Source: Ignavibacteriota bacterium (GTDB lineage: Bacteria > Bacteroidota > Ignavibacteria > SZUA-365). From it: a stretch of 47,319 bases of DNA. The translations under genes and the position numbers were made by a program. Numbering within the stretch: the first letter of the stretch is position 1; every line of letters begins with the position of its first letter. Positions 1-47,319 of this stretch are shown here, piece after piece. The stretch covers positions 1-47,319 of the forward strand of contig JACRFB010000021.1 of assembly GCA_016218045.1 (NCBI GenBank), written 5' to 3'. The notes below the pieces were generated by a model. That model did no database searches. It was given only the letters and a program-made list of their open reading frames with translations, and was not told the origin of the DNA.

Positions 1-200
1 GGACAGCGGGACAACGAAATGGTGTCTCGCTGAGCGGAGTCGAAGCGCGACGGGACAGCGGGACAACGAGACAGCGGGACAACGAAATGGTGTCTCGCTG
101 AGCGGAGTCGAAGCGCGACGGGACAGCGGGACAACGAGACAGCGGGACAACGAAATGGTGTCTCGCTGAGCGGAGTCGAAGCGCGACGGGACAGCGGGAG
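1..200. repeat. 68-bp tandem repeat, about three units
   Basis: Three near-identical 68-bp units; the string AACGAAATGG recurs at 13, 81 and 149. Each unit combines the octamer-like GGGACAGC motif with one copy of the dispersed hairpin (22-51, 90-119, 158-187). The same composite occurs again at 29340-29481. The array is cut by the window edge, so its full length is unknown. No coding potential is apparent. Confidence 0.9.
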
Positions 201-406
201 AGCCCTACGACATCCCGCACCCTTCCTACCTTTCCACCTTCCACACGCCCTCGTGAATCGTGTCACGTGTAACGTGGATACGTGTAACGTATGCCGTGGT
301 GGCTACGCTACCTGGCTACTTTGCTACCTTGCCACTTTCCACACGTCCTCGTGAAACGTGTCACGTGCCACGTGGATACATGTAACGTGTAACGTAAAAA
401 CAGTTG
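201..406. repeat. intergenic heptamer-phased and ACGTGGATACGTG repeats
   Basis: This gap between the 68-bp array and the arginine decarboxylase stop holds no gene. From 301 to 342 it can be cut into 7-mers (GGCTACG, CTACCTG, GCTACTT, TGCTACC, TTGCCAC, TTTCCAC). At about 261-290 and 361-395 it carries variants of ACGTGGATACGTGTAAC, a motif also present in the larger repeat family at 34249-34605 and 37105-37700. Confidence 0.7.
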
Positions 407-949
407 CTACGGCAGAAGTATCGCGGCCGCGACGACAGTTGTCCACAGGCCTTTTTTTCCTTCGGCGGACTGTGTGACGTTGAAGGTGCGGAAGATTTTG
501 TTGTCCTTTTTGTACACTTTTTCGCGCGCGTCCCATGCCGTCTCGGGATCGAACTTGATGCCGAGCGTGGTGGCGAGCATGGTCGCGGCGAGGTCCTCCG
601 CATAGTCGCCGGCCACTTTCTGTGTTTCGCCGAAGGGATGATGTTCCGACAGATAGCCGTACGAATCGCCGTCGCCGGGGATGGCGGCGCCGATCGACGC
701 GGCCACGAGACGGTTGGCCTCGTTGGTGGCGTTGCGCGCCATCACGCAGAACGTGATTTGTCCGGGTTGGATCAGCTTGAGGCCGTCGTGTTTGCTAATG
801 ATCTTGCAACCGGCCGGGTAGATGCTCGACACGGTGACGAGATTCTGCTGTTCGATGTCGGCTGCGCGCAGCGCAAGCTCGAACGACTGCAGATACTCTT
901 TGTGGCGGCCTGCGCCTTTGACGAAAAACATCTTGGTCGGGACAAACAC
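407..949 (-). CDS. pdaD: pyruvoyl-dependent arginine decarboxylase
   Basis: The 180-residue product matches the PvlArgDC family, which converts arginine to agmatine for polyamine synthesis using a pyruvoyl group made by self-cleavage. Visible signatures are the N-terminal [20 protein letters not shown] segment, the cleavage site in LVTVSSIYP (between the two serines, leaving the pyruvoyl on the beta chain), the [11 protein letters not shown] stretch, [13 protein letters not shown], and [15 protein letters not shown] chose a GTG start at 949 because it lies about 7 nt after a GGAG and gives the family's usual VPTK N-terminus; a longer frame reaching 1096 adds a low-complexity Ser/Arg leader, and an ATG at 931 would drop a conserved piece. 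It follows tyrS by 40 bp on the same strand and is probably its last cotranscribed neighbour. Family assignment is confident. Confidence 0.9.
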
Positions 950-989
950 GGGCGTACTCCGTTGGCTGAAAAGTGAGTGCGAAAGTGAA

Positions 990-2210
990 TTACGATTCGC
1001 GCGTGATTCGCAGAAAGCGGCGCTTGCCGACCTTGACGATGCACTCGCCGGCCGCGGGGACGGGCTCGAGAGGATCGGTGATCTTGCGCCCGTCAATGCT
1101 GACCGCGGACTGCTGAATCAGGCGCCGGCCTTCTCCCTTCGAGGGTACCACGGTCGCGGCGACGAGGACGTCGAGCAGGGTGTTCTCGACGCCGGTGAAA
1201 ATATACGTGTCCATTTCTTCCGGTGGAAGTTTGTCGCGAAAGACGCGGTCAAAATGTTCCTCCGCGGCTTGCGCGTCGGCGGGAGTGTAGTACATCGCGA
1301 CCACGGCGCGCGCGAGTTCGCGCTTCGCGTCGCGCGGATTCGCGCCCGACTCGATGTGCGCGCGTATCGCGGCGATGCGCTGTTCGTCGACGTCCGTCAC
1401 CAGCGTGTAGTAGGTGAGTATCACGTTGTCGGGAATCGACAGCACCTTGCCGTACATATCCTGGGGCGTGTCGGTGAACGCCACGTAATTGTCGTACGAC
1501 TTGCTCATCTTCTCGACGCCGTCCGTGCCCACGAGCAGCGGCATGGTGAGGATCACCTGCGGCTCCTGCCCGTACTCGCGCTGAATCTCGCGGCCGACGA
1601 GCAGGTTGAACTTCTGATCCGTCCCGCCTAGCTCCACGTCCGACCGTATCGCGACCGAATCCATGGCCTGCGCAAGAGGGTAAAGGAACTCGTGTATGCT
1701 GATGGGCTCGCGCGCAGTGAATCGTTTGTCGAACTCGTCGCGCTCGAGCATCTGCGCCACGGTGTACTTCGCGGCGAGTTTGATCACGTCCTCGAACTGC
1801 ATCGTACCCAGCCAGTCGGAATTGAAACGGATCTCGACCGCGTCGGCCTTGAGCACGCGTGAGGCCTGCTCGAAATACGAGCGACCGTTGGCGCGCGTGT
1901 CGTCGAGTGTGAGCGGCGGACGCGTCTTGTTGCGGCCGGAAGGATCGCCGATCATGCCGGTGAAATCGCCGACGATGAGTATCGCGTCGTGCCCGAGATC
2001 CTGGAACTGGCGCAGCTTGCGCAGCACCACCGAGTGGCCGAGGTGCAGGTCGGGCCGGCTCGGATCGCACCCGAGTTTTACACGCAGCGGTGTGCCGGTG
2101 GCGAGGGAGCGCTCGAGCTTGCGGACCAGCTCTTCCTCGGGGATGATCTCCGCTGCGCCGCGGCGCAGCAGATCCATTTGCTCGTTGACGGAGGGGTAAC
2201 GTGTCGTCAT
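990..2210 (-). CDS. tyrS: tyrosyl-tRNA synthetase (TyrZ-type)
   Basis: This 406-residue class I aminoacyl-tRNA synthetase charges tRNA-Tyr with tyrosine. The HIGH-type motif is HLGH at residues 56-59 and the KMSKS loop is at 234-238. A C-terminal S4-like RNA-binding domain (about 340-402, including a [11 protein letters not shown] segment) is present. The PDLHLGH context and a perfect KMSKS suggest the TyrZ subgroup rather than the E. coli-type TyrS. The ATG at 2210 lies one base after the smpB stop (TGA-C-ATG), so translation is probably coupled to smpB. Length is normal for the family. Confidence 0.95.
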
Positions 2211-2211
2211 G

Positions 2212-2667
2212 TCAGTCGTCCTGCCTGCGCATGTCGCGCTGGGCGTCGCGGGCCTTTACGGTCTCGCGTTTGTCGTAGGTCTTTTTTCCTTTGCAGACAC
2301 CGAGTTCGATTTTCAGATGCCTGCCCTTGAAATACAGTTGCAGCGGGATGAGTGTAAGGCCTTTCTCGTTGACGCTCTGCGCCAGCTTGCGTATCTCGCG
2401 TTTCTTCGCGAGCAGTTTGCGCTGCCGCACGGGATCGTGATTGAAGATGTTGCCTTTCTCGAAAGGACTGATGTGCAGACTCACGAGATACAGTTCGCCG
2501 TCGCGCACCAGCGCATACGAATCCTGGAAATTGACGTTCCCGGCCCGGATGGATTTCACTTCCGTGCCTCGAAGCGCGATGCCGACCTCGAGCGTCTGAA
2601 GTACGTGGTACTCGTACCGTGCGCGTCGATTTGTGGCTGCGACCTGTATGTGTTTTTCATCTGTCAA
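2212..2667 (-). CDS. smpB: SsrA-binding protein SmpB
   Basis: The 151-residue protein is SmpB, which binds tmRNA and delivers it to stalled ribosomes for trans-translation. Recognisable parts are the N-terminal NRRARYEYHVLQTLEVGIAL, the GTEVKSIRAGNVNFQDSY segment, HISPFEKGN, the LLAKKREIRKL helix and a basic tail ending in ARDAQRDMRRQDD. The only start that preserves the conserved N-terminus is a TTG at 2667. A sigma70-like promoter lies just upstream, giving a very short leader without a Shine-Dalgarno. It heads a probable smpB-tyrS-pdaD transcript. No tmRNA gene was seen in the window. Confidence 0.95.
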   Translation of the reverse strand: MTDEKHIQVAATNRRARYEYHVLQTLEVGIALRGTEVKSIRAGNVNFQDSYALVRDGELYLVSLHISPFEKGNIFNHDPVRQRKLLAKKREIRKLAQSVNEKGLTLIPLQLYFKGRHLKIELGVCKGKKTYDKRETVKARDAQRDMRRQDD

Positions 2668-2688
2668 TGCTGTTCGAACCGAACCACA

Positions 2689-2717
2689 AGTATACGCAGA
2701 CCCGGAGACTTGAACAA
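2689..2717 (-). promoter_or_regulatory. sigma70-like promoter of smpB
   Basis: Reading the minus strand, TTGTTC (2717-2712) and TATACT (2694-2689) are separated by exactly 17 bp. The -10 is strong and the -35 weak. Transcription would start near 2682, about 15 nt before the TTG start of smpB. Assigned from the sequence match only. Confidence 0.45.
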
Positions 2718-2757
2718 TCCCGCTGTCCGTCTGTCCCGGATTAGCCTGTTACGCGAA

Positions 2758-2859
2758 GCAAAAAGCACACAGGAGGAACGGAGGAAAGGAGGTTTTTCCT
2801 TGCGGCCTTCGGCCGCTGTCCCGCTGTCCTGCTGTCCCGCTGTCCTGCTGTCCCGCTGT
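2758..2859. repeat. family B repeat unit plus octamer tract after the beta-barrel gene
   Basis: A unit beginning near GCACACAGGAGGAACGGAGG, with three GGAGG-like boxes, runs into the perfect hairpin GCGGCC-TTC-GGCCGC (about 2802-2816). It then passes into an octamer tract of CTGTCCCG/CTGTCCTG that touches the stop codon of the outer-membrane protein gene at 2860. The same unit is present three times in tandem, inverted, at 29521-29800. Read on the minus strand, the hairpin lies just downstream of the barrel gene and could act as an RNA 3' end, though no strong T-run follows. Confidence 0.75.
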
Positions 2860-4560
2860 TCAGAAGCGCACGCTGATGTCGGTGAACAGGCGCGCGGTGG
2901 CGCCGCTGCTTTCCCAGGCCTGTTCGAAGCCGGCGGTGCCGAAGACCACGCGGCCGATGCGCGCGTAGAGGTCGATGCCGAGAGTCGAGCGTGTGATGGC
3001 GCGCGCGGGTGATGTGAACGAATACGAAAAGGTCTGCACACGCACCGACAGCGTCAGCGCCTGGAGTATCTCGCGGTTCAGCTCGAAACCGACGGAACGC
3101 GATGTGCTCAGGATGTTGTCGGCGATGGAGGCGTTTGCGTAGAGATTCGTTTCGGACGACAGCACGTCGGCCCAGGTGTACCGCAGCGACAGCGCGTTGG
3201 CCGTGCCGGCTTCGCCGTCACGCGCGCGCAACGATCCCGTGGCCGACACAAACATCGCCATCGGCAGATTCACGCCCGCGCTCACCTGCGTGTCGTGCTG
3301 CCGACGCTTGTCGAAACTGCTGTCGGGGATTGCGCCAAAGCTGCGCAGGTAGTACACGTTGCGTCGCGAGGCCACCGAGCCGTTTAACGACAGCCAGCGC
3401 AACGCCCGCCAGCTCGCGGAAAGGAAGATGTCGCTGAGATGCGGCGACGAGGCGACACCCTGCGGCGCGCTGTCGTACATGTCGATGGAGGCGTTCTGGT
3501 ATATCGAGATGCCCTCGGCGAACGCGAGGGTGTTCTGCAGATAGATGAAACCGCGGTCGAGCGCGCCGCCTTTGTAGGTCTGCGCAAAAGCCGCGCCGCC
3601 CTGATATCGCGTGCTCTGCCAGTCGCCCCGCGTGTACGACACAAACAGGGCGGCCTTAGGGTCGTCGGTGTTGACTTCTGATTCGCGGTAGCCGGGTTGT
3701 GATCCGGCCGCGATACCCGCTTCCCAGCCGGCGCTGCGGCCGATCATCATCGCGCCGTCGAAGGTGCCGACGCCGCCGACCTGCGGCGCAAGGAAACGTC
3801 CGAGTGTCGCGGAGAAGGGCGCGTCCATGCCGCCGTATTCGGCCGCGAGCTGGAAGATGCGGTTCGTCAGACGCGCACCTGCGTTGCTCGAGCGCAGCGC
3901 GGCGTCGCGCGCGTCGTAGCGGTGATTCGAGTACAGGGTGAACTGCAGGGGCAGCGCGAAGAGATGGTCCGCCGAGAACTGAAGCGAGAGCGCGGGCTGG
4001 CTGAAGGCGAGCGCCGTCGTGCCGCTGCCGCGCAACGCGTAGTATTGCACTGAGACCCTTCCGCGCACGGTGTTGTCGGCCGGTGCCTCCTGCCGTGGGC
4101 GCTGCGCGAGAGGGGATGCCACGGCGGGGATCGTCTGTGTACCACCCGCGCGGGTTGTGTCGTCTCGCACCGTCCCGGCGGCCGCGGTGTCGAGCGGGAC
4201 GCGCGGACGCATGTCGGGCGCTGCGCGACGCGGTGTCCCGTCCACCTTGTCGCCGTCCGCCAGTGGACCGTTCTTCACCAGTATACGCGTCGCCATCGAC
4301 CGCGACGACACGCTGGTCACCACCAGCACCGCCAGCGTTGTTTCCTTCTTTGTCACGCGTAATGTGTCGCCGACATCGAAACCCTGATTGGTGCCCATAC
4401 TGACGTACACGGACGCGCTTGTCACATAGGTGATCTCACCCGACACCCGTGAGGGCTGCGCAGCGGCGCGCGTGGCGAACAGCACACACAGGCACACAAC
4501 CGGGAAGACGCGGCGCGCGTATCGTGCCGCGCGCCGTGCCGGTATCGCAGGAACCCGCAT
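2860..4560 (-). CDS. outer-membrane beta-barrel protein, putative porin partner of the multiheme cytochromes
   Basis: The 566-residue protein begins with a basic N-region and a hydrophobic signal peptide cleaved near residue 35 (ATRAAAQ). Residues about 38-108 look like an SH3-like, FlgT-type domain (SVYVSMGTNQGFDVGDTLRV ... LADGDKVDG). A Pro/Thr/Arg-rich linker follows. From about residue 165 to the end there are many alternating amphipathic strands rich in Tyr, Phe and Ser, and the last residue is Phe after DISVRF, as in beta-barrel proteins inserted by BAM. The start codon lies 2 nt after the stop of the giant cytochrome gene, so the two are translationally coupled. By position it may be the pore of a porin-cytochrome conduit, analogous to MtrB/OmbB, but I see no clear sequence similarity to those families. 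Confidence 0.75.
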   Translation of the reverse strand: MRVPAIPARRAARYARRVFPVVCLCVLFATRAAAQPSRVSGEITYVTSASVYVSMGTNQGFDVGDTLRVTKKETTLAVLVVTSVSSRSMATRILVKNGPLADGDKVDGTPRRAAPDMRPRVPLDTAAAGTVRDDTTRAGGTQTIPAVASPLAQRPRQEAPADNTVRGRVSVQYYALRGSGTTALAFSQPALSLQFSADHLFALPLQFTLYSNHRYDARDAALRSSNAGARLTNRIFQLAAEYGGMDAPFSATLGRFLAPQVGGVGTFDGAMMIGRSAGWEAGIAAGSQPGYRESEVNTDDPKAALFVSYTRGDWQSTRYQGGAAFAQTYKGGALDRGFIYLQNTLAFAEGISIYQNASIDMYDSAPQGVASSPHLSDIFLSASWRALRWLSLNGSVASRRNVYYLRSFGAIPDSSFDKRRQHDTQVSAGVNLPMAMFVSATGSLRARDGEAGTANALSLRYTWADVLSSETNLYANASIADNILSTSRSVGFELNREILQALTLSVRVQTFSYSFTSPARAITRSTLGIDLYARIGRVVFGTAGFEQAWESSGATARLFTDISVRF

Positions 4561-4562
4561 TG

Positions 4563-7500
4563 TTACGGTTCCCTCCCGTCGGGATGGCAGCCGCTGTTGG
4601 CGCAGGCGGTGCAGTTGTACGTGTAGCCGCTGACGCCCTGATGATCACCGTTCAGACTCGACTGATTGTTGTGACAGCCGGTGCAGCAGAAGGTGCTGGT
4701 GACGTTGGTGGTGTGGCACTGGTTGCAGTTGGACCAACGGTTCGGGTACGCGTGTTTTGATCCCGTGTATATCGGGAATCCCGTCGGCGCGTTCACGTTG
4801 TGTGATGTGCGGAACGGCGTCGCGGGCGACCATGCGGTCTGCGTGTGACAGGTCGTGCACGTGTGGCTGAGGTTCAGAGCGGAGTGATTCGCCGGAGTCG
4901 TCGCGCCGGTGAAGTCCGACTGATGGCATTGCCAGCAGCCCGTGTACGTCAGCGAGTAATTGCCGTTGATGTGGCAGTCGGCGCAGGGTTTGCCGATGTG
5001 TGCGCCCGCCAGCGGGAAGGCGGTGTTGGCGTGATTGAAGGTGGATGGTTTCCACGCGCTCTGCGTGTGGCATTGTGTGCAGGTGTGCGAGAATTGCGCC
5101 GTCACGTGGTTCGGATTCGTCACAGATTGATAGTCGCTCTGATGACACTGCCAACAGTCGGTGTAGGTCAGCGTGTAATTGCCGTTGGTGTGACACGCGT
5201 TGCACGGCTGTGCCTGATGCGCTCCCTGCAGCGGGAAGTTTGTCGCGGCGTGTGAAAATGTCGACGGCGTCCACGTGATCTGTGTGTGGCAGGTGAGGCA
5301 GGTCGTCGGGAATTGATTTGTCACATGCGCGGGATTGGTCGTTGAATTGTATGCGGACTGATGGCAGGTGATACAGCCGGAATACACGAGCTGGTAATTT
5401 CCGCCGACATGGCAGTCCTGGCAGGGCTTCGATTGATGCGCGCCCTGCAGCGGGAAGGCCGTTGTGGCGTGGTCGAAGGTGGCCGGTTTCCACGCGGACT
5501 GCGTGTGACACGAGAGACAGTCGTGGCTGAACTGTCCGGCGCTGTGACTCGGATTTGTGGTCGCGTTGAATGTTGTCTGATGGCACTGCCAGCAGTCCTG
5601 ATACTTCAGCGTGTAATTGCCGTTCACATGGCATTGCTGGCAGGGGACGGCCACATGTCCGCCCTGCAGCGGGAACGCGGTGCTGTTGTGGTTGAATGTC
5701 GACGGTTTGTACGAGATCTGTGTGTGGCACTTCAGACAGTCATGGCTGAATTGACCGGCCACATGATCCGGCGTTTTGGTCTGCTGGAACGAAGTGCTGT
5801 GGCAGGTGTAACACCCGGTATAGGTGAGCTGGTAATTGCCGTTGATGTGGCAGCGCTCGCAGGCCAGCGGCGTGTGCGCCCCCTCGAGTGGGAAGGCCGT
5901 GCTGCCATGGCTGAATGTGGCGGGTTTCCAGCCGTTGCTGCTGTGGCACTTCGTACAGTCGTTCGGGAATTTGCCCGCGGTGTGATCGGGATTTTTCGCG
6001 TTGACAAAATCGGTGTTGTGGCACTGCGCGCAGTCGGTGTAGGTGAGCTGGTAGTTGCCGTTCACATGGCAGCGTTCACACGCGACTCCCGTGTGTTTGC
6101 CGCTCAGAGGGAAGCGCGTTTTGTTGTGGTCCAGCACCGACGGTTTCCACGCACTGGTGGTGTGGCAGATGGAGCAATCGTGCGAGAACTTGCTCGACAC
6201 GTGATTGGGCGTCAGCGCCGTGTTGAACTCCTGAGTGTGGCACGCAAAACAATCCGTGTACTTCAGCGTGTAATTGCCGTTTGTGTGGCAGCTCTGGCAG
6301 GGCTCGGTCTGATGTCGGCCCGTGAGCGGGAAGGCGGTCGCGGCGTGGTCGAAAGTCGCGGGTTTCCAAGCGGTGTTCGTGTGGCAGGTCTTGCAGTCGC
6401 GCGGGAAGCCTCCGGCCGTATGGTCGGGCTGTTTCGCGCCCGAAAAATCCTGCTGATGACACTGCAGGCAGTCGGTGTATTTCAGCGTGTAGTTGCCGTT
6501 TGTGTGGCAGCTCTGGCACGGGACCGTGTTATGCGCGCCCTCGAGACGGAAATTCGTGCTTGTGTGATCGAACGTCGAGGGCTTCCAAGCCGAGACGGTA
6601 TGGCACTGCTGACAGTCGCGCGGGAATTGTGCAGTGCTGTGATTCGGGGCGGTGGTGGCGTTGTAGTCGGAGAGATGGCACTGCGCGCAGTCGGTGTACG
6701 TGAGCGAGTAATTCCCGTTGATATGGCACGACTGGCAGGGCTCGGCGCTGTGCGCTCCGGTCAGCGGGAATTTTGTTGTCGCATGGTTGAAAGTGGACGG
6801 CTTCCACGCGCTCACGCCATGACATTTGGTGCAGTCGTGATCGAAGCGCGCGGCGGTGTGATCGGGCGTGCGTGTCGCGGTGAAGTCGCGCTCGTGACAC
6901 TGGAAACAATCAGTGTAGGTGAGTGTGTAATTGCCGTTGACGTGGCACGACTGGCAGGGCTCTGCGCGATGCGCGCCCTCGAGCGGAAACTTTGTCGTTG
7001 TGTGATCGAAGCTCGCGGGTTTCCATCCTGCGGTGGTGTGGCAATCCTGGCAACTGTGCGGGAACTGTCCCGTGGTGTGATCGGGATTGCGTGTCTGCTG
7101 GAAGGTGGTCTGATGGCAGGTGAAACAGTCGGTGGGCAGCGGCACGCCATACTGTCCGTTGGTATGGCACTTCTCGCAGGCAACGGTGCGGTGCAGGCCT
7201 GTGAGCGGGAATCGCGTGCGGTCGTGATCGAGGCGTGTGGGTTTCCATGCGTCGACGCCGTGGCACATGGTACAGTCGTGGTTGAACTGGCCCTGCACGT
7301 GATTCGGCTGCGTCACTCCCGTGTAGTTCTTCTCGTGACACGACCAGCAGTCGGTTGCCATGCCGCTGTACTTGCCGTTGATGTGGCACTGTTCACAGGC
7401 CGCGGTTTTGTGTTTGCCGAGCAGCGGGAATCGTGTGTTGTCGTGGTTCACGGTCGAGGGTTTCCACGCTGCGTTGCCGTGGCAGCGCGTGCAGTCGTGA

Positions 7501-9623
7501 TCGAACTGCCCCGAGACGTGGCTGGGTGTGACAACGGCGTCGAAGTCCTTTTTATGGCAGGACCAGCAGTCCATGGGCGTGCCGGTGAACACGCCGTTTG
7601 TGTGGCAGTCCTGGCACGGAGCCGCGGTGTGTGCACCCTGCAGCGGGAAACGGGTGGTGGCATGGTCGAACAGCGCGGGTTTCCACGCGGTCTCGGAGTG
7701 GCATTTCCAGCACTCGCGCGGGAACTGCCCGGCCTTGTGATCGGGCGCCGTCACCTTGTCGTAATCGGGTTGGTGGCAGCCCGCGCATTCGAGAGGTCTG
7801 CCCGTGTATGCTCCGGCGGGATGGCAACTTTCGCAGGGCACCGCGGCGTGCGCGCCACGCAGCGGGAACTGCGTCTTGGCATGGTCCAGTGTCGCGGGCT
7901 TCCACGCGGTTTCGGTGTGACAGCGCGTGCAGTCGTGCGGGAACTGCGCCTTCACATGCGCGGGCTGCAGCGACGCGGTGTAGTCCTTCTCGTGACACTG
8001 CCAGCAGTCGGTGTAGGCGAGCCGGTAGTTGCCGCCCACGTGACAGTTGGCGCATGGCACGGTGCTGTGCGCGCCGCGCAGCGGAAACTTGGTGCTGCCA
8101 TGATCGAAGGTCGCGGGTTTCCAGCCGGCCATGGTGTGGCAGGAGAGGCAGTCGTGTTCGAACATTCCCGCCGCGTGATCGGGATTTGTGGCTCCCCGGA
8201 AATCGCGCTCATGACAGACGAAACACTCGGTGGGTGTGCCGCCGAACACCTTGTTCACATGGCAGCGGTCGCAGGCCACCGCGGCGTGCGCTCCCTCGAG
8301 CGGGAAACGCGTGCGGTTGTGATCGATGCTGCGCGGCATTGTTTCGACGGGCTGCCAGGCGGTGGTGTTGTGGCACAGCGCGCACTGCCGCGTGAAACCG
8401 ACCTGGTCGTGTTTTGGTTTGCTGGTCTGAAGGAAGTTCTGTTCGTGACAACCCTGACAGTCGAGCGGCAGGCCCGAGTATTTCCCGCCGATGTGGCATT
8501 TCTCGCAGAAGGTCTGCCGGTGCGCGCCCGTGAGCGGAAAGTTCGTGTTGTCGTGTTTGAAGGCGGCCGGCTTCCACGCGGTGAGTGTGTGGCAGTCGGT
8601 GCACTGCTGCGAGAACTGCCCCTGCGCGTGATTCGGGAAGGTCGTGCCGCGGTAGTCGTTCTGATGGCAGCTCCAGCAGTCCTTCGGCAGCTTGCCGTAG
8701 CCGCTCGTGTGGCACTGTGCGCAGGGTGTTGCGGCATGCGCGCCCTGCAGGGGGAAGCCGCTTTTGTTGTGGTCGAAACGCGCTGGTTTCCAGTGCACCG
8801 GATCATGGCACACGGTGCAGTTCCGGTCGAAACTGCCCGCAGCGTGATCGGGCTGTTTTACCGATGCGTAGTCGCGCTGGTGACAGCCGTAGCAGTCGGT
8901 GGGTGTGTTCCGATACCCGGAGGTGTGACACTGGCCGCAGGCGAGCCGCAGATGCGCGGGTGTGCTCATGAAGGGCACGGGCGGATGGGTGAAACTGCCG
9001 CTCCATGACCCTGCCGCGGCATCGTGGCAGCGCGCGCACTGATGGTCGAAATTGTTCTTGGCGTGATCGGGTTCACCCACGGCCGCGTACTCGGCCTTGT
9101 GGCATTCATAACAATCGGTGGGTGTCCCCGCGTACTCGCGTGTCTGCTGTGTCGCATGACACGCAGCACAGTCGGCCGCGGCATGCGCGCCGAGCAGGGG
9201 GAAACGTGTGAGCTGATGTTTGGCCACCTGCTCGTTCGGCGCGCGCCATCCGGCAGGCGTGTGACAGTCGCGGCAGCGGTTGCCGAACTCGCCCTTGTGG
9301 AAATCCTTGTGGCAGGACAGGCAGTCCTTTTTCAGATCCTTGAATGACACGGCACCATGGCACGAGGCGCAGGGCACGGACGCGTGTCGCCCGTTGAGCA
9401 CGTAGCCGGTGAGTTTGTGATCAAATTCGGCGGATTTTTTGATCGTCTTCCACGACTCGGTGGTGTGACAATTCATGCACGGGATGCCGAAACTGCGATG
9501 TGGACTCGCACCCGCGGGTGTCTGCGCCGCCGTGCGAACCGACAGCAAAAAGGAGCCGAGGAGGAGTATCCCCAGCGCCGTCAGGGCGTATGTCCGCAAG
9601 TGTGCCGTACCTTTCCTCGTCAT
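4563..9623 (-). CDS. giant periplasmic/exported multiheme cytochrome c with 66 CXXCH motifs
   Basis: The 1686-residue product has a signal peptide (about 1-34, ending SVRTAAQ). I count 66 CXXCH heme-attachment motifs: 4 in an N-terminal segment, 60 in 20 consecutive units of about 73 residues with three motifs each, and 2 near the C-terminus, plus one CX4CH (CANSGCH). Each unit has the order CXXCH, DCXXCH, a PDH, CXXCH, AWKP-FDH, then T-FPL-GAH. The three extra histidines in PDH, FDH and GAH could be the distal ligands, making all hemes bis-His. Units resemble the paired-CXXCH/cytochrome c3-C7 superfamily. The ATG at 9623 follows a GAGGA Shine-Dalgarno; an upstream ATG at 9749 would add a non-signal leader overlapping the previous gene. 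Role inferred: long-range electron wire between inner membrane and the downstream barrel. Substrate unknown. Confidence 0.92.
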   Translation of the reverse strand: MTRKGTAHLRTYALTALGILLLGSFLLSVRTAAQTPAGASPHRSFGIPCMNCHTTESWKTIKKSAEFDHKLTGYVLNGRHASVPCASCHGAVSFKDLKKDCLSCHKDFHKGEFGNRCRDCHTPAGWRAPNEQVAKHQLTRFPLLGAHAAADCAACHATQQTREYAGTPTDCYECHKAEYAAVGEPDHAKNNFDHQCARCHDAAAGSWSGSFTHPPVPFMSTPAHLRLACGQCHTSGYRNTPTDCYGCHQRDYASVKQPDHAAGSFDRNCTVCHDPVHWKPARFDHNKSGFPLQGAHAATPCAQCHTSGYGKLPKDCWSCHQNDYRGTTFPNHAQGQFSQQCTDCHTLTAWKPAAFKHDNTNFPLTGAHRQTFCEKCHIGGKYSGLPLDCQGCHEQNFLQTSKPKHDQVGFTRQCALCHNTTAWQPVETMPRSIDHNRTRFPLEGAHAAVACDRCHVNKVFGGTPTECFVCHERDFRGATNPDHAAGMFEHDCLSCHTMAGWKPATFDHGSTKFPLRGAHSTVPCANCHVGGNYRLAYTDCWQCHEKDYTASLQPAHVKAQFPHDCTRCHTETAWKPATLDHAKTQFPLRGAHAAVPCESCHPAGAYTGRPLECAGCHQPDYDKVTAPDHKAGQFPRECWKCHSETAWKPALFDHATTRFPLQGAHTAAPCQDCHTNGVFTGTPMDCWSCHKKDFDAVVTPSHVSGQFDHDCTRCHGNAAWKPSTVNHDNTRFPLLGKHKTAACEQCHINGKYSGMATDCWSCHEKNYTGVTQPNHVQGQFNHDCTMCHGVDAWKPTRLDHDRTRFPLTGLHRTVACEKCHTNGQYGVPLPTDCFTCHQTTFQQTRNPDHTTGQFPHSCQDCHTTAGWKPASFDHTTTKFPLEGAHRAEPCQSCHVNGNYTLTYTDCFQCHERDFTATRTPDHTAARFDHDCTKCHGVSAWKPSTFNHATTKFPLTGAHSAEPCQSCHINGNYSLTYTDCAQCHLSDYNATTAPNHSTAQFPRDCQQCHTVSAWKPSTFDHTSTNFRLEGAHNTVPCQSCHTNGNYTLKYTDCLQCHQQDFSGAKQPDHTAGGFPRDCKTCHTNTAWKPATFDHAATAFPLTGRHQTEPCQSCHTNGNYTLKYTDCFACHTQEFNTALTPNHVSSKFSHDCSICHTTSAWKPSVLDHNKTRFPLSGKHTGVACERCHVNGNYQLTYTDCAQCHNTDFVNAKNPDHTAGKFPNDCTKCHSSNGWKPATFSHGSTAFPLEGAHTPLACERCHINGNYQLTYTGCYTCHSTSFQQTKTPDHVAGQFSHDCLKCHTQISYKPSTFNHNSTAFPLQGGHVAVPCQQCHVNGNYTLKYQDCWQCHQTTFNATTNPSHSAGQFSHDCLSCHTQSAWKPATFDHATTAFPLQGAHQSKPCQDCHVGGNYQLVYSGCITCHQSAYNSTTNPAHVTNQFPTTCLTCHTQITWTPSTFSHAATNFPLQGAHQAQPCNACHTNGNYTLTYTDCWQCHQSDYQSVTNPNHVTAQFSHTCTQCHTQSAWKPSTFNHANTAFPLAGAHIGKPCADCHINGNYSLTYTGCWQCHQSDFTGATTPANHSALNLSHTCTTCHTQTAWSPATPFRTSHNVNAPTGFPIYTGSKHAYPNRWSNCNQCHTTNVTSTFCCTGCHNNQSSLNGDHQGVSGYTYNCTACANSGCHPDGREP
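4930..9200. repeat. approximately 219-bp tandem repeat inside the giant cytochrome gene, 20 units
   Basis: At the DNA level the cytochrome gene is a satellite of about 219-bp units, visible for example as ATTGCCGTTGATGTGGCA near 4960 and its near copy near 5178. Units nearest the 3' end of the gene (lower coordinates) are most alike, with NGNY-L-YTDC in nearly every copy. Units near the 5' end (higher coordinates) diverge and have shorter forms such as GTPTDC. This gradient suggests recent tandem expansion towards the C-terminus. Confidence 0.85.
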
Positions 9624-9700
9624 GGCGGTCCTCGTAATTCTGGATGCAATGGAGTGAAAATATCCATTTATTGTGTCGCCGGTGAGGGGAAAAGTATTCC

Positions 9701-11389
9701 TCATTGCATTTTTTTCTCTGTGTCGGATGCCGGATGACAGGTTGCGCAATCCGGATCGATGGGTTTGTAGCGCACAATGCCGCCGGATTCACCGGCAGTG
9801 GCTCGGTGACAGGCGGAGCAGGCAAGCGCCGCGTGGCGCCCGTTGAGCTGGAAACGCGAGTCGCGGGTGTGGTCGAAGGTGCTCGGTTTCCATTCACCGG
9901 TGCTGTGGCAGCGTTCGCAGGTCACGGTTCCGTTCACAACAAACTGTCCGCCGTGCGGATCGGTGTGGCAGCTCGCGCAGGTGATGCTGTCGAAGGTGAA
10001 GCGGCGTGTTTGCGCGCCGCCTATTTCCACGCTGCCGTGGCACTTGTCGCAGGGCACGGCCAGGTGTTTGCCGCGCAGGGGGAAGTCGGTCGCGGCATGA
10101 TCGAATTCCATCGAGTGCCAGCTCGCGGTGCTGTGGCAGCCGTTGCAGGCGCCCTTGTCGGGACGTTTCAGGAATTGTCCCGCGTGATAATCGCTGTGAC
10201 AGGATGTACACGCGAGGTCGGTCCAGCGGAATCGCCGCACGGGTGTGCCGTCTCGAGTCTCCGTTGTGTGACAACGGTCGCAGGCCACCGCGGCATGTGC
10301 GCCTTCGAGGGGGAATCGTGTGGTGGCATGGTCCGGCTGCTCGAAGCGCGAGGGGTGGAAACCGTCCACCGTATGGCATCGTGAACATTCCGTGCCGCCT
10401 CGCGCCTGGGCGAATTGCCCGGCATGCGCGTCCGCATGGCACAGCAGGCACGATCCGAGTTCCTTGTTGCGGTATTTCGCGATATCTCCGCCAACGTGAC
10501 ACTTGGCGCAGGCCAGCGACGCGTGCCGGCCTTGCAGCGCGAAGCGAGTCTTTGAATGGTCGAACCCCGCGTTCGAGGACAGGCGTACGGACTTCCAGCT
10601 CTCCGGCGTGTGACACTGTGCGCAGTCCTTCCCGAACTGCCCCTTGTGTTTGTCTTCGTGGCAGTCGCCGCACGTTTTGAAGGCGAGTCCGTGTAATTTC
10701 ATGGCCGCCATGCCCGTGCCCGTGGCTCCCGGCAGGGGAGGATGGCATTTTGTGCAGGCCACGTCGGCATGTTTTCCAAGCAGAGGGAAACGTGCGCGGG
10801 AATGTGTGAAGCTGTTCTGCTTCCAGTCCGCGGGCGTGTGGCAGCGCGCGCAGTCGCTGCCGAGCTGTCCGGCGTGTCCGTCGGTATGGCAGTTGATGCA
10901 CGCGGGTTCGAGGCCCAGGTATGTGCGCTGCTTCGCCGCCGCGCTCTTGCCGCGGATCTCCTTCTGCACAATGTTTTTTGGGATGTGGCAGGCGCGGCAT
11001 TCCTTTCCGGCATGTTTTCCAACGAGTTCAAAACCCGCTTGCCGGTGATCGAATTTTGCGGGGTCCCAACGGATCAGCTTGAAGTCGCGTCCGTGATGTT
11101 CCTTGTGGCAGGCCGAACACTCGAGTTTTTTTGTGAAGGCGTGATACCCGAGTCCGCGCTCCACACGTGAACGGATCTCCGCATGACAGGCGAGGCAGTT
11201 GACGCGCACGCTCTTGTCGCCGAAGTTATGGCACTTCGCGCAGTCGTTCACTCCGTCGAGTGCAGCGTGAACGGTTGAGAGTTTCCCTGGTGAAACGAGC
11301 TGGCTATGCAGCGTTGGCGCGTATCCGGCCAGCAGGAAAGCGAGCAGAACCGCCGGCAGCGGTCGCAGAGTTATATCGGATCCGCGCAT
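9701..11389 (-). CDS. 20-heme cytochrome c
   Basis: The 562-residue protein carries a signal peptide (PAVLLAFLLAGYAPTLHSQ) and 20 CXXCH motifs that I can count. Several segments share the FDH-x-FPL-G-H-x-CXXCH spacing of the giant cytochrome encoded next, so the two are probably related; others have an alternative HADAHAGQF / HEDKHKGQF spacer between motifs. I placed the start at the ATG at 11389, directly before the signal peptide and 7 bp after the upstream gene's stop; an ATG at 11434 would overlap that gene by 38 bp. It is likely a periplasmic electron carrier between the membrane protein encoded upstream and the giant cytochrome 77 bp downstream. No catalytic domain (nitrite, sulfite or hydroxylamine reductase) is recognisable. 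Confidence 0.9.
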   Translation of the reverse strand: MRGSDITLRPLPAVLLAFLLAGYAPTLHSQLVSPGKLSTVHAALDGVNDCAKCHNFGDKSVRVNCLACHAEIRSRVERGLGYHAFTKKLECSACHKEHHGRDFKLIRWDPAKFDHRQAGFELVGKHAGKECRACHIPKNIVQKEIRGKSAAAKQRTYLGLEPACINCHTDGHAGQLGSDCARCHTPADWKQNSFTHSRARFPLLGKHADVACTKCHPPLPGATGTGMAAMKLHGLAFKTCGDCHEDKHKGQFGKDCAQCHTPESWKSVRLSSNAGFDHSKTRFALQGRHASLACAKCHVGGDIAKYRNKELGSCLLCHADAHAGQFAQARGGTECSRCHTVDGFHPSRFEQPDHATTRFPLEGAHAAVACDRCHTTETRDGTPVRRFRWTDLACTSCHSDYHAGQFLKRPDKGACNGCHSTASWHSMEFDHAATDFPLRGKHLAVPCDKCHGSVEIGGAQTRRFTFDSITCASCHTDPHGGQFVVNGTVTCERCHSTGEWKPSTFDHTRDSRFQLNGRHAALACSACHRATAGESGGIVRYKPIDPDCATCHPASDTEKKMQ

Positions 11390-11396
11390 CCTGTTC

Positions 11397-12398
11397 TCAG
11401 AATATCCACTTGTATCCCAGCGAGACGGTGACACCCACGTGAATCGCGAGAATCACGAACATGATGATCGCAAAGGGCAGATGTATGACGTGCCAGTAGT
11501 GGAAGATTTCACGCGCGCTGTCGAGGAAGGCGATGCGCCGCTCGAGTAGGGAGCGCTTCCGCGCCACCCGCATGATGGCGGCTGCGCGGTCGTGCTCCAC
11601 GCCGCGCTCGCGGAGGTGTGCACGCAATGCGCGTGTGCGCAGCCAGCGGGTAGAGTCGTCCCTCAACACGGCGAATAATGCGCGGAGTACGCTCGTGTCA
11701 CTCCGGCGTATGGTGTTTAAGCCGTCGATCCAGGCCATGGTGGCTGCGTCGAGTCCGTAGGTGTTCTGCAATTCTTCGCGCAGGGCCTCGTCCTCGGCGG
11801 CAAGTTCGTCCATGCCGCGCTCGTTGCCCTCGATGGTGCGCGGAATCTGGGTGTACACGTAGCGGCCGAGCAGTCCGCTCAGCGCCACGAAGATCATGCT
11901 CCACGCGGCGATCGAAACGAGTCCGCCGAACTTGAATGTGGTGTGGAGAAGCACCAGGGACGGGCCGAGCAGGCAGAGGAATATGTGCGCCTCGAGCCAG
12001 TGACGGATCTTGCCCGCGAAGCGCAGGCGCCTCAGCCGTTTGCGCGTCGAGTACATCGCCACACCGACGGTCATCATCAGCGATCCGATCACGCCAAGAC
12101 CGTGCCCGATCGGACCGCCGGCCTGCCAGTCGAGCCAATAGCGGAGCTGCGCTCCGAGACGCTCCTTCTCCGCAAGCAACTCCGCCTCCGATTTTTCGGA
12201 GGAACTCAGTCCTTGCGCGCGCATCTCGAGTTCGACGTCGATTTCGGACATTTTCGAGTCGAGATCCGCTTCGAGTACGTCGATTTCGCTCTGCGGGGTG
12301 ATGAAGTAGCGGAAACCCTGGTATCCGTACCACGATGTTGTAACGATACCAAGCGTAAAAAGGGAAACGATCCAGATCCGATGCACGGATGGAGACAT
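11397..12398 (-). CDS. polytopic His-rich membrane protein, possible b-type cytochrome / quinol oxidase module
   Basis: The 333-residue protein has about five hydrophobic helices: one near the N-terminus (IWIVSLFTLGIVT), a coiled charged stretch (about 38-85), then GHGLGVIGSLMMTVGVAMY, AHIFLCLLGPSLVLLHTTF, IAAWSMIFVALSGLLGRYVY, a soluble charged region (about 185-285) and a final YWHVIHLPFAIIMFVILAIHVGV helix. Histidines in helices two, three and five are placed as heme b ligands might be, which would suit electron transfer from menaquinol to periplasmic cytochromes. I do not recognise a named family, so this role is inferred from context: it is the first gene of the cytochrome cluster. The start was set at ATG 12398; an ATG at 12473 would add 25 residues reaching the edge of the upstream repeat. 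Confidence 0.7.
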   Translation of the reverse strand: MSPSVHRIWIVSLFTLGIVTTSWYGYQGFRYFITPQSEIDVLEADLDSKMSEIDVELEMRAQGLSSSEKSEAELLAEKERLGAQLRYWLDWQAGGPIGHGLGVIGSLMMTVGVAMYSTRKRLRRLRFAGKIRHWLEAHIFLCLLGPSLVLLHTTFKFGGLVSIAAWSMIFVALSGLLGRYVYTQIPRTIEGNERGMDELAAEDEALREELQNTYGLDAATMAWIDGLNTIRRSDTSVLRALFAVLRDDSTRWLRTRALRAHLRERGVEHDRAAAIMRVARKRSLLERRIAFLDSAREIFHYWHVIHLPFAIIMFVILAIHVGVTVSLGYKWIF

Positions 12399-12477
12399 AG
12401 TGTCTGGCGTGTTGTGGCGTGAATAATTCGCGAAGCGATCATACAGTATACGAACTCTGAACCGGATTTCCATCAGC

Positions 12478-12615
12478 GGGATAGCGGAAGAGCGGGACAG
12501 CGGGACAGCGGGAGAGCGGGACAGCGGGACAGCGGGAGAGAGGGACAGCGGGAGAGAGGGACAGCGGGAGAGAGGGACAGCGGGAGAGCGGGACAGCGGG
12601 AGAGCGGGACCTGTT
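12478..12615. repeat. octamer array (GGGACAGC / GGGAGAGC)
   Basis: About 17 consecutive 8-bp units alternate between GGGACAGC, GGGAGAGC and GGGAGAGA. The array sits in the divergent gap between the cytochrome cluster and the iron-sulfur flavoprotein gene. Related octamer tracts lie at 1-200, 2815-2860, 29315-29520 and 47181-47198. Confidence 0.9.
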
Positions 12616-12622
12616 CACAAAA

Positions 12623-12726
12623 TTCACCTTCCACTTTCCACTTTTCACCTTCCACTTCACACCATATATCTTCCACTCTTCACAATCCATCTTTCATCTT
12701 TCATTTTTCACCTTCTACCTTCAGAA
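12623..12726. repeat. heptamer array (TTCACCT / TCCACTT)
   Basis: From 12623 the sequence divides cleanly into 7-mers: TTCACCT, TCCACTT, TCCACTT, TTCACCT, TCCACTT, then degenerate members including TCCACTC, TTCACAA, TCCATCT, TTCATCT, TTCATTT, TTCACCT and TCTACCT. One strand is almost pure pyrimidine plus A. It fills the promoter side of the gene at 12771. A possible -10-like TATATA lies just after it (about 12734-12739). Confidence 0.85.
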
Positions 12727-12770
12727 TTCTGTTATATATTCCCACTTTCACAATCAACCCGGTCTGCGTC

Positions 12771-14108
12771 ATGGAAAGCTTCTTCATTTTTCTCGTTTTT
12801 GTGATTTTGGTTTTTGCCACAGTCATCCCGTATATGCGGGTGGTGAAACGCAAGGAGGCCAAGGCGCGAGAGGCAGCCGGTCTCGGAGCGCTGCACAGCA
12901 GCGGACCCCGCGCGCAGCACCCGCGCATCGATATCAGTCAATGTATCGGCTGCGGCGCCTGTGTGGACGCCTGCCCCGAGGGTGATGTGCTGGGTGTGAT
13001 CGCGGGCAAGGCCGCCATCATAAACGGTCACAAGTGTATCGGGCACAGTCTCTGCGCGGACGCCTGCCCGGTCGGCGCCATCACCATCGTCATGGCGTCG
13101 CCCAGCATCGGCGCCGATATGCCGCAGCTCACGGAGGAATTCGAGACCAATGTTCCCGGTATGTATATCATCGGCGAACTCGGCGGTCTCGCCCTTGTGA
13201 AAAATGCGGTGAATCAGGGCCGCGACTGTATCGACGGCATACATCGTCGGCTCGAGAGTACAGGTCGGACGGGCGGTGCGGACGTCGCCGATGTGTGTAT
13301 TGTCGGAGCCGGACCGGGAGGTATCTCGGCCTCTCTCCGCGCCATCGAAAATAAACTCTCGTATGTCACGCTCGAACAGGACGAGCTGGGCGGCACTGTT
13401 GCCAAGTATCCACGGCAGAAGCTCGTGATGACGAGTCCCGTCGAATTTCCCCTGCACGGCAAATTCCGCAAGCTGGAGCTGAGCAAGGAGGAACTTCTCG
13501 CGTTCTGGCATGAGGTCGCCGCGAAGTCGGGTCTCGAGGTGCGCACACAGGAGCGTGTCGAAACGATACACCGCGACGACGCGGGCATCTTTACCATCCG
13601 CAGCATAAAGGGCGAATTCCGCGCGCGCACCGTGGTTCTGGCACTGGGCCGCCGCGGTACGCCGCGCACACTCGGCGTCCCGGGTGAGCAGCTTCCGAAA
13701 GTGATGTACAGTCTCATCGAGGCCGACGCGTACACACATGCGCGCATCCTCATCGTCGGCGGAGGTGATTCCGCCGTCGAGGCGGCCATGGGGCTCGCAC
13801 ATCAAAAGGGGAATCAGGTCACACTCTCGTACCGGAAGGACGCATTTTCGCGCATCAAAGAAAGAAACACGCAGAGGATCAAGGAGTGTATGGATAACGG
13901 GACGGTGCGTGTGCTCTTCGAGTCCGCCCCGGTCGAAATCACCGAAACAGCCGTGCTTCTCGACATCAACGGGCGGCCAGAAACGCTGGACAACGACTAT
14001 GTGTGGATTTTTGCCGGCGGTATTCCGCCCAACGACTTCCTCACCAGCGTCGGCATCGTACTCGGACCGCGCGACATGACCAGGGAAGCCCAGAACGCAT
14101 TGCTTTAA
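12771..14108 (+). CDS. membrane-anchored ferredoxin-domain FAD/NAD(P) oxidoreductase
   Basis: The 445-residue protein has an N-terminal membrane helix (about 4-24), then a ferredoxin-like domain with cysteines C58, C61, C64 and C68 (CIGCGACVDACP) and a second set C89, C95 and C99 in which the expected second cysteine is His92 (CIGHSLC). A two-dinucleotide-fold flavoprotein follows: GAGPGG near residue 182 for FAD and GGGDSA near residue 329 for NAD(P)H, with the ALGRRGTPR segment between. There is no thioredoxin-reductase CXXC, so it resembles the YpdA-like branch fused to a ferredoxin. It probably moves electrons between NAD(P)H, its clusters and a membrane partner. Being divergent from the cytochrome cluster, it may be the cytoplasmic entry point of that chain (inference). 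Confidence 0.8.
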   Translation: MESFFIFLVFVILVFATVIPYMRVVKRKEAKAREAAGLGALHSSGPRAQHPRIDISQCIGCGACVDACPEGDVLGVIAGKAAIINGHKCIGHSLCADACPVGAITIVMASPSIGADMPQLTEEFETNVPGMYIIGELGGLALVKNAVNQGRDCIDGIHRRLESTGRTGGADVADVCIVGAGPGGISASLRAIENKLSYVTLEQDELGGTVAKYPRQKLVMTSPVEFPLHGKFRKLELSKEELLAFWHEVAAKSGLEVRTQERVETIHRDDAGIFTIRSIKGEFRARTVVLALGRRGTPRTLGVPGEQLPKVMYSLIEADAYTHARILIVGGGDSAVEAAMGLAHQKGNQVTLSYRKDAFSRIKERNTQRIKECMDNGTVRVLFESAPVEITETAVLLDINGRPETLDNDYVWIFAGGIPPNDFLTSVGIVLGPRDMTREAQNALL

Positions 14109-14242
14109 GAGCCGGGATCAGGGGACTACTCCGGCCGGACCCGGGCCAAACCGCTGCGTTTTCCGCGTCCTGCTTTCTCGAGCCGGTCCCGGGGATATTT
14201 CCACCGCTGCAGCGGCTCTTTACAATAATTCGTCATTTTTCA

Positions 14243-14271
14243 TTGCATCTTTCCCATCCGACGGGTATATT
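14243..14271 (+). promoter_or_regulatory. sigma70-like promoter of the nusA-infB operon
   Basis: TTGCAT (14243-14248) and TATATT (14266-14271) are separated by exactly 17 bp, both four or more matches to consensus. It lies about 40 bp before the rimP start and is the only strong promoter match in the 204-bp gap after the flavoprotein gene. Assigned from sequence alone. Confidence 0.6.
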
Positions 14272-14312
14272 GGTGTTCTGTAAATGTGGGGCAATCCCGC
14301 ATTTTTGTTTAT

Positions 14313-14783
14313 ATGGCCCTCGAGATGCGTAAAGAGATCGAAAAAGGAATCGAAAAAATCATTCACGAACACGGCGCCCTGCTCGTGTCCATGGACTGGC
14401 AGAAGGAAAAGGGCGGCGAGGTGTTGTCGGTGGCCGCCGACACGCTGGACGGCATCACCATCGATCTGCTGAGCCGCATCACTCAATCTGTGCTGCCCCT
14501 GCTGGAAGAGCATCCCGAATTGGCCGAGAGCGTCCGGCTCGAGGTTTCCTCGCCGGGTCTCGACAATACGCTGCGTTTCCCCTGGCAATACAACCGCCAC
14601 AAGGGGTACGAAATGCAGGTGGTGTATCTCGACGGCGCGGTCGAAACATCGATCGAGGCCGTCTGTGAAGGCGAACACGAGGGCGTTGTCTCGCTGTCGA
14701 AAGGCGGCAGGACGCTCGAAATACCATGTGCGAATATTCGCAGCGCCCTGGTGCGCGCGAGTTTGAAATCGAAAAAAGTCTGA
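14313..14783 (+). CDS. rimP: ribosome maturation factor RimP
   Basis: The 156-residue protein is RimP, needed for 30S subunit maturation. Key evidence is the family motif VRLEVSSPGLDNTLRFPWQYNR (central, shown here by its SSPGLD core), the preceding helix with ITQSVLPLLEE, and a C-terminal Sm-like beta domain (EGVVSLSKGGRTLEIPCANI). The ATG at 14313 was chosen; a GTG at 14286 or an ATG at 14325 are alternatives. It opens the operon and precedes nusA by 37 bp, the usual order in bacteria. Confidence 0.92.
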   Translation: MALEMRKEIEKGIEKIIHEHGALLVSMDWQKEKGGEVLSVAADTLDGITIDLLSRITQSVLPLLEEHPELAESVRLEVSSPGLDNTLRFPWQYNRHKGYEMQVVYLDGAVETSIEAVCEGEHEGVVSLSKGGRTLEIPCANIRSALVRASLKSKKV

Positions 14784-14820
14784 CACGCAACGATCGTCAA
14801 GCGGAGGAATACCGGATTCC

Positions 14821-16134
14821 ATGAGCAGCAAGGCAGTAAAAAAGGAAAAAGAGGCCGAACGGAGATCGGATATAGTCGATTCGTTCAGCCAGATGGTTCG
14901 CGAGAAAGGCATCGATCGCGACCGCCTTTCGTCCATAGTCGAAGACATTTTCGGCATGATGGTGCGCAAGCGCTACGGCGCCGATGCGAACTTCGAAATC
15001 ATCGCGAACATGGAGAAGGGGGAGATCGAAATCTTCCTCATCCGCCAGATCGTCGAAACGGTCGAGAATCCCGCGATTGAAATCGACGTCGCCACCGCGC
15101 GCGAAGTGTCGGGCGAGGATCTGGATGTGGGCGAGGAACTGGTCGAGGTCATTCCCCTCGACGATTTCGGCCGCCGCCTCGTTTCCACCGCGAAGCAGAA
15201 CCTGAACCAGCGCATCAAGGAAATCGAGAAGGACCTCATCTACGACGAGTACTCCGAGAAAGTGGGAGACATCGTTGTGGGCGACGTGTATCAGGTGCGC
15301 AAGAACGACGTGCTGATCAACCACAACCGCACCGAACTCCTCCTCCCCAAGAGCGAGCAGATCGGCAAGGAACGCTACCGCAAGGGCGACGTGATCCGTT
15401 GCGTGATCAAGGACGTGCAGCGCAAGGGCAGCGGCATGCCGGTGGTTGTCGTCTCGCGCGCCGACAAGCTCTTTCTCCAGAAACTGTTTGAACACGAGAT
15501 CCCGGAAGTGTACGACGGCATCATCTCGATCCGCAAGATCGCCCGCGAGCCGGGCGAGCGCGCGAAGGTGGCCGTGCAGTCGCACGACGACCGCATCGAC
15601 GCCGTCGGCGCATGTGTCGGCATGAAGGGCGTGCGCATCCACTCGATCGTGCGCGAACTCAACAACGAGAACATCGACGTCATCAACTTCACCGAGGACC
15701 CGCAGCTCTTCATACAGCGCGCCCTCGCGCCGGCCAAGCTGCTCGAAGTGCGGCTCGACAAGATCTCGCGCGTGGCGAAGGTGCACGTGAATCCCGATCA
15801 GGCCTCGCTCGCGATCGGACGCAACGGACAAAACATCCGCCTCGCGTCGGAACTGACGGGCTTCAAGATCGAGATCGTGAAGGAAGGCGAGGAACCCGCC
15901 ACCACCGCGCTTGACGAATACGAAATCGAACTCGACGAATTCGTCGACGATTTCGGCGCCGAACTCATCGAACGCTTCAAAACCGCGGGCTACCGCACGG
16001 CGAACGATGTGATCCAGGCCCCGGTCTCGGAACTTCTCTCGAAGATTCCCGGCATGACCATCGAACAACTCAACGACATCGTCGTCGAAATGAAAAACGC
16101 CTTCAACGAAGAAGGATCGGACGATTCCGAATAG
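14821..16134 (+). CDS. nusA: transcription termination/antitermination factor NusA
   Basis: The 437-residue protein has the NusA domain order: an N-terminal RNA-polymerase-binding domain (about 10-130), an S1 domain (about 145-210, from GDIVVGDVYQV to GDVIRCVIKDV), and two KH domains (about 230-355, including DDRIDAVGACVGMKGVRI and QASLAIGRNGQNIRLA). A short C-terminal helix-hairpin module (about 375-430) follows an acidic stretch. It modulates pausing, termination and antitermination. A GGAGG lies 13 nt before the ATG. Confidence 0.96.
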   Translation: MSSKAVKKEKEAERRSDIVDSFSQMVREKGIDRDRLSSIVEDIFGMMVRKRYGADANFEIIANMEKGEIEIFLIRQIVETVENPAIEIDVATAREVSGEDLDVGEELVEVIPLDDFGRRLVSTAKQNLNQRIKEIEKDLIYDEYSEKVGDIVVGDVYQVRKNDVLINHNRTELLLPKSEQIGKERYRKGDVIRCVIKDVQRKGSGMPVVVVSRADKLFLQKLFEHEIPEVYDGIISIRKIAREPGERAKVAVQSHDDRIDAVGACVGMKGVRIHSIVRELNNENIDVINFTEDPQLFIQRALAPAKLLEVRLDKISRVAKVHVNPDQASLAIGRNGQNIRLASELTGFKIEIVKEGEEPATTALDEYEIELDEFVDDFGAELIERFKTAGYRTANDVIQAPVSELLSKIPGMTIEQLNDIVVEMKNAFNEEGSDDSE

Positions 16135-16170
16135 CAGGATCACGAAGAATTAGGCAGGACGTCGCAACGC

Positions 16171-19053
<2,883 letters not shown>

Positions 19054-19065
19054 GACGGAGCGGTC

Positions 19066-19419
19066 ATGTCTATCCGTACGGAACGAGTGGCGGGTCTGAT
19101 CCGCGAGGTGATCGGCGGCATGCTGCAGCGCGATATCGATACGTCGGGCTACGGTCTGCTGACCGTCACCGACGTCATCATGGCGCCCGATCTGAAACTC
19201 GCGAAGATCTACATCAGCCACTACCATTCCGACAAGACGAACGAACAGGTGCTGGCCTTCTTCGAGGAGCATCACAAGGCCATTCGTATGGAAATCGGCC
19301 GCTCGGTGCGGCTCAAGTTCACGCCCGAACTGCGCTTCTACATCGACGAAACGCTGAACCGCGTCGAGCGCCTCGAACAGTTGCTCGGCCGCATCCACGA
19401 GGAAGAAAAGAACCGGTGA
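19066..19419 (+). CDS. rbfA: 30S ribosome-binding factor RbfA
   Basis: The 117-residue protein has the RbfA KH-type fold sequence: the RVAGLIREVIGGMLQRDI helix, the TVTDVIMAPDLKLAKIYIS strand region and the LRFYIDETLNRVERLEQLL C-terminal helix. It binds helix 1 of 16S rRNA during late 30S maturation. It lies 12 bp after infB and its TGA overlaps a candidate GTG start of truB, consistent with coupling. Confidence 0.95.
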   Translation: MSIRTERVAGLIREVIGGMLQRDIDTSGYGLLTVTDVIMAPDLKLAKIYISHYHSDKTNEQVLAFFEEHHKAIRMEIGRSVRLKFTPELRFYIDETLNRVERLEQLLGRIHEEEKNR

Positions 19420-20153
19420 CGGCACACGGCGACATGGACTCCCTCATGGCCTTCCGGTCGGACGACGGAGGCATGCTGCTCGTCGACAAACCGCGCGAGT
19501 GGACGTCCTTCGACGTGGTGCGCAAGGTGCGTGGTATGTTGCGCGTGCGTAAGATCGGCCATGCGGGCACGCTCGATCCTCTTGCCACCGGACTGCTCAT
19601 TCTCGCTTCAGGCAGGCATACAAAGTCCATCGACGGCTATCAGGCGCAGCAAAAGATCTACAGCGGCACGCTGCTGCTGGGTGCAGTGACAGCCAGTTAC
19701 GACGCGGCCACGCCGCCCGTCGACGAGCGCCCGCTCGACGGCATCGACGAGACCACCATCCGCGGCGCCGCAGCGACATTTGTCGGCGCGCAGATGCAGG
19801 TGCCGCCGATGTTCGCGGCGCTGAAGCAGGGCGGCCGCCGGCTCTACACGCTTGCCCGCGCGGGCATCGACGTGGCGCGTGAACCGCGCGCCGTGCACAT
19901 ACACCGTTTCGAAATCGAGGCGGTGGAATTGCCGCGTGTCACATTCACGGTAGAATGTTCGAAGGGCACCTACGTGCGCTCGCTGGCGCATGATCTGGGC
20001 CAGGCACTCGGCTGTGGCGCCTATCTCGAAACGCTCCGGCGCGAGGCGATAGGGGAGTACCGCGTGGAGAATGCGTGGACGCTCGAACAACTCTCGGCCG
20101 CGGCGGAACTGCTGCGCCCGGCGCAGACGGAGGCGGTCGATGCGGGTCGTTAA
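19416..20153 (+). CDS. truB: tRNA pseudouridine(55) synthase TruB
   Basis: The product, 245 residues from the GTG at 19416, isomerises U55 in the T loop of tRNAs. Signatures are GGMLLVDKPREWTSFDVV, the catalytic-aspartate motif GHAGTLDPLATGLL, YSGTLLLG and CSKGTYVRSLAHDLG. I chose the GTG that overlaps the rbfA stop (GTGA) because a GAGGAAG lies about 10 nt upstream; ATGs at 19434 or 19446 would also keep all conserved parts. It is a little short at the C-terminus compared with forms carrying a full PUA domain. Confidence 0.93.
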   Translation: MTAHGDMDSLMAFRSDDGGMLLVDKPREWTSFDVVRKVRGMLRVRKIGHAGTLDPLATGLLILASGRHTKSIDGYQAQQKIYSGTLLLGAVTASYDAATPPVDERPLDGIDETTIRGAAATFVGAQMQVPPMFAALKQGGRRLYTLARAGIDVAREPRAVHIHRFEIEAVELPRVTFTVECSKGTYVRSLAHDLGQALGCGAYLETLRREAIGEYRVENAWTLEQLSAAAELLRPAQTEAVDAGR

Positions 20154-21105
20154 CTCCCTCCGCGAGGCCGGCGCCACTCCCTCGGTGCTCACACTCGGCA
20201 CCTTCGACGGGGTGCACCGCGGACACGCGGCCATCATCGACACTGTGCGCGCCGAAGCGCGGCGCACCGGTCTGCGCTCGGTCCTGCTCACCTTCGATCC
20301 GCATCCGCGCGAAGTGCTGCGGCCCGACAACGCGCCCGTCCACCTGCTCACCACCATCGATGAACGCCTGCGCATCTTTGCCGGACACGGTCTGGACCTC
20401 TGCATCGTGCTGCCGTTTACACGCGATCTCTCCATGCTCGAGGCCGACGAATTCTTCCGCGACATCATCGTCGGCGCGCTCGGCGCGCGCGAGGTTGTTG
20501 TGGGTGTGGATCACGCCTTCGGGCGCGGCCGCGGAGGACGTCTCGACGCGCTGCGCGCAATGGGTGTCGCATCGGGCGTCGGTGTCACCGTCGTTCCCGA
20601 ACTCGTCGAGGACGGTGTAAAAGTGAGCAGCACCTCGGTTCGTACCGCGCTGCTCGACGGCGACGCGGCCCGCGCGGCGGCGCTGCTCGGGCGCCCCTAT
20701 TCCTTCGAAGGAATCGTGCGGCGCGGCGACGGCCTCGGCCGCACGCTCGGTTTCCCGACCGCGAACATCCATTCCGACACCGGCCGCAAGCTCATCCCGA
20801 AGCCCGGTGTGTACGCCGTCACCGTCGTGGTCGACGGCGTCGAGCGCGGCGGCATGTTGAATATCGGACGCCGTCCCACCGTCTCCGATCAGGAACACCT
20901 GAGCGTCGAGGTGCATATTTTCGATTTTCATGGCGACCTCTACGGCATGAGCGCCGAAGTGCGGCTCGTTGCGCGTCTGCGCGACGAGGCCCGTTTCGCC
21001 TCCGCCGTCGAGCTGGTCGCCCAGCTTCACGAGGACGAGCGCACCGCGCGCGCCCTCGTCCGGTCCATGACACATCTTACAACTGAAACCATAGAACACC
21101 GTTAA
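20140..21105 (+). CDS. ribF: bifunctional riboflavin kinase / FAD synthetase
   Basis: The 321-residue enzyme makes FMN and FAD from riboflavin. The N-terminal FMN adenylyltransferase domain shows [19 protein letters not shown] and [15 protein letters not shown]; the C-terminal kinase domain shows [16 protein letters not shown] and PGVYAVTV. The ATG at 20140 lies 6 nt after GGAGG and overlaps the last 14 bases of truB, so translation is coupled. Flavin supply next to ribosome-biogenesis genes is the usual operon arrangement. Confidence 0.95.
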
Positions 21106-21122
21106 TCACAGGAGCATCAACC

Positions 21123-21392
21123 ATGCCACTCAGCAAGGAACGGATCGCCGAACTCATCACGAAACACGGCGCCAACGACAAAGACTCGGGCCGCCCCGAG
21201 GTGCAGATCGCGATCCTCACGGAAACCATCAACGGCCTTTCCGGACACTTCGACAAATTCAAAAAAGATCATCACAGCCGCCGCGGCCTGCTCAAAATGG
21301 TCGGCAAGCGCCGCCGCCTCCTCGCGTACCTGCAGAAGGTGAACATCGAGCGGTATCGCCGCATCGTGAAAGAACTTGACCTCCGCAAATAA
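21123..21392 (+). CDS. rpsO: ribosomal protein S15
   Basis: The 89-residue protein is S15, a primary 16S rRNA-binding protein of the 30S platform. It shows [37 protein letters not shown] and a C-terminal [12 protein letters not shown] helix. It lies 17 bp after ribF and 45 bp before pnp. In many bacteria rpsO and pnp mRNAs are processed between these genes; no clear hairpin is visible in this short gap. Confidence 0.97.
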
Positions 21393-21437
21393 CAGTCGCT
21401 TTCACGCCACAGGGATTCATCGCAGGATATCGAAATC

Positions 21438-23627
<2,190 letters not shown>

Positions 23628-23644
23628 TACGCAGGCGGAACACA

Positions 23645-23670
23645 GCCGCGTTCCTTCACGGGGACGCGGC
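23645..23670 (+). other. hairpin after pnp, possible RNA 3' end or processing site
   Basis: GCCGCGTTCC (23645-23654) can pair with GGGACGCGGC (23661-23670) with one wobble, leaving a 6-nt loop. It lies 18 bp after the pnp stop. No T-run follows, so it is not a standard intrinsic terminator; it may protect or process the operon mRNA end. Confidence 0.4.
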
Positions 23671-23738
23671 GTTCGCCGAAACATCAGAATGAACACGAAC
23701 TACACAACAATCACACAGTAACCAGGACCGGAGCAACA

Positions 23739-24041
23739 ATGCCACGCGTGATTTTTTCGATCACATACGCCGTAAAGCCCCAGGCCCGGGAAGAGTACCT
23801 CGAGACCGTCAGCGCGCTGAAGAACTACCTCACGCTCGAACGCGGAAAGGACTACTCGGTCTTCGAAGTCAAGGGCAAACCGAACCAGTTCAGCGAAGTC
23901 TACATTTGTAAATCCGTCGAGGAATTCGACGCGCTGGAAGACGATTCGGATGATGTGACGGATCAGCTTATCAACCGCATCGTGAACGATTTTGTGAAAG
24001 ACGGCAAGACCGAGTATAAAACACTCATCGAGACCGTCTGA
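23739..24041 (+). CDS. small dimeric alpha/beta-barrel (ABM-like) protein
   Basis: The 100-residue protein resembles the antibiotic-biosynthesis-monooxygenase (dimeric ferredoxin-like) fold: a first strand VIFSITYAVKPQ, a helix EEYLETVSALKNYL, a strand YSVFEVKGKPNQFSEVYICK and a helix SVEEFDALEDDSDDV. No enzyme residues are diagnostic, so its function is unknown. It starts 111 bp after pnp with a GGAG about 7 nt before ATG. Its last 17 bases overlap the 3' end of the convergent dacB-like gene. Confidence 0.65.
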   Translation: MPRVIFSITYAVKPQAREEYLETVSALKNYLTLERGKDYSVFEVKGKPNQFSEVYICKSVEEFDALEDDSDDVTDQLINRIVNDFVKDGKTEYKTLIETV

Positions 24042-25476
24042 CGGCGTACGCCAGGCAGTGCAGGACTATCGAGTCCTGCACCGCCCGGTACGGCGTGTGA
24101 CCGCCTGCAAAATTCTGCATCAACATGACGACGGAGAGCGGCCTGCCCGACGGGGGGAGCACGTACACGGACAGCGCACTCACTCCGCTCACCGTCCCGG
24201 TTTTCCCGCGCACATGGCGCGCGCCCTCGGCGTTGACAAGCCGCCGCGCCAGAGTGCCGCTTGTGCCCATCACCGCGAGTGACGCCACGTACCTGTCGCG
24301 CTGCGGACTGCGGTACATGCCGCGCAGCAGCGCGCCTATCGACGCGGCCGAGACCAGATTGTAAAACGACATGCCCGAGCCGTCCACGAGGCGCACGGCC
24401 GCGGTATCCACACCCATACCCGCCCACAGCGCGCGGCCTGCCTCGATGCCCGCGGCGGTTGATCCGGCGCCGCCCCGTTTCACCGCACCAACGTGCTTCA
24501 ACAGCAGCTCGGCCGCGAGGTTGTCGCTCTCGACATTACACTGCGCGACGGCCTCGTCCAGGCGGTGTGTCACCGCGCCGACACGCGACGCGCGCGCGGG
24601 CACCATCCCGCGCTGCACCGCGCCGCCGTCGTGCAGTTCCACACCCGCGCGCTTCAGCGCCGCGCGGAGGCGGCAGACGAAGGTCTGTTCGGGCTGCCTG
24701 TCGGCCACGTCCTCGTGTTCCGTCGTGCCTCTCTGCACGGTGCCGTGTATCACGATTGTGGTGCCGAGCGGATCGCCGCCGATCTCGAAGCGATCGCGCG
24801 CGCCGCTGCGCGCACTGCTCCGTATCACACCCAACACGCAGGGATCGACGTCCGTCACGGAGACGGGTTCGCCGTCCTTTGCGGGTGCGGCGAGCGCGAG
24901 GCGGCGCACACCCCCGTTGCTCGCAAAAGCGCTGAGCACGGGCGCCGACACCGAGGGCAGATCGTCCCACATCCAACCCGGACCGTAGGACAGCGTGTCG
25001 AGCGCCGAGCCGTCGAGTGCGAGGGCCGCGAGACGTGTCACACCCGCGGAGCGTATCAAGTCCGCCAATTTTTGAATATCTTCACTGCGCAGCAGCGGAT
25101 CGCCGGAAGCCCGGATCCACAGCGTGGCTCCGCCCCCAGCGCTGCTGTCGATATACGCGGCCGTTTCGAAGGCGAAGTCGCGCGGCAGCCCAAGCAGTGC
25201 GGCCGCCGTGGTGAACAGCTTGGTGTTCGAGGCCGGACGCAGCAACAAATCCGTATTCCGCGAAAACAAAACCGAACCCGACTCCATGTCCACTATCTCC
25301 ACCGCTGCCAGCGCCCGTGTGAACAGCGGCGAAGCCAGCTCGCGCTGCACCGCGGCGCGCAGCCGTTCCGCCGCCTCGTCCCGCGTCTGTGTGGACACCT
25401 CTGTTGTAATGATCAGGAGCAGCGCGGCCGCGGGCAGGATGTGTGCGAGGCGGGATAATCGTTGGACGGGATTCAT
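24025..25476 (-). CDS. dacB: D-alanyl-D-alanine carboxypeptidase / endopeptidase (PBP4, S13 family)
   Basis: The 483-residue protein trims or cleaves peptidoglycan crosslinks in the periplasm. A signal peptide (about 1-30, ILPAAALLLIITTEVSTQ) precedes the penicillin-binding fold. The three active-site motifs are present: SNTK at residues 83-86 (nucleophile Ser83, Lys86), SDN at 317-319 and KTG at 425-427. The large insertion between the first two motifs is typical of PBP4. The start ATG at 25476 shares CATG with the divergent ATG at 25475, so the two neighbours have practically no intergenic space. Confidence 0.92.
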   Translation of the reverse strand: MNPVQRLSRLAHILPAAALLLIITTEVSTQTRDEAAERLRAAVQRELASPLFTRALAAVEIVDMESGSVLFSRNTDLLLRPASNTKLFTTAAALLGLPRDFAFETAAYIDSSAGGGATLWIRASGDPLLRSEDIQKLADLIRSAGVTRLAALALDGSALDTLSYGPGWMWDDLPSVSAPVLSAFASNGGVRRLALAAPAKDGEPVSVTDVDPCVLGVIRSSARSGARDRFEIGGDPLGTTIVIHGTVQRGTTEHEDVADRQPEQTFVCRLRAALKRAGVELHDGGAVQRGMVPARASRVGAVTHRLDEAVAQCNVESDNLAAELLLKHVGAVKRGGAGSTAAGIEAGRALWAGMGVDTAAVRLVDGSGMSFYNLVSAASIGALLRGMYRSPQRDRYVASLAVMGTSGTLARRLVNAEGARHVRGKTGTVSGVSALSVYVLPPSGRPLSVVMLMQNFAGGHTPYRAVQDSIVLHCLAYAVRRSR

Positions 25477-26782
25477 GGCGGCGGTGTTTCTGTGTGGGAT
25501 GCTGTGTGTGCCGCGGGCGGATGCGGCTCCGGCTGCCGACAGTCTCGAATACGCGGCGTTTGCCGTGCGCCTGCGCGCGGTGTTTACCGAGGAACAGGCG
25601 CGCGCCATCATATCGAAATTGCCGCCGAAGTGCAAGGTCTATGGCTACGACATCGGCGACATCTCTTCCGATTCGCTGCCGGACGTGGTGCTGTCGTACA
25701 AGGCCGACGACGCGCCGCGGCGCGAATTGGGCGTGGCCATCTTGCTTGCGGAAGGGAAAGACTTCAGGCCCGTGCGCACACTGGCGCGCACCTACATCTC
25801 CGAACCCATCGAAGTGGGCTTTTCCATCGACGAGGGAGTGTGTCATATCACACGGAAACGCGGCGAGTACAATTGGGAGATCACCGGGTACACCGCGCGG
25901 GGCGGAGTCTTCCGGCAGGCCGATTATTGGGAAACGAGTCGTGTGCGCTCCGGCGGTGCGAGTGTCGGATTCGAACAGCACACCGATTTCCGCACACACC
26001 GCAGCAGCGAATCGTATTACCGGGTCAGCGACGGCAAGGTGCTGCTGAAACACGAGGCCACCGCGCTGCCCGTCTATCCTGTTGGAACAAAAATTTCGTC
26101 GGACGACGCTATCCCCATTGCTGACACCACGTACCGGTCTTTGGTGAAAGGATCTTCAAGCTGGTCCGGACCCGACGACTGCGCACTTTTTTCCTCCGCG
26201 GTGTACGATACGAGTCACTTGTATCTGACCTTTCGCGTGCTGGACGACCGCCTGCTCAGCGGGGCGGATCCGGAGCACAGCGACCGCATGGTCCTGTGTT
26301 TTGATCCGTCCCTGCAGAAAAAACTCGAGGGCACGGGAAAAACGCGTGTACCGGATGAGAATACGCTGCTGCGCATCACCGTACTTCTGGGCGACGGAGC
26401 AAAGATGCCTCCCGTGGTTATGGTGTCCGCCCCGGCGGAAAAAGAGAAGGACAGCCGCCGGCCCGTGTCGCGTCTTGTCAAGGCGAAAGTGGAGAAGGAA
26501 AGCGGGGGAGTGTACATGGTGACCTGCACCGTGCCGCGGCAGATGTTTCCGCGCGACGCCATCTCCATTCCTTTCAGCGCGGGCTATTACGACATCGACA
26601 TGCCCGAGCATCCCGAGTGGGTCACCGTCGCCGCCACCTCCGACGATTTTGATCCCGCGCGTCCCGCCACCTACGGTCGTCTCTACCTCCTCGAAGCCGG
26701 CGCCGTGCCCTTCGAACGTGAAAACCTGAACGTCCGATCCCTCCTTGCCCGAATGCAGCGTGCAGGTGTTGTGGGCGGATAG
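25439..26782 (+). CDS. secreted protein with C-terminal CBM9-like domain, function unknown
   Basis: The 447-residue product (from ATG 25439) has a signal peptide with Arg-rich n-region and FMAAVFLCGMLCVPRADAA. Residues about 40-215 form an unrecognised domain with repeated short strands (VYGYDIGDISSDSLPDVVLSY resembles an FG-GAP-type start). Residues about 235-445 look like a CBM9/DOMON-type beta-sandwich: WSGPDDCALFSSAVYDTSHL, TFRVLDDRLL and RMVLCFDPS. ATG 25475 is an alternative start but gives a weak signal peptide. The chosen start lies inside the 5' end of the divergent dacB. A heptamer tract begins 2 bp after the stop. Confidence 0.7.
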   Translation: MCARRDNRWTGFMAAVFLCGMLCVPRADAAPAADSLEYAAFAVRLRAVFTEEQARAIISKLPPKCKVYGYDIGDISSDSLPDVVLSYKADDAPRRELGVAILLAEGKDFRPVRTLARTYISEPIEVGFSIDEGVCHITRKRGEYNWEITGYTARGGVFRQADYWETSRVRSGGASVGFEQHTDFRTHRSSESYYRVSDGKVLLKHEATALPVYPVGTKISSDDAIPIADTTYRSLVKGSSSWSGPDDCALFSSAVYDTSHLYLTFRVLDDRLLSGADPEHSDRMVLCFDPSLQKKLEGTGKTRVPDENTLLRITVLLGDGAKMPPVVMVSAPAEKEKDSRRPVSRLVKAKVEKESGGVYMVTCTVPRQMFPRDAISIPFSAGYYDIDMPEHPEWVTVAATSDDFDPARPATYGRLYLLEAGAVPFERENLNVRSLLARMQRAGVVGG

Positions 26783-26815
26783 TTTGGAGTAGGGAGTAGG
26801 GAGTTGGGAGCGCGA
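26783..26815. repeat. heptamer tract TAGGGAG
   Basis: Directly after the stop codon TAG the DNA reads TTTGGAG, TAGGGAG, TAGGGAG, TTGGGAG, a strict 7-bp period. It then passes into a copy of the dispersed hairpin element at 26826-26855. Confidence 0.7.
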
Positions 26816-26825
26816 CAACGAAGCA

Positions 26826-26855
26826 GTGTCACGCCGAGCGGAGTCGAGGCGCGAC
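26826..26855. repeat. dispersed hairpin element, GGAG-loop type
   Basis: GTC-A-CGCC pairs with GGCG-C-GAC around the loop GAGCGGAGTCGA. Other copies with the same loop have CGCT/AGCG in the stem (22-51, 90-119, 158-187, 29360-29389, 29452-29481), so this copy has a compensatory change. It lies between two convergent genes. Confidence 0.75.
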
Positions 26856-26956
26856 GGCACTGAATCAGACGATCAGACGATTGGAATATATAAAACCCGC
26901 CGACCCGATTCCCTGCGTTGTATTCGGCGCATGCGTAACCCAGGGATCTCATCCGC

Positions 26957-26978
26957 AGGGGCGACCGGCGGTCGCCCT
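26957..26978. repeat. REP-like palindrome
   Basis: GGGCGACC (26959-26966), a 3-bp GGC loop and GGTCGCCC (26970-26977) form a perfect hairpin between the convergent genes ending at 26782 and 27033. An imperfect direct repeat (CCGATTCCCTGCG at 26905 and 27013; GATCAGACGA at 26871 and 26995) flanks it. Position and form resemble REP elements. Confidence 0.65.
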
Positions 26979-27032
26979 ACGCGTACAGCGCCGCGATCAG
27001 ACGACCGGACGCCCCGATTCCCTGCGCTCCGT

Positions 27033-29189
27033 TCAGCGCCGCATGACCGTCATCAACCGCGAGACGGTCGCGTCACCGGTCGTAAGTGTGCAGCGATACA
27101 CTCCCGCGGGAAGCTGTGTGACGTCGAACGTGACCGCGTGTCGACCCGCCGCAAGCGTTTTATCGACGACGATGCCCACGATGCGACCGAGGAGGTCCGT
27201 GACGAGGAAACGCGTCTGCCGCTCGGCGGGCAGATGGAAGCCGAACGTCGTCGTGGTCGCCGCAGGATTCGGATGGTTCTGCGCGAGTTCCAGCGCACCA
27301 GGCACCGCTGTGATAAGGACGGAGAGCGGCCGGTACGTCGTGCGTGTTCCGTCGTGGTCCATCTGCACCAGGCGGTACTCCCACGCACCCGGCTCCGCGC
27401 GGTCATCGGTAAATGTGTACGTGTCTCCGGCGGCTCTGCCTGCGGCGATGTAGCCGATGTCGGTCCATCGCGACTCGTCCCGTGAGCGTCTTTCAACGAT
27501 GAAGCCGGCGTTGTCGCGTTCGTTCGCCGTACGCCAGAACATACGAACCGTTCCTCCGACATGCTCCAACGTGTAGACCAGCAGGTCAACCGGCACGCGC
27601 GAGAGTGAATCTGCGACGACGAAGGGCGAGAATGCGGTGATGCCTGATGCGGACACCTCGAATGGACCCGTGCCTGTGGCGGGTGTGGGTGCGCGCTGCG
27701 GCACCCAGCCGTTCCCGTCGAATCGTGCGACAAAACACGACAGGGGGTGGAAGCCCGGAAGCTCATCCTGCGCGTTCCACTGCAGTCGCAGCGTCACGTC
27801 GCTCCCGCCGACGAAGGCCTCGGTCACGTGCCAGGTCCGGTTCACGGCATTGCTGTCCACACCGAATCCCGTCGCGCCGTGCGTACGCGCGGAATCGGAT
27901 AGACGTATCCGATATTCGTCGGCGCTGCCGCGGTTCTCGATCCAGGCGGGCGTGTACGAGCCGGCGCGTGTCCCGACGGGGAACAGAACCGGTCCGCTGC
28001 GCAGACCCGCGCCCAGACCCGCCTGACGCAGCTCCCCCGCGCCGTTCGTGATCACGAACGCGTTGCTGCCGGCCGCGGTGATGGCGGCGGTGGCCGTCAA
28101 GGCGAGGTTGGCGCCCCCCAGCGTGATGCAGCCGTCCGCGAGTTCGAGGGCGTGTGTGATTATCATGGAGCCGCTGAGACTGATGCCCGCGGCATTGTCG
28201 AGGCGGAGCTTGGTGAGACTGATCGCAGGCACCAGGTCCGGCTGCCGTGTGCCGGCGGGGATGTAGACGGTGTCTCCCGGCGTCGGGATGGCGCACGGAT
28301 TGTCCCAATTCGAGGGATTCGTCCAGACACTGTCGGCGGTGCCGGTCCACGTCAGCACATACGGGAAGCCGTTCCACACCGTGATGTCGCTGTCATTTTC
28401 CACACCCACCGTGGGCGGATTGCTGGCGACGATGCGCACGCGGTACCCTGTGCCGTGCACCGTCGCGCCCGAGAGCATCGCGTTGATTGTGCCGCCTGAG
28501 GTGCCGATCAGCGAACCGATCGCAACAGGCGCGGCGAAGCTGCCCGAAGCGGACGACACCTGCGCGGTGAAGATATTGCCGGATTGGTACGTGCCGTTGA
28601 TGCTGAAATCGATCGGGAACGTCGTCCCCGTGCATTGCCGCGATAGAACACCGGTCACCGAGATTGTCCGTCCGCCCGTGACCGTGACGGTGTAGTCCTC
28701 GACCTCGCCGGGCGCACTGATCGTACCGCAGGGCAGGAAGCAGTACGGCCGGATTCCGCTGTTGTTGAGGCGGAAGCGCACCCGCCGCGGACCGTTGGCG
28801 ATACCAGAAGGCGGGCTGATCGTTGTCGTAAATGTAGCACCGCCATCCGCGGTCGCGAGCCGGTACACCTCGGACGATGTATTCCCAAGTGTCGTGTCCT
28901 GGTCCCAGTCAATCCACATGTACACGGAATCCGCGGCGAAAGCGGCACCGTTCGTGACCGTCACGCCATACGACTGCCCGACCGCCACGGTGCCCGGCGG
29001 TACCGAAATCGAGTAATTCGAGTACCCCATGGCGTTGCCGCAGCCGCTGCTTTTATCGATGCCCACAAATTCCACCCGCGCGATGTGTTCATTGCACGAT
29101 GTGGCGCCTCCGAGGCAGTAGGGCGACTGCGCCTCCGCGTCCGGCGCCAACAGACAAATGGCCGCGCAGATCGCAGCAATGATACACAC
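27033..29189 (-). CDS. secreted T9SS cargo protein with GEVEDY and C-terminal sorting domains
   Basis: The 718-residue protein begins with a hydrophobic signal segment (IIAAICAAICLLAPDAEAQ). Residues about 35-180 form a GEVEDY-type domain, ending GEVEDYTVTV. Residues about 285-400 show the W-T-N-PSNWDNPCAIPTPGDTVYIPAG pattern of Bacteroidota surface proteins, and about 555-640 a fibronectin-like domain. The last 85 residues (LAQNHPNPAATTTTFGF ... LLGRIVG ... LPAGVYRCTL) are a Por-type sorting domain, so it is exported by type IX secretion and probably displayed on the surface. The only in-frame standard start near the signal is GTG 29189, so the exact N-terminus is uncertain. Ligand unknown. 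Confidence 0.85.
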   Translation of the reverse strand: MCIIAAICAAICLLAPDAEAQSPYCLGGATSCNEHIARVEFVGIDKSSGCGNAMGYSNYSISVPPGTVAVGQSYGVTVTNGAAFAADSVYMWIDWDQDTTLGNTSSEVYRLATADGGATFTTTISPPSGIANGPRRVRFRLNNSGIRPYCFLPCGTISAPGEVEDYTVTVTGGRTISVTGVLSRQCTGTTFPIDFSINGTYQSGNIFTAQVSSASGSFAAPVAIGSLIGTSGGTINAMLSGATVHGTGYRVRIVASNPPTVGVENDSDITVWNGFPYVLTWTGTADSVWTNPSNWDNPCAIPTPGDTVYIPAGTRQPDLVPAISLTKLRLDNAAGISLSGSMIITHALELADGCITLGGANLALTATAAITAAGSNAFVITNGAGELRQAGLGAGLRSGPVLFPVGTRAGSYTPAWIENRGSADEYRIRLSDSARTHGATGFGVDSNAVNRTWHVTEAFVGGSDVTLRLQWNAQDELPGFHPLSCFVARFDGNGWVPQRAPTPATGTGPFEVSASGITAFSPFVVADSLSRVPVDLLVYTLEHVGGTVRMFWRTANERDNAGFIVERRSRDESRWTDIGYIAAGRAAGDTYTFTDDRAEPGAWEYRLVQMDHDGTRTTYRPLSVLITAVPGALELAQNHPNPAATTTTFGFHLPAERQTRFLVTDLLGRIVGIVVDKTLAAGRHAVTFDVTQLPAGVYRCTLTTGDATVSRLMTVMRR

Positions 29190-29314
29190 GCCGTGTATGT
29201 GCGTGATAAACGAGCAATATGGATTCAGGGTGTTACATCCTTTCTGTGTGGAAGAAACAGCCGTGTGCGGACTGGATCAGAAGATACGCCACTGCCACGG
29301 CAATCGCACATCGA

Positions 29315-29520
29315 CCGGACAGCGGGAGCGGGACAGCGGGACAGCGGGACAACGAAATGGTGTCTCGCTGAGCGGAGTCGAAGCGCGACGGGAGAGCGGG
29401 ACAGCGGGACAGCGGGAGAGCGGGACAGCGGGAGAGCGGGACAGCGAAATAGTGTCTCGCTGAGCGGAGTCGAAGCGCGACGGGACAGCGGGACAGCGGG
29501 ACAGCGGAACAGCGGGAGAG
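29315..29520. repeat. octamer array with two dispersed hairpin copies
   Basis: GGGACAGC/GGGAGAGC octamers enclose two copies of the hairpin element with the GGAG-type loop (29360-29389 and 29452-29481). The composite is nearly the same as the 68-bp repeat at 1-200. It separates the T9SS gene start at 29189 from the 102-bp repeats. No gene is visible from 29190 to 29809. Confidence 0.85.
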
Positions 29521-29809
29521 CGGCCGAAGGCCGCAGGAAAAAACCTCCGTTGCCTCCGTTCCTCCTGTGTGCTTTTTTCTACGCGCACCACCCTATCGTG
29601 CGACAGCGGGGTAGCGGGAGAGCGGCCGAAGGCCGCAGGAAAAAGCCTCCGTTTCCTCCGTTCCTCCTGTGTGCTTTTTTCTACGCGCACCACCCTATCG
29701 TGCGACAGCGGGGTAGCGGGAGAGCGGCCGAAGGCCGCAAGAAAAAACCTCCGTTTCCTCCGTTCCTCCTGTGTGCTTTTTTCTTTGCGCACCAGCCGCG
29801 CCCTGCGTC
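29521..29809. repeat. 102-bp tandem repeat, three units (family B, inverted)
   Basis: GGCCGAAGGCC recurs at 29522, 29624 and 29726, giving an exact 102-bp period. Each unit contains the perfect hairpin GCGGCC-GAA-GGCCGC, the pyrimidine block CTCCGTTTCCTCCGTTCCTC and a short octamer tract. The third unit is cut off at the 3' end of the PagL-like gene. One further copy, in the other orientation, lies at 2758-2859. Confidence 0.9.
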
Positions 29810-30502
29810 TTACGGAAACTTTTTTGCTAATCCAATATAGAATCCATTGCTGTCATGTGATGGATTCCTTTCCACACCGCTTGTATTCCCATTTGAAACA
29901 TGAACATGTCTCAGCCCGAATAAAATTGAATAGCTGTCACACGCCCGGATCTCTGTACCAATTCCATATTTGGTCATACCATTTACTGTGGTTCCTACTC
30001 GTGCATCCCGGTCCGTCGGCTGTGGAAATTCGTTAAAAAAGTATGACAGACCCCCTCCGGATTCAAAAAACAACGTCATCCGATCGTTGTTGAGAAAATA
30101 GAAACGTGCAAAGGGAATAACGGATAGTCCCAGCGTCCTGTTGAAATTGTCGGTGGGATATAAAACATTAAACTCTAATCCCATTGACATAAAATCACGT
30201 AATAAATAATTTAATCCCGTACTGTTTTTAAAAAGGAAAGTGCCGGGATATTTATATCCCCACGAGCATCCCAATTCATTAAACACTTCAAGTCTCTGTG
30301 AAAGTGCGGGATTGTTTTCGGTCACCAGCAGGCAAATGCCGACAACACCGGCGGGCACTATAAATCCCATGGACGTATGGAGCTTCAGCGGCTCAAATCC
30401 CAAGGGATTATCATACCAATGATCTCCCACCGCATACTGCGGGAAAGCCCTGCCCGGGAGCAGAAATAGCAGGACCAAAACAATCTGGACGTGTTTTTTC
30501 AA
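29810..30502 (-). CDS. PagL-like lipid A 3-O-deacylase / acyloxyacyl hydrolase
   Basis: The 230-residue product (from TTG 30502) looks like an outer-membrane PagL-family beta-barrel: signal peptide KKHVQIVLVLLFLLPGRAFPQ, then strands ending with the catalytic HxSNG motif in RHVHVSNGNTSGVERNPS and a final YIGLAKKF strand. PagL removes a 3-O-linked acyl chain from lipid A. TTG 30502 was preferred because it sits just before the signal peptide with AAGGA upstream; ATG 30580 would add 26 odd residues. Base composition is visibly more AT-rich than in neighbouring genes, and repeats flank it on both sides, suggesting acquisition. The barrel is aromatic-rich, in keeping with the family. Confidence 0.75.
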   Translation of the reverse strand: MKKHVQIVLVLLFLLPGRAFPQYAVGDHWYDNPLGFEPLKLHTSMGFIVPAGVVGICLLVTENNPALSQRLEVFNELGCSWGYKYPGTFLFKNSTGLNYLLRDFMSMGLEFNVLYPTDNFNRTLGLSVIPFARFYFLNNDRMTLFFESGGGLSYFFNEFPQPTDRDARVGTTVNGMTKYGIGTEIRACDSYSILFGLRHVHVSNGNTSGVERNPSHDSNGFYIGLAKKFP

Positions 30503-30535
30503 CCTGTTGCTTCCTTCAGACGTTCCGTACCGACA

Positions 30536-30543
30536 CAAACCTA
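30536..30543 (-). promoter_or_regulatory. Bacteroidota-type -7 box (TAGGTTTG)
   Basis: On the minus strand TAGGTTTG fits the TAnnTTTG -7 consensus of Bacteroidota sigma factors and lies about 33 nt before the TTG start of the PagL-like gene. No matching -33 TTTG was found, so this is tentative. Confidence 0.3.
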
Positions 30544-30936
30544 CACCATTCTCCTCGATTTCGCGAGTGAGAAAATTCATCAGCGTAGAAATCCATCCTT
30601 AGGTTCAAGAATCTAGTACAATGGGTAAGTGGAGAAATTCCGTATCCTGGATCCAATGATGTACACACGATTGTAAAAAAGAACAAAAAAATACTTGTTC
30701 TCGCCCGGTTGTGAGGAAATGCTCAGCTGATATTGCCAATGAGGCAAAAGAGTCAAGCGTGTACAATCAGCCGGGAAATACGGTATTATGCCGTGAAACA
30801 GGAACGATAATCGGTTTTCAAGCGCTAGAGGGGAGTACGGCTTGCGCCATTTCCCGGCAATCGAGCTCTGCACTGGATATTTCTCTTTTTTTCTTCTACA
30901 ACACAGATATCTAGCGTTTGTATACACTGTTCGCAA

Positions 30937-31997
30937 CCGACAAACAACAGTACCACAGGTCAGCACACCGCTCGAATCCGGCAACACACGATGCAAGATG
31001 TCGAAAGCGGTGTTCGAGTCGGACGCTCGGCATTCCCATCCGCATCGCACATCCACCAATTCCAATAACACACACTGCTATTGTAGGAAAATGCTCGTAC
31101 CGTCGGACGAACGGTAGTACCAGCCGGACAAATCGCTGCCTGACTCGCACAAAACACCACCCAAATCCGACAATACGAACACCCAAGCGCGGAAAACGGA
31201 GTCTGCGTCGGACGAACTGAGTCCCGCGCTGGATAACCAGCACCTTCACTCTGACGATACGCTCTTCGAAGTTCGTGAAACACTCTTCGCGGCCGTCAAA
31301 TGGATCTTCTAAGCCGGCAACCAACACCTTCACTCTGACGAAACGCTCTTCGAAGTTCGTGAAACACTCTTCGCGGTCGACAAACGGTAATTCTACGCCG
31401 ACAGCCGGCAGTTTCACTCTGACAAAACGCTCTTCGCAGCCCGTGAAACGTACTTCGCGGCTGACAAACGGTGCTTCCATTCCGCGAAAAAGGAGTTTGC
31501 AGCGGACAAAAAGTACTTCGCGAGTTCGGTGCCTATATGTGCAGGTTCGTTGCGAGTACTCTCACACGTGTTTCCGCACTTTGTGAGTTCTGTCACAGGA
31601 GTCTCAATTGTGGAACCGGTGTTTGTGACTTCGGTGCGCAGACTCTGCGACTTCGTTACAGGACCTGTAAACACCGCTTCCGTAGTCTGCGAGTTCGGCA
31701 CCATAGTGTACAAGGGCGTCACATACATTGTGACTTCGGTAACACTACTCCGCGACTTTGTCACCGGTCTCTGCGACTTTGTTACCGTACTCTGCGAGTT
31801 CGCTTCAGTACATATTTGTGGTGTTCGCGTGGTGTGAGTTCAGTCACCGGGTTCTGCAACTTCGGTTACAACACTCTGCGAGTTCGTTCCGGTCATGAAA
31901 AATCGTGTCACCGATCTCTTCAAGTTCGTTCACATACTCTCAATCGTGTTTCCGCACTTCGCAAGTTCGGTCACAAGAGTTGTATCGCGTGTCACCA
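30937..31997. repeat. degenerate 21-bp-period array, about 50 units in two inverted halves
   Basis: From 30937 to 31524 the DNA can be cut into 28 consecutive 21-mers of the type TGACAAAACGCTCTTCGCAGC, for example at 31336, 31357, 31420, 31441 and 31462. From 31525 to about 31990 similar units read the other way, of the type TTYGTYACnGnnCTCTGCGAG, with lengths of 18-22 averaging near 21. Read outward from 31524, both halves begin each unit with TTYGTY. Several short open frames inside (heptad peptides such as FVxxEER and FVTxLCD) exist on both strands, which shows that the DNA period, not one protein, is the conserved feature. Composition is more AT-rich than the genes around it. 30503-30936 shows no gene or repeat I can name. 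Confidence 0.8.
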
Positions 31998-32055
31998 TAC
32001 TATGTTTTTCACATTCCGGCAACAAAAAATAATGGAGTACTTGCTCCTGTACCGC

Positions 32056-32063
32056 TATATTTG
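32056..32063 (+). promoter_or_regulatory. Bacteroidota-type -7 box (TATATTTG)
   Basis: TATATTTG matches TAnnTTTG and lies 21 nt before the ATG of the DUF6064-like gene. No good -33 element is present at the expected distance, so confidence is low. Confidence 0.3.
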
Positions 32064-32084
32064 TGGCAACAACTCTGGTGCGCG

Positions 32085-32759
32085 ATGCAGCTTCCATTCA
32101 CCCCGGAACAGTTTTTCGCCGTTTTTACGGCCTATAACGATACAATCTGGCCGATGCAGCTCGTGTTGTACGCGCTGGCAGTCGTGGCCCTGGGGGTGGC
32201 GCTGCGGGGTGGCGGGCGCAGGCAGTTTCTCGTTCCGCTGTGCCTCGGGCTGTTGTGGCTGTGGTCGGGCCTGGTGTATCACATCACCTTCTTTGCGCCG
32301 GTCAACCCCGCGGCGTCTCTGTTCGGAGGCGCATTCATCGCCGAGGGACTCCTACTCCTGTACGTCGCCTGGCGGAGGCCCGGAAGCTACAGTTTCTCGC
32401 TCAACCCATACTCCCTCGGAGGAGCGGCGCTTGTGCTCTACGCGCTGCTTTTGTATCCGCTGTTGGGGACATTGGCAGGACACCAATTTCCCGCCGCGCC
32501 CAGCTTCGGCGCGCCCTGTCCGTTGGTCATTTTCACCTTCGGTATTCTCCTGCTCGGTCGAGACATTCCAAAAATCTTGCTCATCATCCCCGCGCTGTGG
32601 TCACTCATCGGTTTCACAGCGGCACTCACGATGGGTGTGTACGAGGACGTGGGACTGCTGGTCGCGGGCGTGCTGGGCACGACGCTCGTACTACGAGCGT
32701 CGCGGCGTCATGGCGTTGCGGCAGCAGGCATGGGAGCCCGACACCGACCCGGTCGCTGA
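32085..32759 (+). CDS. DUF6064-like integral membrane protein
   Basis: The 224-residue protein starts LPFTPEQFFAVFTAYNDTIWP and has about six or seven hydrophobic helices (VLYALAVVALGVAL, FLVPLCLGLLWLWSGLVYHI, LFGGAFIAEGLLLLYVA, LVLYALLLYPLLG, VIFTFGILLLG, ILLIIPALWSLIGF, VGLLVAGVLGTTLVL). I associate this pattern with the uncharacterised DUF6064 family; the function is unknown. The ATG at 32085 follows a Bacteroidota-type -7 box. It is isolated between the 21-bp array and a strong AT hairpin. Confidence 0.7.
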   Translation: MQLPFTPEQFFAVFTAYNDTIWPMQLVLYALAVVALGVALRGGGRRQFLVPLCLGLLWLWSGLVYHITFFAPVNPAASLFGGAFIAEGLLLLYVAWRRPGSYSFSLNPYSLGGAALVLYALLLYPLLGTLAGHQFPAAPSFGAPCPLVIFTFGILLLGRDIPKILLIIPALWSLIGFTAALTMGVYEDVGLLVAGVLGTTLVLRASRRHGVAAAGMGARHRPGR

Positions 32760-32838
32760 ATCCGTTTTCTGAGGAATGGGCGCCGGGACATCGGAACAGT
32801 GGAGCAGTTTCATACTGATTCAGGACTGGTAAGGCACA

Positions 32839-32871
32839 CTGAAAATTGAAATTGCAGTTTTCAATTTTCAG
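32839..32871. terminator. AT-rich perfect hairpin, probable terminator
   Basis: CTGAAAATTGAAA (32839-32851) is perfectly complementary to TTTCAATTTTCAG (32859-32871) around a 7-nt loop. It is followed by GGTATTTTTATT. It lies 80 bp after the DUF6064-like gene and 72 bp before the next one. An intrinsic terminator is likely, though the stem is AT-rich; a small mobile palindrome is the alternative. Confidence 0.5.
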
Positions 32872-32942
32872 GGTATTTTTATTCCATGATTCACGGTGAT
32901 GCATGGATGAAACTCTCGGGAGCGGTACTCGATCTGTGATTC

Positions 32943-34175
32943 ATGACCTACCACACCATCCATAGTCTCCTTCAAACATCTTTCGCACAGTCCGGTGCGA
33001 CGGTGTCCATACCCGGATCGGATATCACGATACACCGCTCGCGCTTCACCTCGACGGCGTGGGATCTGCTGCCCGGCGCCGCCACGTATCGATGCCGCGA
33101 ACATGGGGTGGAGTTTTCAGAGGACCCGCAGGTCCGGAATAGTGATGCCGCGCTTCCGTATCCTGATCCGCTGAACCACGGCGATATCGACATACGCGAG
33201 AACAGGGAATTCGAATACACCATCTTCTCCAAGGAAGGAGCCGCGCGCGCCGAGGACGTGATCCTGTTCTTTCACGGACTCAACGAACGCTCATGGGACA
33301 AGTATCTGCCCTGGGCCTACCGGCTTGTTGAACGAACAGGGAAGACCGTGATTCTTTTCCCGCTGGCGTTTCACATGAACCGCGCGCCGTCCGCATGGGG
33401 CGAGCCGCGTCCGATGAACGCGGTGTCGGCCTTACGCCGTGGCCGCTCTCCCGCGCTCGTCAATGCGTCCTTCGCCAACGCGGCCATCAGCACACGGCTC
33501 GAGACGCGGCCGCAGCGGCTCCTCTGGTCCGGCTTGCAGACCTTGTACGACGTCGTCTCCCTGATCGAAGACATCCAACATGACACACATCTGCACATAG
33601 CGCCCGGTGCGCGCTACGATATCTTCGCCTATTCGATAGGGTGTTTCCTGAGCGAAATACTGTTGCTCGCGAATCCGGGGAAACACTTCGACGCCAGCCG
33701 CGCCTTTCTCTTTTGCGGCGGATCAACGCTCGACCGCATGGCGCCCAATTCGCGTTTTATCCTCGACAGCGACGCAACCATCGCGCTGTATTCCTATTAC
33801 ACCGTACGACTCGAGGCCGAGGAGCGCCTGGATCCGCGCATCGCGCATTACCTGAGTGAGGCGCATGACGCCGGTCCCGTTTTCCGCATGCTCCTCAGCT
33901 ATCAGAAACACAAAGCACAGCGCGAGCAATGGCTGCGCGAACGCGGCGCGCGCATTCACGCGGTGGCCCTGCACAACGACGAGGTGGTGCCGCCCATCGA
34001 AGTGATCAACACCCTGCAGGGCGACCAGCGCGATATCCCCTGCACCGTGGATGTGCTGGACTTCCCGTATCCGTACACACACGTTGTGCCCTTTCCACTA
34101 CAAGGCGCAGCGGAGGACGATGTGAACCGGTGCTTCGACGATGTATTTGACAGGGCCGCGGGGTGGTTATCGTAG
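32943..34175 (+). CDS. DUF6051-like alpha/beta hydrolase
   Basis: The 410-residue protein has an alpha/beta-hydrolase core. VILFFHGLNERSWDKYLPWAYRL (about 105-127) supplies the oxyanion-type HG turn, FAYSIGCFLSEILLLA (about 222-237) the nucleophile elbow with Ser in YSIG, and a late HNDEVVPPIEVINTL plus YTHVVPF segment could hold the acid and histidine. The overall pattern fits the uncharacterised DUF6051 family. No signal peptide is present, so it is probably cytoplasmic. Substrate unknown. Preceded by the hairpin at 32839 and followed by repeats. Confidence 0.7.
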   Translation: MTYHTIHSLLQTSFAQSGATVSIPGSDITIHRSRFTSTAWDLLPGAATYRCREHGVEFSEDPQVRNSDAALPYPDPLNHGDIDIRENREFEYTIFSKEGAARAEDVILFFHGLNERSWDKYLPWAYRLVERTGKTVILFPLAFHMNRAPSAWGEPRPMNAVSALRRGRSPALVNASFANAAISTRLETRPQRLLWSGLQTLYDVVSLIEDIQHDTHLHIAPGARYDIFAYSIGCFLSEILLLANPGKHFDASRAFLFCGGSTLDRMAPNSRFILDSDATIALYSYYTVRLEAEERLDPRIAHYLSEAHDAGPVFRMLLSYQKHKAQREQWLRERGARIHAVALHNDEVVPPIEVINTLQGDQRDIPCTVDVLDFPYPYTHVVPFPLQGAAEDDVNRCFDDVFDRAAGWLS

Positions 34176-34203
34176 CAAGGTGGAAAAGGGGGAAGAGGAA
34201 ACT

Positions 34204-34232
34204 GTGTCACCCCGAGCTTGTCGAGGGGCGAC
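34204..34232. repeat. dispersed hairpin element, TTG-loop type
   Basis: GTC-A-CCCC pairs with GGGG-C-GAC around GAGCTTGTCGA. Relative to other copies the stem has changed from CGCT/AGCG to CCCC/GGGG on both sides. It introduces the repeat at 34249. Confidence 0.7.
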
Positions 34233-34248
34233 GGAACGTGTCACAAAA

Positions 34249-34605
34249 CACAGGAGGAACGGAGGAAACGGAGGTTTTATAAACGCGCGTTGCCGCCATG
34301 CTGTAGCGCCACGTGCCGTTCCCGCGGGCTCGGCCGCTGTAGGAACGTGTTACGTGGATACGTGTCACCACAAAGCTGTGTCAACCCGATCCGCCGCTGG
34401 CGGACGAGGGGCGACGGAACGTGTCACAAAGCACAGGAGGAACGGAGGAAGCGGAGGTTTTATAAACGCGCGTTGCCGCCATGCTGTAGCGCCATGTGCC
34501 GTTCCCGCGGGCTCGGCCGCTGTAGGAACGTGTTACGTGGATACGTGTCACCGCAAAGCTGTGTCAACCCGATCCGCCGCTGGCGGACGAGGGGCGACGG
34601 AACGG
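34249..34605. repeat. 183-bp tandem repeat, two units (family A)
   Basis: CACAGGAGGAACGGAGGAA occurs at 34249 and 34432, giving a period of 183 bp. Each unit runs through GGTTTTATAAACGCGCGTTG, a GC-rich palindromic part and GTTACGTGGATACGTGTCAC, and ends in a larger hairpin (34378-34415 and 34561-34598) with the inner stem TCCGCC-GCT-GGCGGA. Inverted, shorter relatives lie at 37105-37700. The short frames inside are repetitive and not convincing genes. The gap 34176-34709 holds nothing else. Confidence 0.9.
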
Positions 34606-34709
34606 GGGAACGAGGAAAGGGCAAGGTGGTAGAGTGGCAAAATGGTTTTATCGCAAAGTGATATGTGACTTCTTCCAACGCATTACTGAATTCGATGTGG
34701 ATCATACGC

Positions 34710-35051
34710 ATGACAAATCCTCAGGCACTGGCACTCGTCAGATTTATACACACCGCGATATATATCGTGATGGTGGCGGCCATCGTTGTTCTGCTTGTGG
34801 CGGGCATCACGGGCTACAGCGGCATCTGGCTGTGGATCTCGCTTGGGCTGCTGGCGGGGGAGTCGGTTGTCTTCCTCGGCAACGGCAGGACATGTCCGCT
34901 TACCACCATGGCCGTCCGATACGGCGCCGAGAAGGGGTATGCGTTTGACACTTTCCTCCCCGAGCACTGGACGAGGTATACGTTTCGTTTCTTCGGCACG
35001 TTGATGGTGATTGGGTTGGTGTTGTTGGGGGTGAGGTTGGTAGCTGGGTAG
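34710..35051 (+). CDS. small membrane protein of unknown function
   Basis: The 113-residue protein has three likely membrane helices: IYIVMVAAIVVLLVAGITG, LWISLGLLAGESVVFLG and FFGTLMVIGLVLLGVRLV. Between the second and third is a conserved-looking loop, NGRTCPLTTMAVRYGAEKGY followed by FDTFLPEHW. I recognise this loop as typical of small conserved membrane proteins but can give no function. Starts at 34665 or 34695 are possible; 34710 was chosen because it precedes the first helix most naturally. Its last codons and stop lie in a TGGTAG heptamer array. Confidence 0.6.
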   Translation: MTNPQALALVRFIHTAIYIVMVAAIVVLLVAGITGYSGIWLWISLGLLAGESVVFLGNGRTCPLTTMAVRYGAEKGYAFDTFLPEHWTRYTFRFFGTLMVIGLVLLGVRLVAG

Positions 35052-35080
35052 GTGGTAGGTGGTAGATGGTAGTTGGTAGA
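35037..35080. repeat. heptamer array TGGTAG(N)
   Basis: Units TTGGTAG, CTGGGTAG, GTGGTAG, GTGGTAG, ATGGTAG and TTGGTAG follow one another, mostly with a 7-bp period. The array begins inside the last codons of the membrane protein gene and supplies its TAG stop (35049-35051). Confidence 0.75.
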
Positions 35081-35281
35081 TCGATCTATTCGATGTGAGT
35101 GAGGAGACGGGAGGCAGGTACAACATCGTTGTCAGGATGGTTGCGAAAGAATTGTCAGCTATGTATTCTAAGACGTGAAAGGGCAGCTTCACTCTCAGGC
35201 ACGTCGTGGTTGGGAACGAGAGACGAGGTAGAGATGACACGGCATTCATCCATCAAACGCACATTCATGAGGAGGCAGGTG

Positions 35282-37048
35282 ATGTCCACACGTAGAGTGA
35301 TTGGAAGCATCTGGATCGCATTTTTCTGCATTGTTGGGGCCGCTGGAGAATTGAGCGCGCAGGACGAGGCATCAGCCAAATGTGGAATACCAGTGAGTGT
35401 CGGACCGGGGAAACAATCTATCGACAGAACGAACTGGTTCAACCGACCAATACTCGGATACGCTGACGGGTCGTGTCTTCTTTTTTGGAACGACCAGAAG
35501 GCGGATAGTGATACCTCGTTTCTTGTTCGAGACGTCATGTATATGCAACGCGTCCGGTCGGACGGGATGTTTCAACTGCCGCTGGGTGGTGTGGAATTGA
35601 CCGAGGACGTCCAACCACGAGCAGCATCAGGGATTTCGTTTATCGCTGTGGCCACAGGGCAGGACTTTGTCGGTGCCTTCGCGCACCGCGGAGATAGTGT
35701 CTGGCACGCGGAGCGATTCGATTCATGGGGTGCACGGATCTGGAGCCTCGAGCGTTCATTTCAGGGTATATTGCCCCAAAATATTTGGTTCGCGGCCTGC
35801 AACGACGGCCGCGACGGGATTTTTACGGCAAAGACGAGAGCGGGATTGACTGTTGATCGCATCGATGCGGGTGGTACACGTGGATGGGGATCAGACGGTT
35901 TCCCGGTCCCTACGAAGACAAAGGGGAATGGAACCTATGTGCTCTCGATGGCGCCGGACGGGCACGGTGGTGTTTACATCATGTACTTCGACCAGAACCC
36001 ACCCGGCGGCGGGACCGAATGGATTCAACCGGACACATGGATACAGCGTGTCAGTTCCGACGGCATACATTGGTTTCCGACTGGCCGCCTTATGTGTCGT
36101 TGGGTGGAGACCTTCGGCGAGAGTATGAGCGTTGACGGCCTGGGAAACATCGTGGTGCTTGCGACAGAGGAGCCTCACCGGAATCGGCTTCGTGTTCAGA
36201 AATTTTCGCCCGCGGGGAGCCGTCTATGGGACACCGCAGGAGTGCTACTATATCAGTCGTCCTACATCAACCATCAGGCCGTGATGCTTCCCGACGACGC
36301 AGGCGGCCATTTCATCGCGTGGTACGAGTACACCGGTACCATCGACGATCCCATTCAACAATCGTATTTGCGCGTACAACGGATTGATGAAGAAGGGCGG
36401 AACCTTTGGGGAGCGGGTGGAATTCAGCTCGCGTCCGGGTGGATGGGTCTGTGGAACGGACGGCCGCAGTTGGTGCGAGACAATGAAGGCGGTGTCATTG
36501 TTCTCTGGTACACCGGATACGCACGAAAAGATTCTGTTGTGTACGAATCCGACATCTACATGCAGCGGCTCGACGGAAATGGGAGGAAGTTATGGGGCGC
36601 AGAAGCCCGCCCCTTGTGTGATGTTGAAGGAGACCAGGAACCCGTATTTGCTGTGTCGGACGCGAACGGAGGAGCACATGTCCTGTGGGGTGATGGGCAT
36701 AAAGGAAAAAATGACTGGGATGTCTATTACACACATGTCGCGGGTGATGGGCGTGTCTCGACCGCGGATGAAACTTCGCCAAGTCCAACTGACAGCCAAA
36801 TAGAAATCTCGCCGAGTGTGGTGTACGGCTCAGCGCGGATCACCATGACAACCAACACCGGGGATCACGTCCGTGTGTCGGTGCATGACCTGCTCGGGCG
36901 GGAGGTCGCTGTTCTATACAACGGCGAGTTGGCGCAATCGCACCGCAGTTTCGTGTTTTCAACACACGAGTATTCCGGCGGATCGTACCGGTTGGTTTTG
37001 CAGACCGAATCGGGGTCGAAGAGCATCCCTTTTATAGTGCTGCGCTAG
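35282..37048 (+). CDS. secreted protein with probable T9SS C-terminal sorting domain
   Basis: The 588-residue protein starts with a signal peptide (RRVIGSIWIAFFCIVGAAGELSAQ). Residues about 40-480 contain repeated short beta-blade-like segments with the pattern VQRIDEEGRNLWG / MQRLDGNGRKLWG and GGVIVLW, suggesting a beta-propeller of six or more blades. The C-terminal about 75 residues (VRVSVHDLLGREVAVLYNGEL ... YSGGSYRLVLQT) form a Por-type sorting domain, so it is probably exported by type IX secretion. The ATG at 35282 follows AGGAGG at a good distance; the frame stays open upstream to 35099 without signal character. Ligand unknown. Confidence 0.8.
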   Translation: MSTRRVIGSIWIAFFCIVGAAGELSAQDEASAKCGIPVSVGPGKQSIDRTNWFNRPILGYADGSCLLFWNDQKADSDTSFLVRDVMYMQRVRSDGMFQLPLGGVELTEDVQPRAASGISFIAVATGQDFVGAFAHRGDSVWHAERFDSWGARIWSLERSFQGILPQNIWFAACNDGRDGIFTAKTRAGLTVDRIDAGGTRGWGSDGFPVPTKTKGNGTYVLSMAPDGHGGVYIMYFDQNPPGGGTEWIQPDTWIQRVSSDGIHWFPTGRLMCRWVETFGESMSVDGLGNIVVLATEEPHRNRLRVQKFSPAGSRLWDTAGVLLYQSSYINHQAVMLPDDAGGHFIAWYEYTGTIDDPIQQSYLRVQRIDEEGRNLWGAGGIQLASGWMGLWNGRPQLVRDNEGGVIVLWYTGYARKDSVVYESDIYMQRLDGNGRKLWGAEARPLCDVEGDQEPVFAVSDANGGAHVLWGDGHKGKNDWDVYYTHVAGDGRVSTADETSPSPTDSQIEISPSVVYGSARITMTTNTGDHVRVSVHDLLGREVAVLYNGELAQSHRSFVFSTHEYSGGSYRLVLQTESGSKSIPFIVLR

Positions 37049-37104
37049 GCCTCGGCCCGACAGTCCTCGAGCATGCCGGGCAGTACCGCGTGTACGCCGT
37101 TTCC

Positions 37105-37700
37105 GTTCCTCCTGTGCTGTGACACGGTGACACGTAACACGTATCCACGTAACACGTACCGACAGCGCGGCCCGCGGGAACGGCACGTGGTGCAACGACA
37201 GAGCGGCAACACGCGTTTATAAAACCTCCGTTTCCTCCGTTCCTCCTGTGCTGTGACACAGTGACACAGTGACACAGTGACACGTAACACGTATCCACGT
37301 AACACGTACCTACAGCGCGGCCCGCGGGAACGGCACGTGGCGCAACGGCACATCGGCAACACGCGTTTATAAAACCTCCGTTTCCTCCGTTCCTCCTGTG
37401 CTGTGACACAGTGACACAGTGACACGTAACACGTATCCACGTAACACGTACCGACAGCGCGGCCCGCGGGAACGGCACGTGGCGTAACGGCAGAGAGGCA
37501 ACACGTGTTTATAAAACCTCCGTTTCCTCCGTTCCTCCTGTGCTTTTGTGATACGGTGACACGTAACACGTATCCACGTAACACGTACCGACAGCGCGGC
37601 CCGCGGGAACGGCACGTGGCGTAACGGCAGAGAGGCAACACGCGTTTATAAAACCTCCGTTTCCTCCGTTCCTCCTGTGCTTTGTGACACGGTGACACAG
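37105..37700. repeat. family A tandem repeats, inverted, about five units with variable octamer spacers
   Basis: TTCCTCCTGTG recurs at 37106, 37240, 37390, 37532 and 37669, with intervals of 134, 150, 142 and 137 bp. The differences of 8 and 16 bp come from one to three extra copies of the octamer GTGACACA. Each unit otherwise matches the reverse complement of the repeat at 34249. No credible gene lies between 37049 and 37767. Confidence 0.9.
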
Positions 37701-37767
37701 TGACACGTTTTGTTCCAACCGCAATGAGCAGTATTTTCCACAATTACGGTAAACGGCATCGATCCTC

Positions 37768-38070
37768 ATGACGAATCTCTTCTTCATACTGTCCCTTCTC
37801 TGCAGCGCCGCCCATCAGGGCGAGCCGCTGGCAGTGACCGGATTGCTCGTGTTGAAGGAGGCCAGTCATGGTGTGGAGGCGACAGCACTGCTGCGCCGCA
37901 TCTTGCCGCTCCGATCGGGCTCGCACAATGTGGCGATACCGCCGCGCCCCGCGCACGACACGGCTCCGAAGCCGCATATCGACCGCTATTCCGTGGTCGA
38001 GGCGCCGGCACGGGAGTTCCGCGAGGCGGCGCTGGCCTGCCGCCCGATTCGCGCGCCCGCATCCGCATAG
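37768..38070 (+). CDS. hypothetical short secreted protein
   Basis: A 100-codon frame starts with a signal-like MTNLFFILSLLCSAAHQG and continues with a Pro/Arg/Ala-rich body without known motifs. It stands alone between the repeat array and secA, 71 bp before secA, and has no Shine-Dalgarno. It may be a real small exported protein or a chance frame in GC-rich DNA. Confidence 0.35.
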   Translation: MTNLFFILSLLCSAAHQGEPLAVTGLLVLKEASHGVEATALLRRILPLRSGSHNVAIPPRPAHDTAPKPHIDRYSVVEAPAREFREAALACRPIRAPASA

Positions 38071-38141
38071 CGTTTCCTCTGCAGCAGACACCCCGTCTTT
38101 CACGTTCCCTGCGTCACTCTTTTTCTTAGAGGAATTTCGCC

Positions 38142-41207
<3,066 letters not shown>

Positions 41208-41243
41208 CCATGCGCCGCGGCGGCTGAGACCGGAGGATACACC

Positions 41244-41951
41244 GTGCGTTGCGCCGTGTGTGGTGCCGACAATTCGGAGCTTGCGCTCCGCTGTGCCGCG
41301 TGCGGCGCGTACGTGCGCGACCGCGTGCCCGCGCTGAACCTCTTCGCGACCCTGTGGGCCGTGATCGAGAGTCCGCGCGAGGCCTTCCTGCGTGTGGCGC
41401 GCAGCGAGCAGAAGAACTACGTGGTCGGAATATTCGGAGCTACGGGTCCGTTATTCCTCGCCGGCGCCGCGGCGGCCGCCGGGGCGGGGGATACGGACCT
41501 GCACTTCGGACTGCTCTTTCTCGGCGTGTTCCTCGCCGGACCCCCGCTCGGCATGCTGTTGTGGACGGCCGCCACGTACGTCCTACGCCTGCTGCTTCCC
41601 GAGGGCGCGCTGCCGAAGGCGCGTTTCCGCGCGCTGATGCCGTTGGTGGCATACGCGCTGTTTCCCGCCGCGCTGTCGGCGCTGGTGCTGCTGCCCGTGC
41701 AGCTCGGCATTTTCGGGCGGTATCTCTTCTCCGCCAATCCCTACCCGTGGATGCTGCAGCCCGCGGCCTTCTGGATTCTTCTCGGTCTCGAGGGCGCCTT
41801 TCTGCTTTGGTCGGCCGCGCTGCTCGTGCGCGCGCCGGGTGTGTACGGCATAGGTCCGGCACGCGCGGCCGCGGGTGTGCTGCCGGTGCTTGCGGGAGTC
41901 GCGGCGCTTGTGTTTTTTTGCGGAAAACTGCTCGGTGGAGTGTTGCCATGA
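41244..41951 (+). CDS. zinc-ribbon, Yip1-like polytopic membrane protein
   Basis: The 235-residue product begins with a zinc-ribbon (C3-x2-C6 and C17-x2-C20, CAVCG and CAACG). About five or six hydrophobic helices follow, in a pattern resembling Yip1-domain proteins (ESPREAFLRVARSEQKNYVVGIFGATGPLFLAGAAA). The GTG at 41244 lies after GGAGG. Its stop overlaps the start of nanE (ATGA), so the two are coupled. Function unknown; a membrane sorting or stress role is only a guess. Confidence 0.7.
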   Translation: MRCAVCGADNSELALRCAACGAYVRDRVPALNLFATLWAVIESPREAFLRVARSEQKNYVVGIFGATGPLFLAGAAAAAGAGDTDLHFGLLFLGVFLAGPPLGMLLWTAATYVLRLLLPEGALPKARFRALMPLVAYALFPAALSALVLLPVQLGIFGRYLFSANPYPWMLQPAAFWILLGLEGAFLLWSAALLVRAPGVYGIGPARAAAGVLPVLAGVAALVFFCGKLLGGVLP

Positions 41952-42667
41952 GAGACGCGCGGGAATTGCTGCCACACGGCCTCATCGTATCGGTGCACGT
42001 GGACGAATCGGATCCGCTCGCGCCGCTCGATCTCATGCTCGCCTTTGCGAAGGCCGCGGAGCAGGGCGGAGCTACGGCGCTGCGCGTCGAGGGCGCCGCG
42101 ACCGTGGGCGCGCTGCGCAAACGCACGTCGCTCCCGATCATCGCGTACACGAAGGGCGAGTACGGCGATCAGGCCGAACTCATCACGCCCGATTTCCCCG
42201 ACGTCGAGGCCCTGTTCGCTGCCGGCGCCGACATCGTGGCCATCGACGCCACCAAGCGCCGCAGGCCAAACGGCATGGACGGCTTCGTGTTTTTCGAGGA
42301 GGCGCGCAAACGTTTCCATCAGCCGCTCTGGGCGGATGTTGCGCTGTTCCGTGAAGGGGTCAAGGCCGCCGAGGCCGGAGCCGACTTTATCGCGACCACA
42401 CTTTCGGGCTACACGCCCGGCACCGTGGTGAAGGATTATCGCACGCCCGACTTCCAGCTCATTCACGAACTCTCGATGTCGCTCATCATCCCCGTGATCG
42501 CGGAAGGCCGTATCTGGACGCCCGAAGACGCCGTCCACGCACTGCACGTCGGCGCCCATGCCGTCGTTGTCGGCTCGGCCATCACACGCCCCCGCGTCAT
42601 CACACAGATGTATTCCAACGCCGTCAAATCCTTCCTCGACAACGCTGAGGCAGGAGCTAGGATCTAG
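41948..42667 (+). CDS. nanE: N-acetylmannosamine-6-phosphate 2-epimerase
   Basis: The 239-residue TIM-barrel enzyme converts ManNAc-6-P to GlcNAc-6-P in amino-sugar and sialic-acid use. Signatures are PHGLIVSVH, LPIIAYTKGEYGD (with the catalytic-region lysine), GADIVAIDATKRRRPNG, ATTLSGYTPG and IPVIAEGRIWTPEDA (with the catalytic glutamate). No other sialic-acid genes are nearby, so it may act in peptidoglycan recycling. The final residues AGARI and the TAG stop are encoded by the first units of a GGATCTA/GGAGTTA heptamer array. Confidence 0.9.
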   Translation: MRDARELLPHGLIVSVHVDESDPLAPLDLMLAFAKAAEQGGATALRVEGAATVGALRKRTSLPIIAYTKGEYGDQAELITPDFPDVEALFAAGADIVAIDATKRRRPNGMDGFVFFEEARKRFHQPLWADVALFREGVKAAEAGADFIATTLSGYTPGTVVKDYRTPDFQLIHELSMSLIIPVIAEGRIWTPEDAVHALHVGAHAVVVGSAITRPRVITQMYSNAVKSFLDNAEAGARI

Positions 42668-43095
42668 GAGTTAGGATCTGGTAGAAGGAGATAGGAGATA
42701 GTAGTGTCGAAGGCTGAATGTTGAACACAGTCCCTAGTCCCCAGTTCCCAGTTCCAACTACCCAGTCCCAAGTTCCCAGTCCCGTCGCGCTTCGACAAGC
42801 TCAGCGTGACACAGCGTGGCTGTTCCGCTCCCTAGTTCCCAGTTCCAATTACCCAGTTCCCAGTTCCAATTACACAGTTCCCAGTTCCTATTACCCAGTT
42901 CCCAGTCCCCAGTCCCGTCGCGCTTCGACAAGCTCAGCGTGACAATGCTCCCTTCCAGACACTCCTATACCCTAACTCCTATCTCCTAGATCCTTCTACC
43001 AGATCCTAACTCCTATCTCCTAGATCCTTCTACCAGATCCTAACTCCTATCTCCTAGATCCTTCTACCAGATCCGAACTCCTATCTCCCAGCTCC
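42653..43095. repeat. nested heptamer arrays between nanE and yqeY
   Basis: Left arm: GGAGCTA, GGATCTA, GGAGTTA, GGATCTG, GTAGAAG and following. Centre (about 42730-42910): CCCAGTT, CCAATTA and CCCAGTC heptamers, interrupted by two hairpin elements of the TTG-loop type (42784-42812 and 42917-42944, both in reverse orientation). Right arm (about 42970-43085): three 34-bp units made of TCCTAAC, TCCTATC, TCCTAGA, TCCTTCT and ACCAGA. The right arm is the reverse complement of the left one; 23 bp at 42667-42689 match 42991-43013 and 43025-43047 exactly in inverted form. No gene is present. Confidence 0.9.
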
Positions 43096-43099
43096 TCCA

Positions 43100-43552
43100 A
43101 TGACCCTTTCAGAAAAGATAAACGACGATATGAAAGCCGCATTAAAAGGCGGTCGCAAGACGGAACTCGAAACGTTGCGCACGATACGCGCGGCGATACT
43201 CGAGGTGGAAAAGAAAAAGATCGGCACCGTGCTGGGTGAGGACGATGAACTGGCCGTGCTGACCGCCGCCGCAAAGAAGCGGCGCGAGGCGATCGAATCG
43301 TACAGCAGCGCGGGCAGGCACGATCTTGCGGAGCAGGAGAAGGCCGAGCTGGAGGTGATCGTCCGTTACCTGCCGCAGCAGCTCACGAGCGAGGAACTCG
43401 AATCCTTGGCGAAGGAGGCGATCGCCGCCGCGGGAGCGGCCGATATGAAGGACTTCGGCAAGGTGATGGGTCCGCTGATGAAATCCGTGAAGGGACGTGC
43501 CGACGGCGCGGCGGTGCAGGCCATGATACGGCGCCTGCTCGGAGGCGTGTAG
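43100..43552 (+). CDS. yqeY: GatB/YqeY domain protein
   Basis: The 150-residue protein is a stand-alone YqeY domain: LSEKINDDMKAALKGG, LRTIRAAILEVEKKK, EQEKAELEVIVRYLPQQL and a C-terminal MKDFGKVMGPLMKSVKGRADG segment that in GatB helps tRNA binding. Its exact role is not established. Its last base overlaps the GTG start of mutS2, so the two genes form one unit. Confidence 0.9.
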   Translation: MTLSEKINDDMKAALKGGRKTELETLRTIRAAILEVEKKKIGTVLGEDDELAVLTAAAKKRREAIESYSSAGRHDLAEQEKAELEVIVRYLPQQLTSEELESLAKEAIAAAGAADMKDFGKVMGPLMKSVKGRADGAAVQAMIRRLLGGV

Positions 43553-45936
43553 TGCCGGACACACATCCGTACCGCGACGCGGCCGCAAAACTCGAACTGG
43601 ATCTCATTCTCCAGAAAATCGCCGCGGGTGCCCGCACGGTGTACGGCCGCGAGGCTGTGGCCGCGCTCGAACCCTCACCCATCCCCGCCGAAGTGTACGA
43701 CGAACTCGAGCGTGTGCGCGAATACCGCGCGCTGCTCGACGCCGACGATCCGCCGCCGCTCGCCGAGATCGAGGACTGCCGCGCCGCGCTGCACCGCGCC
43801 GGCATTCCGGGCAGCAGCATCCCCTCGCAGGATCTGCGCCAGATCCTGCAGGCGCTCACCGCCTTCCGCGAGCTGAACATCTTCCAGACGCGCCGCGCCG
43901 AACGCGCGCCCATGCTTGCGGCGCTCGCCGCGCAGCTCGTGGTGGACAAGGTGCTCGAATTCCACATCGACCGCGTGGTCGACGAGGAGGGGGGCGTGAA
44001 GGACACGGCCAGCAAGGAACTGCGCCAGCTCCGCCGCGACATCATCGACAAGACGGGACAACTTCGACGCCGCATGGAGGTGATACTCAAGCGCGTGTCG
44101 GAGGACGAACTCGTGCAGGAAGAGCTTGTGACCCTGCGCGACGGACGTATGGTTCTGCCCGTCAAGCTTGAACACAAGCGCCAGGTGCAGGGCTTCATCC
44201 ACAGCACATCGGCGACGGGGCAGACCGTCTATATCGAACCGACCGAAACACTCGATCTCAACAACGAGATACGCGACCTGCAGTTCGCCGAGCAGCGTGA
44301 GGTGGCGAAGATACTCACCGAACTCACCGACCGGCTTCGTCCGCAGTCGTCGCCGATGCTCGACGCGCTCGTGATTTTCGGGCAGCTCGACGCGATCAAT
44401 GCGCGCGCGCGGTATGCCATCGCAGTGCAGGCGTCCTTCCCGAGCGTGTCGCCCGGCGGTCCACTGGTCGTGAGCCGCGGACGCCATCCCATTCTCATGC
44501 TGCACAAAAAACACGACGCCGTTGTGCCGCTCGATCTCGAACTCGGCCACGAGGCCACGACACTGCTGATCACCGGACCGAACGCGGGCGGCAAAAGTGT
44601 CGCGATGAAGGCCGTGGGACTGTTTGCGCTGATGGTGCAGTGCGGCATTCCCGTGCCCTGCGACGAGACCAGCGCCTTCCCGGTGTATTCCGGCGTGTAT
44701 GTGGACATCGGCGACGAACAGTCGGTGGAGAACGACCTCAGCACGTTCAGCTCGCATGTGCGGCGTCTTGCGGCCATCACCGCGGCGGCCGACGCGCGCA
44801 GTCTCGTGCTCATCGACGAAATAGGCACGGGCACCGATCCCGCCGAGGGAAGCGCGCTTGGCGCGGCCATACTCGAGGCGCTCACCGCGCGCGGCGCACA
44901 TGTGATCGCGACCACGCATCACGGCATGCTCAAGGCCTTCGCGCATGAACATCCGCGCATGGTGAACGGCGCGATGGAATTCGACATGCAGTCGCTTGAA
45001 CCGACGTACCGCTTTCATGCCGGACTGCCCGGCTCGAGCTACGCGTTCGAGATCACGAGGCGGCACGGCATGGAGCCGCGTATCATCGAACGCGCGCGTG
45101 AACTGCTCGGCACGCGCGGCGACGCGCTCGAGCATCTGCTCGGCGCGGTCGAGAAGAAGTCGCAGGAACTCCACGAGCATCTTCGCGCGGCACGCAGCGC
45201 CGAACAGAAGTACGAGGCCCTGCTGACCGAATATCAGGACAAAGTCGCCTCGCTCAAGGCCGAGGCGCGGCGCGTGAAACAGGCCGCGCTCGAGGAGGCC
45301 GAGACCCTGCTCGAGGACGCGAACGCGGCCATCGAGAGCGCCGTGCGCGACATCCGTGAATCGCAGGCCGAAAAGGAAACCGTGCGACAGGCCCGCGAAC
45401 GTGTTGCGACATTTCGCGAACGTGTCGCAGCCGAAAAACCGGCGCCCGATCCGCAGCAGAAACAGGAGAAGTCCGCAGCGCCGCAGCGCGCGGGTGTGAT
45501 ACAGATGGGCGACACCGTCGCGATGCGCGACAATCCCTCGTCGCGCGGAACCGTGCTCGACCGGCCGAAGGACGGCTATGCGACCGTGGCTTTCGGCATG
45601 ATGAAGATGCGTGTGGAACTGCGCTCACTCGTTGCCGTCGAGGAAAAGAAGGGCGGTGAACGTGTGGCCACGGCCATGCCCGAATCGCGTCCGCGCAACG
45701 AAATCGATCTGCGCGGCCAGTATGGCGACGACGCCGTGCGCGCGCTCGACACCTATCTCTACGAGGCGTACTCCGCCGGCTTCAAACGCGTGGACATCAT
45801 TCACGGCAAGGGCACGGGCGCGCTGCGCAAACGCGTGCACGACTATCTGAAGGATCTTCCCTTCGTGGCCGACTACCGCCTCGGCGAGTGGAATGAAGGA
45901 TCGACCGGCGTGACCGTTGTGTTTTTGAAGGATTGA
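43552..45936 (+). CDS. mutS2: endonuclease MutS2
   Basis: The 794-residue protein has the MutS2 layout: a core and clamp region (about 1-300), an ATPase with Walker A GPNAGGKS (about 342-349), SVENDLSTFSSH and LIDEIGTGTDPAEGSAL, a coiled-coil (about 520-640) and a C-terminal Smr nuclease domain (EIDLRGQYGDDAV and IIHGKGTGALR). MutS2 acts on branched DNA and collided ribosomes in different bacteria. The GTG at 43552 overlaps the yqeY stop. A heptamer array starts 28 bp after the stop. Confidence 0.95.
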   Translation: MPDTHPYRDAAAKLELDLILQKIAAGARTVYGREAVAALEPSPIPAEVYDELERVREYRALLDADDPPPLAEIEDCRAALHRAGIPGSSIPSQDLRQILQALTAFRELNIFQTRRAERAPMLAALAAQLVVDKVLEFHIDRVVDEEGGVKDTASKELRQLRRDIIDKTGQLRRRMEVILKRVSEDELVQEELVTLRDGRMVLPVKLEHKRQVQGFIHSTSATGQTVYIEPTETLDLNNEIRDLQFAEQREVAKILTELTDRLRPQSSPMLDALVIFGQLDAINARARYAIAVQASFPSVSPGGPLVVSRGRHPILMLHKKHDAVVPLDLELGHEATTLLITGPNAGGKSVAMKAVGLFALMVQCGIPVPCDETSAFPVYSGVYVDIGDEQSVENDLSTFSSHVRRLAAITAAADARSLVLIDEIGTGTDPAEGSALGAAILEALTARGAHVIATTHHGMLKAFAHEHPRMVNGAMEFDMQSLEPTYRFHAGLPGSSYAFEITRRHGMEPRIIERARELLGTRGDALEHLLGAVEKKSQELHEHLRAARSAEQKYEALLTEYQDKVASLKAEARRVKQAALEEAETLLEDANAAIESAVRDIRESQAEKETVRQARERVATFRERVAAEKPAPDPQQKQEKSAAPQRAGVIQMGDTVAMRDNPSSRGTVLDRPKDGYATVAFGMMKMRVELRSLVAVEEKKGGERVATAMPESRPRNEIDLRGQYGDDAVRALDTYLYEAYSAGFKRVDIIHGKGTGALRKRVHDYLKDLPFVADYRLGEWNEGSTGVTVVFLKD

Positions 45937-45964
45937 GTGCACGGTGTTGATATTGATCCTGTGA

Positions 45965-46069
45965 GGAGACAGGAGATAGGAGACTGGAGACTGGAGACAG
46001 GAGAAAGGAGACTGGAGACAGGAGATAGGAGACTGGAGACTGGAGACAGGAGATAGGAGATAGGAGACA
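45965..46069. repeat. perfect heptamer array GGAGAC(A/T)/GGAGATA, 15 units
   Basis: Fifteen uninterrupted 7-mers (GGAGACA, GGAGATA, GGAGACT, GGAGACT, GGAGACA, GGAGAAA and so on) fill 105 bp between mutS2 and the next gene. Four reverse-complement units of the same type are found inside the next gene at 46314-46341. The rest of the gap (46070-46178) shows nothing clear. Confidence 0.95.
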
Positions 46070-46178
46070 AACTGAAGGATTGATTTCTTGATTCACATCT
46101 GTCCCTTGGGTGTTAGATGCATTTCAGCTCGGTAAACATACATTTCTGAGCAACCCTCAATGAGAATAGGATAACAGG

Positions 46179-47180
46179 ATGCGTTACTCCATTATCATAC
46201 CTGTACTGCTCGTGGTGCTGCTGTCTGTGAGTCCTGCAGCCCGGAATAATCACTGCTCCGTGGCGCACAACAATCCAAGCGCCGCACGCGCGCATCATGC
46301 CAGTCTGTCAAGCTGTCTCCTGTCTCCATCCTCCTGTCTCCTCACGCCGACCGTGCCAGTACACGCACCCTCATTCGAAGCAGACAGCATCAGAATAATG
46401 ACTTTCAACATCCGCTACGGCACTGCGCCGGACGGAGAGCAGTCGTGGTGGAACAGAAAGGACTGTTTGTTCGGCGTGCTGCGCGACACACGGCCCGACA
46501 TACTCTGTCTGCAGGAAGCGCTGCGCGGACAGCTCGACGAAATCCGCGCGGCCTTCCCCGAGTACGCGGAAGCGGGCGTGGGACGCGACGACGGCAAGAC
46601 GGAAGGGGAGTACGCGGCCATACTGTTCCGCAGTGCGCGTTTCGAAAAACGATTCGACAGCACCTTTTGGTTTTCCGACACACCCGACGTGCCCGCCTCG
46701 AAGCACTGGGGGAACGGCATTCCGCGCATCTGCACATTCGTGCTCCTGCACGACGAGCAGAGCGACAACGACATCACCGTGTACAACGTGCATCTCGACC
46801 ACGAATCGCAGCCCTCGCGCGAGAAAAGCGCAGCCGCCTTGCTCGCACGCATCGCGCGACGCGGAAGCGCCGCGCATGTGCTCGTCGCCGGAGATTTTAA
46901 CGCCGGACCCGCCAACGCGGCAGTGACGTCCATACTGGCCGCGCGCGTTCCAGGCACAGCCGATCCGCTGCTGTACGACATGTACGCGTCCCTGCATCCG
47001 GACGAGACAAGCGGCACCTATCACGCATACAGCGGCAAGGAGCGCAGCCAGCGCATCGATCTCCTCCTTGCCTCACCACACATCCGCGCACACGCCGCGC
47101 AGATCATCCGCAGCTCCTGCGGCATGCTTTGGCCCTCGGATCATTTTCCCGTACTCGCCATCTGCACCCTCAGCCCGTAG
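46179..47180 (+). CDS. secreted endonuclease/exonuclease/phosphatase family protein
   Basis: The 333-residue protein has a signal peptide (YSIIIPVLLVVLLSVSPAA) and a low-complexity linker (about 24-66), then a metal-dependent EEP fold. Motifs are IMTFNIRYGT (Asn), ILCLQEAL (Glu), VYNVHLDH, VAGDFNAGP (Asp/Asn) and the final WPSDHFPV (Asp/His). Such exported forms cleave nucleic acids or phosphodiesters or sphingolipid-like substrates; which one cannot be decided. Residues 46-56 (CLLSPSSCLLT) are encoded by heptamer repeats of the kind in the upstream gap. The stop codon is followed at once by a GGGACAGC tract. Confidence 0.88.
   Translation: MRYSIIIPVLLVVLLSVSPAARNNHCSVAHNNPSAARAHHASLSSCLLSPSSCLLTPTVPVHAPSFEADSIRIMTFNIRYGTAPDGEQSWWNRKDCLFGVLRDTRPDILCLQEALRGQLDEIRAAFPEYAEAGVGRDDGKTEGEYAAILFRSARFEKRFDSTFWFSDTPDVPASKHWGNGIPRICTFVLLHDEQSDNDITVYNVHLDHESQPSREKSAAALLARIARRGSAAHVLVAGDFNAGPANAAVTSILAARVPGTADPLLYDMYASLHPDETSGTYHAYSGKERSQRIDLLLASPHIRAHAAQIIRSSCGMLWPSDHFPVLAICTLSP
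46314..46341. repeat. heptamer repeat inside a coding sequence
   Basis: TGTCTCC, TGTCTCC, ATCCTCC and TGTCTCC, in frame within the linker of the EEP gene, are the reverse complement of the GGAGACA array at 45965. Since 28 bp is not a multiple of three, adding or losing one unit would shift the frame. Confidence 0.8.
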
Positions 47181-47198
47181 CGGGACAGCGGGAGAGAC
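47181..47198. repeat. short GGGACAGC octamer tract
   Basis: CGGGACAGCGGGAGAG follows the stop codon of the EEP gene without a gap. It belongs to the same octamer family as 12478-12615. Confidence 0.6.
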
Positions 47199-47210
47199 CC
47201 GATGTTTAAC

Positions 47211-47283
47211 ATAGCAAGCCTCGCACGTGGTGTTTAGATTTCTGTTTGCCCAAAAACATCCACACCTCGCGGAGGCTTGCTAT
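47211..47283 (+). promoter_or_regulatory. long hairpin that includes the start codon of the next gene
   Basis: ATAGCAAGCCTC (47211-47222) is perfectly complementary to GAGGCTTGCTAT (47272-47283), and an inner GGTGT (47229-47233) pairs with ACACC (47262-47266). The first two bases of the ATG at 47282 are in the stem, so read-through RNA would hide the start site. This arrangement, known from several insertion sequences, limits transposase translation from outside promoters. It may be the left end of a mobile element. Confidence 0.6.
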
Positions 47284-47319
47284 GCAGCAACGTACACAGC
47301 CCACGTTTGACGATCAACC
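47282..47319 (+). CDS. 5' end of an unidentified gene, possibly a transposase (partial)
   Basis: Only 12 codons are visible (MQQRTQPTFDDQ) before the window ends. The hairpin over the start codon and the repeat-rich flank suggest an insertion sequence, but the peptide alone is not diagnostic. Confidence 0.35.
   Translation, partial: MQQRTQPTFDDQ

What the first reader, a model, noticed from the sequence alone, without database searches (positions are those of the whole stretch)
2860..14108. Candidate trans-envelope electron conduit: flavoprotein, membrane protein, 20-heme and 66-heme cytochromes, beta-barrel
Four genes on the minus strand are packed with 2-77 bp gaps and cover every compartment: inner membrane (His-rich helices), periplasm (20 and 66 hemes) and outer membrane (barrel with N-terminal SH3-like domain). 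A divergent membrane-anchored ferredoxin/FAD/NAD(P) protein could link it to the cytoplasm. The gene content does not match the MtrCAB, OmbB-OmaB-OmcB or PioAB layouts I know, so it may be a separate kind of porin-cytochrome system.
Basis: inference. Interest (0 to 1): 0.85.

Follow-up and report, generated by a model that had tools for sequence, protein, structure and literature searches.

The report
NADPH-linked giant-cytochrome electron conduit (PCC3-like)
This bacterium carries a set of genes that looks like a complete electrical wire running from the inside of the cell to its outer surface, a known but untested type of wire found here in a new group of bacteria and with an extra cytoplasmic 'plug' that probably draws electrons from NAD(P)H.

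Summary
A 566-aa outer-membrane barrel, a 66-heme cytochrome, a 20-heme cytochrome and a His-rich membrane protein lie on the minus strand with 2-77 bp gaps, beside a divergent TM/ferredoxin/FAD/NAD(P) flavoprotein. The set is a real module: in 395 phylum genomes the barrel occurs in 38 and the full-length flavoprotein in 39, always with the membrane protein (40).

It is not a new kind of conduit. The membrane protein has the PCC3/PCC4 signature of He et al. 2017: five TM helices, WX3HX13H on TM3 and TM5, SGXXG on TM4. The set matches PCC3, whose function is untested in print. New here: the host group (Ignavibacteria and other Bacteroidota), an obligate flavoprotein partner, a fixed 20/23-heme cytochrome beside one that grows in three-heme steps, and a complete copy on a plasmid of a cultured type strain.

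Best reading: NAD(P)H -> FAD -> two Fe-S clusters -> two hemes b -> 20 hemes -> barrel and giant cytochrome, not fed by quinol. Function and direction are inferred.

The parts
2860..4560 (-). outer-membrane beta-barrel protein, 566 aa; signal peptide, small N-terminal beta domain (residues 39-108), disordered linker (115-158), barrel (165-566)
   Evidence: ORF; AlphaFold2 model (22 long strands); PDB fold matches to OM barrels; found only with the rest of the module
4563..9623 (-). giant c-type cytochrome, 1686 aa, 66 CXXCH (25.5 aa per heme), Sec-type signal peptide, no lipobox seen
   Evidence: Pfam Cytochrome_C7 / Cytochrom_CIII
4821..8993 (-). 19 tandem three-heme units of 73 aa (57 of the 66 hemes) inside the giant cytochrome
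   Evidence: mean identity 49% between neighbours, 41% between others; DNA identity at most 67%, so old repeats and not an assembly artefact
9701..11389 (-). 20-heme periplasmic-type cytochrome, 562 aa, 28 aa per heme
   Evidence: DmsE-like stretch; 20 hemes in 78 of 97 complete relatives, 23 in 11
11397..12398 (-). inner-membrane protein, 333 aa, five TM helices, predicted diheme cytochrome b (PCC3/PCC4-type IMP)
11943..11999 (-). TM3 motif W134-X3-H138-X13-H152, predicted ligands of the two hemes b
   Evidence: H138 and H152 invariant in 75 of 75; motif
11865..11879 (-). TM4 SGXXG motif (S174-G178)
   Evidence: 75 of 75 relatives
11439..11495 (-). TM5 motif W302-X3-H306-X13-H320
   Evidence: invariant in 75 of 75; motif
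12771..14108 (+). membrane-anchored flavoprotein, 445 aa: N-terminal TM helix, 2x[4Fe-4S] domain, FAD/NAD(P) domain related to YpdA and thioredoxin reductases
12942..13067 (+). ferredoxin-like motifs C58-x2-C61-x2-C64-x3-C68 and C89-x2-H92-x2-C95-x3-C99; H92 invariant
   Evidence: H92 in 30 of 30; C61 is Cys in 7 of 30 (Ser in 17)
13284..14075 (+). FAD/NAD(P)-binding domain without conserved Cys
   Evidence: Pfam; no Cys column at 50% or more outside the Fe-S motifs

Best explanation
It is a PCC3-type trans-envelope electron conduit with a built-in cytoplasmic electron entry. Inferred route: NAD(P)H gives electrons to the FAD of the membrane-anchored flavoprotein. Its two Fe-S clusters pass them to the cytoplasmic-side heme b of the five-helix membrane protein. 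The periplasmic-side heme b passes them to the 20-heme cytochrome, which bridges the periplasm. From there they go through or into the 22-strand barrel and onto the giant cytochrome, which extends the conductive surface at or beyond the outer membrane. Shown here: the gene set, its obligate co-occurrence, the cofactor motifs, the predicted barrel fold, the fixed heme number of one cytochrome and the three-heme growth of the other. Inferred: direction (outward), NAD(P)H rather than quinol as donor, location of the giant cytochrome, and the acceptor (metal oxide, humic substance, electrode or partner cell).
For: Co-occurrence of barrel, flavoprotein and membrane protein in 395 genomes. All five genes in 23 of 26 and 32 of 32 neighbourhoods of at least 19.9 kb, two partly overlapping sets. 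Two H-X13-H pairs in 75 of 75, SGXXG in 75 of 75, two full WX3HX13H in 63 of 75, the PCC3/PCC4 IMP signature. DUF4405 matches in 34 of 75 members, best E 8.9e-6; purified DUF4405 binds heme b (passages of PMC11334425). Flavoprotein: six invariant Cys plus invariant His92 in the Fe-S domain and no conserved Cys in the FAD/NAD(P) domain, so not a thiol-disulphide reductase; the basic stretch after the TM helix puts the redox domains in the cytoplasm. Distant membrane-protein relatives on two proteobacterial plasmids lie between an FAD/NAD/[2Fe-2S] reductase and a 7-heme cytochrome, an independent case of flavoprotein + cytochrome b + multiheme cytochrome. A CcmH-like TPR gene in many relatives and a CcsA/ResB gene next to the Emticicia copy fit cytochrome c maturation.
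Against: The membrane protein's predicted fold has no significant PDB match (best Foldseek E 0.43; VIA-align Z about 10 to ABC exporters, within the range of common helical arrangements), so the cytochrome b reading rests on motifs. hhalign against DUF4405 gave E 0.035 and probability 1.5. Neither cytochrome has a convincing lipobox (4 of 69 and 4 of 57 loose matches), so surface anchoring of the giant cytochrome is not shown. No expression, redox or localisation data. He et al. proposed a quinone link for the same membrane-protein type. Emticicia, an aerobe as I recall it, also has the module, so dissimilatory metal reduction cannot be the only use.
Confidence: 0.62

Rival explanations
1. PCC3 as He et al. 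drew it: the membrane protein is a quinone-active cytochrome b, and the flavoprotein is a second, optional electron input or regulator.
For: Quinone model proposed for PCC3/PCC4 IMPs from their likeness to bc1 cytochrome b. Proteobacterial PCC3 is described as four genes without a flavoprotein.
Against: In this phylum the full-length flavoprotein is present in 39 of 40 genomes with the membrane protein; the exception, G151, has only fragments of the membrane protein and barrel. Two proteobacterial relatives of the membrane protein also neighbour an NAD(P)H-type flavoprotein.
Confidence: 0.2
2. Electron uptake: the conduit takes electrons from outside (Fe(II), another cell, a cathode) and the flavoprotein makes NAD(P)H.
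For: PCC3 was found in Fe(II) oxidisers and modelled as inward. Multiheme conduits can run both ways (statement in PMC10734462 for Mto/Mtr).
Against: Reducing NAD(P)+ with Fe(II) electrons is strongly uphill, and no energy-coupling subunit is seen in the module. Most carriers are heterotrophic-type lineages (Ignavibacteria, Prolixibacteraceae, Saprospiraceae names; lifestyle recalled).
Confidence: 0.12
3. No trans-outer-membrane function: the barrel is a substrate porin and the cytochromes are a periplasmic electron store or serve assimilatory ferric, selenite or other oxyanion reduction.
For: No lipobox on the cytochromes. The barrel's best fold matches are substrate channels and siderophore receptors. 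ExtI shows that a porin in a cytochrome cluster can serve selenite reduction and not Fe(III) reduction (passages of PMC5877670).
Against: One obligate barrel per module, always with a many-heme cytochrome pair in the long neighbourhoods. 66 hemes in one chain exceed any simple reductase need.
Confidence: 0.15

Closest known systems
PCC3 (He et al. 2017, PMC5566968; Gallionellaceae survey PMC10734462)
   Same: Porin, periplasmic cytochrome with about 21 hemes, second cytochrome of variable and very large heme number, about 300-aa membrane protein with five TM helices, two WX3HX13H and SGXXG; about 26 aa per heme (here 25.5 and 28.1)
   Different: Reported mostly from Proteobacteria as four genes. 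Here it is in Ignavibacteria/Bacteroidota, with an obligate NAD(P)-type flavoprotein and often a CcmH-like TPR gene; barrel predicted at 22 strands against up to 42 predicted in PCC3 porins. Component sequences could not be compared directly
PCC4 (same paper)
   Same: Same membrane-protein signature, other redox proteins in the cluster
   Different: PCC4 has 4-, 5- and 10-heme cytochromes and no extracellular one; the second locus in this genome (G000:C50) resembles PCC4 more
OmbB-like porin-cytochrome clusters of Ignavibacteria (PMC7399161; Shi et al. 2014, PMC4245776)
   Same: Same class; that paper's two Ignavibacteria have largest cytochromes of 40 and 33 hemes, so they may be this very module
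   Different: Ignavibacterium album cluster (IALB_1837 to IALB_1840) has a 14-heme periplasmic cytochrome; flavoprotein not mentioned in the passages read
MtrCAB / MtoAB / PioAB
   Same: Barrel plus multiheme cytochrome across the outer membrane; the 20-heme cytochrome has a DmsE/MtrA-like stretch (62.7 bits, cut-off 192.2)
   Different: No MtrB_PioB match in 51 barrels or the genome; 22 strands predicted against 26 in MtrB
OetABI and OmcKL conduits of Desulfobacterota (PMC10553843)
   Same: Barrel with periplasmic and outer cytochromes
   Different: OetB is described as an extracellular-facing lipoprotein; no flavoprotein or matching membrane protein in the passages read
NOX/FRE ferric reductases
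   Same: Works like them: NAD(P)H-FAD module feeding a transmembrane diheme b with two H-X13-H helices (parallel drawn)
   Different: Flavoprotein is a separate TrxR/YpdA-type protein with Fe-S clusters, and the acceptor is a multiheme wire; no Pfam ferric-reductase match shown for 75 members

Membership tests
PCC3 | about 300-aa IMP with five TM helices, WX3HX13H on TM3 and TM5 and SGXXG on TM4 | tested here: met
   Window: both motifs and SGXXG; relatives: two HX13H 75 of 75, SGXXG 75 of 75, two WX3HX13H 63 of 75; helices in the AlphaFold2 model; signature
PCC3 | periplasmic multiheme cytochrome with about 20 or more hemes | tested here: met
   20 hemes in 78 of 97 complete relatives, 23 in 11; location from signal peptide only
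PCC3 | second cytochrome with many and variable hemes | tested here: met
   10 to 64 hemes in 82 complete relatives, 66 in the window; 69 of 82 are 1 mod 3
PCC3 | that second cytochrome is extracellular | not testable with these tools
   No localisation data; no convincing lipobox
PCC3 | outer-membrane beta-barrel in the cluster | tested here: met
   (22 strands, pLDDT 82.5)
PCC3 | component proteins homologous in sequence to the Sideroxydans/Leptothrix ones | not tested
MtrCAB/PioAB | MtrB_PioB-family barrel by sequence | tested here: not met
   No PF11854 among the 19 families matched by 51 barrels; 0 in own genome
MtrCAB/PioAB | MtrB fold | tested here: inconclusive
   Not among the rows shown, which list many generic barrels
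OmbB-OmaB-OmcB | OmbB-family porin | tested here: inconclusive
   No OmbB-named model among NCBIfam matches of 51 barrels; whether the library holds one was not checked
NOX/FRE ferric reductase | PF01794 transmembrane domain | tested here: inconclusive
   Not among the 25 families shown of 27 that matched 75 members; two families were not shown
DUF4405 cytochromes | PF14358 match over the curated cut-off | tested here: inconclusive
   Window 17.0 bits against 26.7; 34 of 75 members match at E up to 0.1, best 8.9e-6
YpdA bacillithiol disulphide reductase | family score over cut-off and a conserved active Cys (the Cys requirement is recalled) | tested here: not met
   166.9 bits against 339.9; no conserved Cys outside the Fe-S motifs

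The most novel reading that the evidence does not exclude
A phylum-wide, quinone-independent electron exporter that works as a split NAD(P)H oxidase: a ferredoxin-bearing flavoprotein with a His-ligated Fe-S cluster drives a diheme cytochrome b and a fixed 20-heme periplasmic bridge. The bridge feeds a single-chain heme nanowire whose length evolves in three-heme steps from 10 to 66 hemes, enough at the long end to reach well past the outer membrane.
Probability: 0.35. Interest if true: 0.78.

Novelty: new variant of a known kind. Interest (0 to 1): 0.55.

Why it matters
PCC3 is widely annotated but was still called functionally unverified in 2025, and where its electrons enter is only hypothesised. 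In this phylum the module carries its own cytoplasmic entry point. That turns a vague 'relay to the quinone pool' into a concrete, testable chain from NAD(P)H to the cell surface. A complete copy on a 100-kb plasmid of a cultured type strain (Emticicia oligotrophica DSM 17448) makes plasmid curing and gene removal possible. The modular three-heme length of the giant cytochrome offers natural 'wires' of many lengths for physical study.

Tried and rejected
A new kind of porin-cytochrome system: rejected after reading sections 15-17 of PMC5566968, because the layout and membrane-protein signature are those of PCC3.

Bacillithiol or thioredoxin reductase role of the flavoprotein: rejected, no conserved Cys in that domain.

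Membrane protein as a known cytochrome b fold: sequence search of PDB found nothing relevant and fold searches gave no significant match. This leaves the heme prediction on motifs and DUF4405 likeness. The hhalign test put both His pairs of the query onto the W..H-X13-H helix of DUF4405 proteins but with probability 1.5, so it is only suggestive. MtrB was not seen among the listed fold matches of the barrel; that absence proves nothing.

Artefacts checked: recent repeat expansion or misassembly in the 66-heme gene (DNA identity between units at most 67%); chance spacing of His pairs (1 of 20,000 shuffles of the window protein has two WX3HX13H).

Lipoprotein anchoring of the cytochromes: my first count (48 of 69 for the 20-heme family) was spurious because it matched the first heme Cys; the cleaner test gave 4 of 69 and 4 of 57.

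The RelE hit of NCBIfam on the giant cytochrome was taken as an artefact of repeats. The Pseudoalteromonas plasmid hit is a different 784-aa flavoprotein in a glycosyltransferase locus and was dropped. Own-genome locus L038 was left out of the five-gene count because it is a paralogue cluster.

Not in print: I found no paper that ties a flavoprotein to PCC3 or describes PCC3 in Bacteroidota, in searches. Supplementary files could not be read, subscription papers (for example on Melioribacter roseus) are not held, and PMC7399161 may already picture this module in Ignavibacteria.
Full report
WHAT IS THERE. On the minus strand, in transcription order: membrane protein (11397-12398 if started where relatives start), 20-heme cytochrome (9701-11389), 66-heme cytochrome (4563-9623), barrel (2860-4560). 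The gaps are 7, 77 and 2 bp. Divergently, 12771-14108(+) encodes a protein with an N-terminal TM helix, two Fe-S motifs and an FAD/NAD(P) domain. The flanks are housekeeping genes by my own reading of the translations (SmpB-like and tyrosyl-tRNA-synthetase-like on one side, NusA-like and IF-2-like on the other, names recalled), so the module is self-contained.

IS IT A UNIT. The membrane protein was searched in 395 genomes of the phylum: 87 match at E up to 1e-3, of which 40 match strongly (E below 1e-30) and the rest weakly, mostly in one family of small genomes. A profile of the barrel found 38 of 395, all inside those 40; the two without are a contig-end case (G372) and a divergent one (G391). 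A profile of the flavoprotein found 50 of 395 at E up to 1e-60, of which 39 are full length with the Fe-S part and are all inside the 40. The other 11 genomes match only from about residue 121, in open frames of 783 to 910 aa, and I did not count them. The one genome without the full-length flavoprotein, G151, has only fragments of membrane protein and barrel 382 bp apart, as after a deletion.

Neighbourhoods were fetched for 33 of the other 39 strong genomes plus three of the same family (L035-L037, L039-L071). All five genes are together in 27 of 36, and in 23 of 26 stretches of at least 19.9 kb. Among 80 named loci they are together in 50 of 80, and in 32 of 32 long ones. The two sets overlap in part (for example L036 and L072 share a contig of 71,897 bases). 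Two orders are common: membrane protein - (TPR) - flavoprotein - 20-heme - giant - barrel, and membrane protein - (TPR) - 20-heme - giant - barrel - flavoprotein. The divergent flavoprotein of the window is a local variant shared with L035-L037.

WHO HAS IT. A complete copy lies on plasmid pEMTOL02 of Emticicia oligotrophica DSM 17448, with 23 and 40 hemes in the two cytochromes and a CcsA/ResB-type heme-attachment gene just upstream.

THE MEMBRANE PROTEIN. In the 75-row alignment five His are invariant. Four form two H-X13-H pairs on TM3 and TM5, each preceded by W-X3 in the window; two HX13H are found in 75 of 75, two WX3HX13H in 63 of 75, SGXXG in 75 of 75. He et al. describe the same signature for PCC3 and PCC4 inner-membrane proteins and read it as two hemes b (section 17 of PMC5566968). 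Pfam agrees weakly: DUF4405 in 34 of 75 and cytochrome b561 in 11 of 75 members; DUF4405 protein binds heme b in vitro (passages of PMC11334425). Against it, the AlphaFold2 model (pLDDT 88.9) has no significant match in the PDB. From the positive residues between TM2 and TM3 the TM4-TM5 insert of about 110 residues should face the cytoplasm (inference).

THE FLAVOPROTEIN. It is nearest to YpdA (7a7b, E 5.5e-27) and thioredoxin reductases, but 166.9 bits lie far below the YpdA cut-off and the domain has no conserved Cys. The Fe-S part has Cys in 30 of 30 at positions 58, 64, 68, 89, 95 and 99, and His92 in 30 of 30 where a ferredoxin has Cys. Position 61 is Cys in 7 of 30, Ser in 17, Thr in 5, Val in 1. 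So one cluster probably has a His ligand and the other often lacks one Cys. Two conserved Arg (355 in 30 of 30, 361 in 29 of 30) would suit NADPH; that is tentative.

THE CYTOCHROMES. The 20-heme protein keeps its number: 20 in 78 of 97 complete relatives, 23 in 11. The giant one varies: 82 complete relatives have 10 to 64 hemes and 69 of 82 are 1 mod 3 (p = 3e-21 against one third). The window's 66 is one of the exceptions. Its core is 19 units of 73 aa with three hemes each. A constant bridge and a variable extension is the simplest reading: the first spans a fixed gap (the periplasm), the second is free to grow. If hemes stack as in known wires (about 0.7-0.8 nm per heme, recalled), 66 hemes in a line would exceed the periplasm; the folded length is unknown.

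THE BARREL. AlphaFold2 gives 22 long strands after a small beta domain and a disordered linker. Fold matches are generic outer-membrane barrels: PirA and OccK7 at Z 19.1 (rmsd 4.2 over 352 and 4.4 over 277 residues), FimD by Foldseek. No sequence family matched in 51 members beyond scattered weak hits. It is therefore a real barrel of a family without a Pfam name.

MECHANISM. NAD(P)H -> FAD -> Fe-S -> heme b -> heme b -> 20 hemes -> barrel and giant cytochrome. The obligate flavoprotein is the main argument that electrons enter from the cytoplasm rather than from quinol. It is supported by proteobacterial relatives of the membrane protein on plasmids of Methylophaga pinxianii and Rhizorhabdus wittichii, each between an FAD/NAD/[2Fe-2S] reductase and a 7-heme cytochrome. 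The membrane protein there is 28% and 22% identical to the window's. Direction and acceptor are open.

WHAT IS KNOWN. PCC3 (He et al. 2017; sections 15-17 read) is four genes: porin, extracellular cytochrome (median 34 hemes, up to 85), periplasmic cytochrome (median 21) and the inner-membrane protein, mostly in Proteobacteria. In 2025 it was still called functionally unverified (passages of PMC12442390). PMC7399161 (passages and section 18 read) reports OmbB-like porin clusters in two anode-associated Ignavibacteria whose largest cytochromes have 40 and 33 hemes; these may be the same module. So this is a new variant of a known kind, and the genome scan's 'separate kind' is too strong.

LIMITS. 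No proteobacterial PCC3 sequence was available for direct comparison. No coordinates of the models could be measured. Function is untested everywhere.

Noticed in passing
L038:3993-16522 (own genome, G000:C50:12993-25522): A second locus with a paralogous membrane protein (two WX3HX13H and SGXXG), a 10-heme cytochrome, a cNMP-binding/4Fe-4S (PF13247) protein, FHA-domain proteins, one fused to a pyridine-nucleotide oxidoreductase, a 3-heme cytochrome c554 and a 1278-aa LVIVD-repeat protein with 10 hemes. It resembles PCC4 of He et al. and may be a signal-regulated version of the same circuit.
   Followed up: partly
G000:C45:115433-119722: Open frames of 759 and 926 aa that carry DUF4405 and/or Cytochrome_C7 matches close together in the same genome.
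   Followed up: no
L069 (G151:C56:46016-46985): Fragments of the membrane protein and the barrel lie 382 bp apart with no cytochromes between, apparently a deletion remnant of the module.
   Followed up: partly
L039, L045, L050 and other relatives: A gene of about 200 aa next to the membrane protein encodes a TM-anchored TPR protein like CcmH/CycH (53.5 bits against 42 in L039, below cut-off in the two others tested); TPR homologues in 20 of 36 and 30 of 80 neighbourhoods, none in the window.
   Followed up: partly
L202:3719-21297 (Emticicia oligotrophica plasmid pEMTOL02): Complete module on a plasmid of a cultured type strain, preceded by CcsA/ResB and followed by a GW-domain gene; upstream, a separate cluster of YceI, DUF5777 barrel, Rieske and cytochrome genes.
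   Followed up: partly
L203:7953-11307 and L205:7220-10576 (plasmids of Methylophaga and Rhizorhabdus): Compact three-gene clusters: FAD/NAD/[2Fe-2S] reductase, five-helix HX13H membrane protein, 7-heme cytochrome, near heavy-metal genes. They look like a minimal metal- or oxyanion-reducing version without a barrel.
   Followed up: partly
window 30001-32000: G+C drops to 48.5% in a contig of about 61% G+C; not examined.
   Followed up: no

Follow-up and report, generated by a model that had tools for sequence, protein, structure and literature searches.

OmcS, OmcE and OmcZ filaments are polymers of small 4-8-heme subunits. Such long heme chains have been proposed to serve extracellular transfer (review, PMC12954529). 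The GSU1996-type c7 polymers of Geobacter (PDB 3OV0, PMC10138318) carry tandem triheme domains in one chain, as does the cytochrome described below, and have been proposed to act as a wire or capacitor. Closest in gene content to the locus examined here are the PCC3 clusters. The inner-membrane proteins of PCC3 and PCC4, as described by He et al. (2017, PMC5566968), have two HX13H motifs, with a W in the fifth transmembrane (TM) helix, and an SGXXG signature, and are proposed to hold two b hemes in the manner of ferric reductase or NOX. In PCC3 this protein has about 300 aa and five TM helices, of which TM3 and TM5 bear HX13H and TM4 bears SGXXG (PMC5566968); the periplasmic cytochrome has 21, 24 or 27 hemes, and the distal one a median of 34 and up to 85 (PMC5566968, PMC10734462).

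We analyzed a stretch of 47,319 nucleotides from an Ignavibacteriota bacterium, referred to here as the window. The window probably encodes a complete PCC3-type trans-envelope electron conduit, and we hold the functional part of that statement, that the gene products conduct electrons, with moderate confidence.

The variable cytochrome and its triheme units

An open frame on the minus strand (9623-4563) encodes a multiheme cytochrome of 1686 aa, running from a Met to a single terminal stop. A recount of its heme motifs gave 66 CXXCH (4 + 20x3 + 2) and one CX4CH, CANSGCH, the same numbers that the earlier note had reached by eye; composition-matched shuffles of the protein had a mean of 0.95 CXXCH and a maximum of 4 (2000 shuffles). 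Behind a signal-peptide-like N-terminal segment, hemes 1-4 form a head, hemes 5-64 form 20 triplets, and hemes 65-66 and the CX4CH lie in a tail of the form GYxYxC...GCHP. Heme spacing repeats as 16/25/32 aa, and the units, described previously as being of about 73 residues, are exactly 73 aa long in 15 of 20 cases, with a range of 72-86. The three further His attributed to each unit are also present: PDH and FDH occur in 20/20 units and GAH in 19/20, unit 20 having a shifted SKH instead of the GAH His. The ligand order in each unit is HH-C1-C2-H-C3, with no Met. When 23 four-unit segments, taken from the window and from relatives, were aligned, 11 of the 12 non-motif His proved invariant and the twelfth was conserved in at least 90%.

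Pfam Cytochrome_C7 matched the full open frame at 7.5e-63. NCBIfam matches on the repeats (RelE_StbE, Stx subunits) were judged to be composition artefacts of a Cys/His-rich sequence. A four-unit AlphaFold2 model of the array was weak (pLDDT 67.6, pTM 0.30), and from this weak input neither Foldseek nor VIA-align returned a PDB match. Because the prediction is weak, we infer the linear packing and the heme distances of the array.

A repeat array of this size might have arisen as an artefact of assembly, or the gene might be decaying and yield no product. Some relatives are indeed broken within the repeats: contigs end there in G005 and G006, and there is an in-frame TAG inside a heme motif in G013 and a frame change in G001 (L046 12884-17983; L048 12480-16797), either of which may be sequencing error or real decay. 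For the window we consider such an explanation very improbable. A break of the reading frame, which the earlier note had named as a point to check, was not found in the window sequence; the frame is intact over 1686 codons and all 66 motifs are perfect. At the DNA level no two of its units are more than 67% identical (a difference of 33% or more) and no exact internal repeat is longer than 26 bp, making assembly collapse unlikely. Intact frames with 58, 64 and 82 hemes are also found in three other genomes.

With regard to heme attachment, contig C41 of the same genome has neighboring matches to the ResB and CcsA families, and additional Cytochrom_C_asm matches lie on contigs C10 and C14, so the cytochrome c maturation system on which the earlier note made its reading depend is present. 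Other contigs of this genome (L042, L043) carry multiheme cytochrome genes with 5, 11, 4 and 13 CXXCH. The heme number itself, which had been implied to be unique, is exceeded by 82 in a relative, by the 85 of PCC3 (PMC5566968) and by a 113-heme cytochrome of Candidatus Methanoperedens (PMC7327174), and we therefore dropped any claim to a record size.

The five-gene set and its spread

The cytochrome gene belongs to a conserved set of five, comprising a b-type inner-membrane cytochrome, an FeS/FAD oxidoreductase of NAD(P)H type, a constant cytochrome, the variable cytochrome and a predicted 22-strand barrel. The constant cytochrome (9701-11434, minus strand) has 577 aa and 20 CXXCH, with an uncertain start codon, and is predicted to be a periplasmic or membrane-spanning partner. 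Its gene is overlapped by that of the b-type candidate (11397-12473, minus strand), in which five TM regions can be recognized by eye. By hydropathy scan, three relatives have five segments each and the window frame has four, its first segment falling below threshold. In alignment, the starts of relatives coincide with Met26 (coordinate 12398). The candidate carries WX3HX13H at residues 159 and 327 (W159, W327) and SGXXG at 199. Two HX13H and SGXXG are present in 80/80 homologues. The extended form WX3HX13H is likewise found on TM5 in all 80, and on TM3 in 59 of them. Elsewhere in the genome (G000:C50:18139-18843) a further copy of the b-type protein is encoded, a distant one with 28% identity.

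The outer-membrane beta-barrel candidate (2860-4560, minus strand) is encoded on the strand of the variable cytochrome, starting 2 bp past its stop. Its 566 aa comprise a strand-rich N-terminal domain (39-108) and the predicted barrel (165-566), modeled by AlphaFold2 with 22 strands, a mean pLDDT of 79.8 and no plug-sized N-terminal domain. By VIA-align the best hit to TonB-receptor barrels had Z 19.6 over 353 residues at an rmsd of 4.0; among the matches listed, most were TonB receptors, Occ porins and ushers, and MtrB was not among them. Sequence searches with the barrel and the b-type cytochrome gave nothing credible in PDB, Pfam or NCBIfam.

The fifth gene, for the oxidoreductase (12771-14108), is divergent on the plus strand. 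The protein has an N-terminal TM-like segment, two ferredoxin-type Fe-S motifs and an FAD/NAD(P)-binding Pyr_redox_3 domain (3.9e-42). We rejected its assignment as a Thioredoxin/YpdA-type reductase and treat these families as domain relatives only, since its scores are below the curated cut-offs (TIGR04018, 166.9 against 339.9; TIGR01292, 72.4 against 343.45). In 72/72 sequences scored, the second ferredoxin-type motif reads C-x2-H-x2-C-x3-CP, with His for the second Cys, and many relatives have Ser or Thr at the second ligand position of the first motif; such motifs possibly indicate unusual Fe-S ligation. An 8/16-bp tandem repeat (12474-12610, no strand) lies in the intergenic stretch from which the oxidoreductase and b-type genes diverge. 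Intergenic tandem repeats also occur through the rest of the window (2-199, 2813-2859, 29317-29794, 34222-34604 and 37119-37708), in the form of related GGGACAGC-like 8/16-bp units and longer units of 68-183 bp. Beyond the cluster lie genes that we take, by eye from their translations, to encode tyrosyl-tRNA synthetase, NusA and IF-2; the five-gene cluster thus stands alone.

A profile of the b-type membrane protein (A1) recovered 291 relatives in the named genome collection, and 80 loci were kept. Counting the window, all five gene types are present in 51 of 81 loci, nearly all of them in Bacteroidota, and most loci with an incomplete set are either short or cut off by the end of a contig. 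Within Bacteroidota, broadly defined, the carriers include Ignavibacteria, Kryptonia, Melioribacter, Bacteroidales, Saprospiraceae and Flavobacteriaceae; one bin labeled Calditrichia adds to these. Of 61 related genomes, 13 matched the giant cytochrome and 16 the membrane protein, and the two coincide in place save for weak extra matches and contig breaks. In a phylum-wide draw 43 of 395 genomes had a match to the A1 profile, which in a few was weak. For the phylum to which the Calditrichia bin belongs the figure was 24 of 40, with the same gene set in most of the stretches read there. The position of the flavoprotein gene differs between groups: it is divergent in the order to which the window organism belongs, whereas it comes second in many Bacteroidota and at the end in others.

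The set is also found in complete genomes. In the cultured type strain Emticicia oligotrophica DSM 17448, plasmid pEMTOL02 (L129) carries a complete cluster at 5713-17511, directly after a ccsA gene, with cytochromes of 23 and 40 hemes. Matches to the b-type protein on proteobacterial plasmids (Methylophaga, Variovorax, Bradyrhizobium) were rejected as members of the same system, being small modules with no porin in the fetched stretch. On these plasmids (L130, L131, L132) the module encodes a 2Fe-2S protein, a distant b-type homologue and a short protein like cytochrome c3; DUF1622 or copper genes are sometimes nearby.

Triheme steps and the proposed path of electrons

To compare heme numbers, we counted the distinct His of CX2-4CH motifs in complete variable cytochromes. 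The number equals 3n+1 in 77 of 80 homologues and ranges from 10 to 82, taking the values 10, 13, 16, 19, 22 ... 49, 58, 64, 67 (window) and 82 (G431), with a slope of 24.3 aa per heme. Two groups make up this count. From 58 deduplicated sequences with the N-terminal signature, two that proved to be the constant cytochrome (L154 6735 and L155 6319) were removed, and 53 of the remaining 56 fit; the 24 complete frames that lack the signature, a group that was not deduplicated, all fit. We manually excluded L046 and L048, whose frames are broken, and L147 10436, a constant cytochrome. The three exceptions are L049, which contains N and has a disturbed end, L050 and L067. Strict CXXCH counting weakens the pattern (43/58) because the tails in some lineages use CX3CH or CX4CH. 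As these sequences are related and not independent, we give counts only and attach no probability to them. The constant cytochrome (n=84) has 20 hemes in 71 cases, 23 in 12 and 19 in one. An 82-CXXCH open frame of 2049 aa, which exceeds the window protein, lies in a Bacteroidota bin (L133 2380-8526) beside a second frame with 25 hemes.

The 3n+1 steps and the constant partner indicate that the length of the variable cytochrome is set by whole triheme units, in line with the earlier proposal that repeat number sets the length. On this comparative evidence the unit number appears to be the variable parameter, the distal protein gaining or losing whole triheme units and its partner hardly changing. 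When units of the window protein are matched to those of G013, a genome from a different family within its order, the best matches of units 1-5 and 17-20 are collinear and those of most of units 6-16 are scrambled. Conservation therefore lies at the ends and turnover in the middle, a pattern that fits termini docking to fixed partners.

These observations bear on whether the giant cytochrome might be a periplasmic charge store, in which more units would mean more stored electrons and not more reach. Capacitor roles have been discussed for large cytochromes (PMC7399161, PMC10734462, PMC10138318), and neither an explicit signal for export to the outside nor a C-terminal sorting domain was recognized in the giant cytochrome, its only N-terminal signal resembling an ordinary signal peptide. 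We nevertheless regard a store as unlikely. A beta-barrel gene is present in 51 loci and absent mainly at contig ends, the partner cytochrome stays constant while only the giant cytochrome gene varies, and the positionally conserved terminal units around a turned-over middle suggest docking at both ends.

In the conduit that we favor, the cytosol-facing FAD/Fe-S protein of NAD(P)H type (12771-14108) would exchange electrons with the two-heme-b membrane protein (11397-12473), which would pass them to the fixed 20-heme cytochrome. That cytochrome would bridge the periplasm and enter or reach the 22-strand outer-membrane barrel (2860-4560), and the 66/67-heme protein would carry charge off the cell surface as a tether-like wire. 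With three hemes per block and His/His ligation possible for them, the reach of this wire would be set by the number of 73-residue blocks. A constant bridge beside a variable distal cytochrome (20/23 as against 10-82 hemes) argues that the bridge spans a gap of constant size and that the distal protein reaches into open space. The modular heme wire of the earlier note is borne out by comparison as far as its modular length is concerned, and its extracellular electron conduction is something we infer from gene content.

We somewhat prefer an outward flow to an extracellular acceptor. Electrons might instead move inward, the 66-heme protein taking them from Fe(II), minerals or partner cells and passing them through the b-type protein and flavoprotein to quinone or NAD(P)+. 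PCC3 has been proposed for Fe(II) oxidizers (PMC5566968, PMC10734462), a flavoprotein facing the cytosol could be used to reduce NAD(P)+, and no sequence feature fixes the direction. We find inward flow rather doubtful, however, given that direct transfer from Fe(II) to NAD(P)+ needs an energy input that no gene of the cluster visibly supplies. The carriers moreover include Ignavibacteria, for which the reported association is with reduction or anode growth: Ignavibacteria with 33- and 40-heme proteins were abundant in anode biofilms, an association and not proof (PMC7399161).

A more specific version of the outward reading is possible, and we put it forward tentatively. Here a split NADPH-oxidase-like pair, made up of the FAD/Fe-S protein and the two-heme-b membrane protein, would couple cytosolic NAD(P)H directly to a covalent heme wire outside the cell. 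The reach of the wire would evolve in triheme steps, and the system would be self-contained, phylum-wide and sometimes plasmid-borne. Hemes in such chains are spaced at about 0.8-1.0 nm. If the proposal is true, the reach at this spacing would be roughly 7 to 80 nm. Across the family, heme chains that are otherwise alike grow from 10 to 82 hemes, three at a time, beside a nearly constant partner, and this natural series amounts to a near-ideal experiment on how wire length affects current, rate and charge storage. One member of the series is available on a plasmid of a cultured type strain, Emticicia oligotrophica. More broadly, Bacteroidota lineages join the organisms with a probable complete electron conduit.

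Comparison with described conduits and heme chains

The long-16-long rhythm of hemes in the window cytochrome is similar to that in the 3ov0 alignment. The two differ in scale and ligation: GSU1996 has four domains only, with one His-Met heme per domain, whereas the window protein has 20 units and no Met ligand. Compared by eye against the 3ov0 sequence, the axial ligand order is HH-C1-M-C2-C3 in GSU1996 and HH-C1-C2-H-C3 in the window, so the protein departs from the GSU1996 arrangement. TIGR04257 (nanowire_3heme, cut-off 40 bits) did not match window protein P0001 and gave 23.9 bits with P0003; it weakly matched 5 of 23 four-unit segments (best E 4.6e-5). With the cut-off not reached and a different ligand order, we rejected membership in the Geobacter c7 polymer family. 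OmcS, OmcE and OmcZ, for their part, are polymers of subunits, whereas the present array is covalent, a single polypeptide of genetically fixed length. The 113-heme protein of Methanoperedens is likewise a single polypeptide with very many CXXCH; it is archaeal and larger, and we liken the two by description only.

The likeness to PCC3 is in gene content and motifs: a porin, a very large repeat-built variable cytochrome, a periplasmic cytochrome of about 21 hemes and an inner-membrane protein some 300 aa long. Both the window and its relatives carry the inner-membrane signature (SGXXG, WX3HX13H). They also have a porin gene beside the cytochromes, in the form of the barrel gene as judged by adjacency and predicted strands. 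For the cytochrome of about 21-27 hemes and the large variable distal one, the corresponding values here are 20 or 23 in 83 of 84 and 10-82, as counts and not as locations.

There are also clear differences. PCC3 is mostly found in Proteobacteria, whereas the present clusters are in Bacteroidota and one further phylum. The barrel is predicted to have 22 strands, compared with up to 42 in PCC3 porins. Extracellular PCC3 cytochromes of Gallionellaceae have 10-18, 26, 28, 29, 33 and 35 hemes, which unlike the distal cytochromes here do not follow 3n+1 (PMC10734462). The conserved FAD/Fe-S protein of NAD(P)H type points to a direct connection with the NAD(P)H pool, while the descriptions of proteobacterial PCC3 consulted mention no NAD(P)H oxidoreductase (PMC5566968, PMC10734462). 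Given this and the larger PCC3 porins, the two systems are not identical. We found no paper describing the present Bacteroidota cluster as PCC3, subscription journals and preprints lying outside the literature searched. The integral flavoprotein of NAD(P)H type, the strict triheme quantization, the phylum-wide spread and the plasmid copy in Emticicia oligotrophica are apparently unreported. Overall, the cluster is a Bacteroidota variant of a PCC3-kind conduit, alike in gene content, layout and motifs.

Follow-up and report, generated by a model that had tools for sequence, protein, structure and literature searches.

Intergenic 21-bp tandem arrays in an Ignavibacteriota genome form a dispersed family whose two-turn pitch may be under selection

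Does a degenerate kilobase of tandem repeats between two divergent genes of an Ignavibacteriota bacterium keep its regular spacing because something reads it, or is the spacing a by-product of how such repeats arise? The repeats occupy positions ~30902-32009 (bounds by profile scan) of the 47,319-nucleotide stretch of DNA that we analysed, hereafter the window. Autocorrelation of positions 30937-31997 gave an identity of 0.401 at lag 21 versus 0.251 ± 0.013 for shuffled sequences (z = 11.5), with further peaks at lags 42, 63, 84, 105 and 126 and a signal in both halves (z = 10.3 in the left, 5.2 in the right). Thus the description in an earlier note, made from the letters alone, of about 50 units that stay in a 21-bp phase while their sequence drifts survives the autocorrelation check which that note had proposed, and a Viterbi periodic-profile fit resolves the array into ~28 left and ~23 right units of 21 bp each. 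The phase is held from end to end: coherence is the same at early and late lags, and the motif positions of the right arm deviate by no more than ±1-2 bp from a 21-bp grid along ~480 bp. In neutral simulations such coherence was lost when indels amounted to 3% of substitutions, and was usually partly lost at 1%. A random-walk argument based on the alternating ±1 shifts was set aside because it rests on few independent events. The constant helical spacing of conserved sites observed here is necessary, albeit not sufficient, for a phased binding array. On the other hand, the array has no 7-bp component (lag-7 identity 0.239 over 30937-31997, and 0.15-0.30 across the other 21-bp arrays measured), so that an origin from heptamer repeats, suggested in the same note by the relation 21 = 3 × 7, is rejected.

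The window copy is a composite of two different 21-bp tandem arrays, joined at a conserved core and ending in a conserved right-hand tail. The left arm (30902-31500, minus strand, ~28 units of TTTGTCCGCGTCGAAGTGCGG; unit stack from the Viterbi fit and profile scan) contains an 84-bp (4 × 21) higher-order repeat at 31235-31471 (TRF). The two unit families meet in an A-tract-bearing core (31445-31553, delimited by BLAST and four-copy alignment), which shows 78% identity to a second copy of the element (BLAST match C22:5156-5264) and is partially preserved in two others (C18 and C5). In the right arm (31524-31988, plus strand, unit stack and profile scan), ~23 units of TGCRAGTTCGGTCACAGTCTT each combine a conserved 15-bp motif with a variable 6-bp spacer. 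The right end itself, GTGTCACCATACTATGTTTTT (31989-32009, plus strand), is common to all four copies in their alignment. Outside the array lie the two divergent genes assigned by Pfam, a PagL-like gene (PF09411; 29810-30580, minus strand) and a DUF6064 gene (32085-32759, plus strand), each without a homologue in 15 relatives. A promoter consensus scan returned 3 sites versus 1.4 expected, which is uninformative.

The left half had been read in the earlier note as the reverse complement of the right, with a polarity switch at 31524. An abrupt change of unit family does occur at ~31500-31530, but the reverse-complement relation is ruled out. The right-arm profile scores near the shuffle level on the left arm in either orientation, the left and right unit profiles are no more similar than column-permuted controls (p = 0.45), and when the left arm was reverse-complemented and aligned to the right by Smith-Waterman, p was 0.18 for the window copy and 0.49 for the C22 copy. 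Only the base composition reverses (A+C 0.60 in the left arm, 0.45 in the right), and the impression of polarity probably came from there. The reverse-complemented left arm also weakly resembles another array type of the genome (p = 0.007), with a lesser resemblance for the right arm (p = 0.05-0.07); the orientations of both arms relative to this type would fit an inversion, if only weakly.

A genome-wide search for the unit, another check proposed beforehand, showed the window element to be one of four copies (C21, the window; C22; C18; C5). Both arms, the core and the right end are present at C22 (BLAST, arm sequence models), and the core, right arm and right end at C18 (BLAST, arm models, alignment); the C5 copy is nearly erased and was found by a de novo period scan. 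Within the genome the left unit (arm model R2) occurs only at the window and C22, and the right unit (R1) at C21, C18 and C22; bases beyond GTGTCACCATACTATGTTTTT are also common to C22 and C5. Across 500 aligned bases the C21 and C18 copies are 64% identical, a closer match than that between adjacent units of the array (0.35 at lag 21). This indicates that the array was already degenerate at the time of copying. No plasmid matched the array. The sequence adjoining the C18 copy is probably an insertion-sequence end: it occurs in nearly identical form at L009:5480-5619 and at the contig ends C1, C4, C11, C19, C33 and C42, and breaks the assembly. A separate dispersed repeat, of the GTCACCCCGAGCTTGTCGAGGCACGACGG type, is common to the right flank of C22 and the left flanks of two further arrays (C52a and C63).

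These further arrays belong to a wider class. At least six intergenic 21-bp arrays with other units were found (C40, two in C52, C49, C63, C13), making at least 10 in the genome with the four-copy family, in a period scan that covered 1.60 Mb, or one third of the genome, partly picked because of matches; 5 of the 10 (C40, both C52 arrays, C13, C5) lie in stretches not picked for such matches. Two candidates were left out of the class, C10 for its coding repeats and C22c for its heptamer repeats. C40, C52a, C49 and C63 have in common the unit GCAATGNCGTTTTCACG plus spacer, the C13 unit is related to that of C63, and the remaining links between array types are weak. What the arrays do have in common is an architecture of conserved stretches and a variable spacer at an exact 21-bp pitch, with higher-order repeats of 63, 84 and 126 bp. 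As tandem units in the 10-100 bp range, present at several loci outside genes, they are intergenic minisatellites. One array, at 98% identity at lag 21, runs into a contig end (L160:19800-20000).

The window contains other tandem repeats as well: 8-bp-unit arrays of the GGACAGCG type (12474-12610, 29317-29523, 2813-2859), heptamer arrays (42728-43096, 45964-46069, 35038-35079), with a 21-bp higher-order period at 42834-42906, and long units of 183, 142 and 102 bp (34222-34604, 37119-37708, 29500-29794, respectively) that share a segment, CCTCCGTTTCCTCC. A segment related to the latter lies beside the C13 array (L146:5730-5760).

Beyond this genome the class appears to be scarce. Two relatives, sampled at 0.4 Mb each (0.8 Mb together), yielded no 21-bp array where the unbiased density predicts ~2.7, an absence that on its own reaches only p ~0.07. 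Searches with the individual units turned up no other array in 60 relatives and 395 members of the phylum, the weak matches in relatives (L018, L019) being coding coiled coils; neither L204 nor L206, both from relatives, has an array, and none of 55 pattern matches in viral contigs ranked as a 21-bp array. An intergenic 21-bp array in Flavobacterium sp. A45 (L052:3600-3870) has a unit similar to that of the window right arm (p = 0.010), a resemblance partly selected by the motif search from which it came; its pN/pS pattern has no coding look.

To account for these features we propose, from the sequences, that arrays would gain length in integer multiples of 21 bp by slippage or unequal recombination, as the 63-, 84- and 126-bp higher-order repeats indicate, that substitutions would wear the units down, and that copies would spread to other intergenic sites. 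Less certainly, selection acting on the DNA itself may hold both the motif and its precise spacing of two helical turns, and a putative DNA-binding protein, of a nucleoid, silencing or transposase type, might occupy one motif per 21 bp along one face of the helix. In the C21-C18 comparison, mismatch is 0.32 in the 15-bp motif and 0.45 in the 6-bp spacer (p = 0.066 for heterogeneity across the 21 positions). Among four of the more homogeneous arrays, variable sites cluster within the unit in two, C52a at p = 0.006 and C13 at p = 0.0095, and show no clear clustering in the other two, C40 and C49. The earlier idea that 21 bp, as two helical turns, places all sites on one side of the DNA is in line with a motif and pitch held at the DNA level. 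Its companion, a bent segment, is not specifically supported: predicted curvature of the left arm (wedge model) exceeds that of shuffles (z = 3.4) but not that of column-permuted sequences keeping the period (z = 1.5), and neither the right arm nor the paralogues are curved. A kept pitch would be needed for phased DNA-binding sites but does not prove them, since the turnover of repeats may likewise remove units that fall out of phase. In addition, unit sequence differs so widely between arrays that a single protein would need relaxed specificity, and, the family not being found in relatives, no cross-species conservation supports a function. Overall, we assign a probability of about 0.45 to the whole reading, namely a dispersed non-coding minisatellite family with motif and pitch under selection, most simply for phased protein binding.

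The serious rival is neutral satellite-like DNA that originates by slippage, spreads by repeat-mediated recombination and decays, its period and motif being without function, and we regard it as a real possibility, though a tentative one. In its favour, the copies are of graded age, C52b being ~98% homogeneous and C5 nearly erased, their higher-order repeats recall eukaryotic satellites, their distribution is lineage-specific, and the same genome carries many 7-bp and 8-bp arrays (eleven of period 7 and eight of period 8 in 1.6 Mb). Less easily explained by neutrality alone are the periods themselves, as the strong long-unit arrays in the 1.6 Mb have period 21 or its multiples (other arrays have 7, 8, 15, 18 and 24), as well as the unequal divergence of motif and spacer and the survival of the phase across ~36% divergence between paralogues. 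At the opposite extreme from neutrality, the arrays might form a lineage-specific chromatin-like system, in which a putative protein would read the fixed two-turn pitch and a loose motif in diverged intergenic arrays. This is rather unlikely; if true, the bound arrays would anchor the nucleoid or act as insulators or silencers at intergenic boundaries.

Unlike either of these, a reading as the decayed remnant of a coiled-coil gene would place the constraint in a protein. The right-arm motif reads on the minus strand as heptads of the form xxVTELA, the right-arm unit resembles those of real coiled-coil genes (selected, in that they were found via this unit), a 224-aa ORF crosses both arms in C22, and the minus-strand frame has a pN/pS of 0.79, among the lowest. 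However, each copy has the heptads in two different frames, and unit-versus-unit pN/pS over six frames ranges from 0.78 to 1.37 in right arms and from 0.79 to 1.06 in left arms, other frames being equal (0.78), whereas coiled-coil controls in their true frame gave 0.32 and 0.60 (L059 and L019). The C21-C18 mismatches fall 52/61/65 on the three codon positions (p = 0.47), i.e. with no codon-position signal between paralogues, and the peptides encoded by this genome's other arrays of related architecture are unrelated. The scarcity of stops in all six frames is due to the repeat. The two control genes do have the same 21-bp period, and L059 has a similar DNA unit, but each has one open frame with low pN/pS and the array has neither. 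With no Pfam hit above cut-off and no Rfam match for the array, it is very probably a non-coding, intergenic minisatellite, in agreement with the earlier doubt about a protein-level explanation, and a coiled-coil remnant is improbable.

As a strict MITE-like transposable element, the array would be mobilised in trans by a transposase recognising terminal inverted repeats; with BrickBuilt of Porphyromonas gingivalis (PMC4596501) it has in common dispersed copies and a conserved tail. This reading is decidedly improbable: beside the left ends of C21 and C22 there is no inverted copy of GTGTCACCATACTATGTTTTT, and these two left ends show no likeness to each other. Action as RNA, whether a structured transcript or a repeat RNA, agrees with the dyads within units and the position between divergent genes but is very improbable, given ordinary predicted folding on both strands of both arms (z from -0.45 to -1.83; +1.5 and +0.2 for the C22 right arm) and the lack of an Rfam match.

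The preferred reading, phased protein binding along a dispersed minisatellite, invites comparison with known systems, although the open-access literature yielded nothing relevant on 21-bp intergenic arrays in the phylum. Plasmid iteron arrays and ParR-type centromeres consist of direct repeats of ~17-22 bp facing one side of the helix, a one-face spacing similar to that of the array. They have few, well-conserved repeats beside a rep or par gene, unlike the ~50 degenerate units and several arrays per genome described here, and none of the genes examined beside the array was recognised as rep or par. Cyanobacterial short tandemly repeated repetitive sequences form one group of heptamer repeats. 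Another, the TAACTGA heptamer direct repeats, is found in Beggiatoaceae, Cyanobacteria and some Bacteroidetes (PMC4679880). Like the array, heptamer repeats are intergenic direct repeats, some of them in long arrays and with Bacteroidetes among their carriers, but their period is 7, of which the 21-bp arrays have no detectable component.

Of the elements described so far, BrickBuilt comes nearest: a 23-nt minisatellite of P. gingivalis that lies between genes in 19 copies, has a leader and a tail, and ends in inverted repeats (PMC4596501). Its leader and tail have bidirectional promoter activity. Both consist of short tandem units without spacers between them, lie between genes in many copies per genome, carry a conserved tail and have a narrow host range. 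They differ in unit length (23 nt versus 21 bp) and in their ends, BrickBuilt having a leader and a tail with terminal inverted repeats, the array a tail but neither inverted ends nor a shared left end. The element described here, moreover, joins two unit families, and its period is common to several unit types. Most bacterial intergenic minisatellites have been treated as typing markers. Here, a single genome offers arrays of differing sequence and constant 21-bp period, in a series from homogeneous to almost erased, which lets one ask whether it is the period, rather than the sequence, that is selected.
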